From: Thermanaerosceptrum fracticalcis
Lineage (GTDB): Bacteria; Bacillota; Peptococcia; DRI-13
Direction of reading: 5' to 3'
Assembly (NCBI RefSeq): GCF_000746025.2
Contig: NZ_CP045798.1
Coordinates: 1,412,501 to 1,476,500 of the forward strand
Length of the DNA: 64,000 bases
The position numbers and the translations under genes were made by a program. Below, one piece after another: positions 1 through 64,000 of the stretch (position 1 is its first letter; every line of letters starts with the position of its first letter). The notes below the pieces were generated by a model. It had not been told where the DNA came from and made no database searches. It worked only from the letters and a program-made list of their open reading frames with translations.

Positions 1-405
1 ATCGGCTCTTTGGGAACCGGAACGGGGTTCAGCATCACCTATGGTGGCTCCCGGCTGCATGGCAATAGTTTTGCTGGCCAGGGTAATCAAAGCACCGGCA
101 GAGATAGCACCGCCTTTAACCAGAGCCGTGGTGGGAATGGAACTTTGGCGAATCGTATCCCTGATCTGTAAAGCTGCATCTACCCGGCCGCCAGGTGTGT
201 CTATTTCTAAAAGGACCATATCCGCTTTAAGTTTTTCCGCCTCTGCATAACTTCTGGCTACGAATTTAGATAAACCCGGATCTATGGTATCTCTGATGGG
301 TATGACATAGACAGTTTTAGTGGAAGCAGCCAAGAGACTTCCGGGAATGAGTGTTAGCAGTAAGCAAGTAATAAGCCAGTATACAATCAAGCCGTATCTT
401 TTCAT
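1..405 (-). CDS. NfeD-family membrane-bound ClpP-class serine protease, N-terminal part
   Basis: The reading frame starts with MKRYG at 405 and runs off the left edge, giving 135 residues with no stop. A hydrophobic signal/anchor (about residues 5-25) is followed by the ClpP/crotonase-like fold of the NfeD family: VYVIPIRDTIDPG, then LLEIDTPGGRVDAA, then GGAISAGALITLAS, whose serine is the expected nucleophile of the Ser-Lys dyad. These proteases cut membrane proteins, often stomatin-like partners, and the full protein normally continues with several membrane segments and an OB-fold NfeD domain. The gene lies downstream of yqeY on the same strand but is separated from it by a gene on the other strand, so it probably has its own promoter. 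Family is clear; substrate is unknown. Confidence 0.85.
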   Translation of the reverse strand, partial: MKRYGLIVYWLITCLLLTLIPGSLLAASTKTVYVIPIRDTIDPGLSKFVARSYAEAEKLKADMVLLEIDTPGGRVDAALQIRDTIRQSSIPTTALVKGGAISAGALITLASKTIAMQPGATIGDAEPRSGSQRAD

Positions 406-514
406 ATTTCACCTTCTTCCACGGAGCAATTTTTACCTGGTTATAAATATTCTACCATTCCTTTAGCTAAGAATGTTAGTTATTTTTATTTTAAAATCTT
501 TACAATTTGTTCGA

Positions 515-543
515 TTGCCTTCATCCTCACAATTCATTATAAT
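515..543 (+). promoter_or_regulatory. Candidate sigma-A promoter of the transglycosylase gene
   Basis: TTGCCT at 515-520 and TATAAT at 538-543 are separated by exactly 17 bp and point at the gene starting at 631. The match is by eye only. Confidence 0.5.
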
Positions 544-630
544 AGTTTACGTTTATGTCTTTCCAACATTATCCTTGGCTCACTATTTTGTCGTTTTAGG
601 GCGAAATGGTAAGAAAGGAGTGATTTAACC

Positions 631-1236
631 ATGAATTTTGGGCCCATTAAATTACCCCGTTTAGTTTTCTTCTATGCTGCCATTGTTCTGACCGCAGTCC
701 TCTGTATATGTATGTTTTATTTACAAAAGGAAGCTTTAGAGGATGAACTTTTAAAATGGCAGGAGGAAGCCCAGCGGCTAAAAAACGAATTAGAAAGGAT
801 CAAACGCTATACGGAAATATATCAAACAAGTCCCGAAATTATCGCCCTTGTCCTCCGGGAAAGTGAAAAGTATAAAATAAATCCCACCATGATGTTGGAA
901 CTAATTAAACTGGAAAGTAAATTCACAGCTAATGCCATCAGCCCCCATGGAGCCATAGGATTGTGCCAGATTAGACCCGAGACTGCGGAAGAACTGTCCA
1001 GAGAGCTGGGGCTTCCCCCGGAAAAAGAACTGCTTTTTAATGCCGAGTACAACATTAAGCTGGGCACCTACTTCCTTAGTAAGCTCCTGGATATTTATGA
1101 CAAAGACTACCACAAAGCCCTTACGGCCTATAACAGGGGCCCCGCCGGTCTCCTTGCATACATGAAAAAACGGGGTACGGCAGTGAGCACTTACTCCCGG
1201 CGTATTAGTGAAGGTTTAGCCCTCAATACGTATTGA
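631..1236 (+). CDS. Membrane-anchored lytic transglycosylase (SLT domain)
   Basis: A 201-residue protein with an N-terminal membrane segment (about residues 10-31), a short coiled coil (33-62) and a C-terminal SLT/goose-lysozyme-like domain. The domain shows the catalytic glutamate in LIKLESKF (Glu95), the GAIGLCQI loop (107-114) and AYNRGP (166-171), all standard in Slt-type enzymes that cleave the MurNAc-GlcNAc bond of peptidoglycan to 1,6-anhydro products. It should act outside the membrane on the cell wall. The start is supported by AAGGAG about 12 bases upstream. It is a single-gene unit on the opposite strand from its neighbours, with its own candidate promoter and a terminator right after the stop. 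Confidence 0.88.
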   Translation: MNFGPIKLPRLVFFYAAIVLTAVLCICMFYLQKEALEDELLKWQEEAQRLKNELERIKRYTEIYQTSPEIIALVLRESEKYKINPTMMLELIKLESKFTANAISPHGAIGLCQIRPETAEELSRELGLPPEKELLFNAEYNIKLGTYFLSKLLDIYDKDYHKALTAYNRGPAGLLAYMKKRGTAVSTYSRRISEGLALNTY

Positions 1237-1264
1237 ATAACCTTAATTAATATTATAAAATTAA

Positions 1265-1293
1265 CAGCCTGGCTCTTGCCAGGCTGCTTTTTT
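1265..1293 (+). terminator. Rho-independent terminator after the transglycosylase gene
   Basis: A perfect 9-bp stem (CAGCCTGGC with GCCAGGCTG), loop TCTT, then CT7. The T run overlaps the 3' end of the convergent yqeY gene. Confidence 0.85.
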
Positions 1294-1750
1294 ATGCTTC
1301 ACCTTGTAAAACTTGTTTGACTAACTCGTTGACCAGCTTACCATCGGCTCTGCCTTTGGTGAGGGGCACAATTTTGCCCATAACTTTTCCCATATCCTTG
1401 GGGGATTGGGCACCAACTTCGTGCACAACCTTTTTAACCAGTTCAAGAATCTCTTGTTGGGAGAGCTGTTGAGGGAGATACTCCATAAGTATATTAATTT
1501 CTTGTTGGAGAGTTTCCACGGTTTCAGGACGGTTGGCTTTCTCGTATTCCGGAATGGAATCACGGCGCATCTTTACTTCCCGAGCCAATACCTCAATAAC
1601 TTCTTCATCACTTAGTTCATGTCCCCGCTCAATTTCCTGGTTCTTAATGGCTGCTTTTACCATTCGGATTACGGAAAGTTTAAGTTTACCGGCGTCTTTG
1701 GCTTTCATGGCTTCCTTCATATCCGCCGTAAGTCTTTCTTTAAGACTCAT
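1292..1750 (-). CDS. yqeY: GatB/YqeY domain protein
   Basis: A 152-residue stand-alone GatB/YqeY domain protein. It is built almost entirely of charged helices (MSLKERLTADMKEAMKAKD at the start; PKDMGKVMGKIVPLTKGRADG near the C-terminus), matching the family's usual length of about 148. The domain is related to the tRNA-binding tail of the amidotransferase subunit GatB, but the role of the free-standing form is not established. It follows rpsU by only 12 bp, the conserved rpsU-yqeY order of Firmicutes, so it is co-transcribed with the ribosomal protein gene at the end of the heat-shock operon series. Confidence 0.9.
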   Translation of the reverse strand: MSLKERLTADMKEAMKAKDAGKLKLSVIRMVKAAIKNQEIERGHELSDEEVIEVLAREVKMRRDSIPEYEKANRPETVETLQQEINILMEYLPQQLSQQEILELVKKVVHEVGAQSPKDMGKVMGKIVPLTKGRADGKLVNELVKQVLQGEA

Positions 1751-1762
1751 TAAAGGGACCCC

Positions 1763-1939
1763 CTATTTAAACTTACGCTTTCTCGCTGCCTCAGATTTCT
1801 TCTTTCTTCTGACGCTAGGCTTCTCATAGTGCTCGCGTTTTCTAACCTCTGATAAAACGCCGGCTTTTTGGCACGTACGCTTAAAGCGGCGGAGTGCACT
1901 GTCGAGAGATTCGTTTTTTCCAACTCTGACTTCACTCAT
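1763..1939 (-). CDS. rpsU: 30S ribosomal protein S21
   Basis: A 58-residue, very basic protein beginning [19 protein letters not shown] and ending ARKRKFK. This is the typical S21 sequence and length (58 residues in Bacillus). S21 joins the small subunit late and helps initiation near the anti-Shine-Dalgarno region. The ATG at 1937-1939 has GGGAGG-type ribosome binding bases shortly upstream. The gene lies between hinT and yqeY, its usual place in Firmicutes. Confidence 0.95.
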
Positions 1940-2070
1940 TCTTTCTCCCTCCCTCCACTAACGACCGTGTTGCTGAATAACGTGCTACGTATATTACAGC
2001 AGTAAAAAGCGGGATTTCAGCTAAAATACACATCCTTAATTATACTGTAATAAAAGGAGAGGGTCAAGGA

Positions 2071-2412
2071 TTAACCTGGCGGCCAGGCAAAACTTCTTCC
2101 ACCTAACAAATGGAAATGAAGATGGGCCACCGTCTGGCCTCCTTCTTCCCCACAGTTGTTGACAACGCGGTAACCCTTTTGCAACTTGAGTTCCTCAGCC
2201 AGGTTATGTATTACTCCAAAAATGTGCCCTATTAATCCCTGGTCTTCTTTTTCCATAGTAGCCAAGCTTGTGATGTGTTTTTTAGGAATAACCAGTACAT
2301 GTACTGGCGCAACGGGATTGATGTCATGAAAGGCGAGAACCTTCTCATCCTCATAAACCTTTTTGCTGGGTATCGTTCCTTCGGCAATTTTACAGAAAAT
2401 GCAATCGCTCAC
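2071..2412 (-). CDS. hinT: HIT family purine nucleoside phosphoramidase (HinT)
   Basis: A 113-residue HIT-domain protein with CIFCKIAEG at the N-terminus and the histidine triad VAHLHFHLLGG near the C-terminus, the length of bacterial HinT. Members hydrolyse adenosine phosphoramidates such as lysyl-AMP in the cytosol. The N-terminal Cys-x-x-Cys (CIFC) could be half of the zinc site seen in some bacterial HinT proteins. It follows mtaB by 20 bp and precedes rpsU, an order conserved in Clostridia. Confidence 0.93.
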   Translation of the reverse strand: MSDCIFCKIAEGTIPSKKVYEDEKVLAFHDINPVAPVHVLVIPKKHITSLATMEKEDQGLIGHIFGVIHNLAEELKLQKGYRVVNNCGEEGGQTVAHLHFHLLGGRSFAWPPG

Positions 2413-2432
2413 TGCTCTCCCCCCTTTTCTTT

Positions 2433-3752
2433 TTAAGATACACTTGGGTTAATTTCTCCCAAACATTTTTTCCCCTGGACCTCTTTAATTTTTACAGGGA
2501 CAATTTGCCCCCGACTAACCCCGCAGGAAGGGAACTGGACTTTTAAATAATTGGGGGTATGCCCTTCCCAGTACCCGTGACTAAGGTATGTTTCCACCAG
2601 TACATCTAAAGTATTTCCCAAAAACTTCCTGCTATAGTTTTTCGCCAGCTCTTCCGCCAGTAAAATTAGCTTTCTGCTGCGTTCCTCTTTAACGGGGGGA
2701 GGAACCTGCCTGGGAAACTCTGCTGCAGGCGTACCCCGGCGCGGTGAATATTTAAAGACATGGATGTCACTGAAGGCCATTTCCCTGACAAACTCATATC
2801 CCTGGTTGAATTGTTCCTCCCTTTCTCCGGGAAAACCGACCATAATATCTGTGGTAATACTGATGCCTGGTACCTTAGTTCTGATCTTTGTCACAATATC
2901 CCTGTATTCTTTTGTAGTATAGGGCCTGTTCATGGCTTTTAAAATCTCATCATGGGCGCTTTGTAAGGGCAAATGAAGATGGGGGCAGAAGTTTTTATAT
3001 TCGACCAAAAGTTTTAGTATCCTGGCTGTAACCTCCGTGGGTTCGATAGAACTGAGGCGCCACCTGACCTCGGGAGCTAAAGGCAAAAGTTCGGCGAGAA
3101 GATCAGCAAGTTCTACCCCTTCTTTCAGGTCCTTACCATAGGCCCCCAGGTGAATACCCGTTAAGATAATCTCCTTAAAGCCTGCCCTGATCAGTTTTTG
3201 TGCTTCCTGAATGGTATTGCCGATGCTGCGGCTGCGCACCGGTCCCCGGGCATAAGGAATAATACAGTAGGAACAGAACTGCTCACAGCCTTCCTGGACT
3301 TTTAGGTAGGCCCGGGCCCTTTCAATAATTTTTTCCAGGGGAATATCCTCAAAAACTTTTTGTTCTTTAATATCTTTAACCAGAGTAAGGGAGCTTTTCC
3401 TGTCGCCTAATTCCTCTACCAGGTCTACGATCCTTCCTCTTTCACTGGTGCCCACCACCAGGTTAACCCCGGGTATCTGGGTTACTTCCCCGGGCGAGGT
3501 TTGGGCATAACAGCCCGTCACCACGATTTTCGCCTGGGGATTGGCCTTGACAGCTTTTCTTATCATCTGGCGCGATTTGCGGTCACCTAAATGGGTCACC
3601 GTGCAGGTATTGATGACATAGACATCGGCAGGGTCTTCAAAGTCCACCACTTCATAGCCCCGGCTTTTAAACATCCCCGTAAGGGCCTCTGTTTCGTTCT
3701 GATTAACTTTGCAGCCTAAGGTATAAAACGCCACTCTGCCTTTCATCTTCAT
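2433..3752 (-). CDS. mtaB: tRNA t6A37 C2-methylthiotransferase (MtaB)
   Basis: A radical SAM methylthiotransferase that converts t6A37 to ms2t6A37 in ANN-decoding tRNAs. In order: the N-terminal UPF0004 domain starting VAFYTLGCKVNQNE with its three cluster cysteines (GCKVN, INTCTV, TGCYAQ), the radical SAM core with GCEQFCSYCIIPYARGP, and a C-terminal TRAM domain. About 439 residues, normal for the family. I chose the ATG at 3752 because its A overlaps the rsmE stop as ATGA, the usual translational coupling. A GTG at 3770 in the same frame would add six residues and is less likely. Confidence 0.93.
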   Translation of the reverse strand: MKMKGRVAFYTLGCKVNQNETEALTGMFKSRGYEVVDFEDPADVYVINTCTVTHLGDRKSRQMIRKAVKANPQAKIVVTGCYAQTSPGEVTQIPGVNLVVGTSERGRIVDLVEELGDRKSSLTLVKDIKEQKVFEDIPLEKIIERARAYLKVQEGCEQFCSYCIIPYARGPVRSRSIGNTIQEAQKLIRAGFKEIILTGIHLGAYGKDLKEGVELADLLAELLPLAPEVRWRLSSIEPTEVTARILKLLVEYKNFCPHLHLPLQSAHDEILKAMNRPYTTKEYRDIVTKIRTKVPGISITTDIMVGFPGEREEQFNQGYEFVREMAFSDIHVFKYSPRRGTPAAEFPRQVPPPVKEERSRKLILLAEELAKNYSRKFLGNTLDVLVETYLSHGYWEGHTPNYLKVQFPSCGVSRGQIVPVKIKEVQGKKCLGEINPSVS

Positions 3753-4489
3753 GCCCCCAGGTCGCCCCACTGGTACATTACAGCCGTGACAGCCGCTAAT
3801 CCGGCAGTTTCCGTCCGTAGTATCCGGGGGCCTAAAGATACGGTAACAGCACCGGAGGACCTGGCTAAGGCCACTTCTTTTTCCGAGAGACCCCCCTCCG
3901 GTCCTATGACGATGTATACGGGTTTATTAGAAGGTGTTTTCTCTAAAACCACTTTAAGAGAAGCGCCTCCCTCTTCCCAGGGTACCAGGAGTAAAGCTCC
4001 CTGAGGTATATTCCGCAGGAAAAGCTCCAGGGAACAAGGCTGCAGCACTTGGGGAATCAGCGAGCGACGTGACTGTTTTACGGCTTCCACAGCAATCTTC
4101 TGCCAGCGCTCCCGCTTCTCTTTTTTCTTTTTCTCATCCAGTTTGACAATACTGCGTTCCAGTTCTAAAGGAATAATTCCCCGCACCCCCAGTTCTGTAG
4201 CCTTTTGGATAATTAACTCCATCTTATCCCCTTTGGGCAGTCCCTGGGCTAACCATACCTCGAGGGTGCTCTCCCTGGGCAGGAAGCGGGAAGAGGTAAG
4301 GGAAACATCAGCCTGTCCATCCTGGAGTCTCTTGATGACTCCATCATATTCCCAACCGGCTCCATCGAAAACAACAACAGGATCACCGGGAGCCAGGCGC
4401 AGGACTCTGGCCAGGTGCTTATATTCCTCGCCGTTAACTGTTGCAGTACCATTATTGATCTGTTCCCTGGATACATAAAACCTGTGCAC
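3749..4489 (-). CDS. rsmE: 16S rRNA m3U1498 methyltransferase (RsmE)
   Basis: A 246-residue SPOUT-class methyltransferase. The N-terminal PUA-like domain (MHRFYVSREQ) is followed by the knotted SAM-binding region with VIGPEGGLSEKEV and SLGPRILRTETA, the RsmE signature. It methylates N3 of U1498 in 16S rRNA. The gene overlaps mtaB by 4 bp at its 3' end and follows prmA after a 157-bp gap containing heptamer-type repeats. The prmA-rsmE-mtaB order behind dnaJ is standard in Clostridia. Confidence 0.95.
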   Translation of the reverse strand: MHRFYVSREQINNGTATVNGEEYKHLARVLRLAPGDPVVVFDGAGWEYDGVIKRLQDGQADVSLTSSRFLPRESTLEVWLAQGLPKGDKMELIIQKATELGVRGIIPLELERSIVKLDEKKKKEKRERWQKIAVEAVKQSRRSLIPQVLQPCSLELFLRNIPQGALLLVPWEEGGASLKVVLEKTPSNKPVYIVIGPEGGLSEKEVALARSSGAVTVSLGPRILRTETAGLAAVTAVMYQWGDLGA

Positions 4490-4504
4490 GTTAACACATC
4501 CTCT

Positions 4505-4644
4505 TCAGGCGACTTCCGCTTTCCGATGTGATATCCGACTATAGTAACCAGAGCTCAGTTTCCAGTATCAGGAATACGACATCGGATATCCTACGGCCGA
4601 AATCCGACCCTAAACCACTAGTAACTAGGAACTAATAACTAATA
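4505..4644. repeat. Heptamer-repeat array between prmA and rsmE
   Basis: Two 7-bp repeat families lie in this gap. At 4507-4560 and 4575-4605 there are degenerate CGACTTC-type units. At 4617-4644 there are four in-phase units, ACTAGTA, ACTAGGA and two copies of ACTAATA, which end only 2 bp before the prmA stop codon. No reading frame or RNA family was recognised. Confidence 0.75.
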
Positions 4645-4646
4645 AC

Positions 4647-5576
4647 TTACTTTTGCCACACCAAGGCCACCCAGTCTTCCTGGCAACTTTCCTCTACAAG
4701 TTCAAAGCCCAAATCCAGGCCGGTATGGACTACATCGTCTCTCCGTTCACCGATGATACCGGAGGTAATAAAAATACCGTTTTCTTTGAGGTTAGTTTTT
4801 GCCTGGGGAAACAATTTAATAATAATATCGGCAATGATATTGGCTACGATCAGGTCCGCCTGGTCCGTAATACCGGCGAGAAGGTCATTGACCTGGACTT
4901 GAATCTTATCATCCAGGTTATTCTTCTTGATATTTTCAGCGGCAACCTTGACGGCAGTGGGATCATAATCAAAGGCTTTGACCTGGCTGGCCCCCAAACG
5001 GGCGGCACACATAGCCAAAATGCCGGTCCCAGTCCCCACATCAAGGACTGTATCATCCTTTTTCACATATTGCTCCAGGAATCTCACACACATGGCAGTC
5101 GTGGCATGAGTACCCGTGCCAAAGGCCATCCCCGGGTCCAGGTCCAGCACAATGTCCTCTTCCGAGGCCTCATAGCGTTCCCAGGAAGGACAGACCACCA
5201 CCCGTTCTCCTATTTTGACCGGTTTGAAATATGCCTTCCAGGAATTGGCCCAGTCCTCCTCGTTTAAAGAGGAGATGATAAGCTCGGGCAGGGGCTGGTC
5301 CAGGCGGCTCATGATCTCAGCCACCTCCGCCCTGAGTTCCTCCAGTTTTCCGGGCAGCCTGTCATCAACGGGCAAATACCCTTTGACTAAAGTCAAGGGC
5401 CTGTTTAAGAGGTCTTCCGGCAGCTCATAAGCATCCCATTGACCGCTTCCGGCCATGGCCTTCACCAGTTCAGGATCTTCGATGACTACACCGCCGGACC
5501 CAAGTTCATAGAAAATATCCGAAATAGCCTCCACTGCCTCAGGCACAGTACTAATACTGATTTCTTGCCACTCCAT
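4647..5576 (-). CDS. prmA: Ribosomal protein L11 methyltransferase (PrmA)
   Basis: A 309-residue class I SAM methyltransferase. The N-terminal L11-binding domain opens with MEWQEISISTVPEAVEAI. The catalytic domain shows FGTGTHATTAMC, the SAM motif VLDVGTGTGILAMCAA and VANIIADIIIK, which stands where most methyltransferases have NPP. It trimethylates amino groups of L11. The gene follows dnaJ by 10 bp in the heat-shock operon, the usual Firmicute context, and its stop codon runs into a TAGTTAT-type repeat array. Confidence 0.95.
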   Translation of the reverse strand: MEWQEISISTVPEAVEAISDIFYELGSGGVVIEDPELVKAMAGSGQWDAYELPEDLLNRPLTLVKGYLPVDDRLPGKLEELRAEVAEIMSRLDQPLPELIISSLNEEDWANSWKAYFKPVKIGERVVVCPSWERYEASEEDIVLDLDPGMAFGTGTHATTAMCVRFLEQYVKKDDTVLDVGTGTGILAMCAARLGASQVKAFDYDPTAVKVAAENIKKNNLDDKIQVQVNDLLAGITDQADLIVANIIADIIIKLFPQAKTNLKENGIFITSGIIGERRDDVVHTGLDLGFELVEESCQEDWVALVWQK

Positions 5577-5586
5577 TGATATCCTC

Positions 5587-6729
5587 CTAACCCTTCAGAG
5601 AATCCCAAAGCCGCTCAAAGATCCCTTTTTCCTTCCCCTTTTCCTGGGGCCTGTAATTTTCTTCACCGCTTACTTTCGCAAAGTCCCGCAATAATTTTTT
5701 CTGTTCTTCCGAAAGCTTGGTGGGAGTAACCACAACCACTTTCACGTGCTGGTCTCCCCGGCCACTCCCCTTCAGATGGGGTATACCCTGACCGCGGAGG
5801 CGGAAAACAGTACCTGTCTGGGTCCCTTCGGGAATTCTTAAAGCAGCCTTCCCCTCCAGGGTAGGCACTTTAATTTCGTCTCCCAGGGCTGCCTGCACGA
5901 AAGTAATAGGCATTTCCAAATATATATCGTCCCCATGTCTTTCAAAGATTTTATGGGGTCTTACTTCAATATAGACATAGAGGTCTCCGGGCGGCCCGCC
6001 TCTGAGGCCGGCCTCACCTTCTCCTGCTAAACGAATGCGTGAACCTGTATCCACACCGGCAGGAATCTTGATGTGGAGTTTACGGGTTTTACGTATCTTA
6101 CCTTTACCGTGACATTCAGGACAGGGTGTGGTAATGACTTTGCCTTCACCGCCGCATTCCGGACAGGTCTTGATGGTCTGGAAATGGCCGAGCATCGTTT
6201 TTTGCGTATAGCGCACCTGACCTGTACCCTGGCACTTGGGACAGGCAGCGGGACGGGTTCCCGGTTTGGCGCCGGTACCTTCACAGGTAGGACAGTTTTC
6301 TAACCTGGGTAATTCAATATCCTTTTCCACACCAAAGGCAGCCTCTTCAAAGGTTAATTCCAGATCGAGGCGCAAGTCGGAACCGACTTGCGGTCCCCGG
6401 TTGGCTCTTTGGGCGGCTCCCCCAAAGAACATATCAAAAATATCGCCGAATCCGGTAAAGTCACCGGCTCCGCCAAAGCCTCCAAAGCCGCCAAAACCGT
6501 TGGGATCGGTACCGGCATGACCAAACTGATCATAGCGTGCCCGCTTATCGGGGTCACTTAGAACTTCATAGGCTTCATTGATTTCCTTGAATCTTTCCTC
6601 AGCAGTTTTGTCGCCTGGGTTTACATCAGGGTGATACTGCCGGGCCAACTTCCTGTATGCTTTCTTTATTTCTGTCTCTGAGGCATTTCGTTCTACACCT
6701 AATACCTCATAATAGTCTCTTTTGGCCAC
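5587..6729 (-). CDS. dnaJ: Chaperone DnaJ (Hsp40)
   Basis: A type I Hsp40 of about 380 residues. In order: J domain ([17 protein letters not shown] in YHPDVNPGD), a Gly/Phe-rich linker ([17 protein letters not shown]), four CxxCxGxG zinc repeats ([32 protein letters not shown]) and the C-terminal substrate-binding domains. It delivers clients to DnaK and stimulates its ATPase. The frame is open from a GTG at 6738, but that GTG is part of the AGGAGGTG ribosome binding site. The GTG at 6729, 8 bases further on, gives the canonical [12 protein letters not shown] start and is preferred. Confidence 0.96.
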
Positions 6730-6755
6730 CGGTGTCACCTCCTCACTCTTTTAAA

Positions 6756-6917
6756 CGATTTCCGCTTACCGACATCCGATATCCGAATTCAGTGACCGGA
6801 GTCCAGTGTCCGGAGTCCGGCACCTGTGTAAGTGATCAGAGCCCAGTGTCCGGAGTCCGGTTTATTAACTGGTCACTGGTCACCGATCACTGATCCTGGT
6901 CACAGGTCACCGGTCAC
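6756..6917. repeat. Heptamer-repeat array between dnaK and dnaJ
   Basis: The clearest array in the window. Nine 7-bp units run in exact phase from 6756 to 6818. They begin as CGATTTC, CGCTTAC and CGACATC and change to AGTGACC, GGAGTCC and AGTGTCC. A second block repeats AGTGTCC and GGAGTCC at 6844-6857. A third (6870-6917) holds TGGTCAC twice, CGATCAC, TGGTCAC, AGGTCAC and CGGTCAC. The array fills most of the 244-bp gap inside the heat-shock operon. Confidence 0.85.
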
Positions 6918-6982
6918 CGAAAAGGTTATCAAGAAAGAGGGCTCACGCCAAAGTCCTCACCTTAGCGGGAGCCTTTCCTTAA

Positions 6983-8812
6983 TTATTTATCTTCCTTAAT
7001 TTCATAATCGGCGTCAACCACATTATCCTGGCTCTTGCCGGCTCCCTCCTTGGGCCCTTCCCCACCGGGGGCCCCGGCACCGGCATTCTGGTACATTTTG
7101 GCAGTGAGCTGATACAGGACATTGGTAAGGGCTTCCGACTTAGCCTTGATTTCTTCCACATTGTTACTCTGCATGGCGTTCTTCAAGGCTTCCTTGGCCT
7201 CATTAATCTTGTCTACTTCCCCTTTGTCGGCCTTATCCCCCGCCTCTTTCAGGGTTTTTTCCGTCTGATAGATGAGGTTGTCAGCCTGGTTCCTGATTTC
7301 CGCCTCTTCTTTACGTTTCTTATCTTCAGCAGCGTTCTTTTCCGCTTCTTTTACCATTCTTTCGATCTCATCTTTGGAAAGCCCCGTGGAAGCGGTAATG
7401 GTAATTTTCTGTTCTTTACCTGTTCCCAGGTCCTTCGCCGATACGTTGACGATACCGTTGGCATCAATGTCGAACTTGACTTCAATCTGAGGCACACCCC
7501 TGGGGGCAGGAGGAATACCGGTAAGCTGGAAACGGCCCAGGGTCTTGTTGTAGGCAGCCATTTCCCGTTCACCCTGCAGCACATGAATTTCTACTGTTGT
7601 CTGGTTATCGGCAGCTGTAGAGAAAATCTGGCTCTTGGAAGTAGGAATGGTGGTATTGCGCTCAATCAGGCGGGTAAATACCCCGCCCAGGGTCTCAATA
7701 CCCAGGGAAAGAGGTGTAACGTCCAAAAGCAGAACATCTTTTACTTCTCCGGCCAGTACCCCTGCCTGGATAGCAGCACCGATGGCCACACATTCATCGG
7801 GGTTGATGCCCTTGAAGGGCTCCTTGCCCAAAAGATTCCTGATGGCATCCTGTACGGCTGGGATCCTGGTGGAACCGCCTACCAGGAGGATCTTATCAAT
7901 ATCCTTGACATCCAGCCCGGCATCTCTTAAAGCCTGGCGGGTGGGACCCATGGTCATTTCCACCAGGTCAGCGGTGAGTTCATTAAATTTAGCCCTGGTC
8001 AGGGTTAAATCCAGGTGCTGCGGCCCCTCTGCCGTTGCCGTAATAAAAGGAAGGTTAATATTTGTAGTGAGCACGGAGGATAATTCATGCTTGGCTTTCT
8101 CAGCGGCTTCCTTGAGGCGCTGTAAGGCCATTCTGTCAGACTTGAGGTCGATACCCGTCTGTTTCTTAAATTCCTCTACCATCCAGTTGATGATGCGCTC
8201 GTCAAAGTCATCACCGCCCAGGCGGTTATTGCCGCTGGTGGCTTTTACTTCAAAAACACCGTCACCCAGTTCCAGGATGGAAACGTCGAAAGTTCCCCCC
8301 CCTAAGTCATAGACCAGGATGGTCTGGTCTTCTTCCTTGTCGAGACCATAAGCCAGGGCAGCGGCGGTAGGCTCGTTGATAATACGTAAGACCTCCAAAC
8401 CGGCAATACGACCGGCATCACGGGTAGCCTGGCGCTGGCTGTCGGTAAAGTAAGCAGGTACAGTAATAACGGCCTGGGTGACTTTAGTTCCCAGGTAACT
8501 TTCCGCATCAGCTTTCAGCTTTTGCAGGATCATGGCGGAGATTTCCTGGGGTGTATATTCCTTATCATCAATACGGACTTTGTGATCAGTACCCATATGA
8601 CGTTTAATGGAGATGATGGTACGGTCAGGGTTGGTAATGGCCTGGCGTTTGGCCACCTGGCCCACCAGCCGCTCTCCCGACTTGGAGAAAGCTACCACAG
8701 AAGGAGTGGTCCTGTTTCCTTCAGCATTAGGGATGACAACAGCTTCTCCACCTTCCATAAATGCTACACAGGAGTTAGTAGTACCTAAGTCAATGCCTAT
8801 CACTTTGCTCAT
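6983..8812 (-). CDS. dnaK: Chaperone DnaK (Hsp70)
   Basis: A 609-residue Hsp70, full length for a Gram-positive DnaK. The ATPase domain opens with [16 protein letters not shown] and contains [26 protein letters not shown] and [11 protein letters not shown]. The substrate-binding domain follows ([17 protein letters not shown]), then a helical lid and a Gly-rich tail ending in [10 protein letters not shown], close to the usual VDADYEVVDD. It works in the cytosol with GrpE and DnaJ. AAAGGAGG lies upstream of the ATG. grpE ends 21 bp before, and dnaJ follows only after a 250-bp repeat-filled gap. Confidence 0.97.
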
Positions 8813-8833
8813 GCTTTTCTTCCTCCTTTAAAG

Positions 8834-9427
8834 TTACATGTTTTTTGCAACTTTAACCATAGTTGGTCTGATTACTTTATCTTTAAAACGATAGCCTTTG
8901 CGCAGTTCTTCCACAATTAAATTGTCCTCCTGGCCCTCTTCGACAGGTACCTGCATAATGGCTTCATGGAGCAGGGGATCAAAAAGCCGGCCTAAAGCCT
9001 CGATAGGCTGTAAGCCTTCCCGCTGGAGCACATCCATGAGCTGCCGGTAAATCATATTGACGCCTGCCATCAGACCCTGTTTGTCTTCCACCTGTTGTTC
9101 CATAGAACCCAGGGCTCGTTCCAGGTTGTCAAGGACAGGCAGGAGATTTATCACCACACCTTGCGAAGCATATTGGAACCACTCTTCTTTTTCCTTATTG
9201 GTACGCTTGCGGTAGTTGTCAAAGTCCGCATGCAGCCTGAGAATTCTCTCCTTTAATTCTTCCACCTCTGCGTTTTTTTGGGCCAGCTGCATTTCTAATT
9301 CATTACCCGGTTTTTCCTCAGATTCCATCCCCATGTTTTCTTCATCGGGATTCATGTTCATCTCTTCCGCCGGTTCCCTTTCGGTGCCGGCTGTTTCCTG
9401 AGGATTCGGCCTGTCTTTTTCCATCAC
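8834..9427 (-). CDS. grpE: Nucleotide exchange factor GrpE
   Basis: A 197-residue GrpE. It has an acidic disordered N-terminus (about 1-45), a long coiled coil (NAEVEELKERILRLHADFDNYRKR) and the C-terminal beta domain with VIRPTMVKVAKN. The family core motif appears as NYRKRTNKEKEE and VLDNLERAL. GrpE is a dimer that releases ADP from DnaK. It follows the chaperonin gene by 10 bp, so the chaperonin, grpE and dnaK are tightly coupled. Confidence 0.95.
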   Translation of the reverse strand: MMEKDRPNPQETAGTEREPAEEMNMNPDEENMGMESEEKPGNELEMQLAQKNAEVEELKERILRLHADFDNYRKRTNKEKEEWFQYASQGVVINLLPVLDNLERALGSMEQQVEDKQGLMAGVNMIYRQLMDVLQREGLQPIEALGRLFDPLLHEAIMQVPVEEGQEDNLIVEELRKGYRFKDKVIRPTMVKVAKNM

Positions 9428-9437
9428 TTGTCACCAC

Positions 9438-11009
9438 CTAGACAAAATCTTCGCCTTTCACATCATTGTGCGGCTTTGTTTCTTTCTTTTTGATAATTGT
9501 ATCAATGCGTAGAATAGCTTCCGCTACCTCCCCCGCAGCCTTAAGGGCATGCTTTTTAACCAGGGCAGGGTCAAATACACCGAGTTGGCCCATGTCCTTT
9601 ACTTCCCCGGTATCACAGTCGATACCTAAAGAGTCAAGACCGCTTTCGGCCTGGGCTGCCATAACATCTCCCAGTTTCTCCAGGGGATTAAAACCGGCAT
9701 TGAGGACTATTTGCGAGAAAGGCTTCTTGAGGGCCGCAATCACACAATCCAGACCATAGGCTGCCATGCCCCGGACATCTTTACGGGCCTCCTCGATGTG
9801 CCGGGCGATGGCCAGTTCTATAGACCCTCCTCCCGGGACAATACCGCCTCTGACTGCAGCCTGTATGGCGGAAGCGGCATCTTTGGCGATACGTTCCCGC
9901 TCGCCCACAACCTCTTCTGTGGAAGCACCTACGAGGATAGTCGCCTCGGCTTTACCTGCACCCCCCAGCAGGCGCACATGCTCTAATTTTTCATCCAGGA
10001 AGGCCTCCCGGGCACTGCCGGTATATTTTTCCAGCTCAGCTAATTCTTTTTTTAAACCGGTTCTTTTTAACAGCCTGGCTCCGGTATGTTCGCCGGCCCG
10101 GCGCAGTTCTCGATTGGAAACCCGCTGCAGCACCATGACCTGATGGTCGGTCAGAAACTCTTCCGCAGCAGCATCTACTCCCCGGTCAACCAGGATCAGG
10201 TTAACACCGGCTTCTATAATTTTTTTGATGTTGTTCCTGAATTCTTCCTGCAGGGCCAGATAACGCGTAAAACCGGCCTCCGTAGCCAGGGCTTCATCCT
10301 CAACCTCCTCAGGTTCCAGGGCATCATCAATAACCAGGACCTTTACAGGCCCCAGTTTCTTTGGCATTTCCGAATTCATGGGCTCTTTGTTGATGATCAC
10401 CCCGGGTACCACCTGGTTCTCCGCACCTTCCTCAGCGCGGATGATTTCCGCCAATTTAAAGGAAGGATCGCGAAGCTTTTCCTGGCCCATCAAAATGGCA
10501 GCCTGCACCACCAGTTCGGCAATATCTTCGTTCTCCCGGCCTGCCACCAGGGCTACCTGCTTCAATAGAGGGTCCCGGATGTCCTTTATCTGGATGGTCT
10601 TAGCCTCCAGGACAGAGAGGGCTTTCTTGACCCCAATACGTAACCCCTCGATGACTTTGGCCACAGGTACGCCCTTTAAAACCTGGGCCACACCCTCGCT
10701 GACCAGAGCCCCCGCCATAATGGTAGCCGTGGTGGTGCCGTCGCCGATTTCCTCCTGCTGAGCCTTGGCGATCTTAATGAGCATCCTGGCCGCCGGGTGA
10801 TTGACATCCATCATATCCAGGATCGTTACACCGTCATTGGTAATGACCACATCACCAAACTGGTCTACCAGCATGGTATCCAGGCCTTTGGGTCCAATGG
10901 TCCCTTCTACGGCCTGGGCAATGGCCCTGATGGCATTGGCATTGGTCATCAGGGCCGCCAGTCTTTCATCCACCTCAGAGTTCTGCGTGACTTGTTGTTT
11001 TACACTCAT
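9438..11009 (-). CDS. Group III (archaeal-like, thermosome/TCP-1-type) chaperonin
   Basis: A 523-residue chaperonin that resembles archaeal thermosome subunits rather than GroEL. The N-terminal equatorial part has TIGPKGLDTMLVD (from about residue 37), VVITNDGVTIL and EEIGDGTTTATIMAGAL with the ATP-binding GDGTT at 89-93. The C-terminal equatorial part has RGGIVPGGGSIELAIA. Such chaperonins fold proteins in a double-ring ATPase with a built-in lid and need no GroES. In bacteria this group is known from Carboxydothermus hydrogenoformans and related Clostridia, where it also sits in the dnaK operon. Here it lies between hrcA (21 bp) and grpE (10 bp) and so falls under CIRCE control. A GGAGG 8 bases upstream of the ATG supports the start. 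Confidence 0.93.
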   Translation of the reverse strand: MSVKQQVTQNSEVDERLAALMTNANAIRAIAQAVEGTIGPKGLDTMLVDQFGDVVITNDGVTILDMMDVNHPAARMLIKIAKAQQEEIGDGTTTATIMAGALVSEGVAQVLKGVPVAKVIEGLRIGVKKALSVLEAKTIQIKDIRDPLLKQVALVAGRENEDIAELVVQAAILMGQEKLRDPSFKLAEIIRAEEGAENQVVPGVIINKEPMNSEMPKKLGPVKVLVIDDALEPEEVEDEALATEAGFTRYLALQEEFRNNIKKIIEAGVNLILVDRGVDAAAEEFLTDHQVMVLQRVSNRELRRAGEHTGARLLKRTGLKKELAELEKYTGSAREAFLDEKLEHVRLLGGAGKAEATILVGASTEEVVGERERIAKDAASAIQAAVRGGIVPGGGSIELAIARHIEEARKDVRGMAAYGLDCVIAALKKPFSQIVLNAGFNPLEKLGDVMAAQAESGLDSLGIDCDTGEVKDMGQLGVFDPALVKKHALKAAGEVAEAILRIDTIIKKKETKPHNDVKGEDFV

Positions 11010-11030
11010 TCAGGGAACCTCCGGTAATGC

Positions 11031-12056
11031 TTATAGCCTTGTAATGGCTTTGGATAAGGCTTCTGTTATATATTCCAGAATACTCACAGCTTTAGAATAT
11101 TCCATACGGGTAGGCCCTAATACTCCTAAAGTGCCGATCACCCGCCCGTTCAGGTGGTAAGTGGCTGTAATCAGGCTGCAGTTTTTCATGCTCTGATGGA
11201 TATTCTCCGAGCCGATCTTTACCGTAATCCCGGCCTCCGGGGCAGGATGCAATACCTCTTTTATAGCCGCTTCCTGCTCCAGGAGTTCCAGGAGCCCTTT
11301 TACCTTTTCAATGTCTTTAAATTCGGGCTGGTTCAGGATGTTTAAGGTTCCTCCCAGGTAAACTTTATTCTCCTCTTCCAGGCTAATGGCGTTTTCTACC
11401 AGCTCAATCACACTGTTCAGCAGTTTTTTCTGGTAGAGCAGTTCATGATAGATGGTTTGCAGGATGGTAGGACGCCATTGTTCAACGGAGAGACCATACA
11501 GCCGTTCATTGAGCACCCGGGAAATGGCGGTGAAGTCTTCATGATTTAAGCCTCCGGGAACGTCAATTACCTTATGTTCCACGTGGCCGTTATCAAGCAC
11601 CATCACCACCACAGCCTTACTGTCATCAATAGGTAAGATCTGCAGGTGCCGCAGGGCATTCCTGCCCAGGGCAGGAGCCAGGACAAGGGCCGTGTAATTA
11701 GTCAGTTGGGATAACAGTTTGCTGGAAACCTGAATCAGCGCCTCCGTTTCCCGGATTCTCACCATCATGGCCTTGCTGATCATGTCTTTGATATCTCTAT
11801 CCAAAGGCTCTTTTTCCATCAGGCAGTCCACATAATACCTGTAACCTGACTGGGAAGGTATCCTTCCGGCAGAAGTATGGGGCTGTTCAATCAAACCCAA
11901 TTCTTCCAGGTCGGCCATTTCATTTCTTACGGTAGCCGGGCTTACACCCAGGTTATATTTACGGGAAATAGTACGAGAGCCAACAGGTTCCGCGGTAGCA
12001 ATGTAATCCAGGATGATAGCCTGTAAAACTTTTTGTTTTCTTTCATCCATTTTCAT
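11031..12056 (-). CDS. hrcA: Heat-inducible transcription repressor HrcA
   Basis: A 341-residue HrcA. The N-terminal winged helix (ERKQKVLQAIILDYIATAEPVGSRT, then GVSPATVRNEMADLEELG) is followed by the GAF-like and dimerisation domain. It binds the CIRCE inverted repeat and represses chaperone genes until heat stress; in other species its activity depends on GroEL. The open frame extends to 12080, but that start would lie inside CIRCE. The ATG at 12056 has AAGGGGGTGG 6 bases upstream and is preferred. It is the first gene of the heat-shock operon and so autoregulated. Confidence 0.95.
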   Translation of the reverse strand: MKMDERKQKVLQAIILDYIATAEPVGSRTISRKYNLGVSPATVRNEMADLEELGLIEQPHTSAGRIPSQSGYRYYVDCLMEKEPLDRDIKDMISKAMMVRIRETEALIQVSSKLLSQLTNYTALVLAPALGRNALRHLQILPIDDSKAVVVMVLDNGHVEHKVIDVPGGLNHEDFTAISRVLNERLYGLSVEQWRPTILQTIYHELLYQKKLLNSVIELVENAISLEEENKVYLGGTLNILNQPEFKDIEKVKGLLELLEQEAAIKEVLHPAPEAGITVKIGSENIHQSMKNCSLITATYHLNGRVIGTLGVLGPTRMEYSKAVSILEYITEALSKAITRL

Positions 12057-12073
12057 GCTGTACCACCCCCTTG

Positions 12074-12100
12074 TTAGCACTCCCCTCTATCGAGTGCTAA
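12074..12100 (-). promoter_or_regulatory. CIRCE operator
   Basis: TTAGCACTC, a 9-bp spacer, then GAGTGCTAA: a perfect match to the CIRCE consensus. It lies 18 bp upstream of the hrcA start and just downstream of the promoter, the normal position for HrcA repression. Confidence 0.98.
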
Positions 12101-12113
12101 AGTTTTCTATTTT

Positions 12114-12142
12114 AACATACCACTTGCCTTTTTTTTTGTCAA
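12114..12142 (-). promoter_or_regulatory. Candidate sigma-A promoter of the hrcA operon
   Basis: On the minus strand TTGACA (12142-12137), a 17-bp spacer and TATGTT (12119-12114). Transcription would start just before CIRCE. The -35 box is perfect and the -10 box matches 4 of 6. Confidence 0.6.
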
Positions 12143-12175
12143 CGCCGGCTTGTCTCCATTGTCGCACTGCGCCGT

Positions 12176-12304
12176 GGGCATCGACATCTGCCTACCGATA
12201 TCTGACAACCGATAGTTGGCCAGTTGGCCACGAAGCAGTTACTATTTATTAGTTCCTAGCTTCTAGTGATTTTCAGTCGGACTTCGGAAGTCGGAAAATC
12301 GTAT
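12176..12304. repeat. Degenerate heptamer-repeat region between hemW and hrcA
   Basis: The region begins directly after the hemW stop codon on the minus strand. It contains CGACTTC/CGAAGTC-type units (12275-12300, partly palindromic), TTATTAG- and TTCCTAG-type units (12243-12268), CGAAGCAG at 12231-12238 and CGATATC/CGATAGT-type units (12195-12216). It is less regular than the other arrays. Confidence 0.6.
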
Positions 12305-13441
12305 TTAAGGTAGAAATTCCTGAAAAACCTCATTGGCAAGATACAAACCCTGCCGGGTTAAAGCCACATGAGTTGCGGTATTCACCAGGTATCCCCGTTT
12401 AACCAATTTATCGAGTGTGTTTCCGAAACACTCTTCCATTGTTATATGATGCCTGGCTAAAAAGCGTTCCTTTTCCACACCCTTTAAGAGCCTTAATCCT
12501 AGAAACATAGTCTCGCTTCTTTTCATCTCCTCCGTAATTACTTCCTCTTCCGCTCTGAGCTTTTTACCGGAATGAACCGCCCCCACATACTCTTGAAGGG
12601 CAGAATGGTTTCTATAACGTATCCCCTGAAGATACCCCGATGCACCTGCACCCAGGCCCATATATTCTTCATTACGCCAGTAAACCTGGTTATGGGCGCT
12701 TTCTTTCCCGGGTAAAGCAAAATTACTTATTTCGTAGTGATGATAACCGGCACCGGTCAGAAAATGAATGGCCTCCTCGTACATGGCTAAGGCCAGTTCA
12801 TTATCAAACTCCTGTATTTCTCCGCGCCGGAGCATGGTATAAAAAGGGGTTCCTTCTTCCACATGGAGCTGGTACAGGGAAATATGTTCCGGTCTTAATG
12901 CTGTCACCTTGCGCAGGTTCTCTTGCCACCCCGCCAGTGATTGCCCTGGCAGGCCGTACATCAGATCCAGATTAATATTAGCAAATCCTGCTTCCCTGGC
13001 CAGACTGTAAGTATTATACACTTCTTGCGGGGTGTGTATACGCCCCAGCCTTTTTAAATCATCTTCTAAAAAGCTCTGTACCCCCAGGGAAAGGCGGTTA
13101 CACCCACTCTCCAGGAGGGCCAGGATTTTTTCCTTATTTATAGTGCCGGGGTTACCCTCTACGGTACACTCCATATTATCCCCAAAAGTAAAAGAGGCGT
13201 GTAAAAAGGAAAAGAGAAGGCTTAGCTGCCTGCCGGACAAACAGGTAGGCGTTCCTCCTCCGATATAAAGACTTTTAAACTTTTCTTCAGGAAACAAGCT
13301 CCCATAATATTTAGCTTCTTTACACAAGGCCTGCAGGTAGGTCTCCTTCTCTCCTTCCCCCCTGCCGGGATAAGAGGTGAAATCACAATACCGGCATTTG
13401 ACTTCACAGAAAGGGATGTGTACATAAAGAGCGCGTTCCAT
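12305..13441 (-). CDS. hemW: HemW-type radical SAM protein (coproporphyrinogen III oxidase-like)
   Basis: A 378-residue radical SAM protein beginning MERALYVHIPFCEVKCRYCDF, with the cluster motif CxxxCxYC (Cys12, 16, 19). YIGGGTPTCLSG and the C-terminal HemN-C domain (LFLGLRLLKGVEKERF region) complete the HemW architecture. HemW binds heme and is thought to be a heme chaperone; it is often misannotated as oxygen-independent coproporphyrinogen oxidase (HemN). It follows lepA by 8 bp, a conserved lepA-hemW pair in Firmicutes, normally just upstream of hrcA as here. Confidence 0.92.
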   Translation of the reverse strand: MERALYVHIPFCEVKCRYCDFTSYPGRGEGEKETYLQALCKEAKYYGSLFPEEKFKSLYIGGGTPTCLSGRQLSLLFSFLHASFTFGDNMECTVEGNPGTINKEKILALLESGCNRLSLGVQSFLEDDLKRLGRIHTPQEVYNTYSLAREAGFANINLDLMYGLPGQSLAGWQENLRKVTALRPEHISLYQLHVEEGTPFYTMLRRGEIQEFDNELALAMYEEAIHFLTGAGYHHYEISNFALPGKESAHNQVYWRNEEYMGLGAGASGYLQGIRYRNHSALQEYVGAVHSGKKLRAEEEVITEEMKRSETMFLGLRLLKGVEKERFLARHHITMEECFGNTLDKLVKRGYLVNTATHVALTRQGLYLANEVFQEFLP

Positions 13442-13449
13442 CTGCCCAC

Positions 13450-15252
13450 CTACTTATCATCAAGGCTTAAGACGGCCATGAAGGCTTCCTGGGGAATTTC
13501 CACGCTGCCCACCTGCTTCATACGCCGCTTACCTTCTTTTTGCTTTTCCAGGAGTTTGCGTTTACGGGTAATATCCCCGCCATAACACTTATCAAGCACG
13601 TTTTTACGCATAGCTTTAATGGTTTCCCTGGCGATGATCTTATTACCAATGGCAGCCTGGATAGGCACTTCAAACATCTGCCGGGGAATAATTTCCCGCA
13701 GTTTCTCCGTAAGGGCCCGCCCCCGGGTGTAAGCCCGGTCACGGTGCACGATAAAGGAGAGGGCGTCGACAATTTCCCCGTTTACCAGGACATCCAGTTT
13801 GACCAGGTCCGACTCCTTATAGCCGGTTACTTCATAATCCAGAGAGGCATAGCCCCGGGTACGGGACTTCAACTGGTCAAAGAAATCATAAACGATTTCA
13901 CTTAAAGGCAGGTCATACTTCAGCATGACCCGGCTAGCCGAGAGATAATCCATAGTCAGGAAGGTTCCCCTCTTCTCCTGGGCCAGTTCCATGACCGGAC
14001 CTACATAATCGGTCGGCACCATAATGGTGGCCGTGACATAGGGTTCGGAGATGGATTCGATTTGCTGGACAGGCGGCAGTTTCGTGGGATTATCAATTTC
14101 GATTAACTCGCCGTTGGTTTTAAGAATCCTGTAGATAACACTGGGGGCTGTGGTTAAGAGGTTTAAGTTATATTCCCGCTCCAGCCGTTCCTGGATAATT
14201 TCCATATGCAGAAGACCTAAGAAACCACAGCGAAAACCAAAACCTAAAGCGACTGATGTTTCCGGTTCATATATTAAGGAAGCATCATTGAGCTTTAACT
14301 TTTCCAGGGCATCACGAAGGTTTTCGTAATCACCGGTATCAATAGGATAGAGGCCGCAGAAAACCATGGGTGTTACCTTGCGGTAGCCCGGCAATGGTTC
14401 TGCAGCCGGCTTTTCCCCATCGGTGATGGTGTCACCCACCCTGGTGTCTTTCACGTTTTTGATACTGGCCGCCATAAAGCCCACAGTACCGGTAGTCAAT
14501 TCATCCACCATGCGCATGGCCGGCGTAAAGACACCAACCTCCGTCACTTCGAACTCTTTCCCTGTAGACATCATTTTGATCTTCATACCCTTTTTGATGG
14601 AGCCATCCACAACCCGTAAATAGGAAATAGCTCCCTTATAGGGATCGAAGTGGGAATCGAAAATCAGGGCCTTTAAAGGAGCCTGGGGATTGCCTTGGGG
14701 AGGTGGAACCTTTTGGATTACCGCCTCTAATATTTCAGGTATGCCGATTCCCTCTTTGGCCGAGGCCAGGATGGCTTCGCTGCAGTCAAGACCGATGATT
14801 TCTTCGATTTCCTTTTTTACCCGTTCCGGTTCGGCACTGGGCAAATCTATCTTATTAATGACCGGGATGATTTCCAGGTCATGTTCCAGGGCCAAATACA
14901 CGTTGGCCAGGGTCTGGGCCTCAATACCCTGGGCCGCATCCACCACCAGGATAGCCCCTTCGCAGGCGGCCAAACTGCGGGAGACTTCGTAAGTAAAGTC
15001 CACATGGCCCGGAGTATCAATGAGGTTTAAGAGGTATTCCTTGCCATCAGAACCCACATATTTCATGCGTACGGCCTGGAGTTTTATGGTAATGCCCCTT
15101 TCCCGCTCCAGCTCCATCTGGTCCAGTACCTGATCCGTCATTTCCCGGGCGCTAAGAGCACCTGTATATTCTAAGAGCCGGTCAGCCAGGGTCGACTTGC
15201 CATGGTCAATATGGGCGATGATACAAAAATTGCGTATATGCTCCTGACTCAT
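13450..15252 (-). CDS. lepA: Elongation factor 4 (LepA), back-translocating GTPase
   Basis: A 600-residue translational GTPase, the normal LepA length. It opens with [22 protein letters not shown] (P-loop) and has [17 protein letters not shown] and NKIDLPSA. The LepA-specific C-terminal domain ([22 protein letters not shown]) lies near the end. It acts on stalled or mispositioned ribosomes. The gene pairs with hemW downstream. Its 5' leader carries five in-phase heptamers ending 14 bp before the start codon. Confidence 0.97.
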
Positions 15253-15265
15253 GTTTCCTCCTTAC

Positions 15266-15300
15266 AGTTAGTTACTAGTTACTAGTTATTAGTTACTAGT
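15266..15300. repeat. Heptamer array in the lepA leader
   Basis: Five units in exact phase: AGTTAGT, then TACTAGT twice, TATTAGT and TACTAGT. They lie just upstream of the lepA start. A TTCGCTTCGC element follows at 15308-15317, similar to elements in other arrays. The stop of murJ, further on, is also a TAGTTGC unit. Confidence 0.8.
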
Positions 15301-15363
15301 GGGAAAGTTCGCTTCGCAAAAAGATACTCAAAATATTATAGCAATTATCCTATAGGGTAGCAA

Positions 15364-16926
15364 CTAGCGCCGCTTCTGGAAACGCCTGAGGAATAAGGAT
15401 TTGGCCAGTTCTCCTTCTTCCATTTTGAGAAGCAGTACCAGGACAGCAAAGACAAGGACACCAACACTGACCCCACCCCCCACCTGCAGCAGCTGGCCAA
15501 ATTTAGTAGTTGTCCCTACTAACATTTCGATAAACCGGGCCGTTAAATAGGCAATCAAACCCATAACCAGGGAGACAAGCAGAGTCTTGGTAAAAGACGC
15601 CAGGATTCTTTTTCCGTCAATGCCCCCGATTTTTTGTCTTAAGATCAGGAGGAGTCCTAAAAGGTTAACGATTCCCGCTATGGAATAAGCCAGGGCCAGC
15701 CCGCCGTGGCCCAGGGGTTTTATCAAGAGAAAGTTCAAAGCAATATTCACCAGAATAGTGCCAATTCCTACGGTAACGGGCGTCCTGGTATCCTGAAGGG
15801 AGTAAAATACCCTGTTTAAGAGCTGGATGGCAGAATAAGCAAACAAGCCGATGCTGTAAAACAAGAGGGCATAGGCTGTAGCCCGGGTATCCTCTACGGT
15901 AAACTTTCCTTGCTGAAAGAGAAGGCGCACCACAGGAGTCTTCAGGGCAATTAACCCCACGGCAGCGGGCAAAGTGACAAAGATAATGGTGCGGACACCT
16001 AAAGACATGGTTTTTTTGAATTCTTCTTTCTCTCCCCGGGCGGCGTGTCCGGTTAAAGTAGGAAAGACGGCTACAGCAATGGCGATGGCGAAAATACCTA
16101 TGGGCAGCTGCATAATACGCTGGGCATTTCTTAAGGCAGTAATCATACCTTCAGAAAGACTGGAACCAAGGTTTTGGTTAACAAAAAGGTTAAAGTGGGT
16201 TACCGAAAGTCCGATTAACACGGGTAAGATTAAGGTGCCGATCTTTTTGACACCGGGGTGGCTCAAGTCCATAATTGGACGGTACCGTAAACCCAGCTTT
16301 AAGAGAGCCGGCAGCTGTACGGCAAAATTTAAAGCGGCCCCTACCACCACACCAATGGCAAAACCTACTATGCCAAAGGATGGAGCCAGCAGTAAACCTA
16401 CCACAATGATCCCCAGGTTATACATCACCGAGCCTACGGCAGGCGCCAGGAAATGCTGATAGGAATTAAGAATCCCCATAGAGATGCCGTTTAAAGCCAT
16501 AAAGAAAGTTTGTAAAAACATGATACGGGTCATTTTCACCGTCAGGTCCAAATTGTCGGGGGAAAAGCCGGGAACGAGGATATAAATTAAGGCAGGCGCA
16601 AAAATAAAACCGATGGTGATTCCCACCAGCATCAGAATGATGACAATATTAAAAATTGTACTGGCAACACGCCAGCCGTCCTCTTCTTTCTGGGTGGCAA
16701 TATAACTGGAGAATACAGGGATAAAGGCAGAACTTAAGGCTCCCCCCACCAGTAAATAATATAGAAAATCCGGAATAGAAAAGGCTGCGTTGTAGGCATC
16801 GGTGAATTTGTTCTGGCCAAAGCGGGCTAAAATGACCATATCCCGCACATATCCGATAATCCGGGAAAGGACCATGGCCACCATGATGATCCCGGCAGCC
16901 TTGGCTACCTTTGTACCTGTCGACAT
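15364..16926 (-). CDS. murJ: Lipid II flippase MurJ (MviN family)
   Basis: A 520-residue polytopic membrane protein with about 14 predicted membrane segments. It begins TGTKVAKAAGIIMVAMVLSRIIGYVRDMVILARFG, the strongly conserved MviN/MurJ N-terminus with the SR and G-x-x-R-D residues. It flips lipid II across the membrane for peptidoglycan synthesis. It may share a transcript with the small protein ending 39 bp upstream. The last codon and stop (CGC TAG TTGC) run into heptamer-like sequence. Confidence 0.93.
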   Translation of the reverse strand: MSTGTKVAKAAGIIMVAMVLSRIIGYVRDMVILARFGQNKFTDAYNAAFSIPDFLYYLLVGGALSSAFIPVFSSYIATQKEEDGWRVASTIFNIVIILMLVGITIGFIFAPALIYILVPGFSPDNLDLTVKMTRIMFLQTFFMALNGISMGILNSYQHFLAPAVGSVMYNLGIIVVGLLLAPSFGIVGFAIGVVVGAALNFAVQLPALLKLGLRYRPIMDLSHPGVKKIGTLILPVLIGLSVTHFNLFVNQNLGSSLSEGMITALRNAQRIMQLPIGIFAIAIAVAVFPTLTGHAARGEKEEFKKTMSLGVRTIIFVTLPAAVGLIALKTPVVRLLFQQGKFTVEDTRATAYALLFYSIGLFAYSAIQLLNRVFYSLQDTRTPVTVGIGTILVNIALNFLLIKPLGHGGLALAYSIAGIVNLLGLLLILRQKIGGIDGKRILASFTKTLLVSLVMGLIAYLTARFIEMLVGTTTKFGQLLQVGGGVSVGVLVFAVLVLLLKMEEGELAKSLFLRRFQKRR

Positions 16927-16965
16927 TGAGAAACACCTTCTAATCTCGTTTTACGCTAAATAATT

Positions 16966-17337
16966 CTATCGAAACTGCCTAAGCTTGTCTACAACAATTT
17001 CCTTAAGGCCTCTATAGCCATGTAAGCCCAGGGACCTGGTATCTTGAAACAACTTGATGAGGCTGTCTCTGGCGGCAGCGGGAGCAGCTTTCAGTTTTTC
17101 GGCAAGAGGCAGCTGAGGGATTGCAGGCCCTTGGGGAATTCTCACATTATCCAGAGCGAAATCCTGCCCCACCAGTTTTAACTGGATTTTTTCCGCTTCA
17201 TAGTGAAAAGAGAGCATATCTTCCACAGGCCACTGGGTAATTCTTTTCATGCTGTAAAAAGTGGTGAAAAGCCCCAGACTCATAAAAACAAGGGCAAACA
17301 GGGAGATCAGCATCATTTGTTTCCTGTAAGAAAGCAT
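16966..17337 (-). CDS. Small membrane-anchored protein of unknown function
   Basis: A 123-residue protein I do not recognise. It has a single N-terminal membrane segment (about residues 8-28, ISLFALVFMSLGLFTTFYS) and a soluble remainder rich in Leu, Ala and Lys, presumably outside the cell. The start has GGAAGG-type bases a few positions upstream. It lies directly upstream of murJ on the same strand. Its 5' side is bounded by the terminator of the hpd locus, so it probably opens the murJ transcript. No catalytic or binding motif is visible. Confidence 0.7.
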   Translation of the reverse strand: MLSYRKQMMLISLFALVFMSLGLFTTFYSMKRITQWPVEDMLSFHYEAEKIQLKLVGQDFALDNVRIPQGPAIPQLPLAEKLKAAPAAARDSLIKLFQDTRSLGLHGYRGLKEIVVDKLRQFR

Positions 17338-17391
17338 GGCCTTCCTCCTTTCTCTTCATACACTTCCCGTAATCGGGATGATTTAAACAAA

Positions 17392-17420
17392 GGAAAAAGG
17401 CATTGCACGAAGCAATGCCC
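17392..17420 (-). terminator. Terminator of the hpd locus
   Basis: An 8-bp stem (GGCATTGC/GCAATGCC) with a 5-base loop; on the minus strand it is followed by T5. It lies about 55 bp after the hpdA stop. Confidence 0.8.
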
Positions 17421-17473
17421 ATATGTCTTATGTTTTAGATAACACTACCTTGCGACTATTTTTGATCCACGAG

Positions 17474-18424
17474 TTAAAAAGGAGTATCATGGCCTACATA
17501 ACAAAGAATATCCCTCTCTAAAAAGATGTCCTGGAGAGGGCCCAGTACTTCCTCTGGTATTCCTTCCTTTTCACTATAGGGATAGTCCATTCCCAACTGC
17601 CGCCATTTGGATTCTCCCAGGCGGTGAAAAGGAAGGAGATTGATCTCCTTCAATCCTACCTTTTTCATAAAATCAGCCGTAGCGATAATATTATCCTCAG
17701 AATCGTTGAACCCCTCTATTACTGGCATGCGTATCACCAGCCTGCCCGGCCAGTGCGAGGTAACCAAAGCAACTATATTGGCTAAAATGATTTCATTCGT
17801 AACGCCCGTTTTTTCTTTATGCCTTTCAGGGTCCATATGTTTGATATCGATAAAAGCGAAATCGATATACTTCATGGCTTGCAAGAGGAAATCCCTGTCG
17901 GTATAAGCTGTGGTTTCCACGGCAGTATGGATATAAGCTTCCTTGCATTTTTTCAAAACAGCTAAAATAAAGTCTCGTTGTAAGAAGGGTTCCCCGCCGC
18001 TGAAGGTCACGCCTCCTCTGGCTCCCCAAAAATTCCTGTCCCTGTTTAGAATACGCATCAGCTCCGACTCACTTATCCATTTACCGCAAACCACTAAAGC
18101 CTCATGGAGACAGGCCTCAGTACATTCCATGGTTTCACAGGAGGCGCAAATAGTCCAGTTAATCATTATACCCGTACCGTCACTATACCTACTGATGGCC
18201 TCAAAGGGACAGGCCCGTAGACAACGCGTACAACCTTGGCTCAAGTGAACACACTTGCTCATTCTTAACATCGGCCTCCGGCGGTATTCCCATCCTTCCG
18301 GATTGGCACACCACTGGCATCGCAAAGGACACCCGCTCAAGAAAACCAAAGTCCTGCAGCCGGGTCCGTCGTGCACAGAATAACTCTGAATATCAAAAAC
18401 TAACCCCTTATTCTCTTTCAACAT
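17474..18424 (-). CDS. hpdA: 4-hydroxyphenylacetate decarboxylase activating enzyme (radical SAM)
   Basis: A glycyl radical enzyme activase that uses SAM and a [4Fe-4S] cluster to put the radical on HpdB. The N-terminus has SVHDGPGCRTLVFLSGCPLRCQWCANPE with Cys-x3-Cys-x2-Cys (Cys33, 37, 40 counted from the upstream ATG). A ferredoxin-like insert with two further Cys clusters follows (CVHLSQGCTRCLRACPFEA and CASCETMECTEACLHEA), as in the HPAD/BSS activase class. GGVTFSGGEPFLQ is the GGE motif. The ATG at 18424 gives 316 residues, the length I recall for C. difficile HpdA, and sits at proper distance from GGGAGG. A second ATG at 18427 touches the ribosome binding site. Confidence 0.92.
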   Translation of the reverse strand: MLKENKGLVFDIQSYSVHDGPGCRTLVFLSGCPLRCQWCANPEGWEYRRRPMLRMSKCVHLSQGCTRCLRACPFEAISRYSDGTGIMINWTICASCETMECTEACLHEALVVCGKWISESELMRILNRDRNFWGARGGVTFSGGEPFLQRDFILAVLKKCKEAYIHTAVETTAYTDRDFLLQAMKYIDFAFIDIKHMDPERHKEKTGVTNEIILANIVALVTSHWPGRLVIRMPVIEGFNDSEDNIIATADFMKKVGLKEINLLPFHRLGESKWRQLGMDYPYSEKEGIPEEVLGPLQDIFLERDILCYVGHDTPF

Positions 18425-18509
18425 CATTCCTCCCTTGTGTCCTTGTCCTTAGCCACGGGAAGAATAAGGACAGCTTCCAACGTTCCCTCACCCCCCACGC
18501 AGCTGCTTA

Positions 18510-19802
18510 TTACGCCTTAATCTCAATATCCCCTGAAGTATTAGTAGGTTCGGCACTTAAAGGAAGTGTCATGGCTACCAGGGCAGAAAGGGCAAAGGAA
18601 CACAAGGCAAAGATAATCGAATAGAAGTAGGAACCGGAGAGATCAAAGAGATAACCGCCCATAAAACTTCCCAAAGCAGGTCCGATCCCCATGACTACTA
18701 AGGTAGCTAATCCCCAGATCTTCCCCAGGCTTTTTCTGCCATAGACGGCTCCCGCGTAACCGGCAACACCACCCGGTTCAATAGCCCAGTAGACAGCAAA
18801 GAGAACGCAGGAAATCAGGCCAAAAAAGATGGAAGTCCTGGTCATTAACAGGCAAATACAGGCTACAACTCCTACGAGGGGAGCAAAAATCAGCATAATT
18901 TTCCGCCCTTTAACCTCATTCTTCAGCTTCTGTACCGCTTTATCAGCCACCACGCCCATGAGGGGCATACTGAAAATACCTACAATCCCAATGGTAACAT
19001 AAAGGTTGGTAGCACTGCTGAGGGCCATCTTCACATCTTTTGTCCAATACATGACAACCTGAGTCCAAATCAGAAATTCGGCCACCATACTGGTGAGAAA
19101 GGCCAGTATAGCCCCCCAAATAGCATATTTGCTAAAGGCCTCTTTAAGATTCCAATCATACTCAGTTGCTGCCGGGGCGGCGGAACTGGCGGGAGCAAGA
19201 CCAAAAGGCTTGACATTATAGGCTTCAGGATTTTTCTTAGCCAGCAGAGCAGCTATAATGAGGGCTATGAACACGACTAATGCTAAACCTTGCATGGCCT
19301 GACGCCAATCCATGGTTAACAAAACCTTTTTAACCCCCAAGCTCAGGACAACCTGGGCTACCGGAGCCCCCATAAAAGCCATCCCCCACATTTTAGCGTA
19401 ATATTTACCAATATACCATTTACGTACAGAAACAGTAGAGGAAACCCACAGCATCCCAGTGCCTATCCCTGCAAAGATGGCATAAGAAGCCAAATATTGT
19501 CCATAGCTGTCGGTTAAACTGGTTACATAAAATCCCAATGCGGCAAAAACAGAGCCAATAAGATAAGCAGGTTTAGTTCCCCATTTATCAATTATCATCC
19601 CACTGAAGAAGGCTGTAACGGCATACACTGTCATCATTAGAGAGTAACCAATGGATGTTTGGGACACAGTCCAACCCATACTCTTGGACATAGGACCTAA
19701 GAGAACAGAGAAGGTAGCCCGGTAGCCGAAAAGACAGAATACAGCCAGCCAGGAAGCGGCCACTACCATATAACCTATTTTTTTTGCACTACTATCTTCC
19801 AT
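18510..19802 (-). CDS. MFS transporter in the hpd locus (oxalate/formate antiporter-like)
   Basis: A 430-residue major facilitator protein with 12 predicted membrane segments and a central cytosolic loop around residue 210. After segment 2 the MFS signature appears as DKWGTKPAYLIG. The overall sequence (GYSLMMTVYAVTAFFSGMIIDKWG; AGIGTGMLWVSSTVSVRKWY) resembles the OFA/monocarboxylate branch. It lies between hpdC and hpdA on the same strand, so it most likely imports 4-hydroxyphenylacetate or exchanges it for a product. In the hpdBCA operon as I know it from C. difficile no transporter is inserted. The substrate is inferred from context only. Confidence 0.85.
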   Translation of the reverse strand: MEDSSAKKIGYMVVAASWLAVFCLFGYRATFSVLLGPMSKSMGWTVSQTSIGYSLMMTVYAVTAFFSGMIIDKWGTKPAYLIGSVFAALGFYVTSLTDSYGQYLASYAIFAGIGTGMLWVSSTVSVRKWYIGKYYAKMWGMAFMGAPVAQVVLSLGVKKVLLTMDWRQAMQGLALVVFIALIIAALLAKKNPEAYNVKPFGLAPASSAAPAATEYDWNLKEAFSKYAIWGAILAFLTSMVAEFLIWTQVVMYWTKDVKMALSSATNLYVTIGIVGIFSMPLMGVVADKAVQKLKNEVKGRKIMLIFAPLVGVVACICLLMTRTSIFFGLISCVLFAVYWAIEPGGVAGYAGAVYGRKSLGKIWGLATLVVMGIGPALGSFMGGYLFDLSGSYFYSIIFALCSFALSALVAMTLPLSAEPTNTSGDIEIKA

Positions 19803-19862
19803 ATCTTCACCTTCATTTCAATTTAGTTTTTTTAACCACGGTCAAGCCCTAAATTAGGCCAG

Positions 19863-19891
19863 AAGGGTGCAATGGCCTGCGCTGCACCCTT
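19863..19891 (-). other. Intercistronic stem-loop between hpdC and the MFS gene
   Basis: A perfect 9-bp inverted repeat (AAGGGTGCA/TGCACCCTT) with an 11-base loop in the 106-bp gap. There is no T run after it, so it looks more like an mRNA-stabilising or processing element, which could keep hpdBC mRNA more abundant than the distal genes. Confidence 0.5.
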
Positions 19892-19908
19892 CCCCTTCCT
19901 AATAGGTG

Positions 19909-20175
19909 TTATTTTGCTTTATACATTTCACAGGTTACCGCTCTGAGATCTGCATATGTCCAATAATTATCCTTAAACCCAACACAAGTGCCCAGGGATT
20001 TTTCATCAGGAACTGTAAAGTTCACACAAACTTTGCATTTGGGTAAGGCTTTAAATTGCTCACAAGCAGGGGTATCAATGAGCACATTCATTTTTTTGAC
20101 GTTGCAGAAACCCTTGGCTACGTCAATAGGTATAAAATTCCTGCAGTCATCATGCTTTAAATTACCTTTAGTCAT
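19909..20175 (-). CDS. hpdC: 4-hydroxyphenylacetate decarboxylase small subunit
   Basis: An 88-residue iron-sulfur protein. One His and seven Cys are spaced as in C. difficile HpdC: His8, Cys11, Cys24 and Cys38 for a His-Cys3 [4Fe-4S] site, and Cys47, Cys50, Cys64 and Cys82 for a Cys4 site. The CVGF and VTCE surroundings also match. The subunit forms the heterooctamer with HpdB and is thought to regulate activity and complex state. It is separated from hpdB by 20 bp and has GGAGGGATGATAG just before its ATG. The presence of this subunit distinguishes HPAD from most other glycyl radical enzymes. Confidence 0.93.
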   Translation of the reverse strand: MTKGNLKHDDCRNFIPIDVAKGFCNVKKMNVLIDTPACEQFKALPKCKVCVNFTVPDEKSLGTCVGFKDNYWTYADLRAVTCEMYKAK

Positions 20176-20195
20176 TCTATCATCCCTCCGTCTCT

Positions 20196-22910
20196 TTAAA
20201 TTCCTTCATATTCAGTTCTGGCTATGACTTCATCCTGAATAGGCTTACCGATTTCCACCCAGTACTGGGTAAAGCCGGCCACCCTGACCATCAGGTCCCT
20301 GTATCCCTCGGGATGGGCCTGGGCATCCTTCAAAATTTTAGAGTCTACAATGTTGTACTGGATATGGAAACCGCCCCGTCTCATATAAGCCCGCGTCAAC
20401 TCCAGGAGCTTCTTAGAACCTTCCAGCCCTCTAACGGCGTTGGGATGAATCTTCAGGTTCATCTGAGAGTTTTGCGATTGCGCCTGATCCCAAACGGTAG
20501 CCGAGGTAAAGAGGGCATAGGGGCCATTCCTATCGGTGCCGGGATAAGCAGACATTGAGCCGTCAGCATACGTAGTCCCTGCTAAGCGGCCATCGGCAGA
20601 GGCCAGGGTAGCCGCCCCTTGCGGTCCGTGGGTAGAAACGGAGATCTGGCAGGAGTACAAAGGTTTGCCGTAGAGGGATTCATAATGAGTACACATGTCA
20701 CAGAACCAGTCTTCGTATTCTTTCAGAACAGCGTCGGCATAAGGATCATCGTTACCATATTTAGGCGCTTTCAAACAGTCACTGTGGATCTTGTCGTATT
20801 TATCCCCATCCTCTTTCTTCTCTTGGGCCGCGAGGGAGAAGCTTCCTACTTCTGCCGCTGTCTTAAAACCAAAGTTATCTAGAATGGCTTGGCGCATTTC
20901 ATCCAGGCTGTATTTTTTCTCTTCATAAACTAATTTCTTAAGAGCCACCAGAGCGTTAATCTGGTTGATCTGGCCGCAACTTTCTACGTTGAAAGTAGCA
21001 TTATAACGTATACCCAGGTTGCCGATATGATGTCCCTTCTCCAGGCAGTCGGGTTTGCAAAGAGAATGGAAAATGGACATATTGTGTTTGCGCCAGATAT
21101 CATGCTGAATGTTATTGGTTGTCGTGAGGGCATCTACAATGATTTCATAGTACTCTTTGAAAGTATCCCATAACTCTTCATAAGTTTCCAGCTTCTTATT
21201 ATGGGGTGGCAGGACCTGTTCTTTGGTCCTATGGTCATAACCATTGAACAGCACCAGTTCCAGGACTTTGGGGTTGGCGATAAAGTGAACGCCTACACTG
21301 GTTGGCTGGCCGGCTCCCCCGGGAATCCAGTATGTTTTGCCGTTCAAAGTGAGTTCATGCCAGGCACAGGGTGATGTCTCCAAACAACCGCCGATGGCAA
21401 TGGCCCGTGCCTCCTCCAGGGTCATTCCTTCAGACCCGTATTGTTTCAGGAGAAATTGAATGGCATTCTGATTGTTCATCCAGGCCGGATAACCCGTGCC
21501 CGTCTTGTTACATTCAACGGCCTTCAACAGGAAGTCTTCGGGGAGTTTTTCATCGTACAATACCGAAAGGGTAGGCTGGGTGGTTTCATTGGTCATGCCG
21601 GCTTCCATAATCAGCATTTCCAGCCGGTTGGCGGCTGATCTGCCGTCTCTGGTCAAACCGCCCATACTCAGGTTATTGAAGGTATTCCCGGAGAGCACAC
21701 CGCCGACCACACCCGTGGAGGCAAAGCAATCGATGCAGGTGAACTTCATTCTGTGACATTCCAAAAGCTCCAGGACCTGGCCTTCATCGATGCGCCCTGC
21801 TTCCATATCCTGTTCAAACCAGGGCCACAGGACTTGCCCCAGCCTGCCGGGCGACATACCGGAAATAGCATCTTCGTTCAGGACAGCAATATGGATCAGA
21901 TAAGTGAGTTGTAAAGCTTCCCGGAAGGTACGGGGCTGTTGGGAGGAAATCCAGTCCATGATTTCAGCAATTTCTTCATATTCTTTTTTCTGCTGGGCAT
22001 CATCAACGCATTCCGCCGCTAATCTCCTTGCCTCCTTCGCATAATTGCGAATCCAGGCCTGAATGCCTTCTAAAACTAAAATCACAGCTTCATAGAAGTA
22101 CAGCCGGTCCATACCAATCAGCCCGTCTCCGTCAGCCCTTCCCGCTACCTCAGCTTTTTTCTCCTTAGCCATCTTAATCAGACCGTCAAAACCATACTGG
22201 AGAGGATAATAGTAATTTATAACTTCCCGGCCCAATGGTAAGGTGTAGCCAGAATCGAACATACAAACCAAACTTCTCATGACTTTTTCTTTTATGTCAT
22301 ATTCAGGAACCATCTGTTCGTACTTGTGGCCCAAATCATCTACGGATTTTCCGACCCATTCCTTCGCACACTTGACAAGGGCGCCTACTTCCTCATTACG
22401 AAGGCCAAATTTACCGGCAATGGAGGTGACATTACCAAAGCTCTGGACAACGTTTCCCCCACCGGAGCCGAACTTGCTTAGTTCTCCTGCACTCACACTG
22501 CCTCTTTCCAAAGCAGACTTATAAAGCTCATCTTCTTTGGCCATATAGTACCCTTCAGACAGCCAAGGCATGGGAAAAGAGCCTCTATAATAGAAAGCTT
22601 TTCCCCCCACAAGGAGTTCACCGGGCCAAATGGTAGGCGTAATATGCGAAAAGGCATGTTTCAGCGCCGCCGCTCTCCTGACCACAGGGATCTCTCCTTC
22701 CAGTTCCCTATATTTACGAGTATACCAGTAAGGAAACTCCATGGTCGCCGAAGACAAGGTATTATAGTATTGCTCCTTCAGTTTTTTCACTCTTGGAAAA
22801 GGTTCTTTTTTAATTTCCCGCCCCACCATTTCCTCAGGGGCTTTGCCACCATACTGGAAATTAATGTCCAGCCCTTTTTCCGCTAGAATATCAGCCAGTT
22901 TCTTTACCAT
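20196..22910 (-). CDS. hpdB: 4-hydroxyphenylacetate decarboxylase large subunit (glycyl radical enzyme)
   Basis: A 904-residue glycyl radical enzyme that decarboxylates 4-hydroxyphenylacetate to p-cresol. Active-site residues of C. difficile HpdB recur at a constant offset of +6: Ser350 ([10 protein letters not shown]), thiyl Cys509 and Glu511 (IGGCLETSP), His542 ([10 protein letters not shown]), Glu643 (NVESCGQ) and the radical Gly879 (RVAGFTQYW). The literature numbers are 344, 503, 505, 536, 637 and 873. This pattern argues against pyruvate formate-lyase, glycerol dehydratase or benzylsuccinate synthase. HPAD works in the anaerobic cytosol with HpdC and is activated by HpdA. AGGAGGAGGA lies about 9 bases upstream of the ATG. 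Close relatives that decarboxylate phenylacetate or indoleacetate cannot be fully excluded. Confidence 0.93.
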
Positions 22911-23005
22911 CCGAACAATCCTCCTCCTAACCTTTTTAAACGATCCAGGCTAAAGATTGACTTCACTGCAATGAACTCTGGGCACCTCCTTTCAATTTGT
23001 TCCAT
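22904..23005 (-). CDS. Candidate 33-residue leader ORF overlapping the hpdB start
   Basis: An ATG at 23005, three bases after GAGGAG, opens a 33-codon frame ([11 protein letters not shown]... ending GGGLFGW). Its TAA stop lies inside the hpdB start as ATGGTAA, so the two frames overlap by 7 bases. The frame also contains the hpdB ribosome binding site. Such overlap would allow translational coupling. No run of regulatory codons is seen, and the frame may be chance. Confidence 0.3.
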
Positions 23006-23170
23006 TGTCTCCTCAGCTTTGATTCTAATAGAGCCGGTTTGGGGGTTATATCAGTCAGAAGTTGGATAATGTGACGAACTTTTCAGGCCGTTTCCGCCTC
23101 AGGCCCTACCGTGGGCTTTTTCCTCCCCCCACTATGTTGTAAAGTTGTTTTGCTTTACAGCCAAAAGGGC

Positions 23171-23216
23171 AAAAAAGTAAACCGCCAATTGACGGTCGTC
23201 AAATGACGGTTTACTT
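23171..23216 (-). terminator. Terminator of the signalling operon
   Basis: AAGTAAACCG (23175-23184) pairs with CGGTTTACTT (23207-23216), with an inner TTGAC/GTCAA stem, and a T6 run follows on the minus strand. The first arm includes the response-regulator stop codon. It separates the sensory operon from hpdB. Confidence 0.85.
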
Positions 23217-24122
23217 GCTTAAAGTCAAACGTTCTATAAATTTCTCATCTTCTAGCACCTGCCCCAGTGCTTTTTCTACACTGGCAGCCCAACACCCTCC
23301 CTTCACCTCATCCCCGAAGAGAATCAAAGCCACTTCCTTAGAACCCTGCTCCTCCCACAATTCTACAAAACGATTGACACCCGCTAAAATCTGGAGCTGC
23401 CAAGGAATTTCTTTTTCTTTTAAACCAGCGGGGAAACCCTGACCGTTTAACTTTTCGTGATGCCCCCGTACCAAATCTTTCAGCCAATGGCCCATCTGTA
23501 AAGGCTGAACCATCCTTTCTCCTAGCCAGGTGTGTTCCGGCGAGGACCCCGTTACAATTTTACCGATATCATGCAAGGACGCCCCGATTAAGAGTTGTTC
23601 CTGCTGCTGGTCTGGGAGAGCCAAAAGTTTGGCCACCTTCCGGCAGTATTCCCGGACCCTGGCCACATGTAAATAAAGATGCTGGTCCCGGGTCTTCATG
23701 ATTTCCAGTAAGGTTTCTACAACCTGGCACTGGTGCTCCATTTTTTCCAGCACCTTTTTTTGTTTGATCAGGGAGGCTATCCTGTATTTCAACTCGTTAT
23801 AGTTTATAGGTTTGGATAAGAAGATTTCTGCACCCACTTTAAAGCCACGCAGGCGGTCTTCTACATCATTCAAGACAGTTAACATAATAATGGGAATATC
23901 CTGGGTCCGGGGGTTGTTTTTTAGTTCATGACAAACCTCAAAACCATTCATACCGGGCAGCATCACATCTAAGAGAATCACATCGGGTTGATGCTCCAGG
24001 GTCAGGTTAATAGCTTCCCTCCCTTGAAAGGCTTGATATACTTCATACCCCCAATTGGCTAAGATGTCTTTCATTAAATCGCAATTTTGTTCATTATCAT
24101 CAACAATTAAGACCTTTTCCAT
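23211..24122 (-). CDS. Response regulator with REC and HD-GYP-type output domain
   Basis: About 303 residues. The N-terminal receiver domain (VLIVDDNEQ, phosphoacceptor in DVILLDVMLPGMNG, conserved Lys in LSKPINYNE) is joined to an HD-GYP-like phosphohydrolase domain with LHDIGKI and HHEKLNGQGFP. The latter corresponds to the HHE-x3-G-x-GYP motif of cyclic di-GMP phosphodiesterases, with GFP in place of GYP. It therefore probably turns a phosphorylation signal into c-di-GMP breakdown rather than binding DNA. The ATG at 24122 is preferred over 24128 because of its distance from AGAGGG. The start overlaps the kinase gene by 23 bp, which indicates a cognate pair. Confidence 0.85.
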   Translation of the reverse strand: MEKVLIVDDNEQNCDLMKDILANWGYEVYQAFQGREAINLTLEHQPDVILLDVMLPGMNGFEVCHELKNNPRTQDIPIIMLTVLNDVEDRLRGFKVGAEIFLSKPINYNELKYRIASLIKQKKVLEKMEHQCQVVETLLEIMKTRDQHLYLHVARVREYCRKVAKLLALPDQQQEQLLIGASLHDIGKIVTGSSPEHTWLGERMVQPLQMGHWLKDLVRGHHEKLNGQGFPAGLKEKEIPWQLQILAGVNRFVELWEEQGSKEVALILFGDEVKGGCWAASVEKALGQVLEDEKFIERLTLSK

Positions 24123-26196
24123 TGCCATCCCTCTTTGCCACTACATTAGCCCTACTGGCTAAAAACGATTCTGTATCAATGGGTATGGTAAAGATAACCT
24201 CCGTTCCCTGGTCCGGTTTGCTAGTGAGATAAATCTCCCCACCGTGCATTTCTACCAGTTTCTTAGTCAACGGTAAACCCAGACCTGTCCCTTCATGCTG
24301 TCGTTCGTAAGAACTATCCACCTGTTCAAACTCTCTAAAAACCCTTTCTTGGTCCTCCTCTTTAATCCCTATGCCGTTATCCCTTATCATTACCTGCATA
24401 AATTCCCCTCTCTTATACACCTCTACCTCTACCTTTCCTCCCTCAGGTGTAAACTTAATGGCATTGGACAGGAGATTATACAAAATCTGCTTGAGCTTTT
24501 TCCCGTCGGCTTTAATCATAAAATCTCCGGGAAATATTTGAGTAGACACTTCAATATTTTTACGGTAGGCCAGAGTTTTGACGACTTGAAAACTGTTGGC
24601 AACGATCTCCGCAATATAAAAATGACTTAAGGATAGGGTCATCTTTCCCGCCTCAATCTTGGAGAGATCCAGGATATCATTGATCAACTGCAGCAAATGC
24701 ACACCGCTGTTCCAAATGTTTTGAATATATTTCTCCTGTTTTTCGTTGAGGGAACCAAAAATTTTATCCCTTAAAATTTCAGAAGCAGAAATAATGGCAT
24801 TTAAAGGGGTCCTCAGTTCATGGCTCATATTGGCCAGAAACTGTGATTTTACCTCATCGGCTTTCTTTAAGGCGATGATGGCCTGCCGCAGATCCTGGGT
24901 CCGGGCCTCTACCTTTTCTTCCAGTTCATCATTCATCACTTGCAACTGTTCAGCCAATTTTTGCTGCTGGTCATGCTCTTCTTTCAACTTATCTAAGAAC
25001 CGTTTCCTTTCCTCTTCACTTTCCTTTAAATCACGGGCCATTTTTTGAAAGGTTTTTAAGAGAATGGTCGTCTCGCTGCGGCCATCTTCCAGGAGTTCTT
25101 CTTTAATGATTAAATCCCGTTCACCCCGCACAATAGCTTCCGCGAACCTGGTGGCTTCTATAATAGGCCTGGTAATTCTCAGGGATATTCGGCGTCCAAT
25201 GACCAGCATAATACACAAACACAAGAAAGTAACCACAAAAATCAAGTTACGGTTCGTATTAATCAGCACGGAAAACTTTTCTTCGGGGATCCCTACGCCC
25301 AGGACCCCCACAATTCGTCCTTCATGATCTGAGATAGGCTCGTCTAAAAAAACATGAATTTCATCATCCATATTCACCCGGCCAAAATAGGAATTCTTAA
25401 GTCCTTCCAGGCTCTCCAGGGGAATAGGTATTCGGCTTCCTATGAAGTTTTCTTTTTTGGGGCTGCGGATATTGGAGGTAACACGGACACCCTGAATAGA
25501 GATGGCTAAATAGGAATCTTTTACGCTTAAACTGTAGGTTTTGGGGAAATATTGATCGTTGTTGACAATATCCCCTACCAGCAAAAATCCTGAGAGACGT
25601 TCTTTGTGGTCATCCCAGTAAATGGGAGCAACGGCCACTCCGGCTAAACATTTGGTGAGATATTGTTGCTCCTCTGATCCTCCTTGGCCGTTACGGGCTA
25701 TTTTCACTTTGAACTTATTGTATTCCTCCGAATCGGGAGGAAACAGATCGTTCAAGTCAAACATCGTTTCGGAAGACAAGGCTTCTTTATTCTGGCCAAC
25801 CTGCTCCATCAATCCTTGCAGAACTTCTAAATTTTGCTTTTTAGTGGCGGGTAAGCTGACTAAAGGGTCCTTGTTGGCATCCAAAACAATAATAAAGTCC
25901 AGATAATCATAGACGGTTTTTAACTCCCCTAACTCCTGGCCCAGGGAAAGAAGATTTTTCTCCTTCACACTTTTCCGGAATTCAGGAGATTGAGTAAAAG
26001 TTTGACAACCCTTTTTCATCTCTTCCAGCCGGCCAATCATCCGGTTCCGGGCAATTTTTAAGGCATTTTCCAAATAACTCTGGGCACTTTTTTCTATTTG
26101 CTTATCCAAAACTAAGGTAGAAATAAGGAACAGTAGAAGCATAGGGACAACCACAAGGACAATAACAAAAATTAAAAGCTTTTTATTGATAGACAT
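24100..26196 (-). CDS. Membrane sensor histidine kinase (Cache-like sensor, HAMP, HisKA, HATPase)
   Basis: A 698-residue kinase. It has an N-terminal membrane segment (about 7-30), a large extracytoplasmic sensor of about 280 residues resembling Cache domains, a second membrane segment (around 315-337), a HAMP-like linker and a coiled coil (about 390-450). The kinase core follows: FLANMSHELRTPLNAII with the phosphoacceptor His, NLLSNAIKFTPEGG (N box), DNGIGI and GTGLGLPLTKK (G boxes). It likely senses an external small molecule and phosphorylates the overlapping REC-HD-GYP protein. It follows the PocR/LuxR gene by 12 bp. The ligand is unknown; the adjacent hpd locus suggests an aromatic acid. 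Confidence 0.88.
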   Translation of the reverse strand: MSINKKLLIFVIVLVVVPMLLLFLISTLVLDKQIEKSAQSYLENALKIARNRMIGRLEEMKKGCQTFTQSPEFRKSVKEKNLLSLGQELGELKTVYDYLDFIIVLDANKDPLVSLPATKKQNLEVLQGLMEQVGQNKEALSSETMFDLNDLFPPDSEEYNKFKVKIARNGQGGSEEQQYLTKCLAGVAVAPIYWDDHKERLSGFLLVGDIVNNDQYFPKTYSLSVKDSYLAISIQGVRVTSNIRSPKKENFIGSRIPIPLESLEGLKNSYFGRVNMDDEIHVFLDEPISDHEGRIVGVLGVGIPEEKFSVLINTNRNLIFVVTFLCLCIMLVIGRRISLRITRPIIEATRFAEAIVRGERDLIIKEELLEDGRSETTILLKTFQKMARDLKESEEERKRFLDKLKEEHDQQQKLAEQLQVMNDELEEKVEARTQDLRQAIIALKKADEVKSQFLANMSHELRTPLNAIISASEILRDKIFGSLNEKQEKYIQNIWNSGVHLLQLINDILDLSKIEAGKMTLSLSHFYIAEIVANSFQVVKTLAYRKNIEVSTQIFPGDFMIKADGKKLKQILYNLLSNAIKFTPEGGKVEVEVYKRGEFMQVMIRDNGIGIKEEDQERVFREFEQVDSSYERQHEGTGLGLPLTKKLVEMHGGEIYLTSKPDQGTEVIFTIPIDTESFLASRANVVAKRDGNGKGLNC

Positions 26197-26208
26197 AAAT
26201 GCCTCCTG

Positions 26209-26931
26209 CTAGACGACATTATTCTGTCTACAAAAAATAATTAACTGCATTCTGTCTTTCATCTCTAATTTGGCTAAAATATTACTTACATGAGTCTTTA
26301 CCGTTTTTTCACTAATATATAAATGTTCAGAAATCTCCTTATTGGTCAGCCCGTCGTTGATCAACTCAACAATCTCTATTTCCCTTCGGCTCAATTTATT
26401 TTGTAAAAAACGTAACTCTTTCGGTGTCCTATTCTTAGTGGGGCCTTCCTGTGTTAATTCCTGACGGCCGTCGAGGAGGTTAAATGTTTCCCCCAACAAG
26501 TTGATGATATCTTTTAGTTTCCTTTCGGCCAAGATAGGCACGTTACAATCAATTTTGCTGCTGTCATAGCTTTCTTTTTTATTCAGGTTGACGCCGCCGC
26601 CATAGGCTACACAAACAATTTCGTTGCAATTAAATATAGGACAGACAAAAAGGGTAAGTCCCATATAACATTCAAAAATATGGGGTTTTTGCTGTTTTAG
26701 AACATAATTGATCGCATCCTGCCGTTCCCGAATGCAGCGTTCTCTGTTTTTCCTCATCATATAGTGACAAAACAATAAGGAATTGGACCAAATCGTGAGG
26801 GGTTTGCCTTTAGAGGACAAGATACATAAGCTGATTTCGAATGATTTAGCAAAAGAATCCTGGAAGGCTTGGATTTTCTCTTTACCCACTTTTTTTAGCC
26901 ATGTTTGGTAAAGTAAGGGTTCTTTTTCCAC
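26209..26931 (-). CDS. PocR-sensor/LuxR-type transcriptional regulator
   Basis: About 240 residues. The N-terminal two thirds resemble the PocR ligand-binding domain (LLYQTWLKKVGKEKIQAFQDSFAKSFEIS, then CHYMMRKNRERCIRER and LFVCPIF). The C-terminus is a LuxR/FixJ helix-turn-helix (LSRREIEIVELINDGLTNKEISEHLYISEKTVKTH). PocR domains bind small metabolites and are common in regulators of anaerobic catabolic clusters. The frame is open from an ATG at 27003, but the promoter's extended -10 is only about 12 bp before it. A GTG at 26931 preceded by GAGGTGAGG fits better. It is the first gene of the three-gene sensory operon and the only DNA-binding protein near hpd. Confidence 0.82.
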   Translation of the reverse strand: MEKEPLLYQTWLKKVGKEKIQAFQDSFAKSFEISLCILSSKGKPLTIWSNSLLFCHYMMRKNRERCIRERQDAINYVLKQQKPHIFECYMGLTLFVCPIFNCNEIVCVAYGGGVNLNKKESYDSSKIDCNVPILAERKLKDIINLLGETFNLLDGRQELTQEGPTKNRTPKELRFLQNKLSRREIEIVELINDGLTNKEISEHLYISEKTVKTHVSNILAKLEMKDRMQLIIFCRQNNVV

Positions 26932-27014
26932 AATCCTCACCTCATTTTTTTTACGGTAGACTACAGGCAAAGGGTAAACTTGCACTGACCCTAGAATTAG
27001 CATTTCCTGCCAAC

Positions 27015-27023
27015 ATTATATCA
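27015..27023 (-). promoter_or_regulatory. Extended -10 element for the sensory operon
   Basis: TGATATAAT on the minus strand is a perfect extended -10 (TGnTATAAT). No good -35 is seen. It implies a leader of roughly 75 bases if the GTG at 26931 is used. Confidence 0.5.
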
Positions 27024-27120
27024 CTACGGACAAAAGCATGTATGACTAAAGAATTATTGTAGTGTTTTTTTATTTTACTGCAAAGCTCCCCATTTATCTT
27101 TGAGTTTGCCAAAGCTAAAA

Positions 27121-27149
27121 AAATGAAAAAGAGAGCCTGAACTCTCTTT
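27121..27149 (-). terminator. Terminator after spoIIP
   Basis: AAAGAGAG/CTCTCTTT stem with a 6-base loop, followed on the minus strand by a T-rich run, 12 bp after the spoIIP stop. Confidence 0.75.
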
Positions 27150-27160
27150 ATACTATTATT

Positions 27161-28300
27161 TTATTTCCCTTTCAACACCTCAGCAATGACATCCGCCATT
27201 AACTTGGCCGAGTTCTTGGCATCATCCAAGGTATTCAAGTCACTGCCAAATTCTAATAACAAGGCCCGGGGATGCAGGTGCTGGTTGTAGCGCCGGCCTT
27301 TTGCCAGGCGTATACCTTTTATTAAATCCGGATACATTTCATTGGCTTTTTTCTCTATCTTTTCGGCGAAGGCTAAATTTTCCTTCCAGCGGGGATGCTC
27401 CGTTCCCACCACAATAAGTACCTTGGCACAATCTTTCTTGTTGATACGGGTCAAAGTACTGGAACGGGATTGCAGTCCAGCATCACGGTGAATATCGATA
27501 ACCGTCTGAATTTTGGAATTTTGTTTCAGAAGGGCCTGGACCGTCCGCATAGAATTAATATAGGATTTGGTCCAGTCGGGATAATCATGGATGATATCAG
27601 TGGTGAGAGTCTTAATTTTATGTTTACTCTCAATAGCCTGGGCCAGGGTTTTGCTAACGGTCACCACGCCGCCGTTTTTCCCCTCCTGCCTGGAGAGGCC
27701 TTCGGAAGGACGATAAGATTCAGCATTGTGGGTATTATAAATGAGAATCATGGGTTCACCGTTCAACTGAACAGGCGGAAACTCCGTATCGGGAATGGGT
27801 ACCCAATCATCCAGATTGTCATCCTGGCCCGGCAGGTAAAAGTCTTCTTCACCATTCTCATCTATAGTGGTATCTAAAGCCGTTACTGCTGCATTACCCG
27901 GAAGGGAAGAAAAACTCAATTCTCTCCCCATAATTAAAGCCGGATTACGGGAGTCTACCCCTGTGATGGCCAGCATAATATGGTGAAAGAAGTTGTCCCA
28001 TTCCCCTAAGAAATCTGAGTTTTGCATAGCCAGTGACCCCACCGGCAAACCTTCATGTAATATTTTCCGGTGATCCAAATCCTCTAAGCCTATAACATGA
28101 TAGATTTTTTGCAAAATATCCTGCGATACGGGCTTTGCACCTGTGGAAACAGGCACACTCAACGGTTCTCTGTGGGAGATGAACAAAACAGTCAGTATTA
28201 TAATTAATCCTAGTAAAACAAAGCCCCTTCTAAATTTTAGAGGCTTGACCCTCCATAACCAATGCCGGGAAAAGGGTGATTTGCGCCTGAAAAAAAACAT
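27161..28300 (-). CDS. spoIIP: Stage II sporulation protein P (peptidoglycan hydrolase)
   Basis: A 379-residue protein with an N-terminal membrane segment (about residues 26-43), a linker region and a C-terminal SpoIIP/amidase domain with ILIYNTHNAESYRPS, TVIDIHRDAG and LLLEFGSDLNTLDDA. SpoIIP is an amidase and endopeptidase that, with SpoIIM and SpoIID, thins septal peptidoglycan so that the mother cell can engulf the forespore. Its presence shows that the organism belongs to a spore-forming lineage. It is a single gene with its own terminator. The usual upstream neighbour gpr is absent; a holin-like gene lies there instead. Confidence 0.93.
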   Translation of the reverse strand: MFFFRRKSPFSRHWLWRVKPLKFRRGFVLLGLIIILTVLFISHREPLSVPVSTGAKPVSQDILQKIYHVIGLEDLDHRKILHEGLPVGSLAMQNSDFLGEWDNFFHHIMLAITGVDSRNPALIMGRELSFSSLPGNAAVTALDTTIDENGEEDFYLPGQDDNLDDWVPIPDTEFPPVQLNGEPMILIYNTHNAESYRPSEGLSRQEGKNGGVVTVSKTLAQAIESKHKIKTLTTDIIHDYPDWTKSYINSMRTVQALLKQNSKIQTVIDIHRDAGLQSRSSTLTRINKKDCAKVLIVVGTEHPRWKENLAFAEKIEKKANEMYPDLIKGIRLAKGRRYNQHLHPRALLLEFGSDLNTLDDAKNSAKLMADVIAEVLKGK

Positions 28301-28351
28301 ACTTCCCCATCCTTTCCTTAGACTATATGAATGGGGAAGAAAGAATATGCC

Positions 28352-28681
28352 TTAACGTAATTCAGTGGGTACGATAGCATCTACAAGCCCAATGACCAGA
28401 GAAGCCAGTAATGCACCGATTATGGATACACTCATCATTCCTGGCAGGATAAATTGGGTGAGATAAATCACTACGGCAGCAGTGAGAAAACCCACAAAAC
28501 CGCGGGCCTGAGGTGAAACACGTTTACCCATAAGTCTTTCCGCCACCCACCCCAGCACGGCAATGACAATTGCCGCTAACAGGGCTCCGGTAAAGCCGGC
28601 TACCGAGATACCGGGCAATAGCCAGCTTACAATAAGTAAAACAAGGGCCGAAACGATAAAGCGAACGATGGCACCTAGCAT
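28352..28681 (-). CDS. Phage-holin-family (YvlD-like) small membrane protein
   Basis: A 109-residue membrane protein with three to four segments (LGAIVRFIVSALVLLIVSWLLPG; TGALLAAIVIAVLGWVAERLMG; FLTAAVVIYLTQFILPG; IIGALLASLVIGLVDAIV). It belongs to the phage holin 4-2 superfamily, which includes many chromosomal proteins not linked to phage. No phage genes are nearby, so a housekeeping or envelope role is likelier than lysis. It reads away from rpsT, sharing the intergenic promoter region, and is followed by spoIIP after 51 bp. Confidence 0.8.
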   Translation of the reverse strand: MLGAIVRFIVSALVLLIVSWLLPGISVAGFTGALLAAIVIAVLGWVAERLMGKRVSPQARGFVGFLTAAVVIYLTQFILPGMMSVSIIGALLASLVIGLVDAIVPTELR

Positions 28682-28750
28682 TTTTTCACCTCCTTTTTTA
28701 CTAGCTTAAACGAATCGCTATAAACTTATACTAACTGTGTCAAGATCTTC

Positions 28751-28779
28751 TTGCCTTTTCCAGGCAAGAATGATAAAAT
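28751..28779 (+). promoter_or_regulatory. Candidate sigma-A promoter of rpsT
   Basis: TTGCCT (28751-28756), a 17-bp spacer and TAAAAT (28774-28779). The -35 lies inside an inverted repeat (TTGCC...GGCAA), which could add regulation. Confidence 0.55.
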
Positions 28780-28833
28780 GTAGTTCGTGAATTTTTTATT
28801 GCGAAAGCAACCCTTAAAGGAGGTGAACTGGAT

Positions 28834-29100
28834 ATGGCCAACATCAAATCAGCATTAAAAAGAGCAAAAATAGCCCGCATTCGTACTGTCAGGAATGCTG
28901 CCTATAAATCAATGATGAAAACTGCAGTTCGCCGTTTTGAAAACGCCCTTAAGGGAGCTGACCTTGAAGCAGCCAAGGATACTCTGGTAAGAGCTATTCG
29001 TGTTATCGACAAACTTGCTGCCAAGGGTATTATCCATAAAAATATGGCGGCCCGGAAAAAATCCCGCTTAACACGGAGATTAAATAAAACTGCAAGCTAA
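28834..29100 (+). CDS. rpsT: 30S ribosomal protein S20
   Basis: An 88-residue, strongly basic helical protein beginning MANIKSALKRAKIARIRTVRNA, with KNMAARKKSRLTRRLN at the end, matching S20 in length and sequence. S20 binds the 5' domain of 16S rRNA early in assembly. AAAGGAGGTG lies upstream of the ATG. The gene is monocistronic with its own promoter and terminator, and faces holA tail to tail as in many Firmicutes. Confidence 0.97.
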   Translation: MANIKSALKRAKIARIRTVRNAAYKSMMKTAVRRFENALKGADLEAAKDTLVRAIRVIDKLAAKGIIHKNMAARKKSRLTRRLNKTAS

Positions 29101-29102
29101 AA

Positions 29103-29133
29103 AATAAGCGTCATGATATGACGCTTATTTTTT
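29103..29133 (+). terminator. Terminator of rpsT
   Basis: An 11-bp perfect stem (AATAAGCGTCA/TGACGCTTATT) directly after the stop codon, continuing into T6. Confidence 0.92.
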
Positions 29134-29137
29134 ACGA

Positions 29138-29308
29138 TTTCCGGCTATTCCTCCAAATCCAATATCCGATTTCCGAAGTCTGAATTAGTGACCAGAGCCC
29201 GGTGTCCAGTGACCGGTTAATAATAACTGACCACAGGTTACCGGTCACCGCTAGTAACTAATAACTAGTAACTACTTCGCTGCCAACCGCGAACTACGAA
29301 CTAGTTGC
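29138..29308. repeat. Heptamer-repeat array between rpsT and holA
   Basis: Degenerate CGATTTC/CCGAAGTC-type units at 29138-29185 are followed by GGTGTCC and AGTGACC units (29201-29215), TTACCGGTCACC-type units (29237-29250) and ACTAATA/ACTAGTA units (29252-29272). CTTCGCTGCC then appears at 29275-29284, and GAACTAC/GAACTAG units at 29290-29304. The holA stop codon and its last residues lie inside the last units. Confidence 0.75.
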
Positions 29309-30319
29309 TAGCTTCAGTATCAGGTTTTCCAGCGCAGCCTGGACAGGAGAACCGTTTTTTAAGGCAAAATCGGTTTCCAGGATGATCTCCAGGTTGCGCT
29401 CAAGTTCTGGGAAGGTGAAATTCCTGGCCTGGCGCAGGATTTTCCCGGTAACATAAGGATGAAGGGATAGTTCCGCCGTAATCTGTTTTTCGGAAAACCC
29501 TCTCTGTTCCAGGTCCTTCACCATTAGGATAAGACGAAACTGTCGGGCGATCATAAAGAGAATACGGATGGCCGGTTCACCCATTACCAGGAGGTTCCTT
29601 AACTCATGAAGGGCCTCCTCTGTTTTTCTCAAACCCAGACTATCCACCAGGTCAAATATATTGGCTTCAATGCTTTTGGTTAACAGCTTTTCCACTACCG
29701 GCAGGGAAATGGTCCGCTCCTCTCCGGCAAAAAGGGCCAGTTTATCCAGTTCATTTTTAAGAGAGCGCAGGTCATGACTGGCGTGAAAGACAATATACTC
29801 CAGCGCATTGGGTTCGAGAACCTTTCCCAGGGCCCCGGCCTGTTCCTGCAGCCAGTTGCTGAGTTCCGTCCCCTTTAAGGGAGTGACCTCTACAACCTGG
29901 CCCTTTTTCTCTATTGTCTTGTATAACTTTTTACGTTTATCCGCTGTTTCCTTTAACCAGAAAACCAGGCAGGTGGAAGATAAAGGTTCCGAGATGTATT
30001 CTATCAGGCACTTATCATCGACGCCGGTATCCTCCCCTTCCTTTTTCTTGCTCAAAAAATAGGGAGAAGGCCGTTTGACAATCACCAGTCTTTTTTCGGC
30101 AAAGACGGGCAGGGTATTGGCACTGGCCACAATTTGCCCGGGTGAGACATTCTCACCGTCAAGCTCGTCATAATTGAAATCCCCTGTTTCCGGCGTTAAA
30201 AGATGTTCCTTTAAAGCCTTAATAATCAACTCCTGCAGGTACTCTTCTTCACCGTGCAGGAGATAAACAGGAGAGACCATACCACGTTTAATACTATTAA
30301 TAACACTCTGAAACAGCAT
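29294..30319 (-). CDS. holA: DNA polymerase III subunit delta (HolA)
   Basis: A 341-residue clamp-loader delta subunit. The N-terminus (SPVYLLHGEEEYLQELIIKALKEHL) and the ATPase-like fold with NTLPVFAEKRLVIVKRP are typical; the C-terminal collar domain ends the protein. HolA opens the beta clamp during loading. It follows the carboxypeptidase gene by 8 bp. The last codons (ATSS, then TAG) are made of CTAG-type heptamer sequence, so the repeat seems to have set the end of the protein. Confidence 0.92.
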   Translation of the reverse strand: MLFQSVINSIKRGMVSPVYLLHGEEEYLQELIIKALKEHLLTPETGDFNYDELDGENVSPGQIVASANTLPVFAEKRLVIVKRPSPYFLSKKKEGEDTGVDDKCLIEYISEPLSSTCLVFWLKETADKRKKLYKTIEKKGQVVEVTPLKGTELSNWLQEQAGALGKVLEPNALEYIVFHASHDLRSLKNELDKLALFAGEERTISLPVVEKLLTKSIEANIFDLVDSLGLRKTEEALHELRNLLVMGEPAIRILFMIARQFRLILMVKDLEQRGFSEKQITAELSLHPYVTGKILRQARNFTFPELERNLEIILETDFALKNGSPVQAALENLILKLATSS

Positions 30320-30327
30320 GAAACCTC

Positions 30328-31527
30328 CTAGTATGAACGATAACCCCGGTAAGAGGAGTTATAACCGTATCGACTTCTTCTACTTCTTTTATAAAGGAGA
30401 AAACTCCTCCACAACACTTGCAGGAAGAAAAGCCCCGCCCCAAGATATAACATGATATTGGTAAAACCAATATGACGGGACACTGCATTTTTAGCCAAAA
30501 GCTCTACCCGGCTGATTTCTTTGCCATCCAGGAAGAAGACCAGACTCCCCACCCTTTGCCCCTGGGCAATGGGGACCTGCAGGGGCTCTAAAACAACTTT
30601 GGTGTCAATCTTTTTATTTCCTTCCTGGGGTAAAGCCAGCTGTACCGCTTCTTTCGGAACCAACTGTAACTTTTCTTTAGGAGTAATATCCACGGTAGCC
30701 ACTACTTTTTCGGGATGAGCCAGTTCGATTCCTTGAAAATTTGCAAACCCGTAATCCAGAAGGTTTTCGGCATCCTGCCAGATATTGCTGCCGCTCGAAC
30801 CTAAGACCACGGCGATTAAAGTTTGTCCATTACGGGTGGCAGAGGCCACGATGGTAGATTTGGCCTCTGTGGTGTACCCTGTTTTAACACCATCGGCGCC
30901 ATCATAAGACCATAACAGTTTATTAATATTAATCAGCCTTGTCTGCCAGGCCTTGCCATTCCAGTCTAACACCTTGGTTTTGACCATACTGCGAAAAGTC
31001 TCATTGGTCATGGCATAACGTCCTATCAGCGCCAGGTCGTAAGCGGTAGTATAGTGATTGTCTTCAGACAGGCCGTGAGGATTGACAAAATTACTGTTCA
31101 CCGCACCCAGGGCCTGAGCTTTTGCATTCATTATCTTGGCAAATTCCGGGGCAGACCCGGCCAGATATTCTCCGACAGCCAGGGCAGCATCGTTGGCTGA
31201 ATGGACGAGAGCGGCTAATACCAAATCGCGGAGCTTTACCTTTTCCCCGGCTTCCAGATAAACCTTAGTCCCTTCAACCAGAGGCGGATTGGGACCCACA
31301 GTTACCATTTCATCCAGTTTACCGCTTTCAATAGCGATGATGGCGGTAAGTATTTTTGTGGTGCTGGCAGGGGGGAGCTTTTCATCTTTGGCCATATCAT
31401 AAAGGACCTGGCCGCTTTGAGCATCGATAAGAACGGCACTCTTACCTGTTACCTGGGGAGCGGCTGCCACCGGCATGGCCAGTAGTAATAAAAGGCAAAG
31501 CACTAAAAAGAATCCTGTCTTCTGCAT
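30328..31527 (-). CDS. D-alanyl-D-alanine carboxypeptidase (DacF/PBP5-like)
   Basis: A 399-residue S11 peptidase/penicillin-binding protein. A signal peptide (about 1-23) is followed by the three catalytic motifs: SxxK in PASTTKIL (Ser55, Lys58), SxN in VHSANDAAL (Ser110-Ala-Asn112) and KTG in GVKTGYT (215-217). A C-terminal beta domain comes next, then a membrane segment (about 360-380) and a Tyr/Arg/Ser-rich tail. It removes the terminal D-Ala from peptidoglycan stem peptides outside the cell. An extended -10 (TGGTATAAT) lies about 36 bp upstream. Several paralogues exist in spore-formers, so the exact symbol is left open. Confidence 0.9.
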   Translation of the reverse strand: MQKTGFFLVLCLLLLLAMPVAAAPQVTGKSAVLIDAQSGQVLYDMAKDEKLPPASTTKILTAIIAIESGKLDEMVTVGPNPPLVEGTKVYLEAGEKVKLRDLVLAALVHSANDAALAVGEYLAGSAPEFAKIMNAKAQALGAVNSNFVNPHGLSEDNHYTTAYDLALIGRYAMTNETFRSMVKTKVLDWNGKAWQTRLININKLLWSYDGADGVKTGYTTEAKSTIVASATRNGQTLIAVVLGSSGSNIWQDAENLLDYGFANFQGIELAHPEKVVATVDITPKEKLQLVPKEAVQLALPQEGNKKIDTKVVLEPLQVPIAQGQRVGSLVFFLDGKEISRVELLAKNAVSRHIGFTNIMLYLGAGLFFLQVLWRSFLLYKRSRRSRYGYNSSYRGYRSY

Positions 31528-31562
31528 TATGTAACCACCTTTTCTTAAATAGTGCTTTCCCT

Positions 31563-31571
31563 ATTATACCA
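31563..31571 (-). promoter_or_regulatory. Extended -10 promoter element of the carboxypeptidase gene
   Basis: TGGTATAAT on the minus strand fits TGnTATAAT exactly, 36 bp before the ATG. No convincing -35 box is visible. Confidence 0.5.
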
Positions 31572-31646
31572 CAAGTTGTCACTTTAACCGACTAGACAGA
31601 AAAAGGAAATGCCAGCCAGCATCAGACAGGATATAACCAAGGAAGG

Positions 31647-32786
31647 CTAACAGATATTCTTCTGCAATTTGTGCTTATACATATTATTGTCCGCTAATTC
31701 TATAAATTCAGCTATCCCGTTACAAGCCAACATACTATATTCGGCAAAACCATAACTAAAATCCATCTTGATATGGTCATGAATTCTTTTACTGTTATAA
31801 ACATTTCTCACCCGGTCAATGATTTTTTCGGCTTCACCGGCCGTGCAACTGGGGAAGATGATCAGAAACTCATCACCACCTATCCTACATACATAATCAC
31901 AGTCCCTGGTATTTTTCTTTAATATTTCAGTGAAATTAACAATCATCTTATCTCCGGCAGCATGACCATAAATGTCATTCACTTTTTTAAGATTGTCTAG
32001 ATCAATGTAACAAATAGTCAGAGCCTCTTTGTTCAAACGACACTCTTCTACATGTTTTTCTAAAAAGGATAAAGCTGCCCTTCTGTTAAAAACTCCGGTA
32101 AGATCATCTCGTGCGACTTTTTCCTGGAGTTTCTTCTCCAGGTGTTTCCTTTCCTCAATCTCTTCTTCCAGTTTTATTTTTCTTATTTCGGCAAGTTTCT
32201 TCATTTTAAATTCTTGATATGAGAATTTTTCCTGTATGATGGAAAACACAATGGCGGCCAGGCCAGCTCCTACCGGATTAACAAAGAAGGCTATTTCCTT
32301 CCAGGTTAGCTCTTTATCTAAAGAAAACACGATCAGCAAAGCGATCAAAGGCAGAGAAACAATGTAAATCAGGTAACGCCTGGCCCCTGCGGAAAATAAA
32401 AAAGCGAGAAAAATAACTGTCACTAAACCTCCCGTAAGAGAGGCTATTTTATAGGCGGGAGAAAAGGCCTCACTTTTATATTTGATGACGGTCAAGCCAG
32501 TCATCATCAACATACCACCTGTTAACGAAAGGGCATGAAGGGGAATGACCATTTTTAAATTGTGTCTGAAAGTGGAATACGTGCATATTAAGAAAACACC
32601 CATAGGGATGAGAAAAAGAACACGGCAGACAACGAGGCTTATTGACTCATAGGTCAATAGCTCAATGAACATGATGATTGTGACTGCAGGAAAGACCAAA
32701 CCAGAGAATATCGTCCCATATTTTAGGGTGATTTGTGAAATTTCTTGTAAATATTCTTCCCTAAACCTTTTCTCATCCATTTCCAT
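31647..32786 (-). CDS. Diguanylate cyclase with multi-pass membrane sensor (GGDEF)
   Basis: A 379-residue protein. The N-terminal half has about six hydrophobic segments (residues 15-185), then a charged helix (about 190-220) leads into a GGDEF domain: ARDDLTGVFNRRAAL, YIDLDNLKKVNDIYGHAAGDKMI and CRIGGDEFLIIF. The intact GGDEF signature predicts synthesis of cyclic di-GMP at the membrane. No RxxD product-inhibition site is obvious just before it. It stands alone between the carboxypeptidase gene and comEC. Together with the HD-GYP protein in this window it shows that c-di-GMP signalling is present. Confidence 0.9.
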   Translation of the reverse strand: MEMDEKRFREEYLQEISQITLKYGTIFSGLVFPAVTIIMFIELLTYESISLVVCRVLFLIPMGVFLICTYSTFRHNLKMVIPLHALSLTGGMLMMTGLTVIKYKSEAFSPAYKIASLTGGLVTVIFLAFLFSAGARRYLIYIVSLPLIALLIVFSLDKELTWKEIAFFVNPVGAGLAAIVFSIIQEKFSYQEFKMKKLAEIRKIKLEEEIEERKHLEKKLQEKVARDDLTGVFNRRAALSFLEKHVEECRLNKEALTICYIDLDNLKKVNDIYGHAAGDKMIVNFTEILKKNTRDCDYVCRIGGDEFLIIFPSCTAGEAEKIIDRVRNVYNSKRIHDHIKMDFSYGFAEYSMLACNGIAEFIELADNNMYKHKLQKNIC

Positions 32787-33120
32787 TCAACTCATCTCCA
32801 CTAACCTAATCAGACAACTTTTTTACATGGACTTTTAAGTTACTTTCTACAACTGGTGGGCTGATACCTTTCATGTATAAACTTTTAATAAACGCTTTAA
32901 ACTAGAACCACAAAAAACAATTTACATATTTTTAACCAAAGAATCTTTTACTATGTAACACACTTTTTGGGGCTTTTGTCTCTCTTGCTTCCCCTTTTTG
33001 TATAATTTACTATCTCAATACCAAATATTACCATATATTCGGATCAACGTATAGATTCTTTGGGTAAATTGATGGGTATTGGCAATAAGCTATTGTAAAT
33101 TCTAGATTAATGGTAGAAAT
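32787..33120. other. AT-rich intergenic region between comEC and the diguanylate cyclase gene
   Basis: No reading frame, RNA family or repeat array is recognised in this 334-bp stretch. It should contain the promoter of the diguanylate cyclase gene on the minus strand near 32800-32900, but no strong box pair stands out. A TATAAT at 33000-33005 on the plus strand has no gene behind it. Confidence 0.4.
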
Positions 33121-33122
33121 AC

Positions 33123-33155
33123 AAAAACCCTAAGGGGACAAGCCTCAGGGCTTTT
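33123..33155 (-). terminator. Terminator of comEA-comEC
   Basis: An 8-bp imperfect stem (CCCTAAGG/CCTCAGGG) in AT-rich flanks, followed by T5 on the minus strand, 38 bp after the comEC stop. Confidence 0.8.
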
Positions 33156-33192
33156 TAACAATCTTCCATATAATAATGGCCGGCCGAGAGAT

Positions 33193-35529
33193 TCACAGGC
33201 TTGGTATAAACGTCCTTGCCTCTATCTTCCTTCCCTTACTCCAGGTAATGATAGCACCGTTATCCCTGGTGAGGTAAAAAGGGATTCCCCGTTCTGAAAA
33301 ATAGCCCCTCACCCTGGGGTGGGGATGGTTAAACTTATTGATGCCTGCTGAGACAATCACTGCCCAGGGTCCTACCTGGCGATAGAATTCTTCACTGTAT
33401 GAAGAAATACTGCCATGATGGGGGAGTTTCAGAATATCAGCCCGCAAGTCCTCTTTTTGGGCCAGGAGATAAGCTATGGCTTCATTTTCTATGTCCCCGG
33501 TTAAGAGCCATTCCGCTTCTTGATAAATCAACTTTAAAACCAGGGATTTATTGTTCCCGTGCCATATCCTTTCTCCATCAGGGTGTAACACTTCTAAACG
33601 GACCTGGTCATCAACCTGTATATACTGACCGGCTGTGACAGAATTTAAGGGAATATTACGTTTCCTGGCCACTTGCAGAAGGGCCTCCTCCACTTTGTCC
33701 CCCTGCTCCAGGGGCGGTACGATAATTTGGCCCACATTAAAATAGGGTATAACCTCCAGGAGTCCTTCGCTGTGGTCGGTATCGGAGTGGGACATGATGA
33801 CCAGGTCAATCTTCCGTAACCCCTGCCTTCTTAAAAAAGGTTTTAAAACCTGCTTACCGATGGAGTAATCAGAACCGGGAGTTCCGCCGCCATCCAGCAG
33901 AATGGTTTTACCACCGGGTGTTTTAATAAAGATGCTGTCTCCCTGCCCCACATCCAAAAAAACTACCTGGGTTTTGCCCATATGGGGCCACAGGAAACAG
34001 GTTATGCCTATAATGATAAAAGCAGTAAGGATTCTTTGCCGGTAAACTGGCGGGAAAAAGCTCCGCCAGTAAGGGATGAAGTTATACAGATGAGGAGCCA
34101 GGAAAAGGAAGGCATAAAGAATAACAATGAGTGCCAGGGGAGGAGTAGGTACTATAAGACCCGTCCATTCCTGCCGGCCCCACCAGAGAATGAATTCACT
34201 TAGAGCATAGAGCAGGCCGCCGGCCCCTAAGAAAAAGGGATCCCCCAAAGGAGGCCAGACAAAGTAGAGGATACTTCCTATCATGGCCAGACCTACAATG
34301 ATCCCGCCGGCACCTACGGCAATAATATTGAGAAAGGGAGCCACCAGGGATATCTGGTTAAAATAATATGCCCCCAAGGGGATACCTGCCAATTGGGCTG
34401 CTACTGCAGGGGCCAGGATTTTTCCCAGTCCCAAATTCCCCAGCCAGGGAGTAAGGTAGATGAGGCCTGCCGTCGTTACAAAGGAGAGTTGAAAACCCGT
34501 TTGCAACAGTTCCCCCGGGTTTGCCACCAAAATGATGAGGGCAGCCAGGGCTAAGGTAGTATAAAGATCCTGTTTCTTGCCCACTGTCAAAGCCACTAAG
34601 CCAACCAGGGCCATGATGATGGCCCTCACGATGGAGGCTGTCCAGCCTACCAGGAAAAAATAAACGGTTAAACATCCTGCCCCTAGCAGCAGGCGAAAAA
34701 GAGGCCGTACCTCCCAAAAGGAGAGAAGGGCCCAGACCAGGCCCAAAACAAACCCCACATGCAAGCCCGACACGGCAAAGAGGTGGACCACGCCCGCCCT
34801 TTGATAAGCCTCATAATCTGTGTCGGGGATGCCGCTTTTATCACCGAATAATACCCCTAATAAAAGACCCCGCTCTTTTAGAGGAATGATTTGGGCCAAA
34901 TGAGAAGCAATTTTCTCCCGCTCCCGGGCCAGCCAAGTCCTTACTCCCTGACCTTCACTGATTACCGTTAAACCGTTATCTTGGGTAGTCAGCTGGTAAA
35001 AGATCTGGCCGTTGGCCAGGTATTGACGGTAATCGAATTCACCGGGATTACGGGCCTGGCGGGGTAAAGAAAGTTTTCCACGAACACCCACCACTGTACC
35101 GGGTAGAACCTGAGCGTCTCCCTTTGTCCTGAGTAAAACTCTGATCCCCCCGGGCAGTTCCTGCTCCCCCCGGGATAACCTGTGGAGGTCCACCATGAAA
35201 GAGAGACCGGCGGCTCCGGGCCTGGGATAAGAAATCACCGTTCCCTGGCCCTCTACCACTTCATCAAGCCAATGCCGGTAAGAATCGGGAGGCAGACAAT
35301 GAAGGTTATACCATAGTGCCCCGAAAAAAACGAAACACAACAGAAAAAGAGTGCTTTGGAGCTTTCCTTTCCTAATAAAGTAGATTAGATTTACCAGAAA
35401 GGTTAACCCGCCTAAGATTAGCCACCACAAACTTCCTTTAAAGTAAAAGCCAAAGATGATCCCCAGGCCATAAAAACACGTCAGTACAAGGAGGGGACGC
35501 TTTCTTATGTGCAAACTGCTGCCAGTCAT
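33193..35529 (-). CDS. comEC: DNA internalisation/competence protein ComEC
   Basis: A 778-residue ComEC/Rec2 protein. Two to three N-terminal membrane segments are followed by the OB-fold (DUF4131) region, the competence-domain membrane bundle (HLFAVSGLHVGFVLGLVW, the family signature) and a C-terminal metallo-beta-lactamase domain. The latter has VVFLDVGQGDSIFI, MSHSDTDHSEGLL and LKLPHHGSISSYSEEF. The membrane part forms the DNA channel and the MBL domain probably degrades one strand. It follows comEA by 3 bp. The gene looks intact, so DNA uptake machinery is at least partly maintained. Confidence 0.94.
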   Translation of the reverse strand: MTGSSLHIRKRPLLVLTCFYGLGIIFGFYFKGSLWWLILGGLTFLVNLIYFIRKGKLQSTLFLLCFVFFGALWYNLHCLPPDSYRHWLDEVVEGQGTVISYPRPGAAGLSFMVDLHRLSRGEQELPGGIRVLLRTKGDAQVLPGTVVGVRGKLSLPRQARNPGEFDYRQYLANGQIFYQLTTQDNGLTVISEGQGVRTWLAREREKIASHLAQIIPLKERGLLLGVLFGDKSGIPDTDYEAYQRAGVVHLFAVSGLHVGFVLGLVWALLSFWEVRPLFRLLLGAGCLTVYFFLVGWTASIVRAIIMALVGLVALTVGKKQDLYTTLALAALIILVANPGELLQTGFQLSFVTTAGLIYLTPWLGNLGLGKILAPAVAAQLAGIPLGAYYFNQISLVAPFLNIIAVGAGGIIVGLAMIGSILYFVWPPLGDPFFLGAGGLLYALSEFILWWGRQEWTGLIVPTPPLALIVILYAFLFLAPHLYNFIPYWRSFFPPVYRQRILTAFIIIGITCFLWPHMGKTQVVFLDVGQGDSIFIKTPGGKTILLDGGGTPGSDYSIGKQVLKPFLRRQGLRKIDLVIMSHSDTDHSEGLLEVIPYFNVGQIIVPPLEQGDKVEEALLQVARKRNIPLNSVTAGQYIQVDDQVRLEVLHPDGERIWHGNNKSLVLKLIYQEAEWLLTGDIENEAIAYLLAQKEDLRADILKLPHHGSISSYSEEFYRQVGPWAVIVSAGINKFNHPHPRVRGYFSERGIPFYLTRDNGAIITWSKGRKIEARTFIPSL

Positions 35530-35532
35530 AGC

Positions 35533-36120
35533 TTATTTTACCGTAATGAGGTGCTTGAATTTTTGCAGTGTAGAGGGGCCAATGCCGGATACCTTAGTAA
35601 TATCTTCCACCGCAGCAAAATTACCGTGATTCTCGCGGTAGTCGATAATGCGCTGGGCCAAGGCAGGGCCGATGCCCGGTAAGGAATCCAGTTCCTTTAC
35701 CCCTGCTGTATTAATATTGATGAGGCCGTCACCCGGGGCACCTGTTTTCTGAGGTGTGCCGCCGGCATTTGCTTCTCCTTTAAAGGGCACATATACCTGC
35801 TTACCGTCCTGGAGCGGGGCTGCCAAATTTATTAAAGCAGTATCAGCCTCCGGTAAAAGAGAGGCCAACTGGATAAGGTCATGAATCCGTTTTCCTTCCT
35901 CCAGGGTGTAGACCCCGGGCTTGGCTACAGCCCCTACCACATGCACCGTTAAGGTTTTAGGAGCCTGTACGACAGGCTTTTGTTCCACCTGCAGCGCTGA
36001 TTTCTCCATCATCACTGAAGTCAGGCGGTTTTCCTGATATTTTACGCCGGCAAAGAAAATCATCACCCCAAGAGCCAGTAAGATTAGTACCTGGGCTTTT
36101 TTAGAAAGACTATCCAACAT
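35533..36120 (-). CDS. comEA: Competence protein ComEA (helix-hairpin-helix)
   Basis: A 195-residue protein. It has an N-terminal membrane anchor (about residues 9-26), a SLBB-like segment (LTVHVVGAVAKPGVYTLEEGKRIHDLI), a linker and a C-terminal double helix-hairpin-helix (INTAGVKELDSLPGIGPALAQRIIDYRENHG, then VSGIGPSTLQKF). It is the membrane-bound receptor that binds incoming double-stranded DNA and hands it to ComEC. The adjacent comEC confirms the role. Confidence 0.95.
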   Translation of the reverse strand: MLDSLSKKAQVLILLALGVMIFFAGVKYQENRLTSVMMEKSALQVEQKPVVQAPKTLTVHVVGAVAKPGVYTLEEGKRIHDLIQLASLLPEADTALINLAAPLQDGKQVYVPFKGEANAGGTPQKTGAPGDGLININTAGVKELDSLPGIGPALAQRIIDYRENHGNFAAVEDITKVSGIGPSTLQKFKHLITVK

Positions 36121-36222
36121 GACTTAACACCTCGACAAATATATGTAACAATTACCAGTTTTCGCCATGGTCCGGTATTTTCCTGCAAGCTGTCGGGATA
36201 AAGTTATTTAATATAAAAACAG

Positions 36223-36255
36223 AAAATCTCGTGTCCTTAAACACACGAGATTTCT
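36223..36255. terminator. Hairpin terminator between comEA and the hydrolase gene
   Basis: A perfect 11-bp stem (AAATCTCGTGT/ACACGAGATTT) with an 8-base loop, 26 bp after the hydrolase stop on the minus strand. T residues in the stem end make it usable on either strand. Confidence 0.75.
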
Positions 36256-36278
36256 ATCTTTTACTGACTCCAAACCCT

Positions 36279-36875
36279 TCATTTGTTCTGCATATTTCTA
36301 TGGAGAAAATTGATTACAATATCGGCATATAACTCGGGTTCCTCAAAATAACAGGTATGACCCCTGCCCCTTATGATATGAACCTCACGCTGGGGTAAAA
36401 CTGCTGCAAGGCGACTCGCATACTCAACAGGTACAACCTTATCCTCCTCACCCCAGACGATTAATACGGGAATATGCACCTTATGTATAACATGGAGATA
36501 ATTGTCCACTTCAGCCGGTGCGATAACCACCAACCCCGACAGTTTATGATCACCCTTAATAGCCCTCTCCAGGGCAATCTTACCCCCAAAGGAAGGCCCC
36601 ACTAGACAGAAGTTGTCCAGGTTGAGTTTTGTCTCCAGTTCTGTAAAAAAGTCGGCAAATGAGAGTCCATTCAGTTCATCGGATTGACCGTATCCCGGAA
36701 GATCCAGGGCTATAACCCGGTGACCGAGAGCGGCAAGTTTGTCAATTACCTTCTGCCCTAACCAGTCCTGGGAGGTAAACCGTTTGCCATGTAGAAAAAG
36801 GACAGGGGTTTTCGCCCCCTCTATCTCCCGGTAGAAAACTTTTCTATCACCCAGGTTAAGCGTTTTTTCCTGCAA
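36279..36875 (-). CDS. Alpha/beta hydrolase
   Basis: A 198-residue alpha/beta-hydrolase fold protein. VLFLHGKRFTSQDW carries the oxyanion-hole HG, LVGPSFGGKIAL the nucleophile elbow (G-x-S-x-G in the form GPSFGG), VIVWGEEDKVVP the acid position and GRGHTCYFEEP the catalytic His. At about 200 residues it is shorter than most (250-300) and lacks a large cap domain, like KANL3/Tex30-type or small serine hydrolases. The substrate cannot be predicted. It stands alone with its own terminator and is cytosolic. Confidence 0.85.
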   Translation of the reverse strand: MQEKTLNLGDRKVFYREIEGAKTPVLFLHGKRFTSQDWLGQKVIDKLAALGHRVIALDLPGYGQSDELNGLSFADFFTELETKLNLDNFCLVGPSFGGKIALERAIKGDHKLSGLVVIAPAEVDNYLHVIHKVHIPVLIVWGEEDKVVPVEYASRLAAVLPQREVHIIRGRGHTCYFEEPELYADIVINFLHRNMQNK

Positions 36876-36967
36876 TTACCTTTCCCCCTTCCGTAGCCGC
36901 CTCTGTAATACTGTGAACCAGTTGAGGTTTTTTTATACAGTTATTCTCTCGTCGTGAATCCCTACGC

Positions 36968-37204
36968 TCACGAACTGATACCATGGCCACTCCCGGCAAT
37001 ATCAGCAGGCCTCCCAGGAAAAAGTTCCAGCTCTTTGACTTCCTCTTCAGGCATACCTCCCGCTAAAAAGTCCTCCCGTTTCTTATTTCTTTCAATCTTA
37101 AACTCATCGTTCATCCTTTTTAGGAAAAGCATCCCAAATATATAATCCTTATATTCTGCGGCGTTAAGCTCCCCCCGAAGTATATCAGCCGCTTTCCACG
37201 TCAA
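36968..37204 (-). pseudogene. hsdM: Remnant of a type I restriction-modification methylase subunit (HsdM)
   Basis: A 78-codon frame. Its first 55 or so residues match the N-terminal domain of HsdM (TWKAADILRGELNAAEYKDYIFGMLFLKRMNDEF), normally found about 15-20 residues inside a protein of about 500. After MPEEEVKELEL the sequence diverges and stops, and no methylase catalytic domain or hsdS/hsdR is nearby. It is truncated at both ends. It abuts leuS (20 bp), so it is a fossil of a lost R-M system rather than a working gene. Confidence 0.8.
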
Positions 37205-37223
37205 ATCTTATAGCATCCTACAA

Positions 37224-39692
37224 CTACTTTACAACAATATTAACCAACTTACCCGGTACAGTTATTATCTTAACAATCTCTTTCCCTTCAATGGCTGCTT
37301 TAGCTTTATCCATAGCCAGAACGGCTTTCTCAAGTTCAGCCCTATCTAATTGGGCAGGTACCACCAGCCGGTCACGAACCTTGCCGTTAATCTGCAGGAC
37401 TACTTCCACTTCATCTGCAATTAGAGCCTCTTCGCTGTAAACGGGCCAGGACTGCTTATGGATGCTGTCCTTGTTACCGACGGCTTCCCACAATTCTTCT
37501 GTAATATGGGGAGCAAAAGGTGCCAGGAGAAGTAACAGTGCATCGATGGCCTCTTTTACCAGGGATAAATTCTGATTAGGCCTTTCCTTGTACTGGTAGA
37601 GGCCATTTACCAGTTCCATAATGGCACTGATGGCCGTATTGAAATTAAAGCGCTGTTCAACATCTTCCGTTACCTTTTTAATGGTCCCGTGAACCAGACG
37701 GCGCAGGTCCTTATCTTCAGGGGAAAGGATGTCCTGGGGCTTAATTTCTTGTAATTCCTTTTGATAATGATAGACCAGCCGCCAAACCCGGTTTAAGAAG
37801 CGGTAAGAGCCTTCCACACCCTGGTCACTCCATTCCAGATCACGTTCGGGAGGAGCGGCAAAAAGGATAAAGAGCCGTGCCGTATCAGCACCGAATTTCT
37901 TGATGATTTCTTCCGGGCTGACCACATTGCCCTTAGACTTGGACATCTTGGACCCATCTTTAAGAACCATACCCTGAGTCAACAGGTTCTTAAAGGGTTC
38001 CCGGGCACTTACCAAACCAAAATTACTCAGAGCCTTGGTGAAAAAACGAGCATACAGCAGGTGTAATATAGCGTGTTCCACCCCGCCGATATACTGGTCG
38101 ACGTTCATCCAGTAGTCAACTTTTTCTTTACCAAAAGCCTCCTCCGTGTTTTTGGGATCAGTATAGCGCAAGAAGTACCAAGAGGAGCATACAAAGGTAT
38201 CCATGGTATCCGTTTCCCGTGTAGCTGGGCCGCCACACTCAGGACAGGTGGTATGGAGGAATTCGGGAATATGGTTTAGCGGGGACTCGCCTGTAGGGCG
38301 GAATTCCACATCTAAAGGTAAATACACAGGCAAATCTTTGTCGGGTACCGGAACAGCACCACACTTCTCGCAGTAAATGATAGGAATAGGGGCCCCCCAG
38401 TAGCGCTGGCGGGAAATAAGCCAGTCCCTCAGGCGGAAGTTGATTTTTCTCTTACCTTTCCCTCTTTCCTCCAAATGGTTGGCTACCCTAACCAGTCCTT
38501 CTTTATTGGGAAGACCTGTAAATTCTCCGGAGTTAACCATTATCCCGTCATCAGTATAAGCTGTAGTCATTTCTTCCAGCTTTAATTCCTGCCCCACAGG
38601 CTCAATGACAATACGAATGGGCAAATTGTACTTCTTAGCAAAAGCAAAGTCTCTCTCGTCATGGGCTGGCACACCCATTACTGCCCCTGTTCCGTAATCT
38701 AAGAGGACATAATTGGCGACCCAGATAGGTACTCTTTCTTCATTAAGGGGATTTATAACATAGGCGCCGATAAACATACCTTCCTTTTCCGTTTCCGTGG
38801 AGGTACGGGCAATTTCCGTCATCTGCTGTACACTTTTCACGAAACTCTTAACAGGCTCTTCATATTCGGTTCCCGCAATAAGCTTTTCCACCATGGGGTG
38901 TTCGGGAGCTAAGACCAGGTAAGTAACACCAAAAACAGTGTCCTGCCGTGTTGTATAAACCGGTATTTTTTCTCCGGTTTTTTCCACAGTAAAGTGAATT
39001 TCTGCACCTTCACTGCGGCCGATCCAGTTTTCCTGCATGGTCTTTACTTTTTCGGGCCAGCCGGGCAAATCAGCCAGACTGTCCAAGAGTTCCTGGGCAT
39101 AATCGGTAATCCGGAAGAACCACTGCTCCAGGGCCTTTTTCTCCACTACTGTATCGCAGCGTTCACAGGCCCCGTCCACTACCTGCTCATTGGCAAGAAC
39201 AGTAGCACAACTGGGGCACCAGTTCACATGGGCCTTCTTCTTATAGGCCAGGCCATTTTTGTAGAACTGCAGGAAAAGCCACTGGGTCCATTTATAATAA
39301 TCGGGAAGGCAGGTAGTTACCTCCCTGTCCCAGTCGTAACTAATGCCCATGGATTTTAATTGACGGCGCATGTTATTAATATTGTCCAGAGTCCATTTGG
39401 CCGGTGGAATGCCGTGTTTGATAGCTGCGTTTTCCGCAGGCAGACCAAAAGCGTCCCAACCCATGGGATGCAGGACATTATAGCCGCGCATAGTTTTAAA
39501 ACGGGCTACTACATCACCTATAGAATAGTTCCGTACATGGCCCATATGGAGGTTCCCTGAAGGATAAGGGAACATTTCCAGACAATAGTACTTCACTTTG
39601 CCTGGATCCTCGTCCACTTTGTACATAAGTCTGTCGGCCCATTTTTTTTGCCACTTCTCTTCAATTTCAGAAAAATTATAGCGTTCCTGCAC
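37224..39692 (-). CDS. leuS: Leucyl-tRNA synthetase
   Basis: An 822-residue class I aminoacyl-tRNA synthetase, full length. [20 protein letters not shown] contains the HIGH motif (HMGH) and [18 protein letters not shown] the KMSKS loop. The zinc-like insert ([21 protein letters not shown]), the CP1 editing domain ([31 protein letters not shown]) and the C-terminal anticodon and tail domains are present. It charges tRNA-Leu. An AGGGAGG lies just upstream. The leader holds a hairpin described separately. Confidence 0.97.
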
Positions 39693-40030
39693 GAATAATA
39701 CCTCCCTAGGCTATATAAATACAAATTATATCAACTATGTGTCTGAATATATATGGAAAATGTGTGAAAACCTCTCATCCCTCAGGGAACGAGAGGTTAC
39801 TTGCATGGTGGCTTCATCTTATTATAATCCCCTTAACAGTGGAATTCAAGGGATCAGCGACATTTTTTGCCATGGGACGCCTACGCTACTACTTTGTTTG
39901 GAAAAAAACGAAAGGTGATGAAAAAGTATACAGTTTTATTACATTCTAGATAATTAGATATTTATACCAGAATATAGTATAATTTAACATATACAGCAGA
40001 TTTATGTCGGATGAGAAAGAGGTGCTGCTC
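39693..40030. other. Divergent intergenic region between leuS and a chemoreceptor gene
   Basis: On the minus strand an extended -10 (TGATATAAT, 39733-39725) could start leuS transcription close to the gene. Further upstream a hairpin (AACCTCTC/GAGAGGTT at 39769-39798, with an inner TCCC/GGGA) resembles an attenuator or T-box terminator, but no T-box motif is present. On the plus strand TATAAT at 39977-39982 may serve the chemoreceptor. No gene is seen. Confidence 0.45.
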
Positions 40031-41773
40031 ATGAAAATAAGCATCGGCAAAAAAATCAGCGGCGGTTTCCTAATCATGCTCTTGCTGATAGTTATTCTCG
40101 GAGGTTATTCCTATATAAACCTCAAAGATACAAATGAATTAATAAAGGATGTTGAGCTGTCCAACCGGCGGTTGGTACTGGAAGCAGAAATTGAGAAAGA
40201 ATTTAAAAGCGGGGTAGCAGCTATCCGGGCCTTTATCGCCTATGGCGACGAGAAGTATTACCAACAAGTTGAAACGGCCATGAACAACACCTTAAAACTG
40301 GAGGATGAACTCCTTAAAATAGCGAAACCCGAAAGAAAAGAGCATGTACAGGACCTTATCAAAGTCACTACTTCCTACAAAGACGGTTTACTAAAAGATC
40401 TTGCCCCCATTGCCAGGCAGCATCATCAAGCATTAGCCGAAGGTAAGTTGGAGGATGCTAAGTTATTAAAAGAAAAGACCCTCGTTATTGCTAATACCCT
40501 GATTCCTATAACAGACAAGTTATCAGCGTCTATTGAGGAATTACTCCACGAAAATGAGAAGCTTATTCTAACTCAATTAGAAAAATCACACTCGAAAGCT
40601 AATGAAGTTCTATTTACAGCCTTACTCATGACCGGAATAGCGGTGGTTATCGGAGGTATTCTGAGTTTCTTTTTGACAAGAATTATTCGCAATCCTATCC
40701 TGGAGATGGCCAACGTAGCAAATCAATATGCCCAAGGAGACCTGAGAGACGAAATCAGTGAAAAGACGAAAAGCAGTTCTGATGAAATTGGCATCTTAGC
40801 TCAGGCCATAAATAAAATCCAGGATAGCTTCTTAGACGTTCTCTGGAAAATAAAAGATAGTTCCAATGCCATTACAACCCTATCCCAGCACGCAGCTTCG
40901 GCAGCTGAACAAACCTCCCAGGCTGCAAATAAGGTAGCTGAAACCATCACTACAGTAGCTAAAGGCGCTGAAAAACAGTTAAGCTCCGTCGATGATACCG
41001 TATCTGTCATTGAAGAAATGTCCGCGGCCATAGAGCAGGTAGCAGCCAGTGCCAACCAGTTATCCAATGTATCCCAGAGAACCTCTGAGCTCGCCAAAAA
41101 TGGCGGAAAAGTGATAGATGAAGTAAGCAAACAAATGAGCACCATTGAGACAACTTCCTCCTCAGTGGCTGAGGTAGTTTACAGGCTGGGCGAGAGCTCT
41201 AAGGAAATTGGACAAATCATCACAACCATCTCCAGCATCGCTGAGCAGACTAATCTCCTGGCTCTCAATGCGGCCATTGAATCAGCCCGGGCAGGTGAAC
41301 ACGGCAGAGGTTTTGCCGTAGTAGCTGAGGAAGTGCGCAAACTGGCAGAGCAGTCCCAGGAAGCTACGAAAAAAATTGCTTTACTCATCGGCGAAATACA
41401 GAAGGATACCGAAAACGCCGTCCAGTCTATGAAGAGCAGTATACAGATTATCAAAATCGGTACTGAGGTCAGCAACAATGCCGGAAAGACCTTTAAAACC
41501 ATTTTGGATTCTATCCAGCAGGTTATTACCCAGCTCCAGGAGATAACGGCCTCCACCCAGCAGATGGCCAGCGGCAGTGAACAAATAGTAAACGCCATCC
41601 GCAATATAGATTGCATTAGCAAAGAGATAGCAGGCGGCACCCAGACTGTTTCGGCAGCCACTCAGGAACAGGCAGCCACTATGGAAGAACTCTCGGCTAC
41701 CAGCCAAAATCTGGCCCATATGGCAGAGGAACTGAGCCGGGAAGTCAACAGATTTATCCTTCAGAAAAGATAA
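40031..41773 (+). CDS. Methyl-accepting chemotaxis protein
   Basis: A chemoreceptor of about 580 residues. N-terminal membrane segment (about 8-28), a periplasm-facing four-helix-bundle sensor of about 160 residues, a second membrane segment (LFTALLMTGIAVVIGGILSFFL), a HAMP domain, then a long coiled coil. The signalling tip is [38 protein letters not shown]. The frame is open from an ATG at 40004, but the ATG at 40031 (MKISIGKKIS) has AGAGGTG 6 bases upstream and is preferred. It senses an unknown ligand and controls CheA. A terminator follows, so it is monocistronic. Confidence 0.93.
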   Translation: MKISIGKKISGGFLIMLLLIVILGGYSYINLKDTNELIKDVELSNRRLVLEAEIEKEFKSGVAAIRAFIAYGDEKYYQQVETAMNNTLKLEDELLKIAKPERKEHVQDLIKVTTSYKDGLLKDLAPIARQHHQALAEGKLEDAKLLKEKTLVIANTLIPITDKLSASIEELLHENEKLILTQLEKSHSKANEVLFTALLMTGIAVVIGGILSFFLTRIIRNPILEMANVANQYAQGDLRDEISEKTKSSSDEIGILAQAINKIQDSFLDVLWKIKDSSNAITTLSQHAASAAEQTSQAANKVAETITTVAKGAEKQLSSVDDTVSVIEEMSAAIEQVAASANQLSNVSQRTSELAKNGGKVIDEVSKQMSTIETTSSSVAEVVYRLGESSKEIGQIITTISSIAEQTNLLALNAAIESARAGEHGRGFAVVAEEVRKLAEQSQEATKKIALLIGEIQKDTENAVQSMKSSIQIIKIGTEVSNNAGKTFKTILDSIQQVITQLQEITASTQQMASGSEQIVNAIRNIDCISKEIAGGTQTVSAATQEQAATMEELSATSQNLAHMAEELSREVNRFILQKR

Positions 41774-41805
41774 TATCTAACAGGAATATCTCCAAAATAT
41801 ATGAG

Positions 41806-41829
41806 AAAACCCCCGTGAAAGGGGGTTTT
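41806..41829 (+). terminator. Terminator of the chemoreceptor gene
   Basis: AAAACCCCC/GGGGGTTTT with a 6-base loop, 33 bp after the stop codon. Confidence 0.88.
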
Positions 41830-41870
41830 CAGAAGGAGGTTCCTACTTAATTCCTACTTAAATAGATGGC

Positions 41871-42005
41871 TTAATAGCCGACTCCACCCCAGAATCCGGG
41901 GAATAATAAGAGGATGAGGATTACCAGAAAGAGAATAGCAAATCCACGTCCTCCAAAGAATGGGAAGAAACCACAACCAGGATCAGGTGCATTTACATTA
42001 GCCAT
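41871..42005 (-). CDS. YjcZ-family small spore-associated peptide
   Basis: A 44-residue peptide. It starts MANVNAPDPGCGFFPFFGGRG and ends in a hydrophobic helix (FAILFLVILILLLFPGFWGG), the pattern of the tiny Gly/Phe-rich YjcZ/CotJ-like peptides of spore-formers. AAAGGAG lies 8 bases upstream of the ATG. A longer frame in the same phase extends to 42122, but the extension is unlike any protein and has no binding site. Such peptides are usually made in the mother cell during sporulation. Family assignment rests on composition and length. Confidence 0.7.
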   Translation of the reverse strand: MANVNAPDPGCGFFPFFGGRGFAILFLVILILLLFPGFWGGVGY

Positions 42006-42226
42006 AACAATTCTCCTTTCATATTGGGATGTTGTCTTTAATGTAGTATATGAAACATTGCCCCATAAGGTGATTGCTTGACTAAAAATAAATAGCCCCT
42101 TGCATACCGACAAAATCCTCACGCCCTGGCTAGCGTAAGTTTCCTACTTATGGTTAAAATTGGTCCTGGAGCATTGTAAATACCCAACTGCGCTAATGCC
42201 CCGATTTTACCTAGTGTTAAACAACT

Positions 42227-42811
42227 TTAAAGAGGCTGTTTTCTTTCCGTCCTGCAACTCTTGGATTTTATTGGCATTACATTGCTCTTTATTTGTTCTG
42301 TGGTCGGTTCCGAAGGCTTAAGGTAATCGTTTTGCGGTTTGGTATCAAATAACGATGGGTGGCCTAATTTTGCGGCTACGGCAGTTGTAACAAGCCCGTA
42401 TACAGCATGACTCGCCATGTAGGATAAGTTACTAGCGGCATCCGTTGGTCTAACTTGATTTGTGGGTAAAGCACCCAAAATAAAAGTAATAAACGAACCC
42501 ATTGTTATTCCTGAAGTAATTCCTTTAGTTACAATATGGTCTCGCCCGGTTTTAGACAGTAAATATACCGATGCAATACCACCCAATATACCCATCCCAA
42601 AATCAAGTAAGCCCCCGAGAATTTGTCCTTTTATGTTAGTCGCCTCACTTTGTTTTGACACCCACACACCGGCAGCAGTTTTACGGAACGAACGCTGTGA
42701 TATCTTTTTTTTTATGGAGACTTCATCAATCGCCATTTTTATGGCATTTCCGGCTAAACCGGCCACAACGCCCAAAACAATTCTGTCTTTAATCTTGAAC
42801 ACCTTAACCAC
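42227..42811 (-). CDS. Membrane protein of unknown function
   Basis: A 194-residue protein with about four hydrophobic segments (DRIVLGVVAGLAGNAIKMAIDE; GQILGGLLDFGMGILGGIASVYLL; ITSGITMGSFITFILGAL; MASHAVYGLVTTAVAAKLG) and a polar C-terminal tail of about 40 residues. I do not recognise a named family with confidence; similar four-helix proteins occur in Peptococcaceae. It lies between the YjcZ peptide and a degenerate IS3 element, on the minus strand, with no operon partner. Confidence 0.7.
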   Translation of the reverse strand: MVKVFKIKDRIVLGVVAGLAGNAIKMAIDEVSIKKKISQRSFRKTAAGVWVSKQSEATNIKGQILGGLLDFGMGILGGIASVYLLSKTGRDHIVTKGITSGITMGSFITFILGALPTNQVRPTDAASNLSYMASHAVYGLVTTAVAAKLGHPSLFDTKPQNDYLKPSEPTTEQIKSNVMPIKSKSCRTERKQPL

Positions 42812-42888
42812 TCCTAATAAATTATTGTCCGTTATTATTGTTGCTTTACCTAAACAATTTTAGTGCTGGAAAATTTAGTGGATTGGGT

Positions 42889-43625
42889 TTACATGCTCGC
42901 TTTGCAAACATAGCCATGGACAAGTTCTTTTTTTAGTGTGGCGAAGAAGGACTCCATACAAGCGTTGTCATAACAATCACCTTTGGCGCTCATGCTTTGC
43001 CGTATACCTGGCAACAAGCTTATCCTGACAGGCATAGGCAGCATATTGGGATCCCCTGTCAGAATGAAAGATAGTCCTTGGGCAGGTTTTTTTCTTAATA
43101 ATCGCCTGTTCAATAGCATCAATGGTTAGCTGTTTTGTCATACGACTGTCCAGTGCCCAGCCGATAACCTTTTTGTGAAAGAGGTCTTCTACAGCTGCTA
43201 AATAAAGCCAGCCTTCGTCTGTCGGAATATATGTAATATCACCAACCCATTTCTGGTTAGGCCTTTCAGCTTTAAAGTCTTTCTCTAAAAGGTTAGGGGC
43301 TACGGGGTAGCCATGGTTTGAGTTGGTAGTAGCCTTGTATTTTCTTTTCAGGCGGCTGATTAACCCGTTTTCTTTCATCAGTCGTGCTAAACGCCGGTTA
43401 CTACATTTTATCCTTTTTCTTTTAAGCACTTTTTTATTCTTCAATGACCATATGTCTGTTCTGCTATACTAACGGGTTTCTTGCCAAGGTCTGTAGTAGG
43501 CTTAACGATTTCTTTCTTGTAGTCAGCGCTAAATTTGCTCTTTTCAGTCATTTGCCTAACACGCCCTTTCTTTAGGTTCTATTATAACAACCTTTCTGCG
43601 TGTCCAGCAAACCGAGTACAGTCCA
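42889..43625 (-). mobile_element. Degenerate IS3-family element
   Basis: Remains of an IS3/IS150-group transposase. The start of orfA (MTEKSKFSADYKKEIVKPTTDLGKK) lies at 43551-43441 and breaks off, most of orfA being deleted. orfB continues from 43444 with the integrase core: KWVGDITYIPTDEG (first Asp), [12 protein letters not shown] (second Asp) and, after a 1-base frameshift near 43008, [24 protein letters not shown] (Glu). The 3' end is missing beyond 42889. The upstream end looks preserved: TGGACTGTACTCGG at 43625-43612 reads like an IS3 terminal repeat and directly adjoins the 79-bp repeat. The element cannot encode a working transposase. Confidence 0.88.
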
Positions 43626-43704
43626 CTTATATTGTAACCAATACAAAAAAACACACCTCATCGGTGTGTTAATTTCAATGGTGGAGCTAAGGGGATTCGA
43701 ACCC
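43626..43704. repeat. 79-bp direct repeat, outer copy (tRNA-Ala 3' end plus terminator)
   Basis: Identical to 43827-43905. It contains the last 26 bases of tRNA-Ala (T arm onwards with CCA) and the following terminator hairpin. It is separated from the real tRNA by 122 bp of unrelated DNA with three strong hairpins (GGGGAG/CTCCCC, GGGAACC/GGTTCCC, AAGGGC/GCCCTT). It does not form a second tRNA. Confidence 0.85.
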
Positions 43705-43844
43705 GCCGACCCAAGGGCTCACGCCCTTTTCCCAGGGAACCGGATGGTTCCCTAGGACGCTCCGCTGTGACCCTCCTTATCCAATTAGGGGAGCTTCTCC
43801 CCCAAGCCCCCTCGAGGTCAGGGGTTCTTATATTGTAACCAATA

Positions 43845-43871
43845 CAAAAAAACACACCTCATCGGTGTGTT
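43845..43871 (-). terminator. Terminator of tRNA-Ala
   Basis: AACACACC/GGTGTGTT stem followed on the minus strand by T7, 9 bp after the CCA end of the tRNA. A second copy lies at 43644-43670. Confidence 0.88.
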
Positions 43872-43879
43872 AATTTCAA

Positions 43880-43955
43880 TGGTGGAGCTAAGGGGATTCG
43901 AACCCCTGACCTCTTGACTGCCAGTCAAGCGCGCTCCCAACTGCGCTATAGCCCC
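43880..43955 (-). tRNA. tRNA-Ala (anticodon GGC)
   Basis: A 76-nt cloverleaf including encoded CCA. Acceptor GGGGCTA/TAGCTCC, D arm GCGCAGTTGGGAGCGC, anticodon stem CTTGA/TCAAG with loop CTGGCAG giving anticodon GGC, and T arm AGGGGTTCGAATCCCCT. All stems pair. GGC reads the GCC and GCU alanine codons. Confidence 0.95.
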
Positions 43956-44056
43956 GTATATGTTTTTGGGCCTCATTGACCTCACATATATAGATTATAT
44001 GTACTGGAGGACATCTTGTCAACCTTAAAAATAAATGAATTTCCTGGGAAATTTAT

Positions 44057-44803
44057 TTAAGCCTTTTGCGCTACGTAAAACAGCCTTTCCGCTTCGGGGT
44101 GAGGAGCAGCAAACTTCAGGTCACTGTAAATACCCAACACTGACAAATTTTTTCCTTCCAGCAACTGCTTCAACTGTGCTTCCGAATAATAACGTTCCTG
44201 GTGATATTCCTGGAAACGCCGGTACATACCGCTTTTATCTTGCTGGAAGATATCCAGGTTCATCTGACAAATACCGGTTTCCGCTGAAAAATTATTCTGC
44301 CAGATATAGCAGGTATCGTCACCTGCGTAGGCCAGGGTATTCTGACCCAGCACATGGGTAAACTTATGATAACTATGGACATCAAAAAGAAAGAGACCGT
44401 GCTCGTCCAAAGCCCTGTACACACAAGAAAAGGTTCTCTCCAGGTCCTCTTCTTTTAACAGGTAATTTAGACTGTCAAAGGCACATATGACTAAGTCAAC
44501 CTTCTCCATGAGCTGGAAATTTCTCATGTTTTGACGATATAGACGGGGAGTAAAACCAGAAGCAAATATTTTTTCGTCGGCCACCATGAGCATTTCCTCG
44601 GAAATATCCAGCCCCTGGACTTCGTAGCCTCGCTTCAGGAGCTCTAAAGAAATATTTCCCGTACCACAGGCTAAGTCCAGGACTTTCCGCCCCTTCCAGC
44701 CATGTTTTGCCGCCAGGCTTAAATAAAAATCGGTATAAGCGGCATAGTCAATATGATCCATCAGCTTATCATATATTTTGGCCAGTTCACCATAGCTCTT
44801 CAT
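44057..44803 (-). CDS. Class I SAM-dependent methyltransferase
   Basis: A 248-residue methyltransferase beginning MKSYGELAKIYDKLMDHIDYAAYTDFY. Motif I is KVLDLACGTGNISLELLKRGYEVQGLDISEEML, motif II region DLVICAFDSLNYLL. It belongs to the YqeM-like group that commonly follows rsfS in Firmicutes. The ATG at 44803 overlaps the rsfS stop as ATGA and is preferred over the frame's upstream extension to 44845. The substrate is unknown; its place in the nadD-yqeK-rsfS cluster suggests a role linked to ribosome or tRNA maintenance. Confidence 0.88.
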   Translation of the reverse strand: MKSYGELAKIYDKLMDHIDYAAYTDFYLSLAAKHGWKGRKVLDLACGTGNISLELLKRGYEVQGLDISEEMLMVADEKIFASGFTPRLYRQNMRNFQLMEKVDLVICAFDSLNYLLKEEDLERTFSCVYRALDEHGLFLFDVHSYHKFTHVLGQNTLAYAGDDTCYIWQNNFSAETGICQMNLDIFQQDKSGMYRRFQEYHQERYYSEAQLKQLLEGKNLSVLGIYSDLKFAAPHPEAERLFYVAQKA

Positions 44804-45153
44804 TGTTTTTGCCCGGCAAAAGGTATCCTGGGGGCGTCTCCCCACAACCTTTCCAAATTGTAAAAGTTACGTTCTTCTTCCTGAAAGATATGAACAACAA
44901 CTGTACCGAAGTCCATTAAAATCCACCTGCCCTCGGGGTAACCCTCCCGGCGCAGAAGCATGATTCCCTGCTTAGCCAACTGTTCTTCCACGTTATCAGC
45001 AATAGCCTGAGTTTGGATTCGAGAATTACCGTTGCCCAGGACAAAATAATCTGTAATCAAAGAGAGCTCTTTTAATTTAAGGATCGATATATCTCTACCT
45101 TTCTTTTCGTCAATTGCCCGGGCGGCCAGGAGCGCTACCTCTTTACTATCCAT
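44800..45153 (-). CDS. rsfS: Ribosome silencing factor RsfS (Iojap)
   Basis: A 117-residue Iojap/RsfS protein (ISILKLKELSLITDYFVLGNGNSRIQTQAIADNVEEQL; DFGTVVVHIFQEEERNFYNLERLW), the full family length. It binds ribosomal protein L14 and blocks joining of the subunits when nutrients are short. It follows yqeK by 36 bp and overlaps the methyltransferase gene by 4 bp, the conserved nadD-yqeK-rsfS arrangement. Confidence 0.95.
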   Translation of the reverse strand: MDSKEVALLAARAIDEKKGRDISILKLKELSLITDYFVLGNGNSRIQTQAIADNVEEQLAKQGIMLLRREGYPEGRWILMDFGTVVVHIFQEEERNFYNLERLWGDAPRIPFAGQKQ

Positions 45154-45189
45154 GAAAAGCCTCCTTTTTAAAATAAATATCTATAATCA

Positions 45190-45777
45190 TTACTCATCAT
45201 TAAAATTATCATGAAGTTGGAGAAGAAGCCAGTTTCTTGCCTCCACAGTCAAGGGGTGAATGAGCATTTTTCGTTCCAGAACATACCTGAGCGTGGAATC
45301 AAAGGCAAAAAGTAATCCTTTGTCTATATTTTCTGCACAGATCGCTCTTAGGGAGGCAATTCCCTCATAGGTACGTCCTGGCTCCAGCAAGTCTGCGAGA
45401 TAAATAATTTTATCCAGCTCAGTCATGGGATAATGTCCTGTAGTATGATAACGTATAGCCTGCAAGACAGCTTCGTCGGTAATTTCCAGTTCCTGTTTTA
45501 AAAGCCAGGCTCCTACCGGACCATGTAATAAATCTGGCTGGACTTCCTCAGCTTTATATAAAATAATACCCTTTTTCCGGCCGATTCGCAAAAGTTCATC
45601 AGAAGGTAAATCTTTAGCATAATCGTGGAGCAGTGCGGCAAGATGAACCTGTTCCTCATCGAGTCCCCTACTTTTGGCCATTTCCAAGGCTGTTTCTGCC
45701 ACACGCAAGGAGTGCTCAAATCTTTTTTTACTAAGTTTCTCCTTGATGATTTCCTTATAGTAGCTTAAGTCTTTCAT
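45190..45777 (-). CDS. yqeK: YqeK family HD-domain diadenosine tetraphosphatase
   Basis: A 195-residue HD-domain protein. The metal ligands appear in KRFEHSLRVAETA, AALLHDYAKDLP (the HD pair) and LHGPVGAWLL, and RYHTTGHYPMTELDKIIYLADLLEPGR is the YqeK signature. Members hydrolyse Ap4A symmetrically. It is separated from the RRM protein gene by a terminator, so it may have its own promoter, unlike the usual direct nadD-yqeK joining. Confidence 0.92.
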   Translation of the reverse strand: MKDLSYYKEIIKEKLSKKRFEHSLRVAETALEMAKSRGLDEEQVHLAALLHDYAKDLPSDELLRIGRKKGIILYKAEEVQPDLLHGPVGAWLLKQELEITDEAVLQAIRYHTTGHYPMTELDKIIYLADLLEPGRTYEGIASLRAICAENIDKGLLFAFDSTLRYVLERKMLIHPLTVEARNWLLLQLHDNFNDE

Positions 45778-45790
45778 CTTTCCTCTCCAT

Positions 45791-45816
45791 ACAAAAACCC
45801 CCTAGTTTACAGGGGG
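45791..45816 (-). terminator. Terminator after the RRM protein gene
   Basis: CCCCCT/AGGGGG stem with a 7-base loop followed by T5 on the minus strand, 20 bp after the stop. Confidence 0.85.
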
Positions 45817-45836
45817 CAGATTCCAGTCGGTATTGA

Positions 45837-46088
45837 CTATTCAGCACGGACTTTTGCTTCATTGACGGTTAAGGTCCTTCCATTAAATTCCTTACCGTCC
45901 ATAGCAGCAATCATTTTTTCCGCATCTTCATCAGCCACTTCAACGAAACCGAAACCACGGGAACGACCTGTTTCTTTATCTTTGATGATCCGACTACTGA
46001 TAACTTGACCATGGTTACTAAAAGCTGCACTTAAATCCTCGGGAGTAGTTGCCCATGGCAGATTGCCCACATATAGTGTTTTAGCCAA
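45837..46088 (-). CDS. Single-RRM RNA-binding protein
   Basis: An 83-residue RNA recognition motif protein, AKTLYVGNLPWATTPEDL to the end, with RNP2 (LYVGNL) and RNP1 (RGFGFVEV) intact. Small RRM proteins occur in some Firmicutes, cyanobacteria and proteobacteria, often linked to cold or stress, but their targets are mostly unknown. The open frame reaches 46196, but the TTG at 46088 has GAGGTG 6 bases upstream and begins exactly at the domain, so a TTG start is proposed. It is inserted between nadD and yqeK, which are usually adjacent. Confidence 0.88.
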   Translation of the reverse strand: MAKTLYVGNLPWATTPEDLSAAFSNHGQVISSRIIKDKETGRSRGFGFVEVADEDAEKMIAAMDGKEFNGRTLTVNEAKVRAE

Positions 46089-46176
46089 TTCATTCACCTC
46101 ACTAAAGTATATAGGTATAAGCTTGTTTCTATTATGTGTTAAAGGAAGTATATTATACCCTGTGAAGAATGAACTG

Positions 46177-46821
46177 TTAAGTACGATATAATTCATTTTT
46201 ATAGATGAAATTTTCCACTGATTCCGGCAAAAGATACTTAATGGTACCTTTATTTTTGACTCTGTTGCGTATGTCCGTAGACGAGATAGCCATGGCAGGC
46301 ACTTCGAGAGGAATGATCTTTTTTAAGTGTTTGTCGGTCAACTTTTCCAGCAACTTGTATCGCAGCTCATTTAAATCAAAACCGGGCCGTGTCGCGGCAA
46401 TAAAGGTACAGTTTTCCAGCAGCTCTTCTACTTCTTTCCAGGTAACAATTTCCAGTATAGCATCGGCACCGGTAATAAAATAGAGTTCACTACCGGGATT
46501 AAGCAGGTCTTTAAAGTACCTGACGGTATCAATGGCAAAGGATTCACCGGGACGTTCCAATTCAACCCGGGAAACTTCAAAATAAGGATTAGGTGCGGTA
46601 GCCAATACCGTCATCAAGTAGCGAAACTCTTTACCGCTGATGGGCAGACCTTTTTTATGAGGAGGTTGTCCAGAAGGTACAAATATGACTTTATCCAGAC
46701 TAAACTCGGAACGGGCAGCTTCGGCCGTAACCAGGTGTCCTGAATGAATGGGGTCAAAAGTACCGCCCATCAGCCCTACCCGAGAGACTTTTTGTAAATG
46801 CAATTCTTCATGGTAATCCAT
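46177..46821 (-). CDS. nadD: Nicotinate-nucleotide adenylyltransferase (NadD)
   Basis: A 214-residue nucleotidyltransferase with VGLMGGTFDPIHSGHLVTAEAA (the GGTFDPIHxGH motif) and AISSTDIRNRVK (ISSTxIR motif) near the end. It joins ATP and nicotinate mononucleotide to deamido-NAD in NAD synthesis. The first 14 residues (MDYHEELHLQKVSR) are longer than in most members, where the protein starts 3-5 residues before the GGTFDPIH motif, but no better start codon is evident. Confidence 0.95.
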   Translation of the reverse strand: MDYHEELHLQKVSRVGLMGGTFDPIHSGHLVTAEAARSEFSLDKVIFVPSGQPPHKKGLPISGKEFRYLMTVLATAPNPYFEVSRVELERPGESFAIDTVRYFKDLLNPGSELYFITGADAILEIVTWKEVEELLENCTFIAATRPGFDLNELRYKLLEKLTDKHLKKIIPLEVPAMAISSTDIRNRVKNKGTIKYLLPESVENFIYKNELYRT

Positions 46822-46945
46822 ATCATACCTCTACACCACATTTTATATTAGTATAACATTCTTCATCATGGACTCTCAAGCTTCACTTTTGTAACAAACT
46901 GCCCACCACCTGCATAAGATAAAGCTGAAAAGGAGGTGGTGCTGC

Positions 46946-47050
46946 ATGGGATACAGGTTAAGACGTTTCCTCCGGCACTTGGAGTCCCGGCTTTACTGGC
47001 TGCAGCCTCATAAGCTCCTTTACTACAAAATAAGAAATATGTTCCGCTGA
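46946..47050 (+). CDS. Candidate 34-residue basic peptide
   Basis: An ATG preceded by AAAAGGAGGTGGTGCTGC, a near-perfect ribosome binding site, opens a 34-codon frame rich in Arg, Leu and Tyr (GYRLRRFLRHLESRLYW at the start; ends YKIRNMFR). The peptide is strongly basic and amphipathic. A terminator follows 90 bp later on the same strand. No homologue is known to me. The binding site is the main reason to believe it. Confidence 0.45.
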   Translation: MGYRLRRFLRHLESRLYWLQPHKLLYYKIRNMFR

Positions 47051-47066
47051 ACTAAAACAACTTTCC

Positions 47067-47262
47067 GATTTCCGACTGCCGACTTCCGATTTAAGACTTT
47101 CAGACCTGGAGCGAAGCAGCTATTGTTTTTCATAACACAAAGAGTCCGCTAGCATAATGCTAACAGACTCTTTTTCGTTTCCCACTAGTAACTAGGAACT
47201 AATAACTAGTAACTTATATTGCGGCCAACTACCAACTACCAACTATCAACTATTTTCTCACC
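47067..47262. repeat. Heptamer-repeat array downstream of proA
   Basis: CGATTTC, CGACTGC, CGACTTC and CGATTTA units lie at 47067-47095 and a GCGAAGCAGC element at 47111-47120. After a terminator hairpin come ACTAGTA, ACTAGGA, ACTAATA and ACTAGTA (47186-47213). CCAACTA twice and TCAACTA follow, running to the proA stop. On the minus strand the stop TAG is the first base triplet of a TAGTTGA unit. Confidence 0.8.
47139..47175 (+). terminator. Terminator inside the proA-distal repeat region
   Basis: AAAGAGTC/GACTCTTT outer stem with inner TAGCAT/ATGCTA stem, then T5. It serves the small ORF at 46946 or, read on the other strand, proBA. Confidence 0.8.
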
Positions 47263-48509
47263 TGTCCATCACCCTGAATGACGTATTTAATGGTCGTTAA
47301 CTCTTTTAGGCCCATGGGTCCCCGGGCATGGAGCTTCTGTGTGCTGATCCCTATTTCTGCACCAAAACCAAACTGAAAACCATCAGTAAAGCGAGTAGAA
47401 GCATTAACGTAAACCGCCGCCGCATCCACTTCCTTCAGAAAACGCCGGGAGTTACGGTAGCTTTCTGTAACAATTGCCTCTGAATGCTTAGTACCGAAAG
47501 TCCTGATATGCTGTAAGGCCTCATCCAAACTATCCACAACTTTCACAGCCAGGATCAGGTCTAAAAATTCCGCAGCGTAATCTTCCTCAGTAACAGCCTT
47601 AGCTTCGGGGAAAAGGGCCCTTGTCCGGTTACAACCGCGAATTTCTACTCCTAATTGTCTAAGACGTTTACCTGCTTTGGGTATAAAGTCCGCCGCTACT
47701 TTTTCGTGAACCAGCAAAGTTTCGGCAGCATTACAGACCGCAGGGCGCTGGCATTTGGCATTAATAATGATTTCTTCAGCCATGGCCAGATCGGCTTCAC
47801 TATCCACATAGACATGGCAGTTGCCTATACCAGTTTCTATGACGGGGACAGTACTGTTCTGCACCACCGTCTGAATAAGCCCGGCCCCACCCCTGGGGAT
47901 TAAAACATCCAAATATTCGTTGAGTTTCATCAGCTGGACTGCCACTTCCCGGTCGGGATTTTCGATCAATTGAATACTTCCCCGGGGAATCCAGGCGGAC
48001 TCGGCAGCCTGGCTGATGACACGGGTGATAGTGATATTGGAATGAAGGGCTTCCGATCCGCCCCGCAGAATAACGGCGTTCCCGGTTTTCAAACAAAGCC
48101 CTGCAGCGTCTACGGTAACATTGGGCCGCGCTTCATAAATAATACCAATCACACCCAGAGGAACGCGCATGCGGCCAATTTCAATGGCCTGGGCCCCCTT
48201 CCAGACAGCCTCTATTTCCCCAACAGGATCAGGTAAAGCTATTAACGCCCGTAAACCATGGGCCATCTCCTTAATACGGGACGGCGTAAGAAGCAGCCGG
48301 TCTAACATAGCATTGCCAATACCTTTTTCTTTGGCCCTATCTATATCCTTCTGGTTTGCCGCCAAAATTTCTTCCTCATGGCGTTCCAGGGCCTCTGCCA
48401 TAGCGGCCAGAGCCTGATTTTTCGTCTCGGTAGAAAGTGTACTTAAAAGAATGCTGGCCTCTTTAGCCAGCTGCCCCTTAATCTTCAACTCCTCACAAAG
48501 CACAGCCAA
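47250..48509 (-). CDS. proA: Gamma-glutamyl phosphate reductase (ProA)
   Basis: A 419-residue aldehyde-dehydrogenase-fold enzyme. LGVIGIIYEARPNVTVDAAGLCLKTGNAVILRGGSEA is the ProA signature, and the catalytic Cys is in NAKCQRPAVCNAAETLLVH. It reduces glutamyl 5-phosphate to the semialdehyde in proline synthesis using NADPH. It follows proB by 7 bp. Its stop codon and 3' flank are formed by TAGTTGG-type heptamers. Confidence 0.96.
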   Translation of the reverse strand: MAVLCEELKIKGQLAKEASILLSTLSTETKNQALAAMAEALERHEEEILAANQKDIDRAKEKGIGNAMLDRLLLTPSRIKEMAHGLRALIALPDPVGEIEAVWKGAQAIEIGRMRVPLGVIGIIYEARPNVTVDAAGLCLKTGNAVILRGGSEALHSNITITRVISQAAESAWIPRGSIQLIENPDREVAVQLMKLNEYLDVLIPRGGAGLIQTVVQNSTVPVIETGIGNCHVYVDSEADLAMAEEIIINAKCQRPAVCNAAETLLVHEKVAADFIPKAGKRLRQLGVEIRGCNRTRALFPEAKAVTEEDYAAEFLDLILAVKVVDSLDEALQHIRTFGTKHSEAIVTESYRNSRRFLKEVDAAAVYVNASTRFTDGFQFGFGAEIGISTQKLHARGPMGLKELTTIKYVIQGDGQVRK

Positions 48510-48516
48510 ACCTCCT

Positions 48517-49647
48517 TTAAGTTCTCAAGGTTAAATTATCCCGGTGTATTACTTCATCATAATCCTTATGTCCCAAAATAGACATGATCTCTTTGGTCTG
48601 GGCCCCTTTAATTTTCTCGATATCTTCGGAACTGTAATTCACAATCCCGCGCGCAATCTCTCCGTTTTGTCCCCAAAGACTCACTACACTGCCCGGCGGG
48701 AATTCCCCTTCAACCTTAGTAATACCGCTTGGCAATAAGCTTTTCCCCCTGGTAAGAATAGCCTTCTCCGCTCCCTCATCAAGCCAAATGGTACCATTTA
48801 TCCGTGAACCAAAAGCAATCCAGCGTTTGCGTGCGCCAATCCTGTGGTCACGGGGTACAAATAATGTTCCTGGATAATCACCGGACACAATCTCCCGTAA
48901 AACATTCTTACGGGAGCCGTTGGTAATGACCATAGGAATACCGGAGTTACAGGCAATTTTCGCAGCCTGTATTTTGGTGAACATACCACCACTGCCCAAT
49001 TTGGAACCGGGATCACCGGCCAGCCCCTCTACCTGGGGAGTTATCTCCTCTACCAGGTTGATCAGGGTAGCTGAGGGATCTTTACGGGGGTCTGCCGTAT
49101 ATAACCCTTCAATATCAGACAGGAGGACAAGGAGATCGGCATCGACCAGCCCTGCCACCAAAGCTGCCAGGGTATCATTATCGCCAAATTTAATTTCTTC
49201 GAAGACTACCGTATCGTTTTCATTAATAATCGGTGTGACCCCAAACCTCAGTAAAGTTAAAAGGGTATTCCTACCGTTGAGATAACGCTCACGGTGGGCA
49301 ATGTCATCCTTGGTCAGCAAAACCTGGGCCACTGTTTCGCCATATTCACCAAAGAGTTTTTCATACATGTGCATGAGAATACCCTGTCCAATAGCCGCCA
49401 GGGCCTGTTTTTCCGGCATGGTTTTGGGACGTTCAGAAAGCCCCATTTTTCCCATACCGGCACCTACGGCACCGGATGTGACCAGGATTACTTCTCTGCC
49501 CTGGTGGCGCAGATCCACCATTTCCCTGACGAGACTTTCTAAACGAAACAAATTGAGCTTACCGGTGGAGTGAGTTAAAGTACTGGTTCCTACCTTAACC
49601 ACAATCCGGTGAGCTCTGATTAAAAGTTCCCTAAATTTCTCATCCAT
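48517..49647 (-). CDS. proB: Glutamate 5-kinase (ProB)
   Basis: A 376-residue kinase. An amino-acid kinase domain (RIVVKVGTSTLTHSTGKLN; VTSGAVGAGMGKMG; NENDTV; SDIEGLYTADPRKDP) is followed by a C-terminal PUA domain (GKSLLPSGITKVEGEFPPGSVVSLWG). It phosphorylates glutamate as the first and feedback-controlled step of proline synthesis. The frame is open to 49695, but that start lies inside yhbY and the extra residues look random. The ATG at 49647 has AGGTGAT upstream and gives MDEKFREL. Confidence 0.95.
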   Translation of the reverse strand: MDEKFRELLIRAHRIVVKVGTSTLTHSTGKLNLFRLESLVREMVDLRHQGREVILVTSGAVGAGMGKMGLSERPKTMPEKQALAAIGQGILMHMYEKLFGEYGETVAQVLLTKDDIAHRERYLNGRNTLLTLLRFGVTPIINENDTVVFEEIKFGDNDTLAALVAGLVDADLLVLLSDIEGLYTADPRKDPSATLINLVEEITPQVEGLAGDPGSKLGSGGMFTKIQAAKIACNSGIPMVITNGSRKNVLREIVSGDYPGTLFVPRDHRIGARKRWIAFGSRINGTIWLDEGAEKAILTRGKSLLPSGITKVEGEFPPGSVVSLWGQNGEIARGIVNYSSEDIEKIKGAQTKEIMSILGHKDYDEVIHRDNLTLRT

Positions 49648-49678
49648 TTCTCTATCACCTGGTTTCTCTCCTGTGTAA

Positions 49679-49972
49679 TCAACTGGGCAGCTCAATTGAA
49701 GGTTTTTTTAAGGAACGACGGTAGTACAATAGATTCCTGCCGATTACCTGTACCAACTCTGAATTTGTGGCTTCAGCCAGCTGTTCAGCAATCTCACGGG
49801 GTTCAAGAGGGGCATTATTGATTACCCGGATTTTTACAAGTTCCCGGGCTTCCAAAGCTTCGTCCAGCTGCTGAACCAAAGTATCTCCTATACCACCCTT
49901 GCCTATCTGAATAACAGGATCAATCCCTGTACCCAGGGCCCGCAAAAACCTTCGCTGTTTACCGGTAAGCAT
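49679..49972 (-). CDS. yhbY: YhbY family RNA-binding protein (CRM domain)
   Basis: A 97-residue CRS1-YhbY domain protein: LTGKQRRFLRALGTGIDPVIQIGKGGIGD, with the GKGG motif, and VQVIGRNLLYYRR at the end. It associates with pre-50S particles in other bacteria. It begins the yhbY-proB-proA run; yhbY and proB are separated by 31 bp. In many Firmicutes obgE lies next to this group but it is not found here. Confidence 0.94.
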   Translation of the reverse strand: MLTGKQRRFLRALGTGIDPVIQIGKGGIGDTLVQQLDEALEARELVKIRVINNAPLEPREIAEQLAEATNSELVQVIGRNLLYYRRSLKKPSIELPS

Positions 49973-50073
49973 TTAACTACCAGTATCCTCTTTAAGGGAT
50001 ACCGGTATCACACCTCCTTAAAGCCAATTAGTAGATTTATTATATCAATATCTCGCCATTCTTACTAGTGAAA

Positions 50074-51270
50074 TCATTCATAGCGCAAGGCTTCAATGGG
50101 GTCTAATTTGGCCGCCTTGTTGGCAGGGTAAATACCGAAAAAGATTCCGATGGAAGCGGAAAAGAAAAAGGCAATAAAAATGGTACCCGGTGTAATCAAG
50201 GGCGGCCACTTGGCGATTAAAGCCACGGCCAAAGCCCCCCCTGTGCCTAAAATGGTTCCAATGGTTCCTCCCACCAGACATATAACTACGGCTTCAATCA
50301 AGAACTGGACGAGAATATCCCTCCTTCGCGCGCCTAAAGCCATTCTGATGCCGATCTCCCTGGTCCGCTCCGTAACGGAAACAAGCATAATATTCATCAC
50401 ACCAATACCGCCTACCAGGAGGGAAATCCCCGCGATAGAACCAATGATCAAGGCGATAATCCCCAGGATTTTATTGGCTGTAGCCACTTCCTGATCCAGG
50501 CTGTACCCCCGGTATTTTCCTTCATTGCGATGTCTCTTGTGCAGGAGTTTTACAATCTGGTCTATAGTCTCCTGTACCTCTTCTTTACTGTAGGTCTGCC
50601 CTTCTATCTGAATTCGTAAGTTACGGAAAAGAGTCTCGCCTGTATGAAAAGGAATGGTAGCCTCTTTCGGCGGATCGCCGCCAAAGCCCAGGGCATTTGA
50701 GGGATCGTTTTTCACCACACCGATGACAATGAAGGGTGTATTCATGAGATAAACCTGTTTACCCAGGGCTGATTCACCTGAAAAGTAGGTCTTGGCTAAT
50801 TCCTCATTGATCACCGCCACACGCCGCCTGCTGTTATTCTCCTCGGAGGTAAAATAACGCCCTTCCACAAGTTCCAAATTTCGTATGCTTTTATAATCCT
50901 GACCGGTACAGATAATGGTGGTCTTTTCTTTCTGTCTGCCCACCTGGGTCATGATGGAAAGATAGCTGGTAGGAGCCACGGCTTTCACAGTAGGCACAAT
51001 GTTTTTTATGGCCTCAACATCCTCCAGGGTGATTAGATCCTGTCTGGTAATAGGGGTAGTGGCATTGCGGCTGGAAGGGTAAACCACAAAAAGATTAGTA
51101 CCCATACTTTCCAAAGAAGAAAGAATAGCAGCACGCCCACCCTGTCCAATGGTCACTACAGCAATAACTGCCGCTACTCCAATAATTATGCCCAGCATGG
51201 TTAAGGCAGACCTTAATTTATTTACCCAGATACCTTCCAAAGCAACCTTAATACTCTCTAGAATATCCAA
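50074..51270 (-). CDS. MacB-type ABC transporter permease
   Basis: A 398-residue permease with an N-terminal membrane segment (about 20-40), a large extracytoplasmic MacB-PCD domain (about 45-265) and three C-terminal FtsX segments (LLVGGIGVMNIMLVSVTERTREIGIRMALGARRRDIL is the loop signature). The family works as a mechanotransmission exporter driven by the partner ATPase. The gene lies 3 bp after the ATPase gene, and with the adaptor forms a complete Gram-positive MacAB-like set. The substrate is unknown; antimicrobial peptides or macrolides are typical. Confidence 0.92.
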   Translation of the reverse strand: MDILESIKVALEGIWVNKLRSALTMLGIIIGVAAVIAVVTIGQGGRAAILSSLESMGTNLFVVYPSSRNATTPITRQDLITLEDVEAIKNIVPTVKAVAPTSYLSIMTQVGRQKEKTTIICTGQDYKSIRNLELVEGRYFTSEENNSRRRVAVINEELAKTYFSGESALGKQVYLMNTPFIVIGVVKNDPSNALGFGGDPPKEATIPFHTGETLFRNLRIQIEGQTYSKEEVQETIDQIVKLLHKRHRNEGKYRGYSLDQEVATANKILGIIALIIGSIAGISLLVGGIGVMNIMLVSVTERTREIGIRMALGARRRDILVQFLIEAVVICLVGGTIGTILGTGGALAVALIAKWPPLITPGTIFIAFFFSASIGIFFGIYPANKAAKLDPIEALRYE

Positions 51271-51273
51271 TTA

Positions 51274-52008
51274 TTACACCTCCCCGGCAGGAGGAAGTGC
51301 GGCCAGAGTTGTCCGGGCCGATATGGGAGTCAGTACTTCCTCATCTTTAATAATCACGCCGTCCCGAAAATGGACAATACGCCTGGTGTGATCAGCGATT
51401 TCCCGTTCATGGGTAACAATGATGATGGTCACACCCTCCTCCTGGTTTAACTGCTGGAAGATGTCCATGATTTCTTCCCCGGAACGGGTATCCAGGTTAC
51501 CGGTGGGTTCGTCGGCTAAAATAATGGCAGGATTATTCACTAAGGCCCTGGCAATAGCCACCCGCTGTCTTTGTCCGCCGGACAATTCGTTGGGACGGTG
51601 ATGAATCCTGTCTGCCAAACCTACCTTGTCCAATGCTTTTAAAGCCCGCTCCCTTCTTTCTTTGGCGGGTATCCCGGCATAAATCATGGGAAGCTCTACG
51701 TTTTTCAAGGCTGTGAGACGGGGGAGCAAGTTGAAAGTCTGAAAAACAAAACCTATTTTATGGTTACGTATTTTGGCCAGCTCCTTCTCCTGTAAAGTGG
51801 AAACATCCACCCCGTCAATAATATACGAGCCGGAGGTGGCCCTGTCCAAACAGCCCAAAATATTCATCATGGTAGATTTCCCCGAGCCCGAAGGTCCCAT
51901 AATGGCTACCATGCTTCCCTTTGCCACTTCTAAATTAATCCCTTTTAAAGCGGTGACGGAGATAGCTCCCGTCCGGTAAACCTTTGTGAGATTACTTATT
52001 TTTATCAT
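51274..52008 (-). CDS. MacB/LolD-type ABC transporter ATP-binding protein
   Basis: A 244-residue ATPase: Walker [11 protein letters not shown]-loop [20 protein letters not shown], signature [19 protein letters not shown], Walker [12 protein letters not shown] and switch His VTHE. The LolD/MacB/FtsE branch is shown by the [16 protein letters not shown] surrounding. It overlaps the adaptor gene by 17 bp and precedes the permease by 3 bp. The final 20 residues after the H-loop domain form an extended tail. Confidence 0.94.
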
Positions 52009-53188
52009 TAGTCTTCACCCTGGTATTATCTTTAAGCTTTTCCTGGGAAGTAATGATGACCAGCTCACCCTGTGCCAATCCTTCTGTGATTTCCTGGTAC
52101 AATTCCGTGCTGAGTCCTTTTTTCACCTCACGCAGTACGGCTAAGCCATCCTGGTAGACAAACACTACATCTTTACCATCCCGCTGCAGCAGGGCTTCAA
52201 TAGGCACAATCAAAGCGTCAGCTTTTTTATCTGTTAAAATCTTTACGTTCACACTATAGCCAGGTTTTAACTCTTCTACTTTTTCCGTCAGGGTTAATTT
52301 CACTTTTACCCTGTTTTCTGAACCAGTGGTGGTTTGCTCCACTTCGGCCTGGGGGGCAACTTGAGTAATCTCCCCGCTAAATTTCTTCTCCCGCAGTCCT
52401 TCACTGCTGATTTGCGCCTTTTGGCCGATTTTCAGTTTGAGGGCATCATATTCATTTACGGAACAATTTACTTCCAGGGTATGGACATCGCCAATACTGG
52501 CAATAAACATCCCCGGTGTCACGGGTTGATTCTCCTTGACCCCAATTTTCAGTACTGTACCGTCAAAGGGACTGGTAATCACAGTGCTGGTCGCAACCTC
52601 CCGGGCTCCCTGCAAGGCCAGTTTAGCTTTATTAACCTGGGCTTCCAGGGCCTTCAAGTCTATAGCTGCCAGCTGGTTTTCCAGGCTGGCTACCTCCAGC
52701 CTGTATCCTTCTATTTCCTTCAGGGCCACGGCCCCCAGTTCATACAACTGTTCCTGGCGCTGGAGATTCTTTTGGGCATCTTCCAGTTTCTTTTCCAGGA
52801 AAAGCTTATTACTCAGCCCTTTCCGGTATTCGCTTTCCTGCAGGGCCAGTGTACTTTCGGCCTGCCCCAAATCTAGTAAAGCCTGGCTGTCATCAAGAAT
52901 GACGATTGGCTCCCCCTGGGTTACTTTTGTCCCGGGTTCTTTTAGGATTTCCTTCACCGTAGTGGCCGCTTTGGCATAATATTCTTTCTGCTGTGCAGGC
53001 TGTAAAGTGCCTGTGGTGTAAATATTGGCTTCTAAATCCTGCTTTTTAACCTGGGCAGTTTTTACGATGATTACACTTTTATTACTCTGTCCGCTCCATA
53101 CCTTGTAAGATACTAAGCCTAATATAAGTAACAGGATGGTTCCCGTGACTAACCACTTCTTACGTGGTAATTGCCAAGCCAAATGCAA
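51992..53188 (-). CDS. MacA-like (HlyD family) membrane-fusion adaptor
   Basis: A 398-residue adaptor. N-terminal membrane anchor ([20 protein letters not shown], about 13-32), a split biotinyl-lipoyl domain ([35 protein letters not shown]), an alpha-helical hairpin (about 110-190) and beta-barrel and membrane-proximal domains. It links to the outside face of the MacB-like permease. Having all three parts in one overlapping operon argues for a working exporter. The repeat array at 53244 lies just upstream, before pspC. Confidence 0.93.
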
Positions 53189-53243
53189 AGCTCTCTCCCT
53201 CCACCCTGGTTTATATTAATATGAAACTAATATACGGCTTCGT

Positions 53244-53278
53244 GAACAGTGAACCGTTAACCGTAAACAGTGACAGTA
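53244..53278. repeat. Heptamer array upstream of the exporter operon
   Basis: Five units in phase: GAACAGT, GAACCGT, TAACCGT, AAACAGT and GACAGTA. A GGCTTCG element sits just before them at 53237-53243. The gap between pspC and the adaptor gene is 152 bp and holds no gene. Confidence 0.7.
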
Positions 53279-53340
53279 GTCAAACACCCTTTTCGGCAAA
53301 AGTCACACTTTACTGTACAATTTAAAATCATGGTCGGAAA

Positions 53341-53544
53341 CTAACTTATAGTATAAAAGGGCTCCTCGGGAATAATGATCCAGCATAGAATATAGAACAG
53401 TACTCCTGTTCCCATCATGAAAACAGCGGCAGCCCATAAAAGACGAATGAGGGTTACGTCGATGTTAAAATATTCTGCCAAACCGCCACATACACCACCC
53501 AGCATTTTTTTAGTATGGGACCGGTATAATTTTTTCTCTGCCAT
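53341..53544 (-). CDS. PspC domain protein
   Basis: A 67-residue stand-alone PspC domain: KKLYRSHTKKMLGGVCGGLAEYFNIDVTLIRLLWAAAVFMMGTGVLFYILCWIIIP. The basic N-terminus is cytosolic and one or two hydrophobic segments span the membrane. PspC proteins take part in envelope-stress sensing, although stand-alone copies in Firmicutes are of unclear role. An AGGAGG lies just upstream. It precedes the MacAB-like exporter genes on the same strand, which fits an envelope-stress theme. Confidence 0.9.
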   Translation of the reverse strand: MAEKKLYRSHTKKMLGGVCGGLAEYFNIDVTLIRLLWAAAVFMMGTGVLFYILCWIIIPEEPFYTIS

Positions 53545-53673
53545 TTTGCATTCCTCCTAATAGCGTTATCTAGAAACACCAAAGGCTTATCAATAATTGC
53601 AGTATGAATTTGTTTTACTGATTATCTATTATATAATTATTTCTACCAAATTAAAATAAAAGGGGATTTGTTA

Positions 53674-54567
53674 ATGGACATACACTTTTTGTCAAAGGAA
53701 ACGGCCTATATCGATGCGGGAGTAAATTTAGGATTAATCTGCAGTGGAGAAAAGTCAATCTTGATTGATGCCGGAATTGAGGTAAGTGTAGCTAAGAAAG
53801 TTCTAAAACTGATTAATGAAAAGAATTTGAAGCTGTCGGGTCTTATTTTGACTCATGCCCATGCTGACCACACGGGAGGTGCAGCTTACATAAAAAACAG
53901 TTTAAACATACCGGTTATAAGCTCTTTTCAAGAGAAACCTTTCATAGAACATCCTCATCTGGAACCCTTTTACCTGTTCGGAGGGGCCACCCCTTTAAAG
54001 ACTATGGAAAATAAATTTCTCCAGGCCCCTCCTTGCTCTGTTGATATCTGCCTGGAACCAGGTAAGCAAGACCTCCTGGGTTTTGCTGTTGATGTTATCC
54101 CTCTACCCGGCCACACTCCCGGACAAATAGGGATCGCTTATGAAGGAACTTTATACCTGGCCGATGCCCTTTTCGCCCCGGAAATACTGGCTAAACATGG
54201 CCTCCCTTATTTCGTGGACATAGGGGCTGTCTTACATACTCTGGGCAAACTCTCTGAGAGTTCTTATGACTTTTACGTTCCCTCCCATGGCAGTGTGGTT
54301 GAAAACCCGGTAGAATTAACGCTTGTCAACAAAAAATTCCTGGAGGAATTACTGGACATGGTACTGGGCCACCTTAAAGAGCCGCACACCACAACAGAAC
54401 TGCTGGGGAAAATACTCCGGGAGAAAAATATAACCATTAACAATCCCTCCTCCTTCTACCTGATGCAGGCCAGCCTCCAGGCCTTGCTGAGTTACCTGGT
54501 CAACACGGGGAAAATCAATGTGGTCTATTGCGATAACCTCCTCTGCTGGCATAGAAACCAATCCTAA
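53674..54567 (+). CDS. MBL-fold metallo-hydrolase
   Basis: About 297 residues. The metal-binding motif LILTHAHADHTGGAAYI (HxHxDH), the GHTPGQIGIAY histidine, the ADALF Asp and the C-terminal VPSHGSVVE histidine are present. So the binuclear centre is complete, in the glyoxalase-II-like branch. A C-terminal winged-helix-like extension (about 215-297, YLMQASLQALLSYLVNTGKINVVY) is typical of LACTB2-like or single-domain thioester/RNase-type members. The ATG at 53674 has AAGGGG 8 bases upstream; a TTG at 53668 is less likely. The substrate is unknown. Confidence 0.88.
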   Translation: MDIHFLSKETAYIDAGVNLGLICSGEKSILIDAGIEVSVAKKVLKLINEKNLKLSGLILTHAHADHTGGAAYIKNSLNIPVISSFQEKPFIEHPHLEPFYLFGGATPLKTMENKFLQAPPCSVDICLEPGKQDLLGFAVDVIPLPGHTPGQIGIAYEGTLYLADALFAPEILAKHGLPYFVDIGAVLHTLGKLSESSYDFYVPSHGSVVENPVELTLVNKKFLEELLDMVLGHLKEPHTTTELLGKILREKNITINNPSSFYLMQASLQALLSYLVNTGKINVVYCDNLLCWHRNQS

Positions 54568-54606
54568 ATAATGTAGACGAAAAAGAGAGCAAAAATATTT
54601 CAGGCA

Positions 54607-54663
54607 CCGGGATAATTTCCCGGGGACTTTTCATTAAAGAAAAAACCGGAGAAAGCTCCGGTT
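54607..54663 (+). terminator. Two hairpins after the MBL gene
   Basis: CCGGGA/TCCCGG (54607-54623) is followed by a T-rich run. AACCGGAG/CTCCGGTT (54644-54663) has a preceding A run that would act on the minus strand. Together they make a bidirectional stop between the MBL gene and the IS110 element. Confidence 0.7.
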
Positions 54664-54729
54664 ATCCACGACACGATATATCTACTGGGTAAAATTGGGG
54701 AGGGTTTGATGAAGAAAAGTTTATATCAA

Positions 54730-54780
54730 CAGGTGCGGGATCAAGTGTAAGCCAGCTAGGTCTTACCCGACCCGCACCTG
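54730..54780. other. Long two-step hairpin near the IS110 element
   Basis: A perfect 10-bp outer stem (CAGGTGCGGG/CCCGCACCTG) and an inner GTAAG/CTTAC stem with a 10-base loop. It lies 200 bp beyond the transposase end. The stretch 54781-54978 between it and the transposase frame is AT-rich, with a smaller hairpin (CAGATGCA/TGCATCTG, about 54919-54940) and no gene. Confidence 0.6.
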
Positions 54781-54978
54781 ATGTTTTAACCTTACTGTCA
54801 TCTTTAGTATATGCAAAAAACTTTAACCAAGTGTGTAGTAACTGTTAAGTTAGTACGAAAATAACCCTATCAAATAATCAATATGCTTGTAAGGCAAAAA
54901 AGACAATAACGAACTAGCAGATGCAAGTTCATGCATCTGACGGATTAATCCTTCTGGAGGATATAACTGTTAGACAGC

Positions 54979-56225
54979 TTACTGGACTTCTCTCACCTCC
55001 AGACCGAGTTTTTTAGCTTCGGCAATAATTCTTTTTACACGGAATTTTTCCTGTTTTTGTTTAGCTTTTTCAAAGGATGTCTCGTCGTAGTCAACATCTT
55101 TCTTCAATAAGTTGTAAATGATCACGAGGAGCTTTCTGGCTAATGCAATGAGAGCTTTCTTGGCCCCGCGGCGTTGTTTTATCTTCCAGTACCAAGACGA
55201 TAAATAGCTATCGCGTATTCGGGTGATGCACCAGGCAATTTCGCAAAGGATTCGTTTTAGATAGGTGTTGCCATGGGTGGTACGGGTGGACTTTTTTTTC
55301 CTGCACTTTCATTATTACCAGGACTTAAGCCCGCCCAGGAACAGATATGTTCCGCGGTTTTGAATCGGCTCATATCAATGCCGATTTCCGCCAAGATTGC
55401 AGCAGCGGCGGTTTTGTCAATCCCCGGGATGCCGTCCAGTTGCTCCAGTTGTCTTTGATATTGCTTGAGTTTTTCCTCAAGCTTTTGCTCTACCTGGTGA
55501 AGATGCTCGTAGTGCTGATCCAGCCACCCTAGCAAAAGCTTGAGGAACTCCCTTTGGTGAACATCCATTTTACCATTGACAGCCTGTTTGATCTCATGGA
55601 GCTTGCTCTTAGCGCGCCCCTTTACAAATGTTTCTACTTCGCGGGCAGATATCTTCCCGTAGCAGCAAAGGTGATCTATAATTGCTCGGCCTGATACGCC
55701 GAATATATCGGTAAGAAATGTTGACAGCTTAAAGCCGCAGCTTTGTAAGTGCTTTTCAATCCGATTTTTCTGGGAAGTAATTTCCTCGACGATGCTTTTA
55801 CGGTACCGGGTCAGATTACGGAGTTCCCGGATAGGTTTCGAGGGGATAAAACTTCCTTCTAACAATCCGGCACGCAAGAGAGTGGCTATCCATTCAGCGT
55901 CCTTCATGTCGGTCTTTTTGCCAGGAACATTCTTCATGTGCCGGGCGTTGGTAACAATCAAAACCATACTGCCGTCAAAGGCTTCTTCCAGTACGTTATA
56001 TACAGGCTGCCAATAAACACCAGTACTTTCCATAGCCACATTCCGGCAGTTTTCCTCTTCCAGCCAGGCTTTTAGTTCATCAAGTCCAGCAAGAAGGGTG
56101 GAAAAAGTGCGGATGGTTTTAACTGGTTCCCCGTCAACATTGCCTTTTAATAAGCAGGCGACAACAGTTTCCTTGTGGACATCAAGACCACAACAAATTT
56201 CCAGAATGTCTTGCATACGACTCAC
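54979..56225 (-). pseudogene. IS110-family transposase with a frameshift
   Basis: The first frame (56225 to about 55300) encodes the DEDD RuvC-like domain (CGLDVHKETVVACLL; VAMESTGVYWQPV; GKKTDMKDAEWIATLL), a coiled coil and the transposase-20 domain (LDGIPGIDKTAAAAILAEIG; CSWAGLSPGNNESAGKK) with the likely catalytic serine. Then a run of eight A shifts the frame. The correct continuation (STRTTHGNTYLKRILCEIAW, ending KLGLEVREVQ) runs on in another frame to the stop at 54979. One missing A explains the break. The element may be inactive, or rescued by slippage at the A run. Confidence 0.9.
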
Positions 56226-56480
56226 TCCTGCTCCAATGGATTTCAGGGATGATTGCCCGAGAAAATATGGAGTTTAGTACCCGTGCTGTTCCCAAGTCCT
56301 TAAAAACAAGGGGCGACAATTGGCTGTGCTCAAAGGCAATCAGGTTAGGTTTTTAGTCGAGGTTATACCATCAAAATATAATCAACCTTTGTCCCTGATA
56401 ATTCCAATGTAGCAGAAAATTAGACCATTGTAATCACTTCTACATATTTTCATAATTGGTTGTGCCTTCTAGGCATGGGT
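56226..56480 (-). other. Non-coding region upstream of the IS110 transposase
   Basis: About 255 bp with no gene. In IS110-type elements the 5' non-coding end carries the recombinase promoter and a structured bridge RNA that pairs with donor and target DNA. This stretch is in the right place and size, but I could not fold it or fix the element ends. It is listed as a candidate region only. Confidence 0.35.
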
Positions 56481-56515
56481 GGTTTTTATGAAAATTTTAA
56501 AGCGAATACATATTT

Positions 56516-57208
56516 TTATCTCTTCTTTAGGCTGGCAGCCAGACGGTTACCCAGGGATTGCACTCCCTGGACCAGAATAATCAGGACGATGATGGTAATG
56601 ATCATGACATCCAGTTCATAGCGCACATAACCAAAACGGATAGCCAGGTCCCCCAGTCCACCGGCACCTACAATACCGGCCATGGCCGAGGCACCGATGA
56701 GACTGATAGCGGCAATAGTCAGGGCCAGAATCAATCCCGATTTGGATTCTTTAATCAGAACCCTGTGTATAATCTGGAAAGGAGTGGCCCCCATGGCCTG
56801 AAAAGCCTCAATCAGGCCGGGATCAACTTCCAAGAGGGTAGATTCTACCACTCTGCCGATAAAAGGTATGGTAAAAATAGTTAGAGGAACAATGGCTCCC
56901 TTTACCCCAATAGTAGTTCCCACAATCTGCCGGCTCAGGGGCAATAAAGCAACCATCAGGATAATAAAAGGAATAGCCCGTATTAAATTGATCATTATGT
57001 TCAAACCCTGATATACCCTGGGACTGGCCAGGATATGTCCGGGTCTGGTTATTACAAGGATAATACCAAGAGGTACTCCTACTAAAGTTGCCAAAACAAG
57101 AGTTATCAAGACCATTAAAAGTGTTTCCACCGTTGCTTTTCCCAGGATCGGCGCTACCTCAGCCCCCCGCTGGCTTAACCAGAGGAAGATTCCGCCACTA
57201 CCGGACAT
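56516..57208 (-). CDS. metI: Methionine ABC transporter permease (MetI)
   Basis: A 230-residue permease with about five to six membrane segments in the BPD-transp-1 fold: ATVETLLMVLITLVLATLVGVPLGI; NLIRAIPFIILMVALLPLSR; and the EAA loop EAFQAMGATPFQIIHRVLIKESKSG. GASAMAGIVGAGGLGDLAIRFGY is the MetI signature. It overlaps metN by 11 bp and completes the methionine uptake system controlled by the SAM riboswitch. The IS110 element lies just downstream. Confidence 0.95.
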   Translation of the reverse strand: MSGSGGIFLWLSQRGAEVAPILGKATVETLLMVLITLVLATLVGVPLGIILVITRPGHILASPRVYQGLNIMINLIRAIPFIILMVALLPLSRQIVGTTIGVKGAIVPLTIFTIPFIGRVVESTLLEVDPGLIEAFQAMGATPFQIIHRVLIKESKSGLILALTIAAISLIGASAMAGIVGAGGLGDLAIRFGYVRYELDVMIITIIVLIILVQGVQSLGNRLAASLKKR

Positions 57209-58229
57209 GTTCCATCACCTCCGTTTTTACCCCTTTTTCCTGAAGAAACCCTATTCCCTTTTGAACAAAGGAATTGTCTCCTTGTAATTCCACAATTAAT
57301 CTACCCAAAGTACGATCTTTAACTTGGGTAATATTACCATAGAGAATATTGGGCCACAGGGTGTACTCTTTAGCCAGCTGGGCCAGCATAGGCTGGGCTG
57401 TTGTACAGCCTACAAAAGTAAGCCTCAATACCACACCAGGCTCTCTTTTTTCCTGGCGCAGCTTCTCCCAGATGCTTTGCGGCAAATCGTCATCAATAAT
57501 GTTTTTAATGAAACGCCTGGTGGTTTCAGTCTGGGGATTAGTAAATAGATTAATCACACTATTTTCCTCTATGATTTTCCCCTGTTCCAAAACGGCCACC
57601 CTATCACATATCTTTTTAATCACGTGCATCTCATGGGTAATCAGGAGTATGGTGATGCCAAACTTACGATTAATATCCAGCAAGAGGTCTAAGATAGAAT
57701 CCGTTGTCTGGGGATCCAGGGCTGAAGTAGCCTCATCACAAAGCAAGATATCTATATCACTGGCTAAAGCCCGGGCAATGGCCACCCTTTGCTTCTGTCC
57801 CCCGGAAAGCTGCTGGGGATAACTTTCTGCTTTTTCACTTAATCCCACTACCTCCAGGAGGTGTCTTACCTTTTTCTCTGCTTCATGTTTCTTTATCCCA
57901 CCTAGCTGGAGGGGTACGGCCACATTTTCCAGGACATTGGCCGACTGCAGCAGGTTAAAGTGCTGGAAGATCATGCCAATTTTCCGCCGGGCCTGGCGTA
58001 ACTTGTGTCCTTTTAATTGAGTCATCTCTACGCCATTAACAGAAACTGATCCTGCATCGGGTACCTCCAGCATATTGACACAACGGATCAGGGAACTTTT
58101 TCCGGCGCCACTGTAACCAATGACACCGAAAATCTCGCCTTTTGGAACGTGAAGATTAATGTCCTGTAAAGCTTTTACTTCTTTACCGTTATTCCTATAA
58201 GTCTTAGATAAGTTCGTTAGCTTGATCAT
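57198..58229 (-). CDS. metN: Methionine ABC transporter ATP-binding protein (MetN)
   Basis: A 343-residue ATPase: Walker A GYSGAGKSS, Q-loop IFQHFNLL, signature [15 protein letters not shown], Walker B ILLCDEATSALDP and switch ITHEM. The C-terminal NIL domain (about 265-343, GVVLRLTFVGCTTAQPMLAQLAKEY) binds methionine and inhibits transport when methionine is plentiful inside the cell. Its place between metQ and metI and the riboswitch agree with the assignment. Confidence 0.96.
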   Translation of the reverse strand: MIKLTNLSKTYRNNGKEVKALQDINLHVPKGEIFGVIGYSGAGKSSLIRCVNMLEVPDAGSVSVNGVEMTQLKGHKLRQARRKIGMIFQHFNLLQSANVLENVAVPLQLGGIKKHEAEKKVRHLLEVVGLSEKAESYPQQLSGGQKQRVAIARALASDIDILLCDEATSALDPQTTDSILDLLLDINRKFGITILLITHEMHVIKKICDRVAVLEQGKIIEENSVINLFTNPQTETTRRFIKNIIDDDLPQSIWEKLRQEKREPGVVLRLTFVGCTTAQPMLAQLAKEYTLWPNILYGNITQVKDRTLGRLIVELQGDNSFVQKGIGFLQEKGVKTEVMEHVR

Positions 58230-58330
58230 TTTCTCTCTCCCTTACTCCATCCCTATCCCCTTTCCCGTACCCGGCTAATTCTAAATGAGGGGTTCAGGAA
58301 AGGGGGGAGGGTGAGTACCATATCTCCTGT

Positions 58331-59143
58331 TTACCAGGAAGGAACCACGGAATCTTTAAGTTTTTCATTAATAAACTGTTTTACTTCTTCAGAACGATAA
58401 ATTTTTACGAACTTTTGATATAATGGATTGTTTTCCTCTCCCTGACGAACAGCAATGATATTTACCCATGGTGAATCTTTTGGTTCAATGAAGATGGAAT
58501 CCTGTACAGGTGATTTACCTGCCTGGATAATAAAATTAGTATTAATGGCAGCAGCAGCCAAATCAGGAAGAGTTCTCAAAATGATAGGAGCTTCCAATTC
58601 TACAAACACTAAGTTTTTAGGATTTTCCACAATATCTCTGACCGTTGCTTTGTTTCCTACTCCCTCTTTTAATTTGATAAGATTCGCTTTCTCAAAAAGC
58701 TGCAGAGCCCTGGCTTCGTTAGTAGGATCATTGGGAAGACCCACTTTATCTCCTGCTTTCAGTTCATTCACATTTTTTATTTTTTGCGAGTAAATGCCCA
58801 TAGGAAAAGTAACCGTATCTGCCAATTTAACTAATTTTAGGCCTCTTTCTTTTATAAAGTTCTCTAAATAAGGGCCATGTTGAAAGCTGTTGAGGTCAAG
58901 GACCTTTTCCGCCAGCTGTATGTTGGGCTGAACATATTCATTAAACACCACAACCTCAATATCCAATCCTTCCTTCTTGGCCAGTTCTTTCACTTTATTC
59001 ATAATCTGTTCATGGGGACCCGCCGTAACACCGACTTTCAATTTAGCGGGTGCCTCGGGGGTGGTTTTCTTGCTGCCACAGCCGGTAACAGCAACAACAA
59101 GCAATAGAATGATCGCAATAATAAAAATATGTTTTTTCATCAT
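58331..59143 (-). CDS. metQ: Methionine-binding lipoprotein (MetQ)
   Basis: A 270-residue NlpA-family lipoprotein. The signal peptide ends in the lipobox VAVTGCGSKK (Cys22), followed by KLKVGVTAGPHEQIM, typical of MetQ, and the conserved VVFNEYVQPNIQLAEKVLDLNSFQHGPYLENF. It captures methionine outside the membrane for MetNI. It is the first gene of metQNI behind the SAM riboswitch; the 101-bp gap to metN is without recognised features. Confidence 0.95.
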   Translation of the reverse strand: MMKKHIFIIAIILLLVVAVTGCGSKKTTPEAPAKLKVGVTAGPHEQIMNKVKELAKKEGLDIEVVVFNEYVQPNIQLAEKVLDLNSFQHGPYLENFIKERGLKLVKLADTVTFPMGIYSQKIKNVNELKAGDKVGLPNDPTNEARALQLFEKANLIKLKEGVGNKATVRDIVENPKNLVFVELEAPIILRTLPDLAAAAINTNFIIQAGKSPVQDSIFIEPKDSPWVNIIAVRQGEENNPLYQKFVKIYRSEEVKQFINEKLKDSVVPSW

Positions 59144-59217
59144 GTCCCTCCTTGTGTTTTATGTTGGTGTGATTCTTAAAAAACTAAGCGTAAACTAGTT
59201 GGTTAAACTCTACTGGT

Positions 59218-59264
59218 AAAAAAATAAATCCCTCCTCATCACCACAGATAAAGAGGGAATTAAT
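59218..59264 (-). terminator. Expression-platform terminator of the SAM riboswitch
   Basis: On the minus strand ATTCCCTC pairs with GGAGGGAT, followed by TTATTTTTTT, shortly after the aptamer. The long loop allows an alternative antiterminator with the aptamer's 3' strand, the usual OFF-switch layout. Confidence 0.8.
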
Positions 59265-59277
59265 ATACTAACTCGCG

Positions 59278-59395
59278 CTCTTATCTGTCAAGAAATTAAT
59301 CTTGCAGGAATTAGCACAGCGCCTCCGGTCTTGCCGTGAGGCCCGTTGCTGGGTTTCATCGGGCCAGTCCCTCCACCTCTCTGGATAAGAGATAT
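59278..59395 (-). promoter_or_regulatory. SAM-I riboswitch (S box)
   Basis: On the minus strand the P1 arm CTCTTATC leads into AGAGAGGTGGAGGGACTGG, then CCGATGAAACCC, AGCAACGGGCC and GTGCTAATTCCTGCA. The aptamer ends with AGATAAGAG, which closes P1. All these are the conserved S-box elements in the right order. High SAM should terminate transcription of metQNI. Confidence 0.97.
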
Positions 59396-59424
59396 TCAGT
59401 TGTGTTTTGCAACAGTTGTATAGT

Positions 59425-59453
59425 AGATTACACTGGCTTTGTTTTTTTGTCAA
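59425..59453 (-). promoter_or_regulatory. Promoter of the SAM riboswitch/metQNI transcript
   Basis: TTGACA (59453-59448), a 17-bp spacer and TAATCT (59430-59425) on the minus strand, 30 bp before the aptamer. Confidence 0.65.
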
Positions 59454-59821
59454 TACAGTCTATGAAAAAAGTTTGTGGAAAATATTAACATTATTTTACC
59501 TATTGACAATATGTATTAATAAGAAAATAGCTGTAATCTTCCTGGAAAATATGCTATAATCATGCAGGCCCCCCAAAAAACCTTGGGGAACAAAAAGAAG
59601 CTTTCTTCGTCTAATAAAGCGTTAGGTTTTCGAAAAAAACCACGTAAATTGTTCTAAGATTAGGTAATGCTATGTTTTGGAAAGTAATTTTCTCAAATTG
59701 CCTTAACCCGGCAAAATTGGGCTAAAATTGGCTAATAAAACGGTTGTCTTTGGGTATTAATACTAATGTAAGATTGTTGTGGTAACAATGTTTGTGAATT
59801 TTAATTTGGAGGAGAAATCCA
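59454..59821 (+). other. Long 5' leader region of the glycosyltransferase gene
   Basis: An extended -10 (TGCTATAAT, 59552-59560) predicts a leader of about 255 bases. It contains CCCCAAAAAACCTTGGGG-like and TTGCC/GGCAA hairpins and ends in GGAGG before the GTG start. No known riboswitch class could be matched by eye; cyclic di-GMP aptamer motifs are not present. Confidence 0.4.
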
Positions 59822-61081
59822 GTGGACACTAATGAACTCTTTTCTCTACCCTTGGATGTAATTATGATACCGGCACAGGTAATCTTATCACTGGTGGCCG
59901 TATATTTCTTCATACTTGGTATGTCCGGCCTGGCCCAATTTCGTACACCTAAAGTACATGCACCCCAGAAACGATTTGCCCTGGTTGTACCGGCCCATAA
60001 TGAAGAAACGGTCATCGGCCCTCTCGTTGATAACTTAATGGCTCTTACTTATCCCAAAGAACTTTATGACGTATTTGTCATTGCTGATAATTCTAACGAT
60101 GGTACCGCCGCCGCTGCACGAAACCGCGGAGCCACGGTTTTTGAACGCTTTGACACCACCCTGCGGGGTAAAGGCTATGCCCTGGAATGGTTCTTCGCCA
60201 AACTTTTTAATATGCCTAAAAAATACGACGCCGTAGTGGTGTTTGATGCGGACAACCTGGTTGATCCACAGTTCCTTAATCACATGAACAACAGGCTTTG
60301 CGATGGGGCAAAAATCGTCCAGGGATACATTGATGCAAAAAATCCCCATGATACCTGGGTATCCGCTGCTTTTGCCATGGCCTTCTGGGTTGCTAACAGG
60401 ATGCTCCAGTTAGCCAGATATAATTTAGGCCTCTCCAATTACCTCGGTGGCACGGGTATGGCCATTTCTGTCGATGTCTTGAAAGAAATCGGTTGGGGAG
60501 CAACCTCCCTGACAGAGGACCTGGAATTCAGTTTAAAAGCCCTGCTCCTGGGTCATAAGACCACCTGGGCCCATGAGGCTGTTGTGTACGATGAAAAACC
60601 GCTTACCTTCAAACAAGCATGGAACCAGCGGAAGCGTTGGGCCTTAGGTCACGTAGAATTATTCCGTACTTACAGTTTAGAGTTTATTAAAGAAGGAATA
60701 AAAAAGAGAGACCTCGTCCTCCTCGATGCCGCCATGGTAATTCTCCAGCCACTTCTCGTCATATGCATGGGTATTTTTTCTGTCCTGGGTCTCATCGATA
60801 GTTTCTTTGTAGACATCTACACCTCTATCTTTAAATACATCTGGCCTCCCCTCTTATGGGAACTTGTGAGCACATTGCAGATTATCTACCCCTTCTTAGT
60901 CATTTGGCTCGATAATCTGCCCAAGCGCATCGTTAAATGGGTATTCTTCCATTATCCCGCCTTTGTCTACAGCTGGATACCTATCGTGTTCATTAGTTTC
61001 TTCAGCAAAACCCGGGTGTCCTGGTCCCATACCATACACACCCGCAATATCAGCTATGCTGATATAATGAGACAAAGATAA
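59822..61081 (+). CDS. Processive family 2 glycosyltransferase (CESA-like, membrane)
   Basis: A 419-residue GT2 enzyme starting at GTG behind GGAGGAG. N-terminal membrane segment (about 17-37), then the catalytic domain: FALVVPAHNEETVIG, first Asp in VIADNSNDG (Asp89), DxD in VFDADNLVD (142-144), TED (231-233) and QRKRW (269-273). These are the D, DxD, TED and QxxRW motifs of processive synthases. C-terminal hydrophobic segments (about 300-400) suggest coupled export. It probably makes an exopolysaccharide or glycolipid. No PilZ domain or partner biosynthesis genes are visible. It is a single-gene unit. Confidence 0.9.
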   Translation: MDTNELFSLPLDVIMIPAQVILSLVAVYFFILGMSGLAQFRTPKVHAPQKRFALVVPAHNEETVIGPLVDNLMALTYPKELYDVFVIADNSNDGTAAAARNRGATVFERFDTTLRGKGYALEWFFAKLFNMPKKYDAVVVFDADNLVDPQFLNHMNNRLCDGAKIVQGYIDAKNPHDTWVSAAFAMAFWVANRMLQLARYNLGLSNYLGGTGMAISVDVLKEIGWGATSLTEDLEFSLKALLLGHKTTWAHEAVVYDEKPLTFKQAWNQRKRWALGHVELFRTYSLEFIKEGIKKRDLVLLDAAMVILQPLLVICMGIFSVLGLIDSFFVDIYTSIFKYIWPPLLWELVSTLQIIYPFLVIWLDNLPKRIVKWVFFHYPAFVYSWIPIVFISFFSKTRVSWSHTIHTRNISYADIMRQR

Positions 61082-61094
61082 CGAATAATAAAGT

Positions 61095-61139
61095 AAAGAA
61101 CCCAGAAGCCATCTAGCTTCTGGGTTCTTTGTTTTTTTC
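61095..61139 (+). terminator. Terminator between the glycosyltransferase and the chemoreceptor gene
   Basis: A perfect 15-bp stem (AAAGAACCCAGAAGC with its complement) and a 6-base loop, then GT7. The preceding A residues make it useful in both directions for the two convergent genes. Confidence 0.93.
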
Positions 61140-62851
61140 TATATTTTAAATTTGCGGACCGAAGACTTCAGCTCTTCCGCCAGGTTGCTGAGCGTGGAGG
61201 TGGAAGCTATCATTTGTTCCATGGCCGCTGCCTGTTCTTCAGCAGTAGCGGAGACTTCCTCTGTATGAGCGGCCGTATTCTCAAACTCTTGAATGGTTAC
61301 AGCAATGCTCTTTTGTACCTCATTGCTTTTTTGATAAATCTGCTGTGCAGACAAACCAACCTCGCTCATTGCTGCCTTCAGATGGTCAATTGATTTCATT
61401 ATCTCCTTGAAGGACTTGCCGCTGATTTCGATGCTCTGGGTGCCGGCATTTACTTCGTTAGCGCCCCGCTCCATAACCACTATGGCCTCCTCCACACCTT
61501 TTTGGATGCCCGTAATCAAAGCGGCTATTTCCTGGGCCGACTGGCCGGATTGTTCAGCCAGTTTACGCACTTCTTCCGCCACTACGGCAAAGCCCCTGCC
61601 GTGTTCACCAGCCCTGGCCGCCTCAATAGCAGCATTTAAGGCCAGCAGGTTTGTCTGTTCGGCAATGGCACTGATAATATCCACAATCTCCCCGATTTGC
61701 TTTGATAAGGCGCCTAAGCCCTTAACCTTATCCCCCATAGCGTAGGAAGAATTTTTAATCTGCTCCATTTGAGCCACAGCCCGGTCGATATAATTCTGTC
61801 CATCACCTGCCAACCGGCTGGTTAAGTCTGTATCAGCCTGGGCTCTTTGATAACTTTCGTTGATTTTATTAACTGCCTCAATCATGGCCTCCACAGCCTT
61901 TTTCACGCTTTCCGTCTGCATCATTTGGGCCTCTGTGGCTCTGGCCAGGTTTTCCACCGTAACGGCTACCTGATTAGCCCCTTCGCCAGTTTGTTCAGCA
62001 GCAGAAGAAAGTTCAGTGCTGGCCTGGGCCACTCCCTGGGCCGTCTCATCAATCTGCACAATCAACTGCCGTAAATTGCGCGTGGCGGAGGCAAAAGCAG
62101 CCATAGCCTGACCAATCTCGTTTTTCGCCGTGTATTTTACTTCCGACCTTAAATCCCCTTCCTCCAAACCTTTTGCGATTCTGGTTAATTCCCAGAGAGG
62201 TTTCATAATAGAACGGTAGATGGCGATACCAAAGACAAAAGCCAGGAGGATACTGACGGATATGATAATCAGGAGGAAATTATGTGCCTTGTTATAGGCA
62301 TCATGGCTCTCCTCATACTTGGTTAAACTTAACTTCTGCTGATAATTCTGCAGAGTTTGGATATTCTGGAAAACAGAAATCTGTTTTTGGGTGAGCTCAT
62401 TCAGATAATCATTGTTGAATTCACCCTTTTTACTTTTTGCCTTAATTATTTCCACCGTAGTAGAATAATCTACAAGCCTCTTTTTAATTTGGTCGATATT
62501 TATTTTTTGTACATCATCAGAAGCTACTTTTTCAAAATTGGCAATGGCCTGATATACGGCATTTTCCTGTTGACTGATTAGTTTCTCCATAGCTTCCCGC
62601 TGCCCGTCGTCCTGGGACAGGATATACATCAATGCCGCACGGCTCATCTCCTGGAGAGATGACTTACTATCACTAAGGGCGACAAGTCCAGATACTGATT
62701 TTTCGTACAACACCGTTACTGAATCATCAATCTTTTTAAGTTCCGTCATCACCTGAAAACCGATAAAACCTAATACAAGGGCGAAAAACAAAATAAGGCC
62801 CAGCAGTCTTGTACGAAGTTTTACGTTGAACACCTTATCGACTCCTTCCAA
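61139..62851 (-). CDS. Methyl-accepting chemotaxis protein
   Basis: A 570-residue chemoreceptor. Membrane segment about 12-31, a four-helix-bundle sensor of about 155 residues, a second segment ([21 protein letters not shown]), HAMP, and the signalling coiled coil with [41 protein letters not shown]. The tail ends [13 protein letters not shown]. Its tip is almost identical to that of the receptor at 40031, but the sensor domains differ, so the ligands probably differ. It is monocistronic, sharing a terminator with the glycosyltransferase. Confidence 0.93.
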
Positions 62852-62992
62852 TTCTTATTTTTATACTACCGTCCCAAATAATTTAAAAAATTAATAATTA
62901 CTACATTTGACAAATTTAGCTAAATTCCTTCTCCGGTGGAAGGTTTTTATTAGAAAAAACGGACACTTTTCAGGTATTAATCTAACATTTAG

Positions 62993-64000
62993 TCAAAATG
63001 GTTCCTCATTCAGCACTTTTTGCAGGACTTTACCCAGGGTTTTTACTTCATAGGGCTTGGCAACAACACCATGAAAGCCGTATCGTTTATGATCAGCCAG
63101 AACAGGATCGTTGCTATAACCACTGGCAACTATGGCTTTGATGGTAGGATCAATTTGACGTATTTTTTCAATCACATCTCTTCCTCCCATACCTCCCCGG
63201 ATGGTTAAATCCATAATCACACAGGCAAATGGTGTCCCCGCTTCTTTGGCTTCCTGGAACATGGCTAAAGCTTCCCTGCCGTTACCGGCAAACCTGGCCT
63301 CATAGCCCAGCAGTTGAAGCATCTCCGCCGCAATGTTCACAATGGCGGGGTCATCTTCCATAACCAGAACTGTACCTTTTCCCAGTAGCAGTTCTTCTTC
63401 TTCCATCTCAGGGTTCGCATTTTTCCCCAAAGATGCCGGCAAGTATATGTGAAACGTCGTCCCCCGGCCAACTTCAGATTCGACACTAATGTGTCCCTCG
63501 TGTTTTTTAATAATAGAGTAAGAAGTTGCCAGCCCGAGGCCACTTCCTTTTTGTTTGGTTGTAAAATATGGGTCAAAGATCTTGTGCAGGTATTCCCTGC
63601 CTATGCCAATACCCTGGTCTTCAATAGAGATTTTTACATAATTTCTCTGGCAAAGGGATATACCTACCGCCGCTGTCTCCTCCCTGCCATGGGAGATATT
63701 CTCCGTTTTGACCTGGATAACACCACCGGAAGGCATAGCCTGCACAGCGTTAATTACTAGATTATAAATCACCTGGCTCATTTGATTCTCATCTATCTCC
63801 ACCAGCCACAGGTCATCGGGCAGGGTAAATTCCGCTAAGACATTGGAGCCGCGCAGCGCAAAGACAACGGTCTCTCTAAGAAAATCCCCTAAAGATACCG
63901 TCTTTTTCACAGGCGCTCCCCCTTTAGCCAAAGTTAGAAGCTGCTGGGTAAGTTCTTTGGCCTGCAGTGTCGCTTTCTTTATTTCCTCCAGTTTCCTATA
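62993..64000 (-). CDS. Hybrid histidine kinase, C-terminal part (HATPase plus receiver)
   Basis: The frame enters from the right edge without a start, giving 335 residues. It begins in the dimerisation helix after the phosphoacceptor site (KLEEIKKATLQAKELTQQLL). The HATPase domain follows (QVIYNLVINAVQAMPSGG, EDQGIGIGREYLHKIFDPYFTTKQKGSGLGLATSYSIIKKHEG). A C-terminal receiver ends the protein (VLVMEDDPAIV, phosphoacceptor Asp in CVIMDLTIRGGMGG, Lys in VVAKPYE). The type resembles PAS-containing NtrB-like hybrid kinases with a terminal REC. The input domains lie outside the window. Confidence 0.9.
   Translation of the reverse strand, partial: YRKLEEIKKATLQAKELTQQLLTLAKGGAPVKKTVSLGDFLRETVVFALRGSNVLAEFTLPDDLWLVEIDENQMSQVIYNLVINAVQAMPSGGVIQVKTENISHGREETAAVGISLCQRNYVKISIEDQGIGIGREYLHKIFDPYFTTKQKGSGLGLATSYSIIKKHEGHISVESEVGRGTTFHIYLPASLGKNANPEMEEEELLLGKGTVLVMEDDPAIVNIAAEMLQLLGYEARFAGNGREALAMFQEAKEAGTPFACVIMDLTIRGGMGGRDVIEKIRQIDPTIKAIVASGYSNDPVLADHKRYGFHGVVAKPYEVKTLGKVLQKVLNEEPF

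Follow-up and report, generated by a model that had tools for sequence, protein, structure and literature searches.

The small structured interspersed repeats BOX, RUP and SPRITE of the pneumococcus are thought to be non-autonomous mobile elements, and as described in the excerpted text of PMC3049150, BOX and RUP fold with paired terminal inverted repeats, whereas the family presented here has separate end hairpins; SPRITE is itself terminator-like, whereas our family sits behind existing terminators. Group IIC introns insert at intrinsic terminators (excerpted text of PMC4424553) and resemble the present element in landing behind them, but the element contains no group II domain and has a length of ~150–360 bp. 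tRNA-integrating islands share with our locus a duplicated tRNA 3′ end, but neither an integrase nor cargo was found nearby. Hairpins at both ends and no obvious terminal inverted repeats are features in which, we assume, the element resembles non-autonomous elements of the IS200/IS605 and REP type (Y1/HUH). The DNA inserted behind a tRNA-Ala gene of Thermanaerosceptrum fracticalcis is likely to be a copy of a small hairpin-rich mobile element that lands behind intrinsic terminators, and the copy at this locus is a rare variant, here called T-type.

The family resembles the uncharacterised Rfam family Clostridiales-2 (RF02937) below its cut-off. The window copy scores 26.5 bits and four of eight loci from relatives score 29.1 to 37.2 bits, and GGGG, a hairpin, AGGAGGGT and AGGGAAC are blocks common to both; all element scores lie below the gathering score of 58.6 and do not confer membership. 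The RF02937 model matched 19 of 299 genomes of the phylum at E ≤ 0.001, none of the 299 above the cut-off, and these matches are likewise multi-copy, with 9–13 in four of the 299 genomes. Our literature search found no treatment of Clostridiales-2 as an Rfam motif, although the family may still be described, and the excerpted texts of PMC7580957, PMC8040213 and PMC2864571 (which names Clostridiales-1 only) do not treat it.

The features behind tRNA-Ala in the window, that is, the whole 64,000-nt stretch analysed, are as follows.

43880–43955, minus strand: tRNA-Ala (GGC), the sole tRNA found in the window (ARAGORN, Rfam).
43827–43905, minus strand: 79-bp direct repeat, inner copy, comprising the 3′-terminal 26 nt of tRNA-Ala, the terminator and the spacer.
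43845–43870, minus strand: tRNA-Ala terminator (inner copy) behind which the element lies, from sequence and terminator scan.
43679–43827, minus strand: whole T-type element, 149 nt, from GAACCCC to CCA, delimited by end-to-end alignment with the BRH_c20a copy.
43814–43827, minus strand: element 5′ arm, an exact inverted match of the T-arm side of tRNA-Ala (43900–43913).
43785–43805, minus strand: hairpin B, from fold and covariation.
43758–43784, minus strand: conserved linker with AAGGAGGGTCACAGCGGAGCGTC, including a 2-bp mini-hairpin.
43730–43757, minus strand: hairpin C, from fold and covariation.
43713–43728, minus strand: third hairpin, AAGGGC..GCCCTT, placed by position only where ordinary copies have hairpin D.
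43679–43704, minus strand: element tail, identical to the last 26 nt of tRNA-Ala.
43626–43704, minus strand: outer copy of the 79-bp direct repeat (element tail, second terminator and spacer).
43644–43669, minus strand: second, identical terminator, behind the element.
42879–43620, minus strand: degenerate IS3-type remnant, not part of the element, recognised by its domains, with putative ends read from the sequence.

The two repeat copies are identical over 79 nt (100%, spacing 201), as the preliminary description had reported, and because the window holds a single tRNA, at 43880–43955, each copy comprises the last 26 nt of tRNA-Ala and 53 nt holding the terminator. On the minus strand, tRNA-Ala is followed by its terminator, the spacer and the 122-nt insert, and then by the last 26 nt of the tRNA, the terminator and the spacer again. 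A perfect 79-bp repeat rules out a chance origin. The inverted 14-base copy of a tRNA stretch noted earlier is likewise exact (43814–43827 against 43900–43913), and the insert is indeed rich in hairpins: its 122 nt fold at −62.2 kcal/mol (z −3.28), with 1 of 200 shuffles as good. After the outer spacer there are probably 5 nt of native sequence before the IS3-type remnant, whose rve domain scores above the Pfam cut-off and whose HTH_21 and rve_3 domains score below theirs. The presence of a degenerate IS3 was therefore correctly recognised, but its start, placed exactly at 43625/43626, probably falls 5 nt short of that border; the ends may be read as TGTACTCGGTTTG (from 43620, minus strand) and TGGATTGGGTTT (from 42879).

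Several structural RNAs were considered for the insert and set aside. The possibility that it belongs to a second functional tRNA, which would have overturned the preliminary description, was not borne out, since ARAGORN finds one tRNA only, and no complete tRNA fold is formed that would indicate a tRNA-like RNA. A tRNA-like acceptor stem for the tail could pair as GGGGCTT/TAGCTCC in the window, but the BRH_c20a copy breaks several of the pairs. A tmRNA remnant gave a weak match only (17.2 bits against a gathering score of 47).

The minus strand from 43827 to 43679 is one 149-nt member of a dispersed family of hairpin-rich repeats. A search for the insert elsewhere, as had been suggested, revealed seven strong copies in the same genome (G000), further partial matches there, and relatives in several Clostridia bins; among 60 relatives searched, an 83% match over nearly the whole insert was found in BRH_c20a (G038), a Clostridiaceae bacterium. 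A covariance model built from seven copies (R1) gave 16 matches at E ≤ 1 in G000, seven of them strong (1312609, 1904803, 2838098, 87486, 1456224, which is the window copy, 890273 and 1809804), the others being partial, weak or opposite-strand echoes of hairpins. On the window copy R1 covers 43724–43818 with 95.7 bits. Five of 46 genomes of the class were matched by R1 at E ≤ 0.01, strongly in G000, G001 and G038 and marginally in G014 and G027. A pattern scan of the genome collection returned 12 stretches in six bins, namely BRH_c20a, PH28_bin88, Soudan_17, SKS3.bin89, STF2_130 and M1_7_4_bin.22, the last being G001, of the same genus as the window genome; the same scan of viral contigs returned no copies. 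A second model, R2, whose matches rest mostly on sequence because its given structure was off by columns, gave matches in 8 of 13 selected genomes; 22 of these matches lie in the complete genome G158. There, many near-identical copies occupy different, scattered sites, and several are shortened on the 3′ side. Multiple dispersed copies, as expected of a non-autonomous small mobile repeat, are thus present.

An ordinary copy consists, in order, of the terminator, hairpin A (e.g. TATAGGAAATTAT..ATAATTTCCTATA), GGGG, hairpin B, a linker with AGGAGGGTNACAGCGRAGCGTC, hairpin C, GAAA, and hairpin D with the end CTTTTGTTC; the STF2_130 copies have no hairpin A. In the ordinary copies read, the 3′ end is a hairpin and not a tRNA end. 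The copy ends are hairpins without visibly matching tips, and the terminal inverted repeats of a classical MITE were not found. In the 30 copies whose two ends could be fixed (of 31 starts, L063 lacked an end and was dropped), sizes fall into a short (145–190 bp) and a long (301–357 bp) class, bar one tandem case of 542 bp (L148), in which a truncated copy precedes a full one. The long forms of G158 (L159, L160 and L149–L152; 301–357 bp) carry additional stems at fixed places relative to the short form, as though the short forms had arisen from them by deletion, or vice versa. The element copies showed no conserved gene. Open frames run across some of them mechanically, by chance: one of 65 aa in the window, which has no counterpart in the BRH_c20a copy, and, in a long form, antisense frames of up to 98 aa.

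The fold of the family covaries. In 16 aligned cores, 8 of 20 pairs are changed on both sides, and the covariation score of 0.226 compares with 0.106 for shuffled alignments, none of 500 shuffles scoring as high; all six slid registers of the core alignment gave lower scores. In its best fold the window copy is closed by GAACCC/GGGTTC, but this stem is absent from the centroid of the same copy and from the best fold of the BRH_c20a copy. A conserved closing stem is therefore unsupported, which counts against our proposal.

The copies are strongly enriched just behind intrinsic terminators, and strand-specifically so. Of 44 copies (45 anchors, of which L154 was not found; L072, anchored on the wrong strand, is counted as a miss), 29 have a terminator-like hairpin with a T-run on the strand of the element within the preceding 60 nt, compared with 270 of 4000 random windows from the fetched loci. 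T-runs within 25 nt are found upstream of 23 of 30 copies and downstream, on the same strand, of 7 of 30 (p = 7.6e-5). Two observations count against an element that lands behind terminators: (i) 15 of the 44 copies have no terminator by the scan, although some of these are visibly misses, and (ii) T-runs do occur downstream in those 7 of 30, as do A-runs, i.e. T-runs of the opposite strand, in 10 of 30. In both G000 and G001 a copy lies directly behind a tRNA-Leu terminator, without a tRNA tail (L003, L071). Two G158 copies (L140, L143) lie directly behind what by eye appears to be a T-box terminator in a gene leader, so that such elements can enter regulatory leaders.

The preference for terminators recalls that of group IIC introns, and the element might be a passenger that uses it by way of a group II intron reverse transcriptase; a group II intron of G158 (RF02001, 59.5 bits) does lie inside an element copy, just behind hairpin B. 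We regard this as very unlikely, since no group II family matched the element itself and in the nested case the element serves as the intron's target and not as a substrate. The element as a group I or group II intron in its own right was rejected as well: no intron family matched, and RF02001 is the nested intron. Such nesting behind hairpin B was observed in two G158 copies, near 280371 and 3550342 (L156 and L157); the intron encodes a 421-aa reverse transcriptase, as read in L156, and the upstream part of L157 is the same.

Mobility is supported by one presence/absence case and one different-site case, of the kinds looked for in a small mobile repeat. The copy at G000 1904803 is missing in G001, where 7 nt separate the two flanks and the downstream flank comes after the same terminator stem. 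No target duplication was identified; the T-run at this empty site has diverged. The copy at G000 1809804 and a copy on contig C121 of G001 share 96% identity over 148 bp, and no alignment was obtained between their flanks; the terminators ahead of them are different, and both copies start with TCCTAAGG and end with CTTTGTTC. Both the vacant position and the 96%-identical copy that the sister species has at an unrelated site speak for movement. On the other hand, the empty site could reflect precise loss, and three positions common to G000 and G001, namely 2838098 and 890273 (both flanks align) and 1312609 (one flank), are simply inherited, which counts against a mobile element.

These shared positions, together with the covarying fold and the designation of the related family as an sRNA in Rfam, would suit a host small RNA or 3′-UTR regulator that has been copied around, with selection for RNA function explaining spread and conservation. 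This explanation appears improbable to us in view of the many near-identical, scattered and in several cases shortened copies of G158, and of the empty site and the moved copy.

The window copy differs from ordinary members at both ends. The T-type form, represented by the window and BRH_c20a, lacks hairpins A and D and has in their place a 5′ arm complementary to a tRNA T-arm and a 3′ tail that is a tRNA-Ala 3′ end up to CCA. BRH_c20a is an independent bin and carries the same element including its tail, which makes an assembly error in the window less likely; over the whole element the two copies align with a score of 212, compared with 60.9 ± 7.1 for shuffled sequences. The preceding 75 nt, with the terminator, score 49 against 24.7 ± 6.0 (best shuffle 39) and may be related too, judging from this alignment, while the following 60 nt are unrelated (28.5 against 24.9 ± 4.8). 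On the BRH_c20a contig that carries the element, tRNA-Pro and tRNA-Cys are the only tRNAs and tRNA-Ala is absent, and the 3′ ends of that genome's own tRNA-Ala(GGC), tRNA-Ala(TGC) and Ala-like fragment differ from the element tail; inheritance as part of the element is therefore the simplest explanation of the tail. In the window, the adjacent tRNA-Ala gene matches the tail, the terminator and the spacer without a difference. No T-type copy beyond that of the window was found in 398 genomes of the phylum, a list that does not include G038, and the fact that the form is known from two copies only counts against our proposal. The tRNA-Ala locus gave no match in G001, a genome that is 80% complete.

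Integration at a tRNA gene classically leaves a perfect duplication of the tRNA 3′ end, and such a direct repeat is present here. The preliminary description read it as an integrase footprint and suggested a collapsed island; in that case an integrase would have acted at the tRNA-Ala end, and the cargo would later have been deleted, leaving a structured element near the attachment site. A second fragment that comprises a tRNA-Ala acceptor end and terminator (89% over ~60 bp) at G000:C1:148128–148187 (L002:1501–1560), adjoining a DDE transposase gene but without the element core, may be counted in favour. However, no site-specific integrase was found in 13 ORFs, a selection of those between 37.2 and 50.0 kb, by Pfam; there was no phage, plasmid or viral-contig match, with which a phage or plasmid origin was also discarded; the contig of the BRH_c20a copy carries no tRNA-Ala; and the family of the core is mostly without tRNA ends, its ordinary copies ending in a hairpin and sitting behind terminators. 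The island is thus an unlikely source of the insert, and the footprint is unsupported. The other suggestion of the preliminary description, a miniature element that uses the tRNA end, came close: a small dispersed element is found, and the tRNA-Ala 3′ end occurs in the BRH_c20a copy as well.

Based on these observations, we propose a mobile element, short or long in form and without a recognisable gene, that would insert behind terminators in fixed orientation. At the tRNA-Ala locus the left end of the element would have been joined ~18 nt beyond the terminator's T-run. Recombination with tRNA-Ala may have resolved the right end, which shares homology with the 3′-terminal 26 nt of the gene; this presumed step would have copied the tail, terminator and spacer again. 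Mobilisation would take place in trans, perhaps by a single-strand (Y1/HUH) transposase recognising hairpins. A Y1 transposase with the same ends was not found: neither hairpin A nor the core occurs in 30 fetched Y1 loci, and the 9-nt end motif of hairpin D occurs in 2 of them. Y1 transposases are present in all eight element genomes and also in 5 of 14 control genomes. A copy in G123 lies 2.1 kb from a Y1 match with an internal stop, and the BRH_c20a copy lies 6.3 kb from one of the 19 Y1 matches of that genome. This Y1-type transposase, 6.3 kb before the element (G038:C58:92040–92959), is encoded in two overlapping frames.

A bolder and rather doubtful extension is that a terminator-targeting element of Clostridia captured the 3′ end of tRNA-Ala both as its own terminus and as a homology hook for docking at tRNA genes, and that Clostridiales-2, instead of being a host small RNA, is part of the same mobile superfamily. 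If true, tRNA-derived SINEs would be an analogue of this element, in form only. What began as a curious tRNA duplication speaks for a family of small elements, spread over several genomes, that land behind transcription terminators, where they do the host little harm, and offers a concrete case of a tiny element carrying a tRNA 3′ end; a kinship with mobile DNA is also suggested for an ‘sRNA’ family of Rfam that has no known function.

In two truncated copies (L042, G000:1207851; L181, G158:738072), the AAGGAG of the linker stands at the ribosome-binding-site position for the next open frame. Elsewhere in the window, a SAM riboswitch is located at 59278–59391 on the minus strand (86.5 bits).
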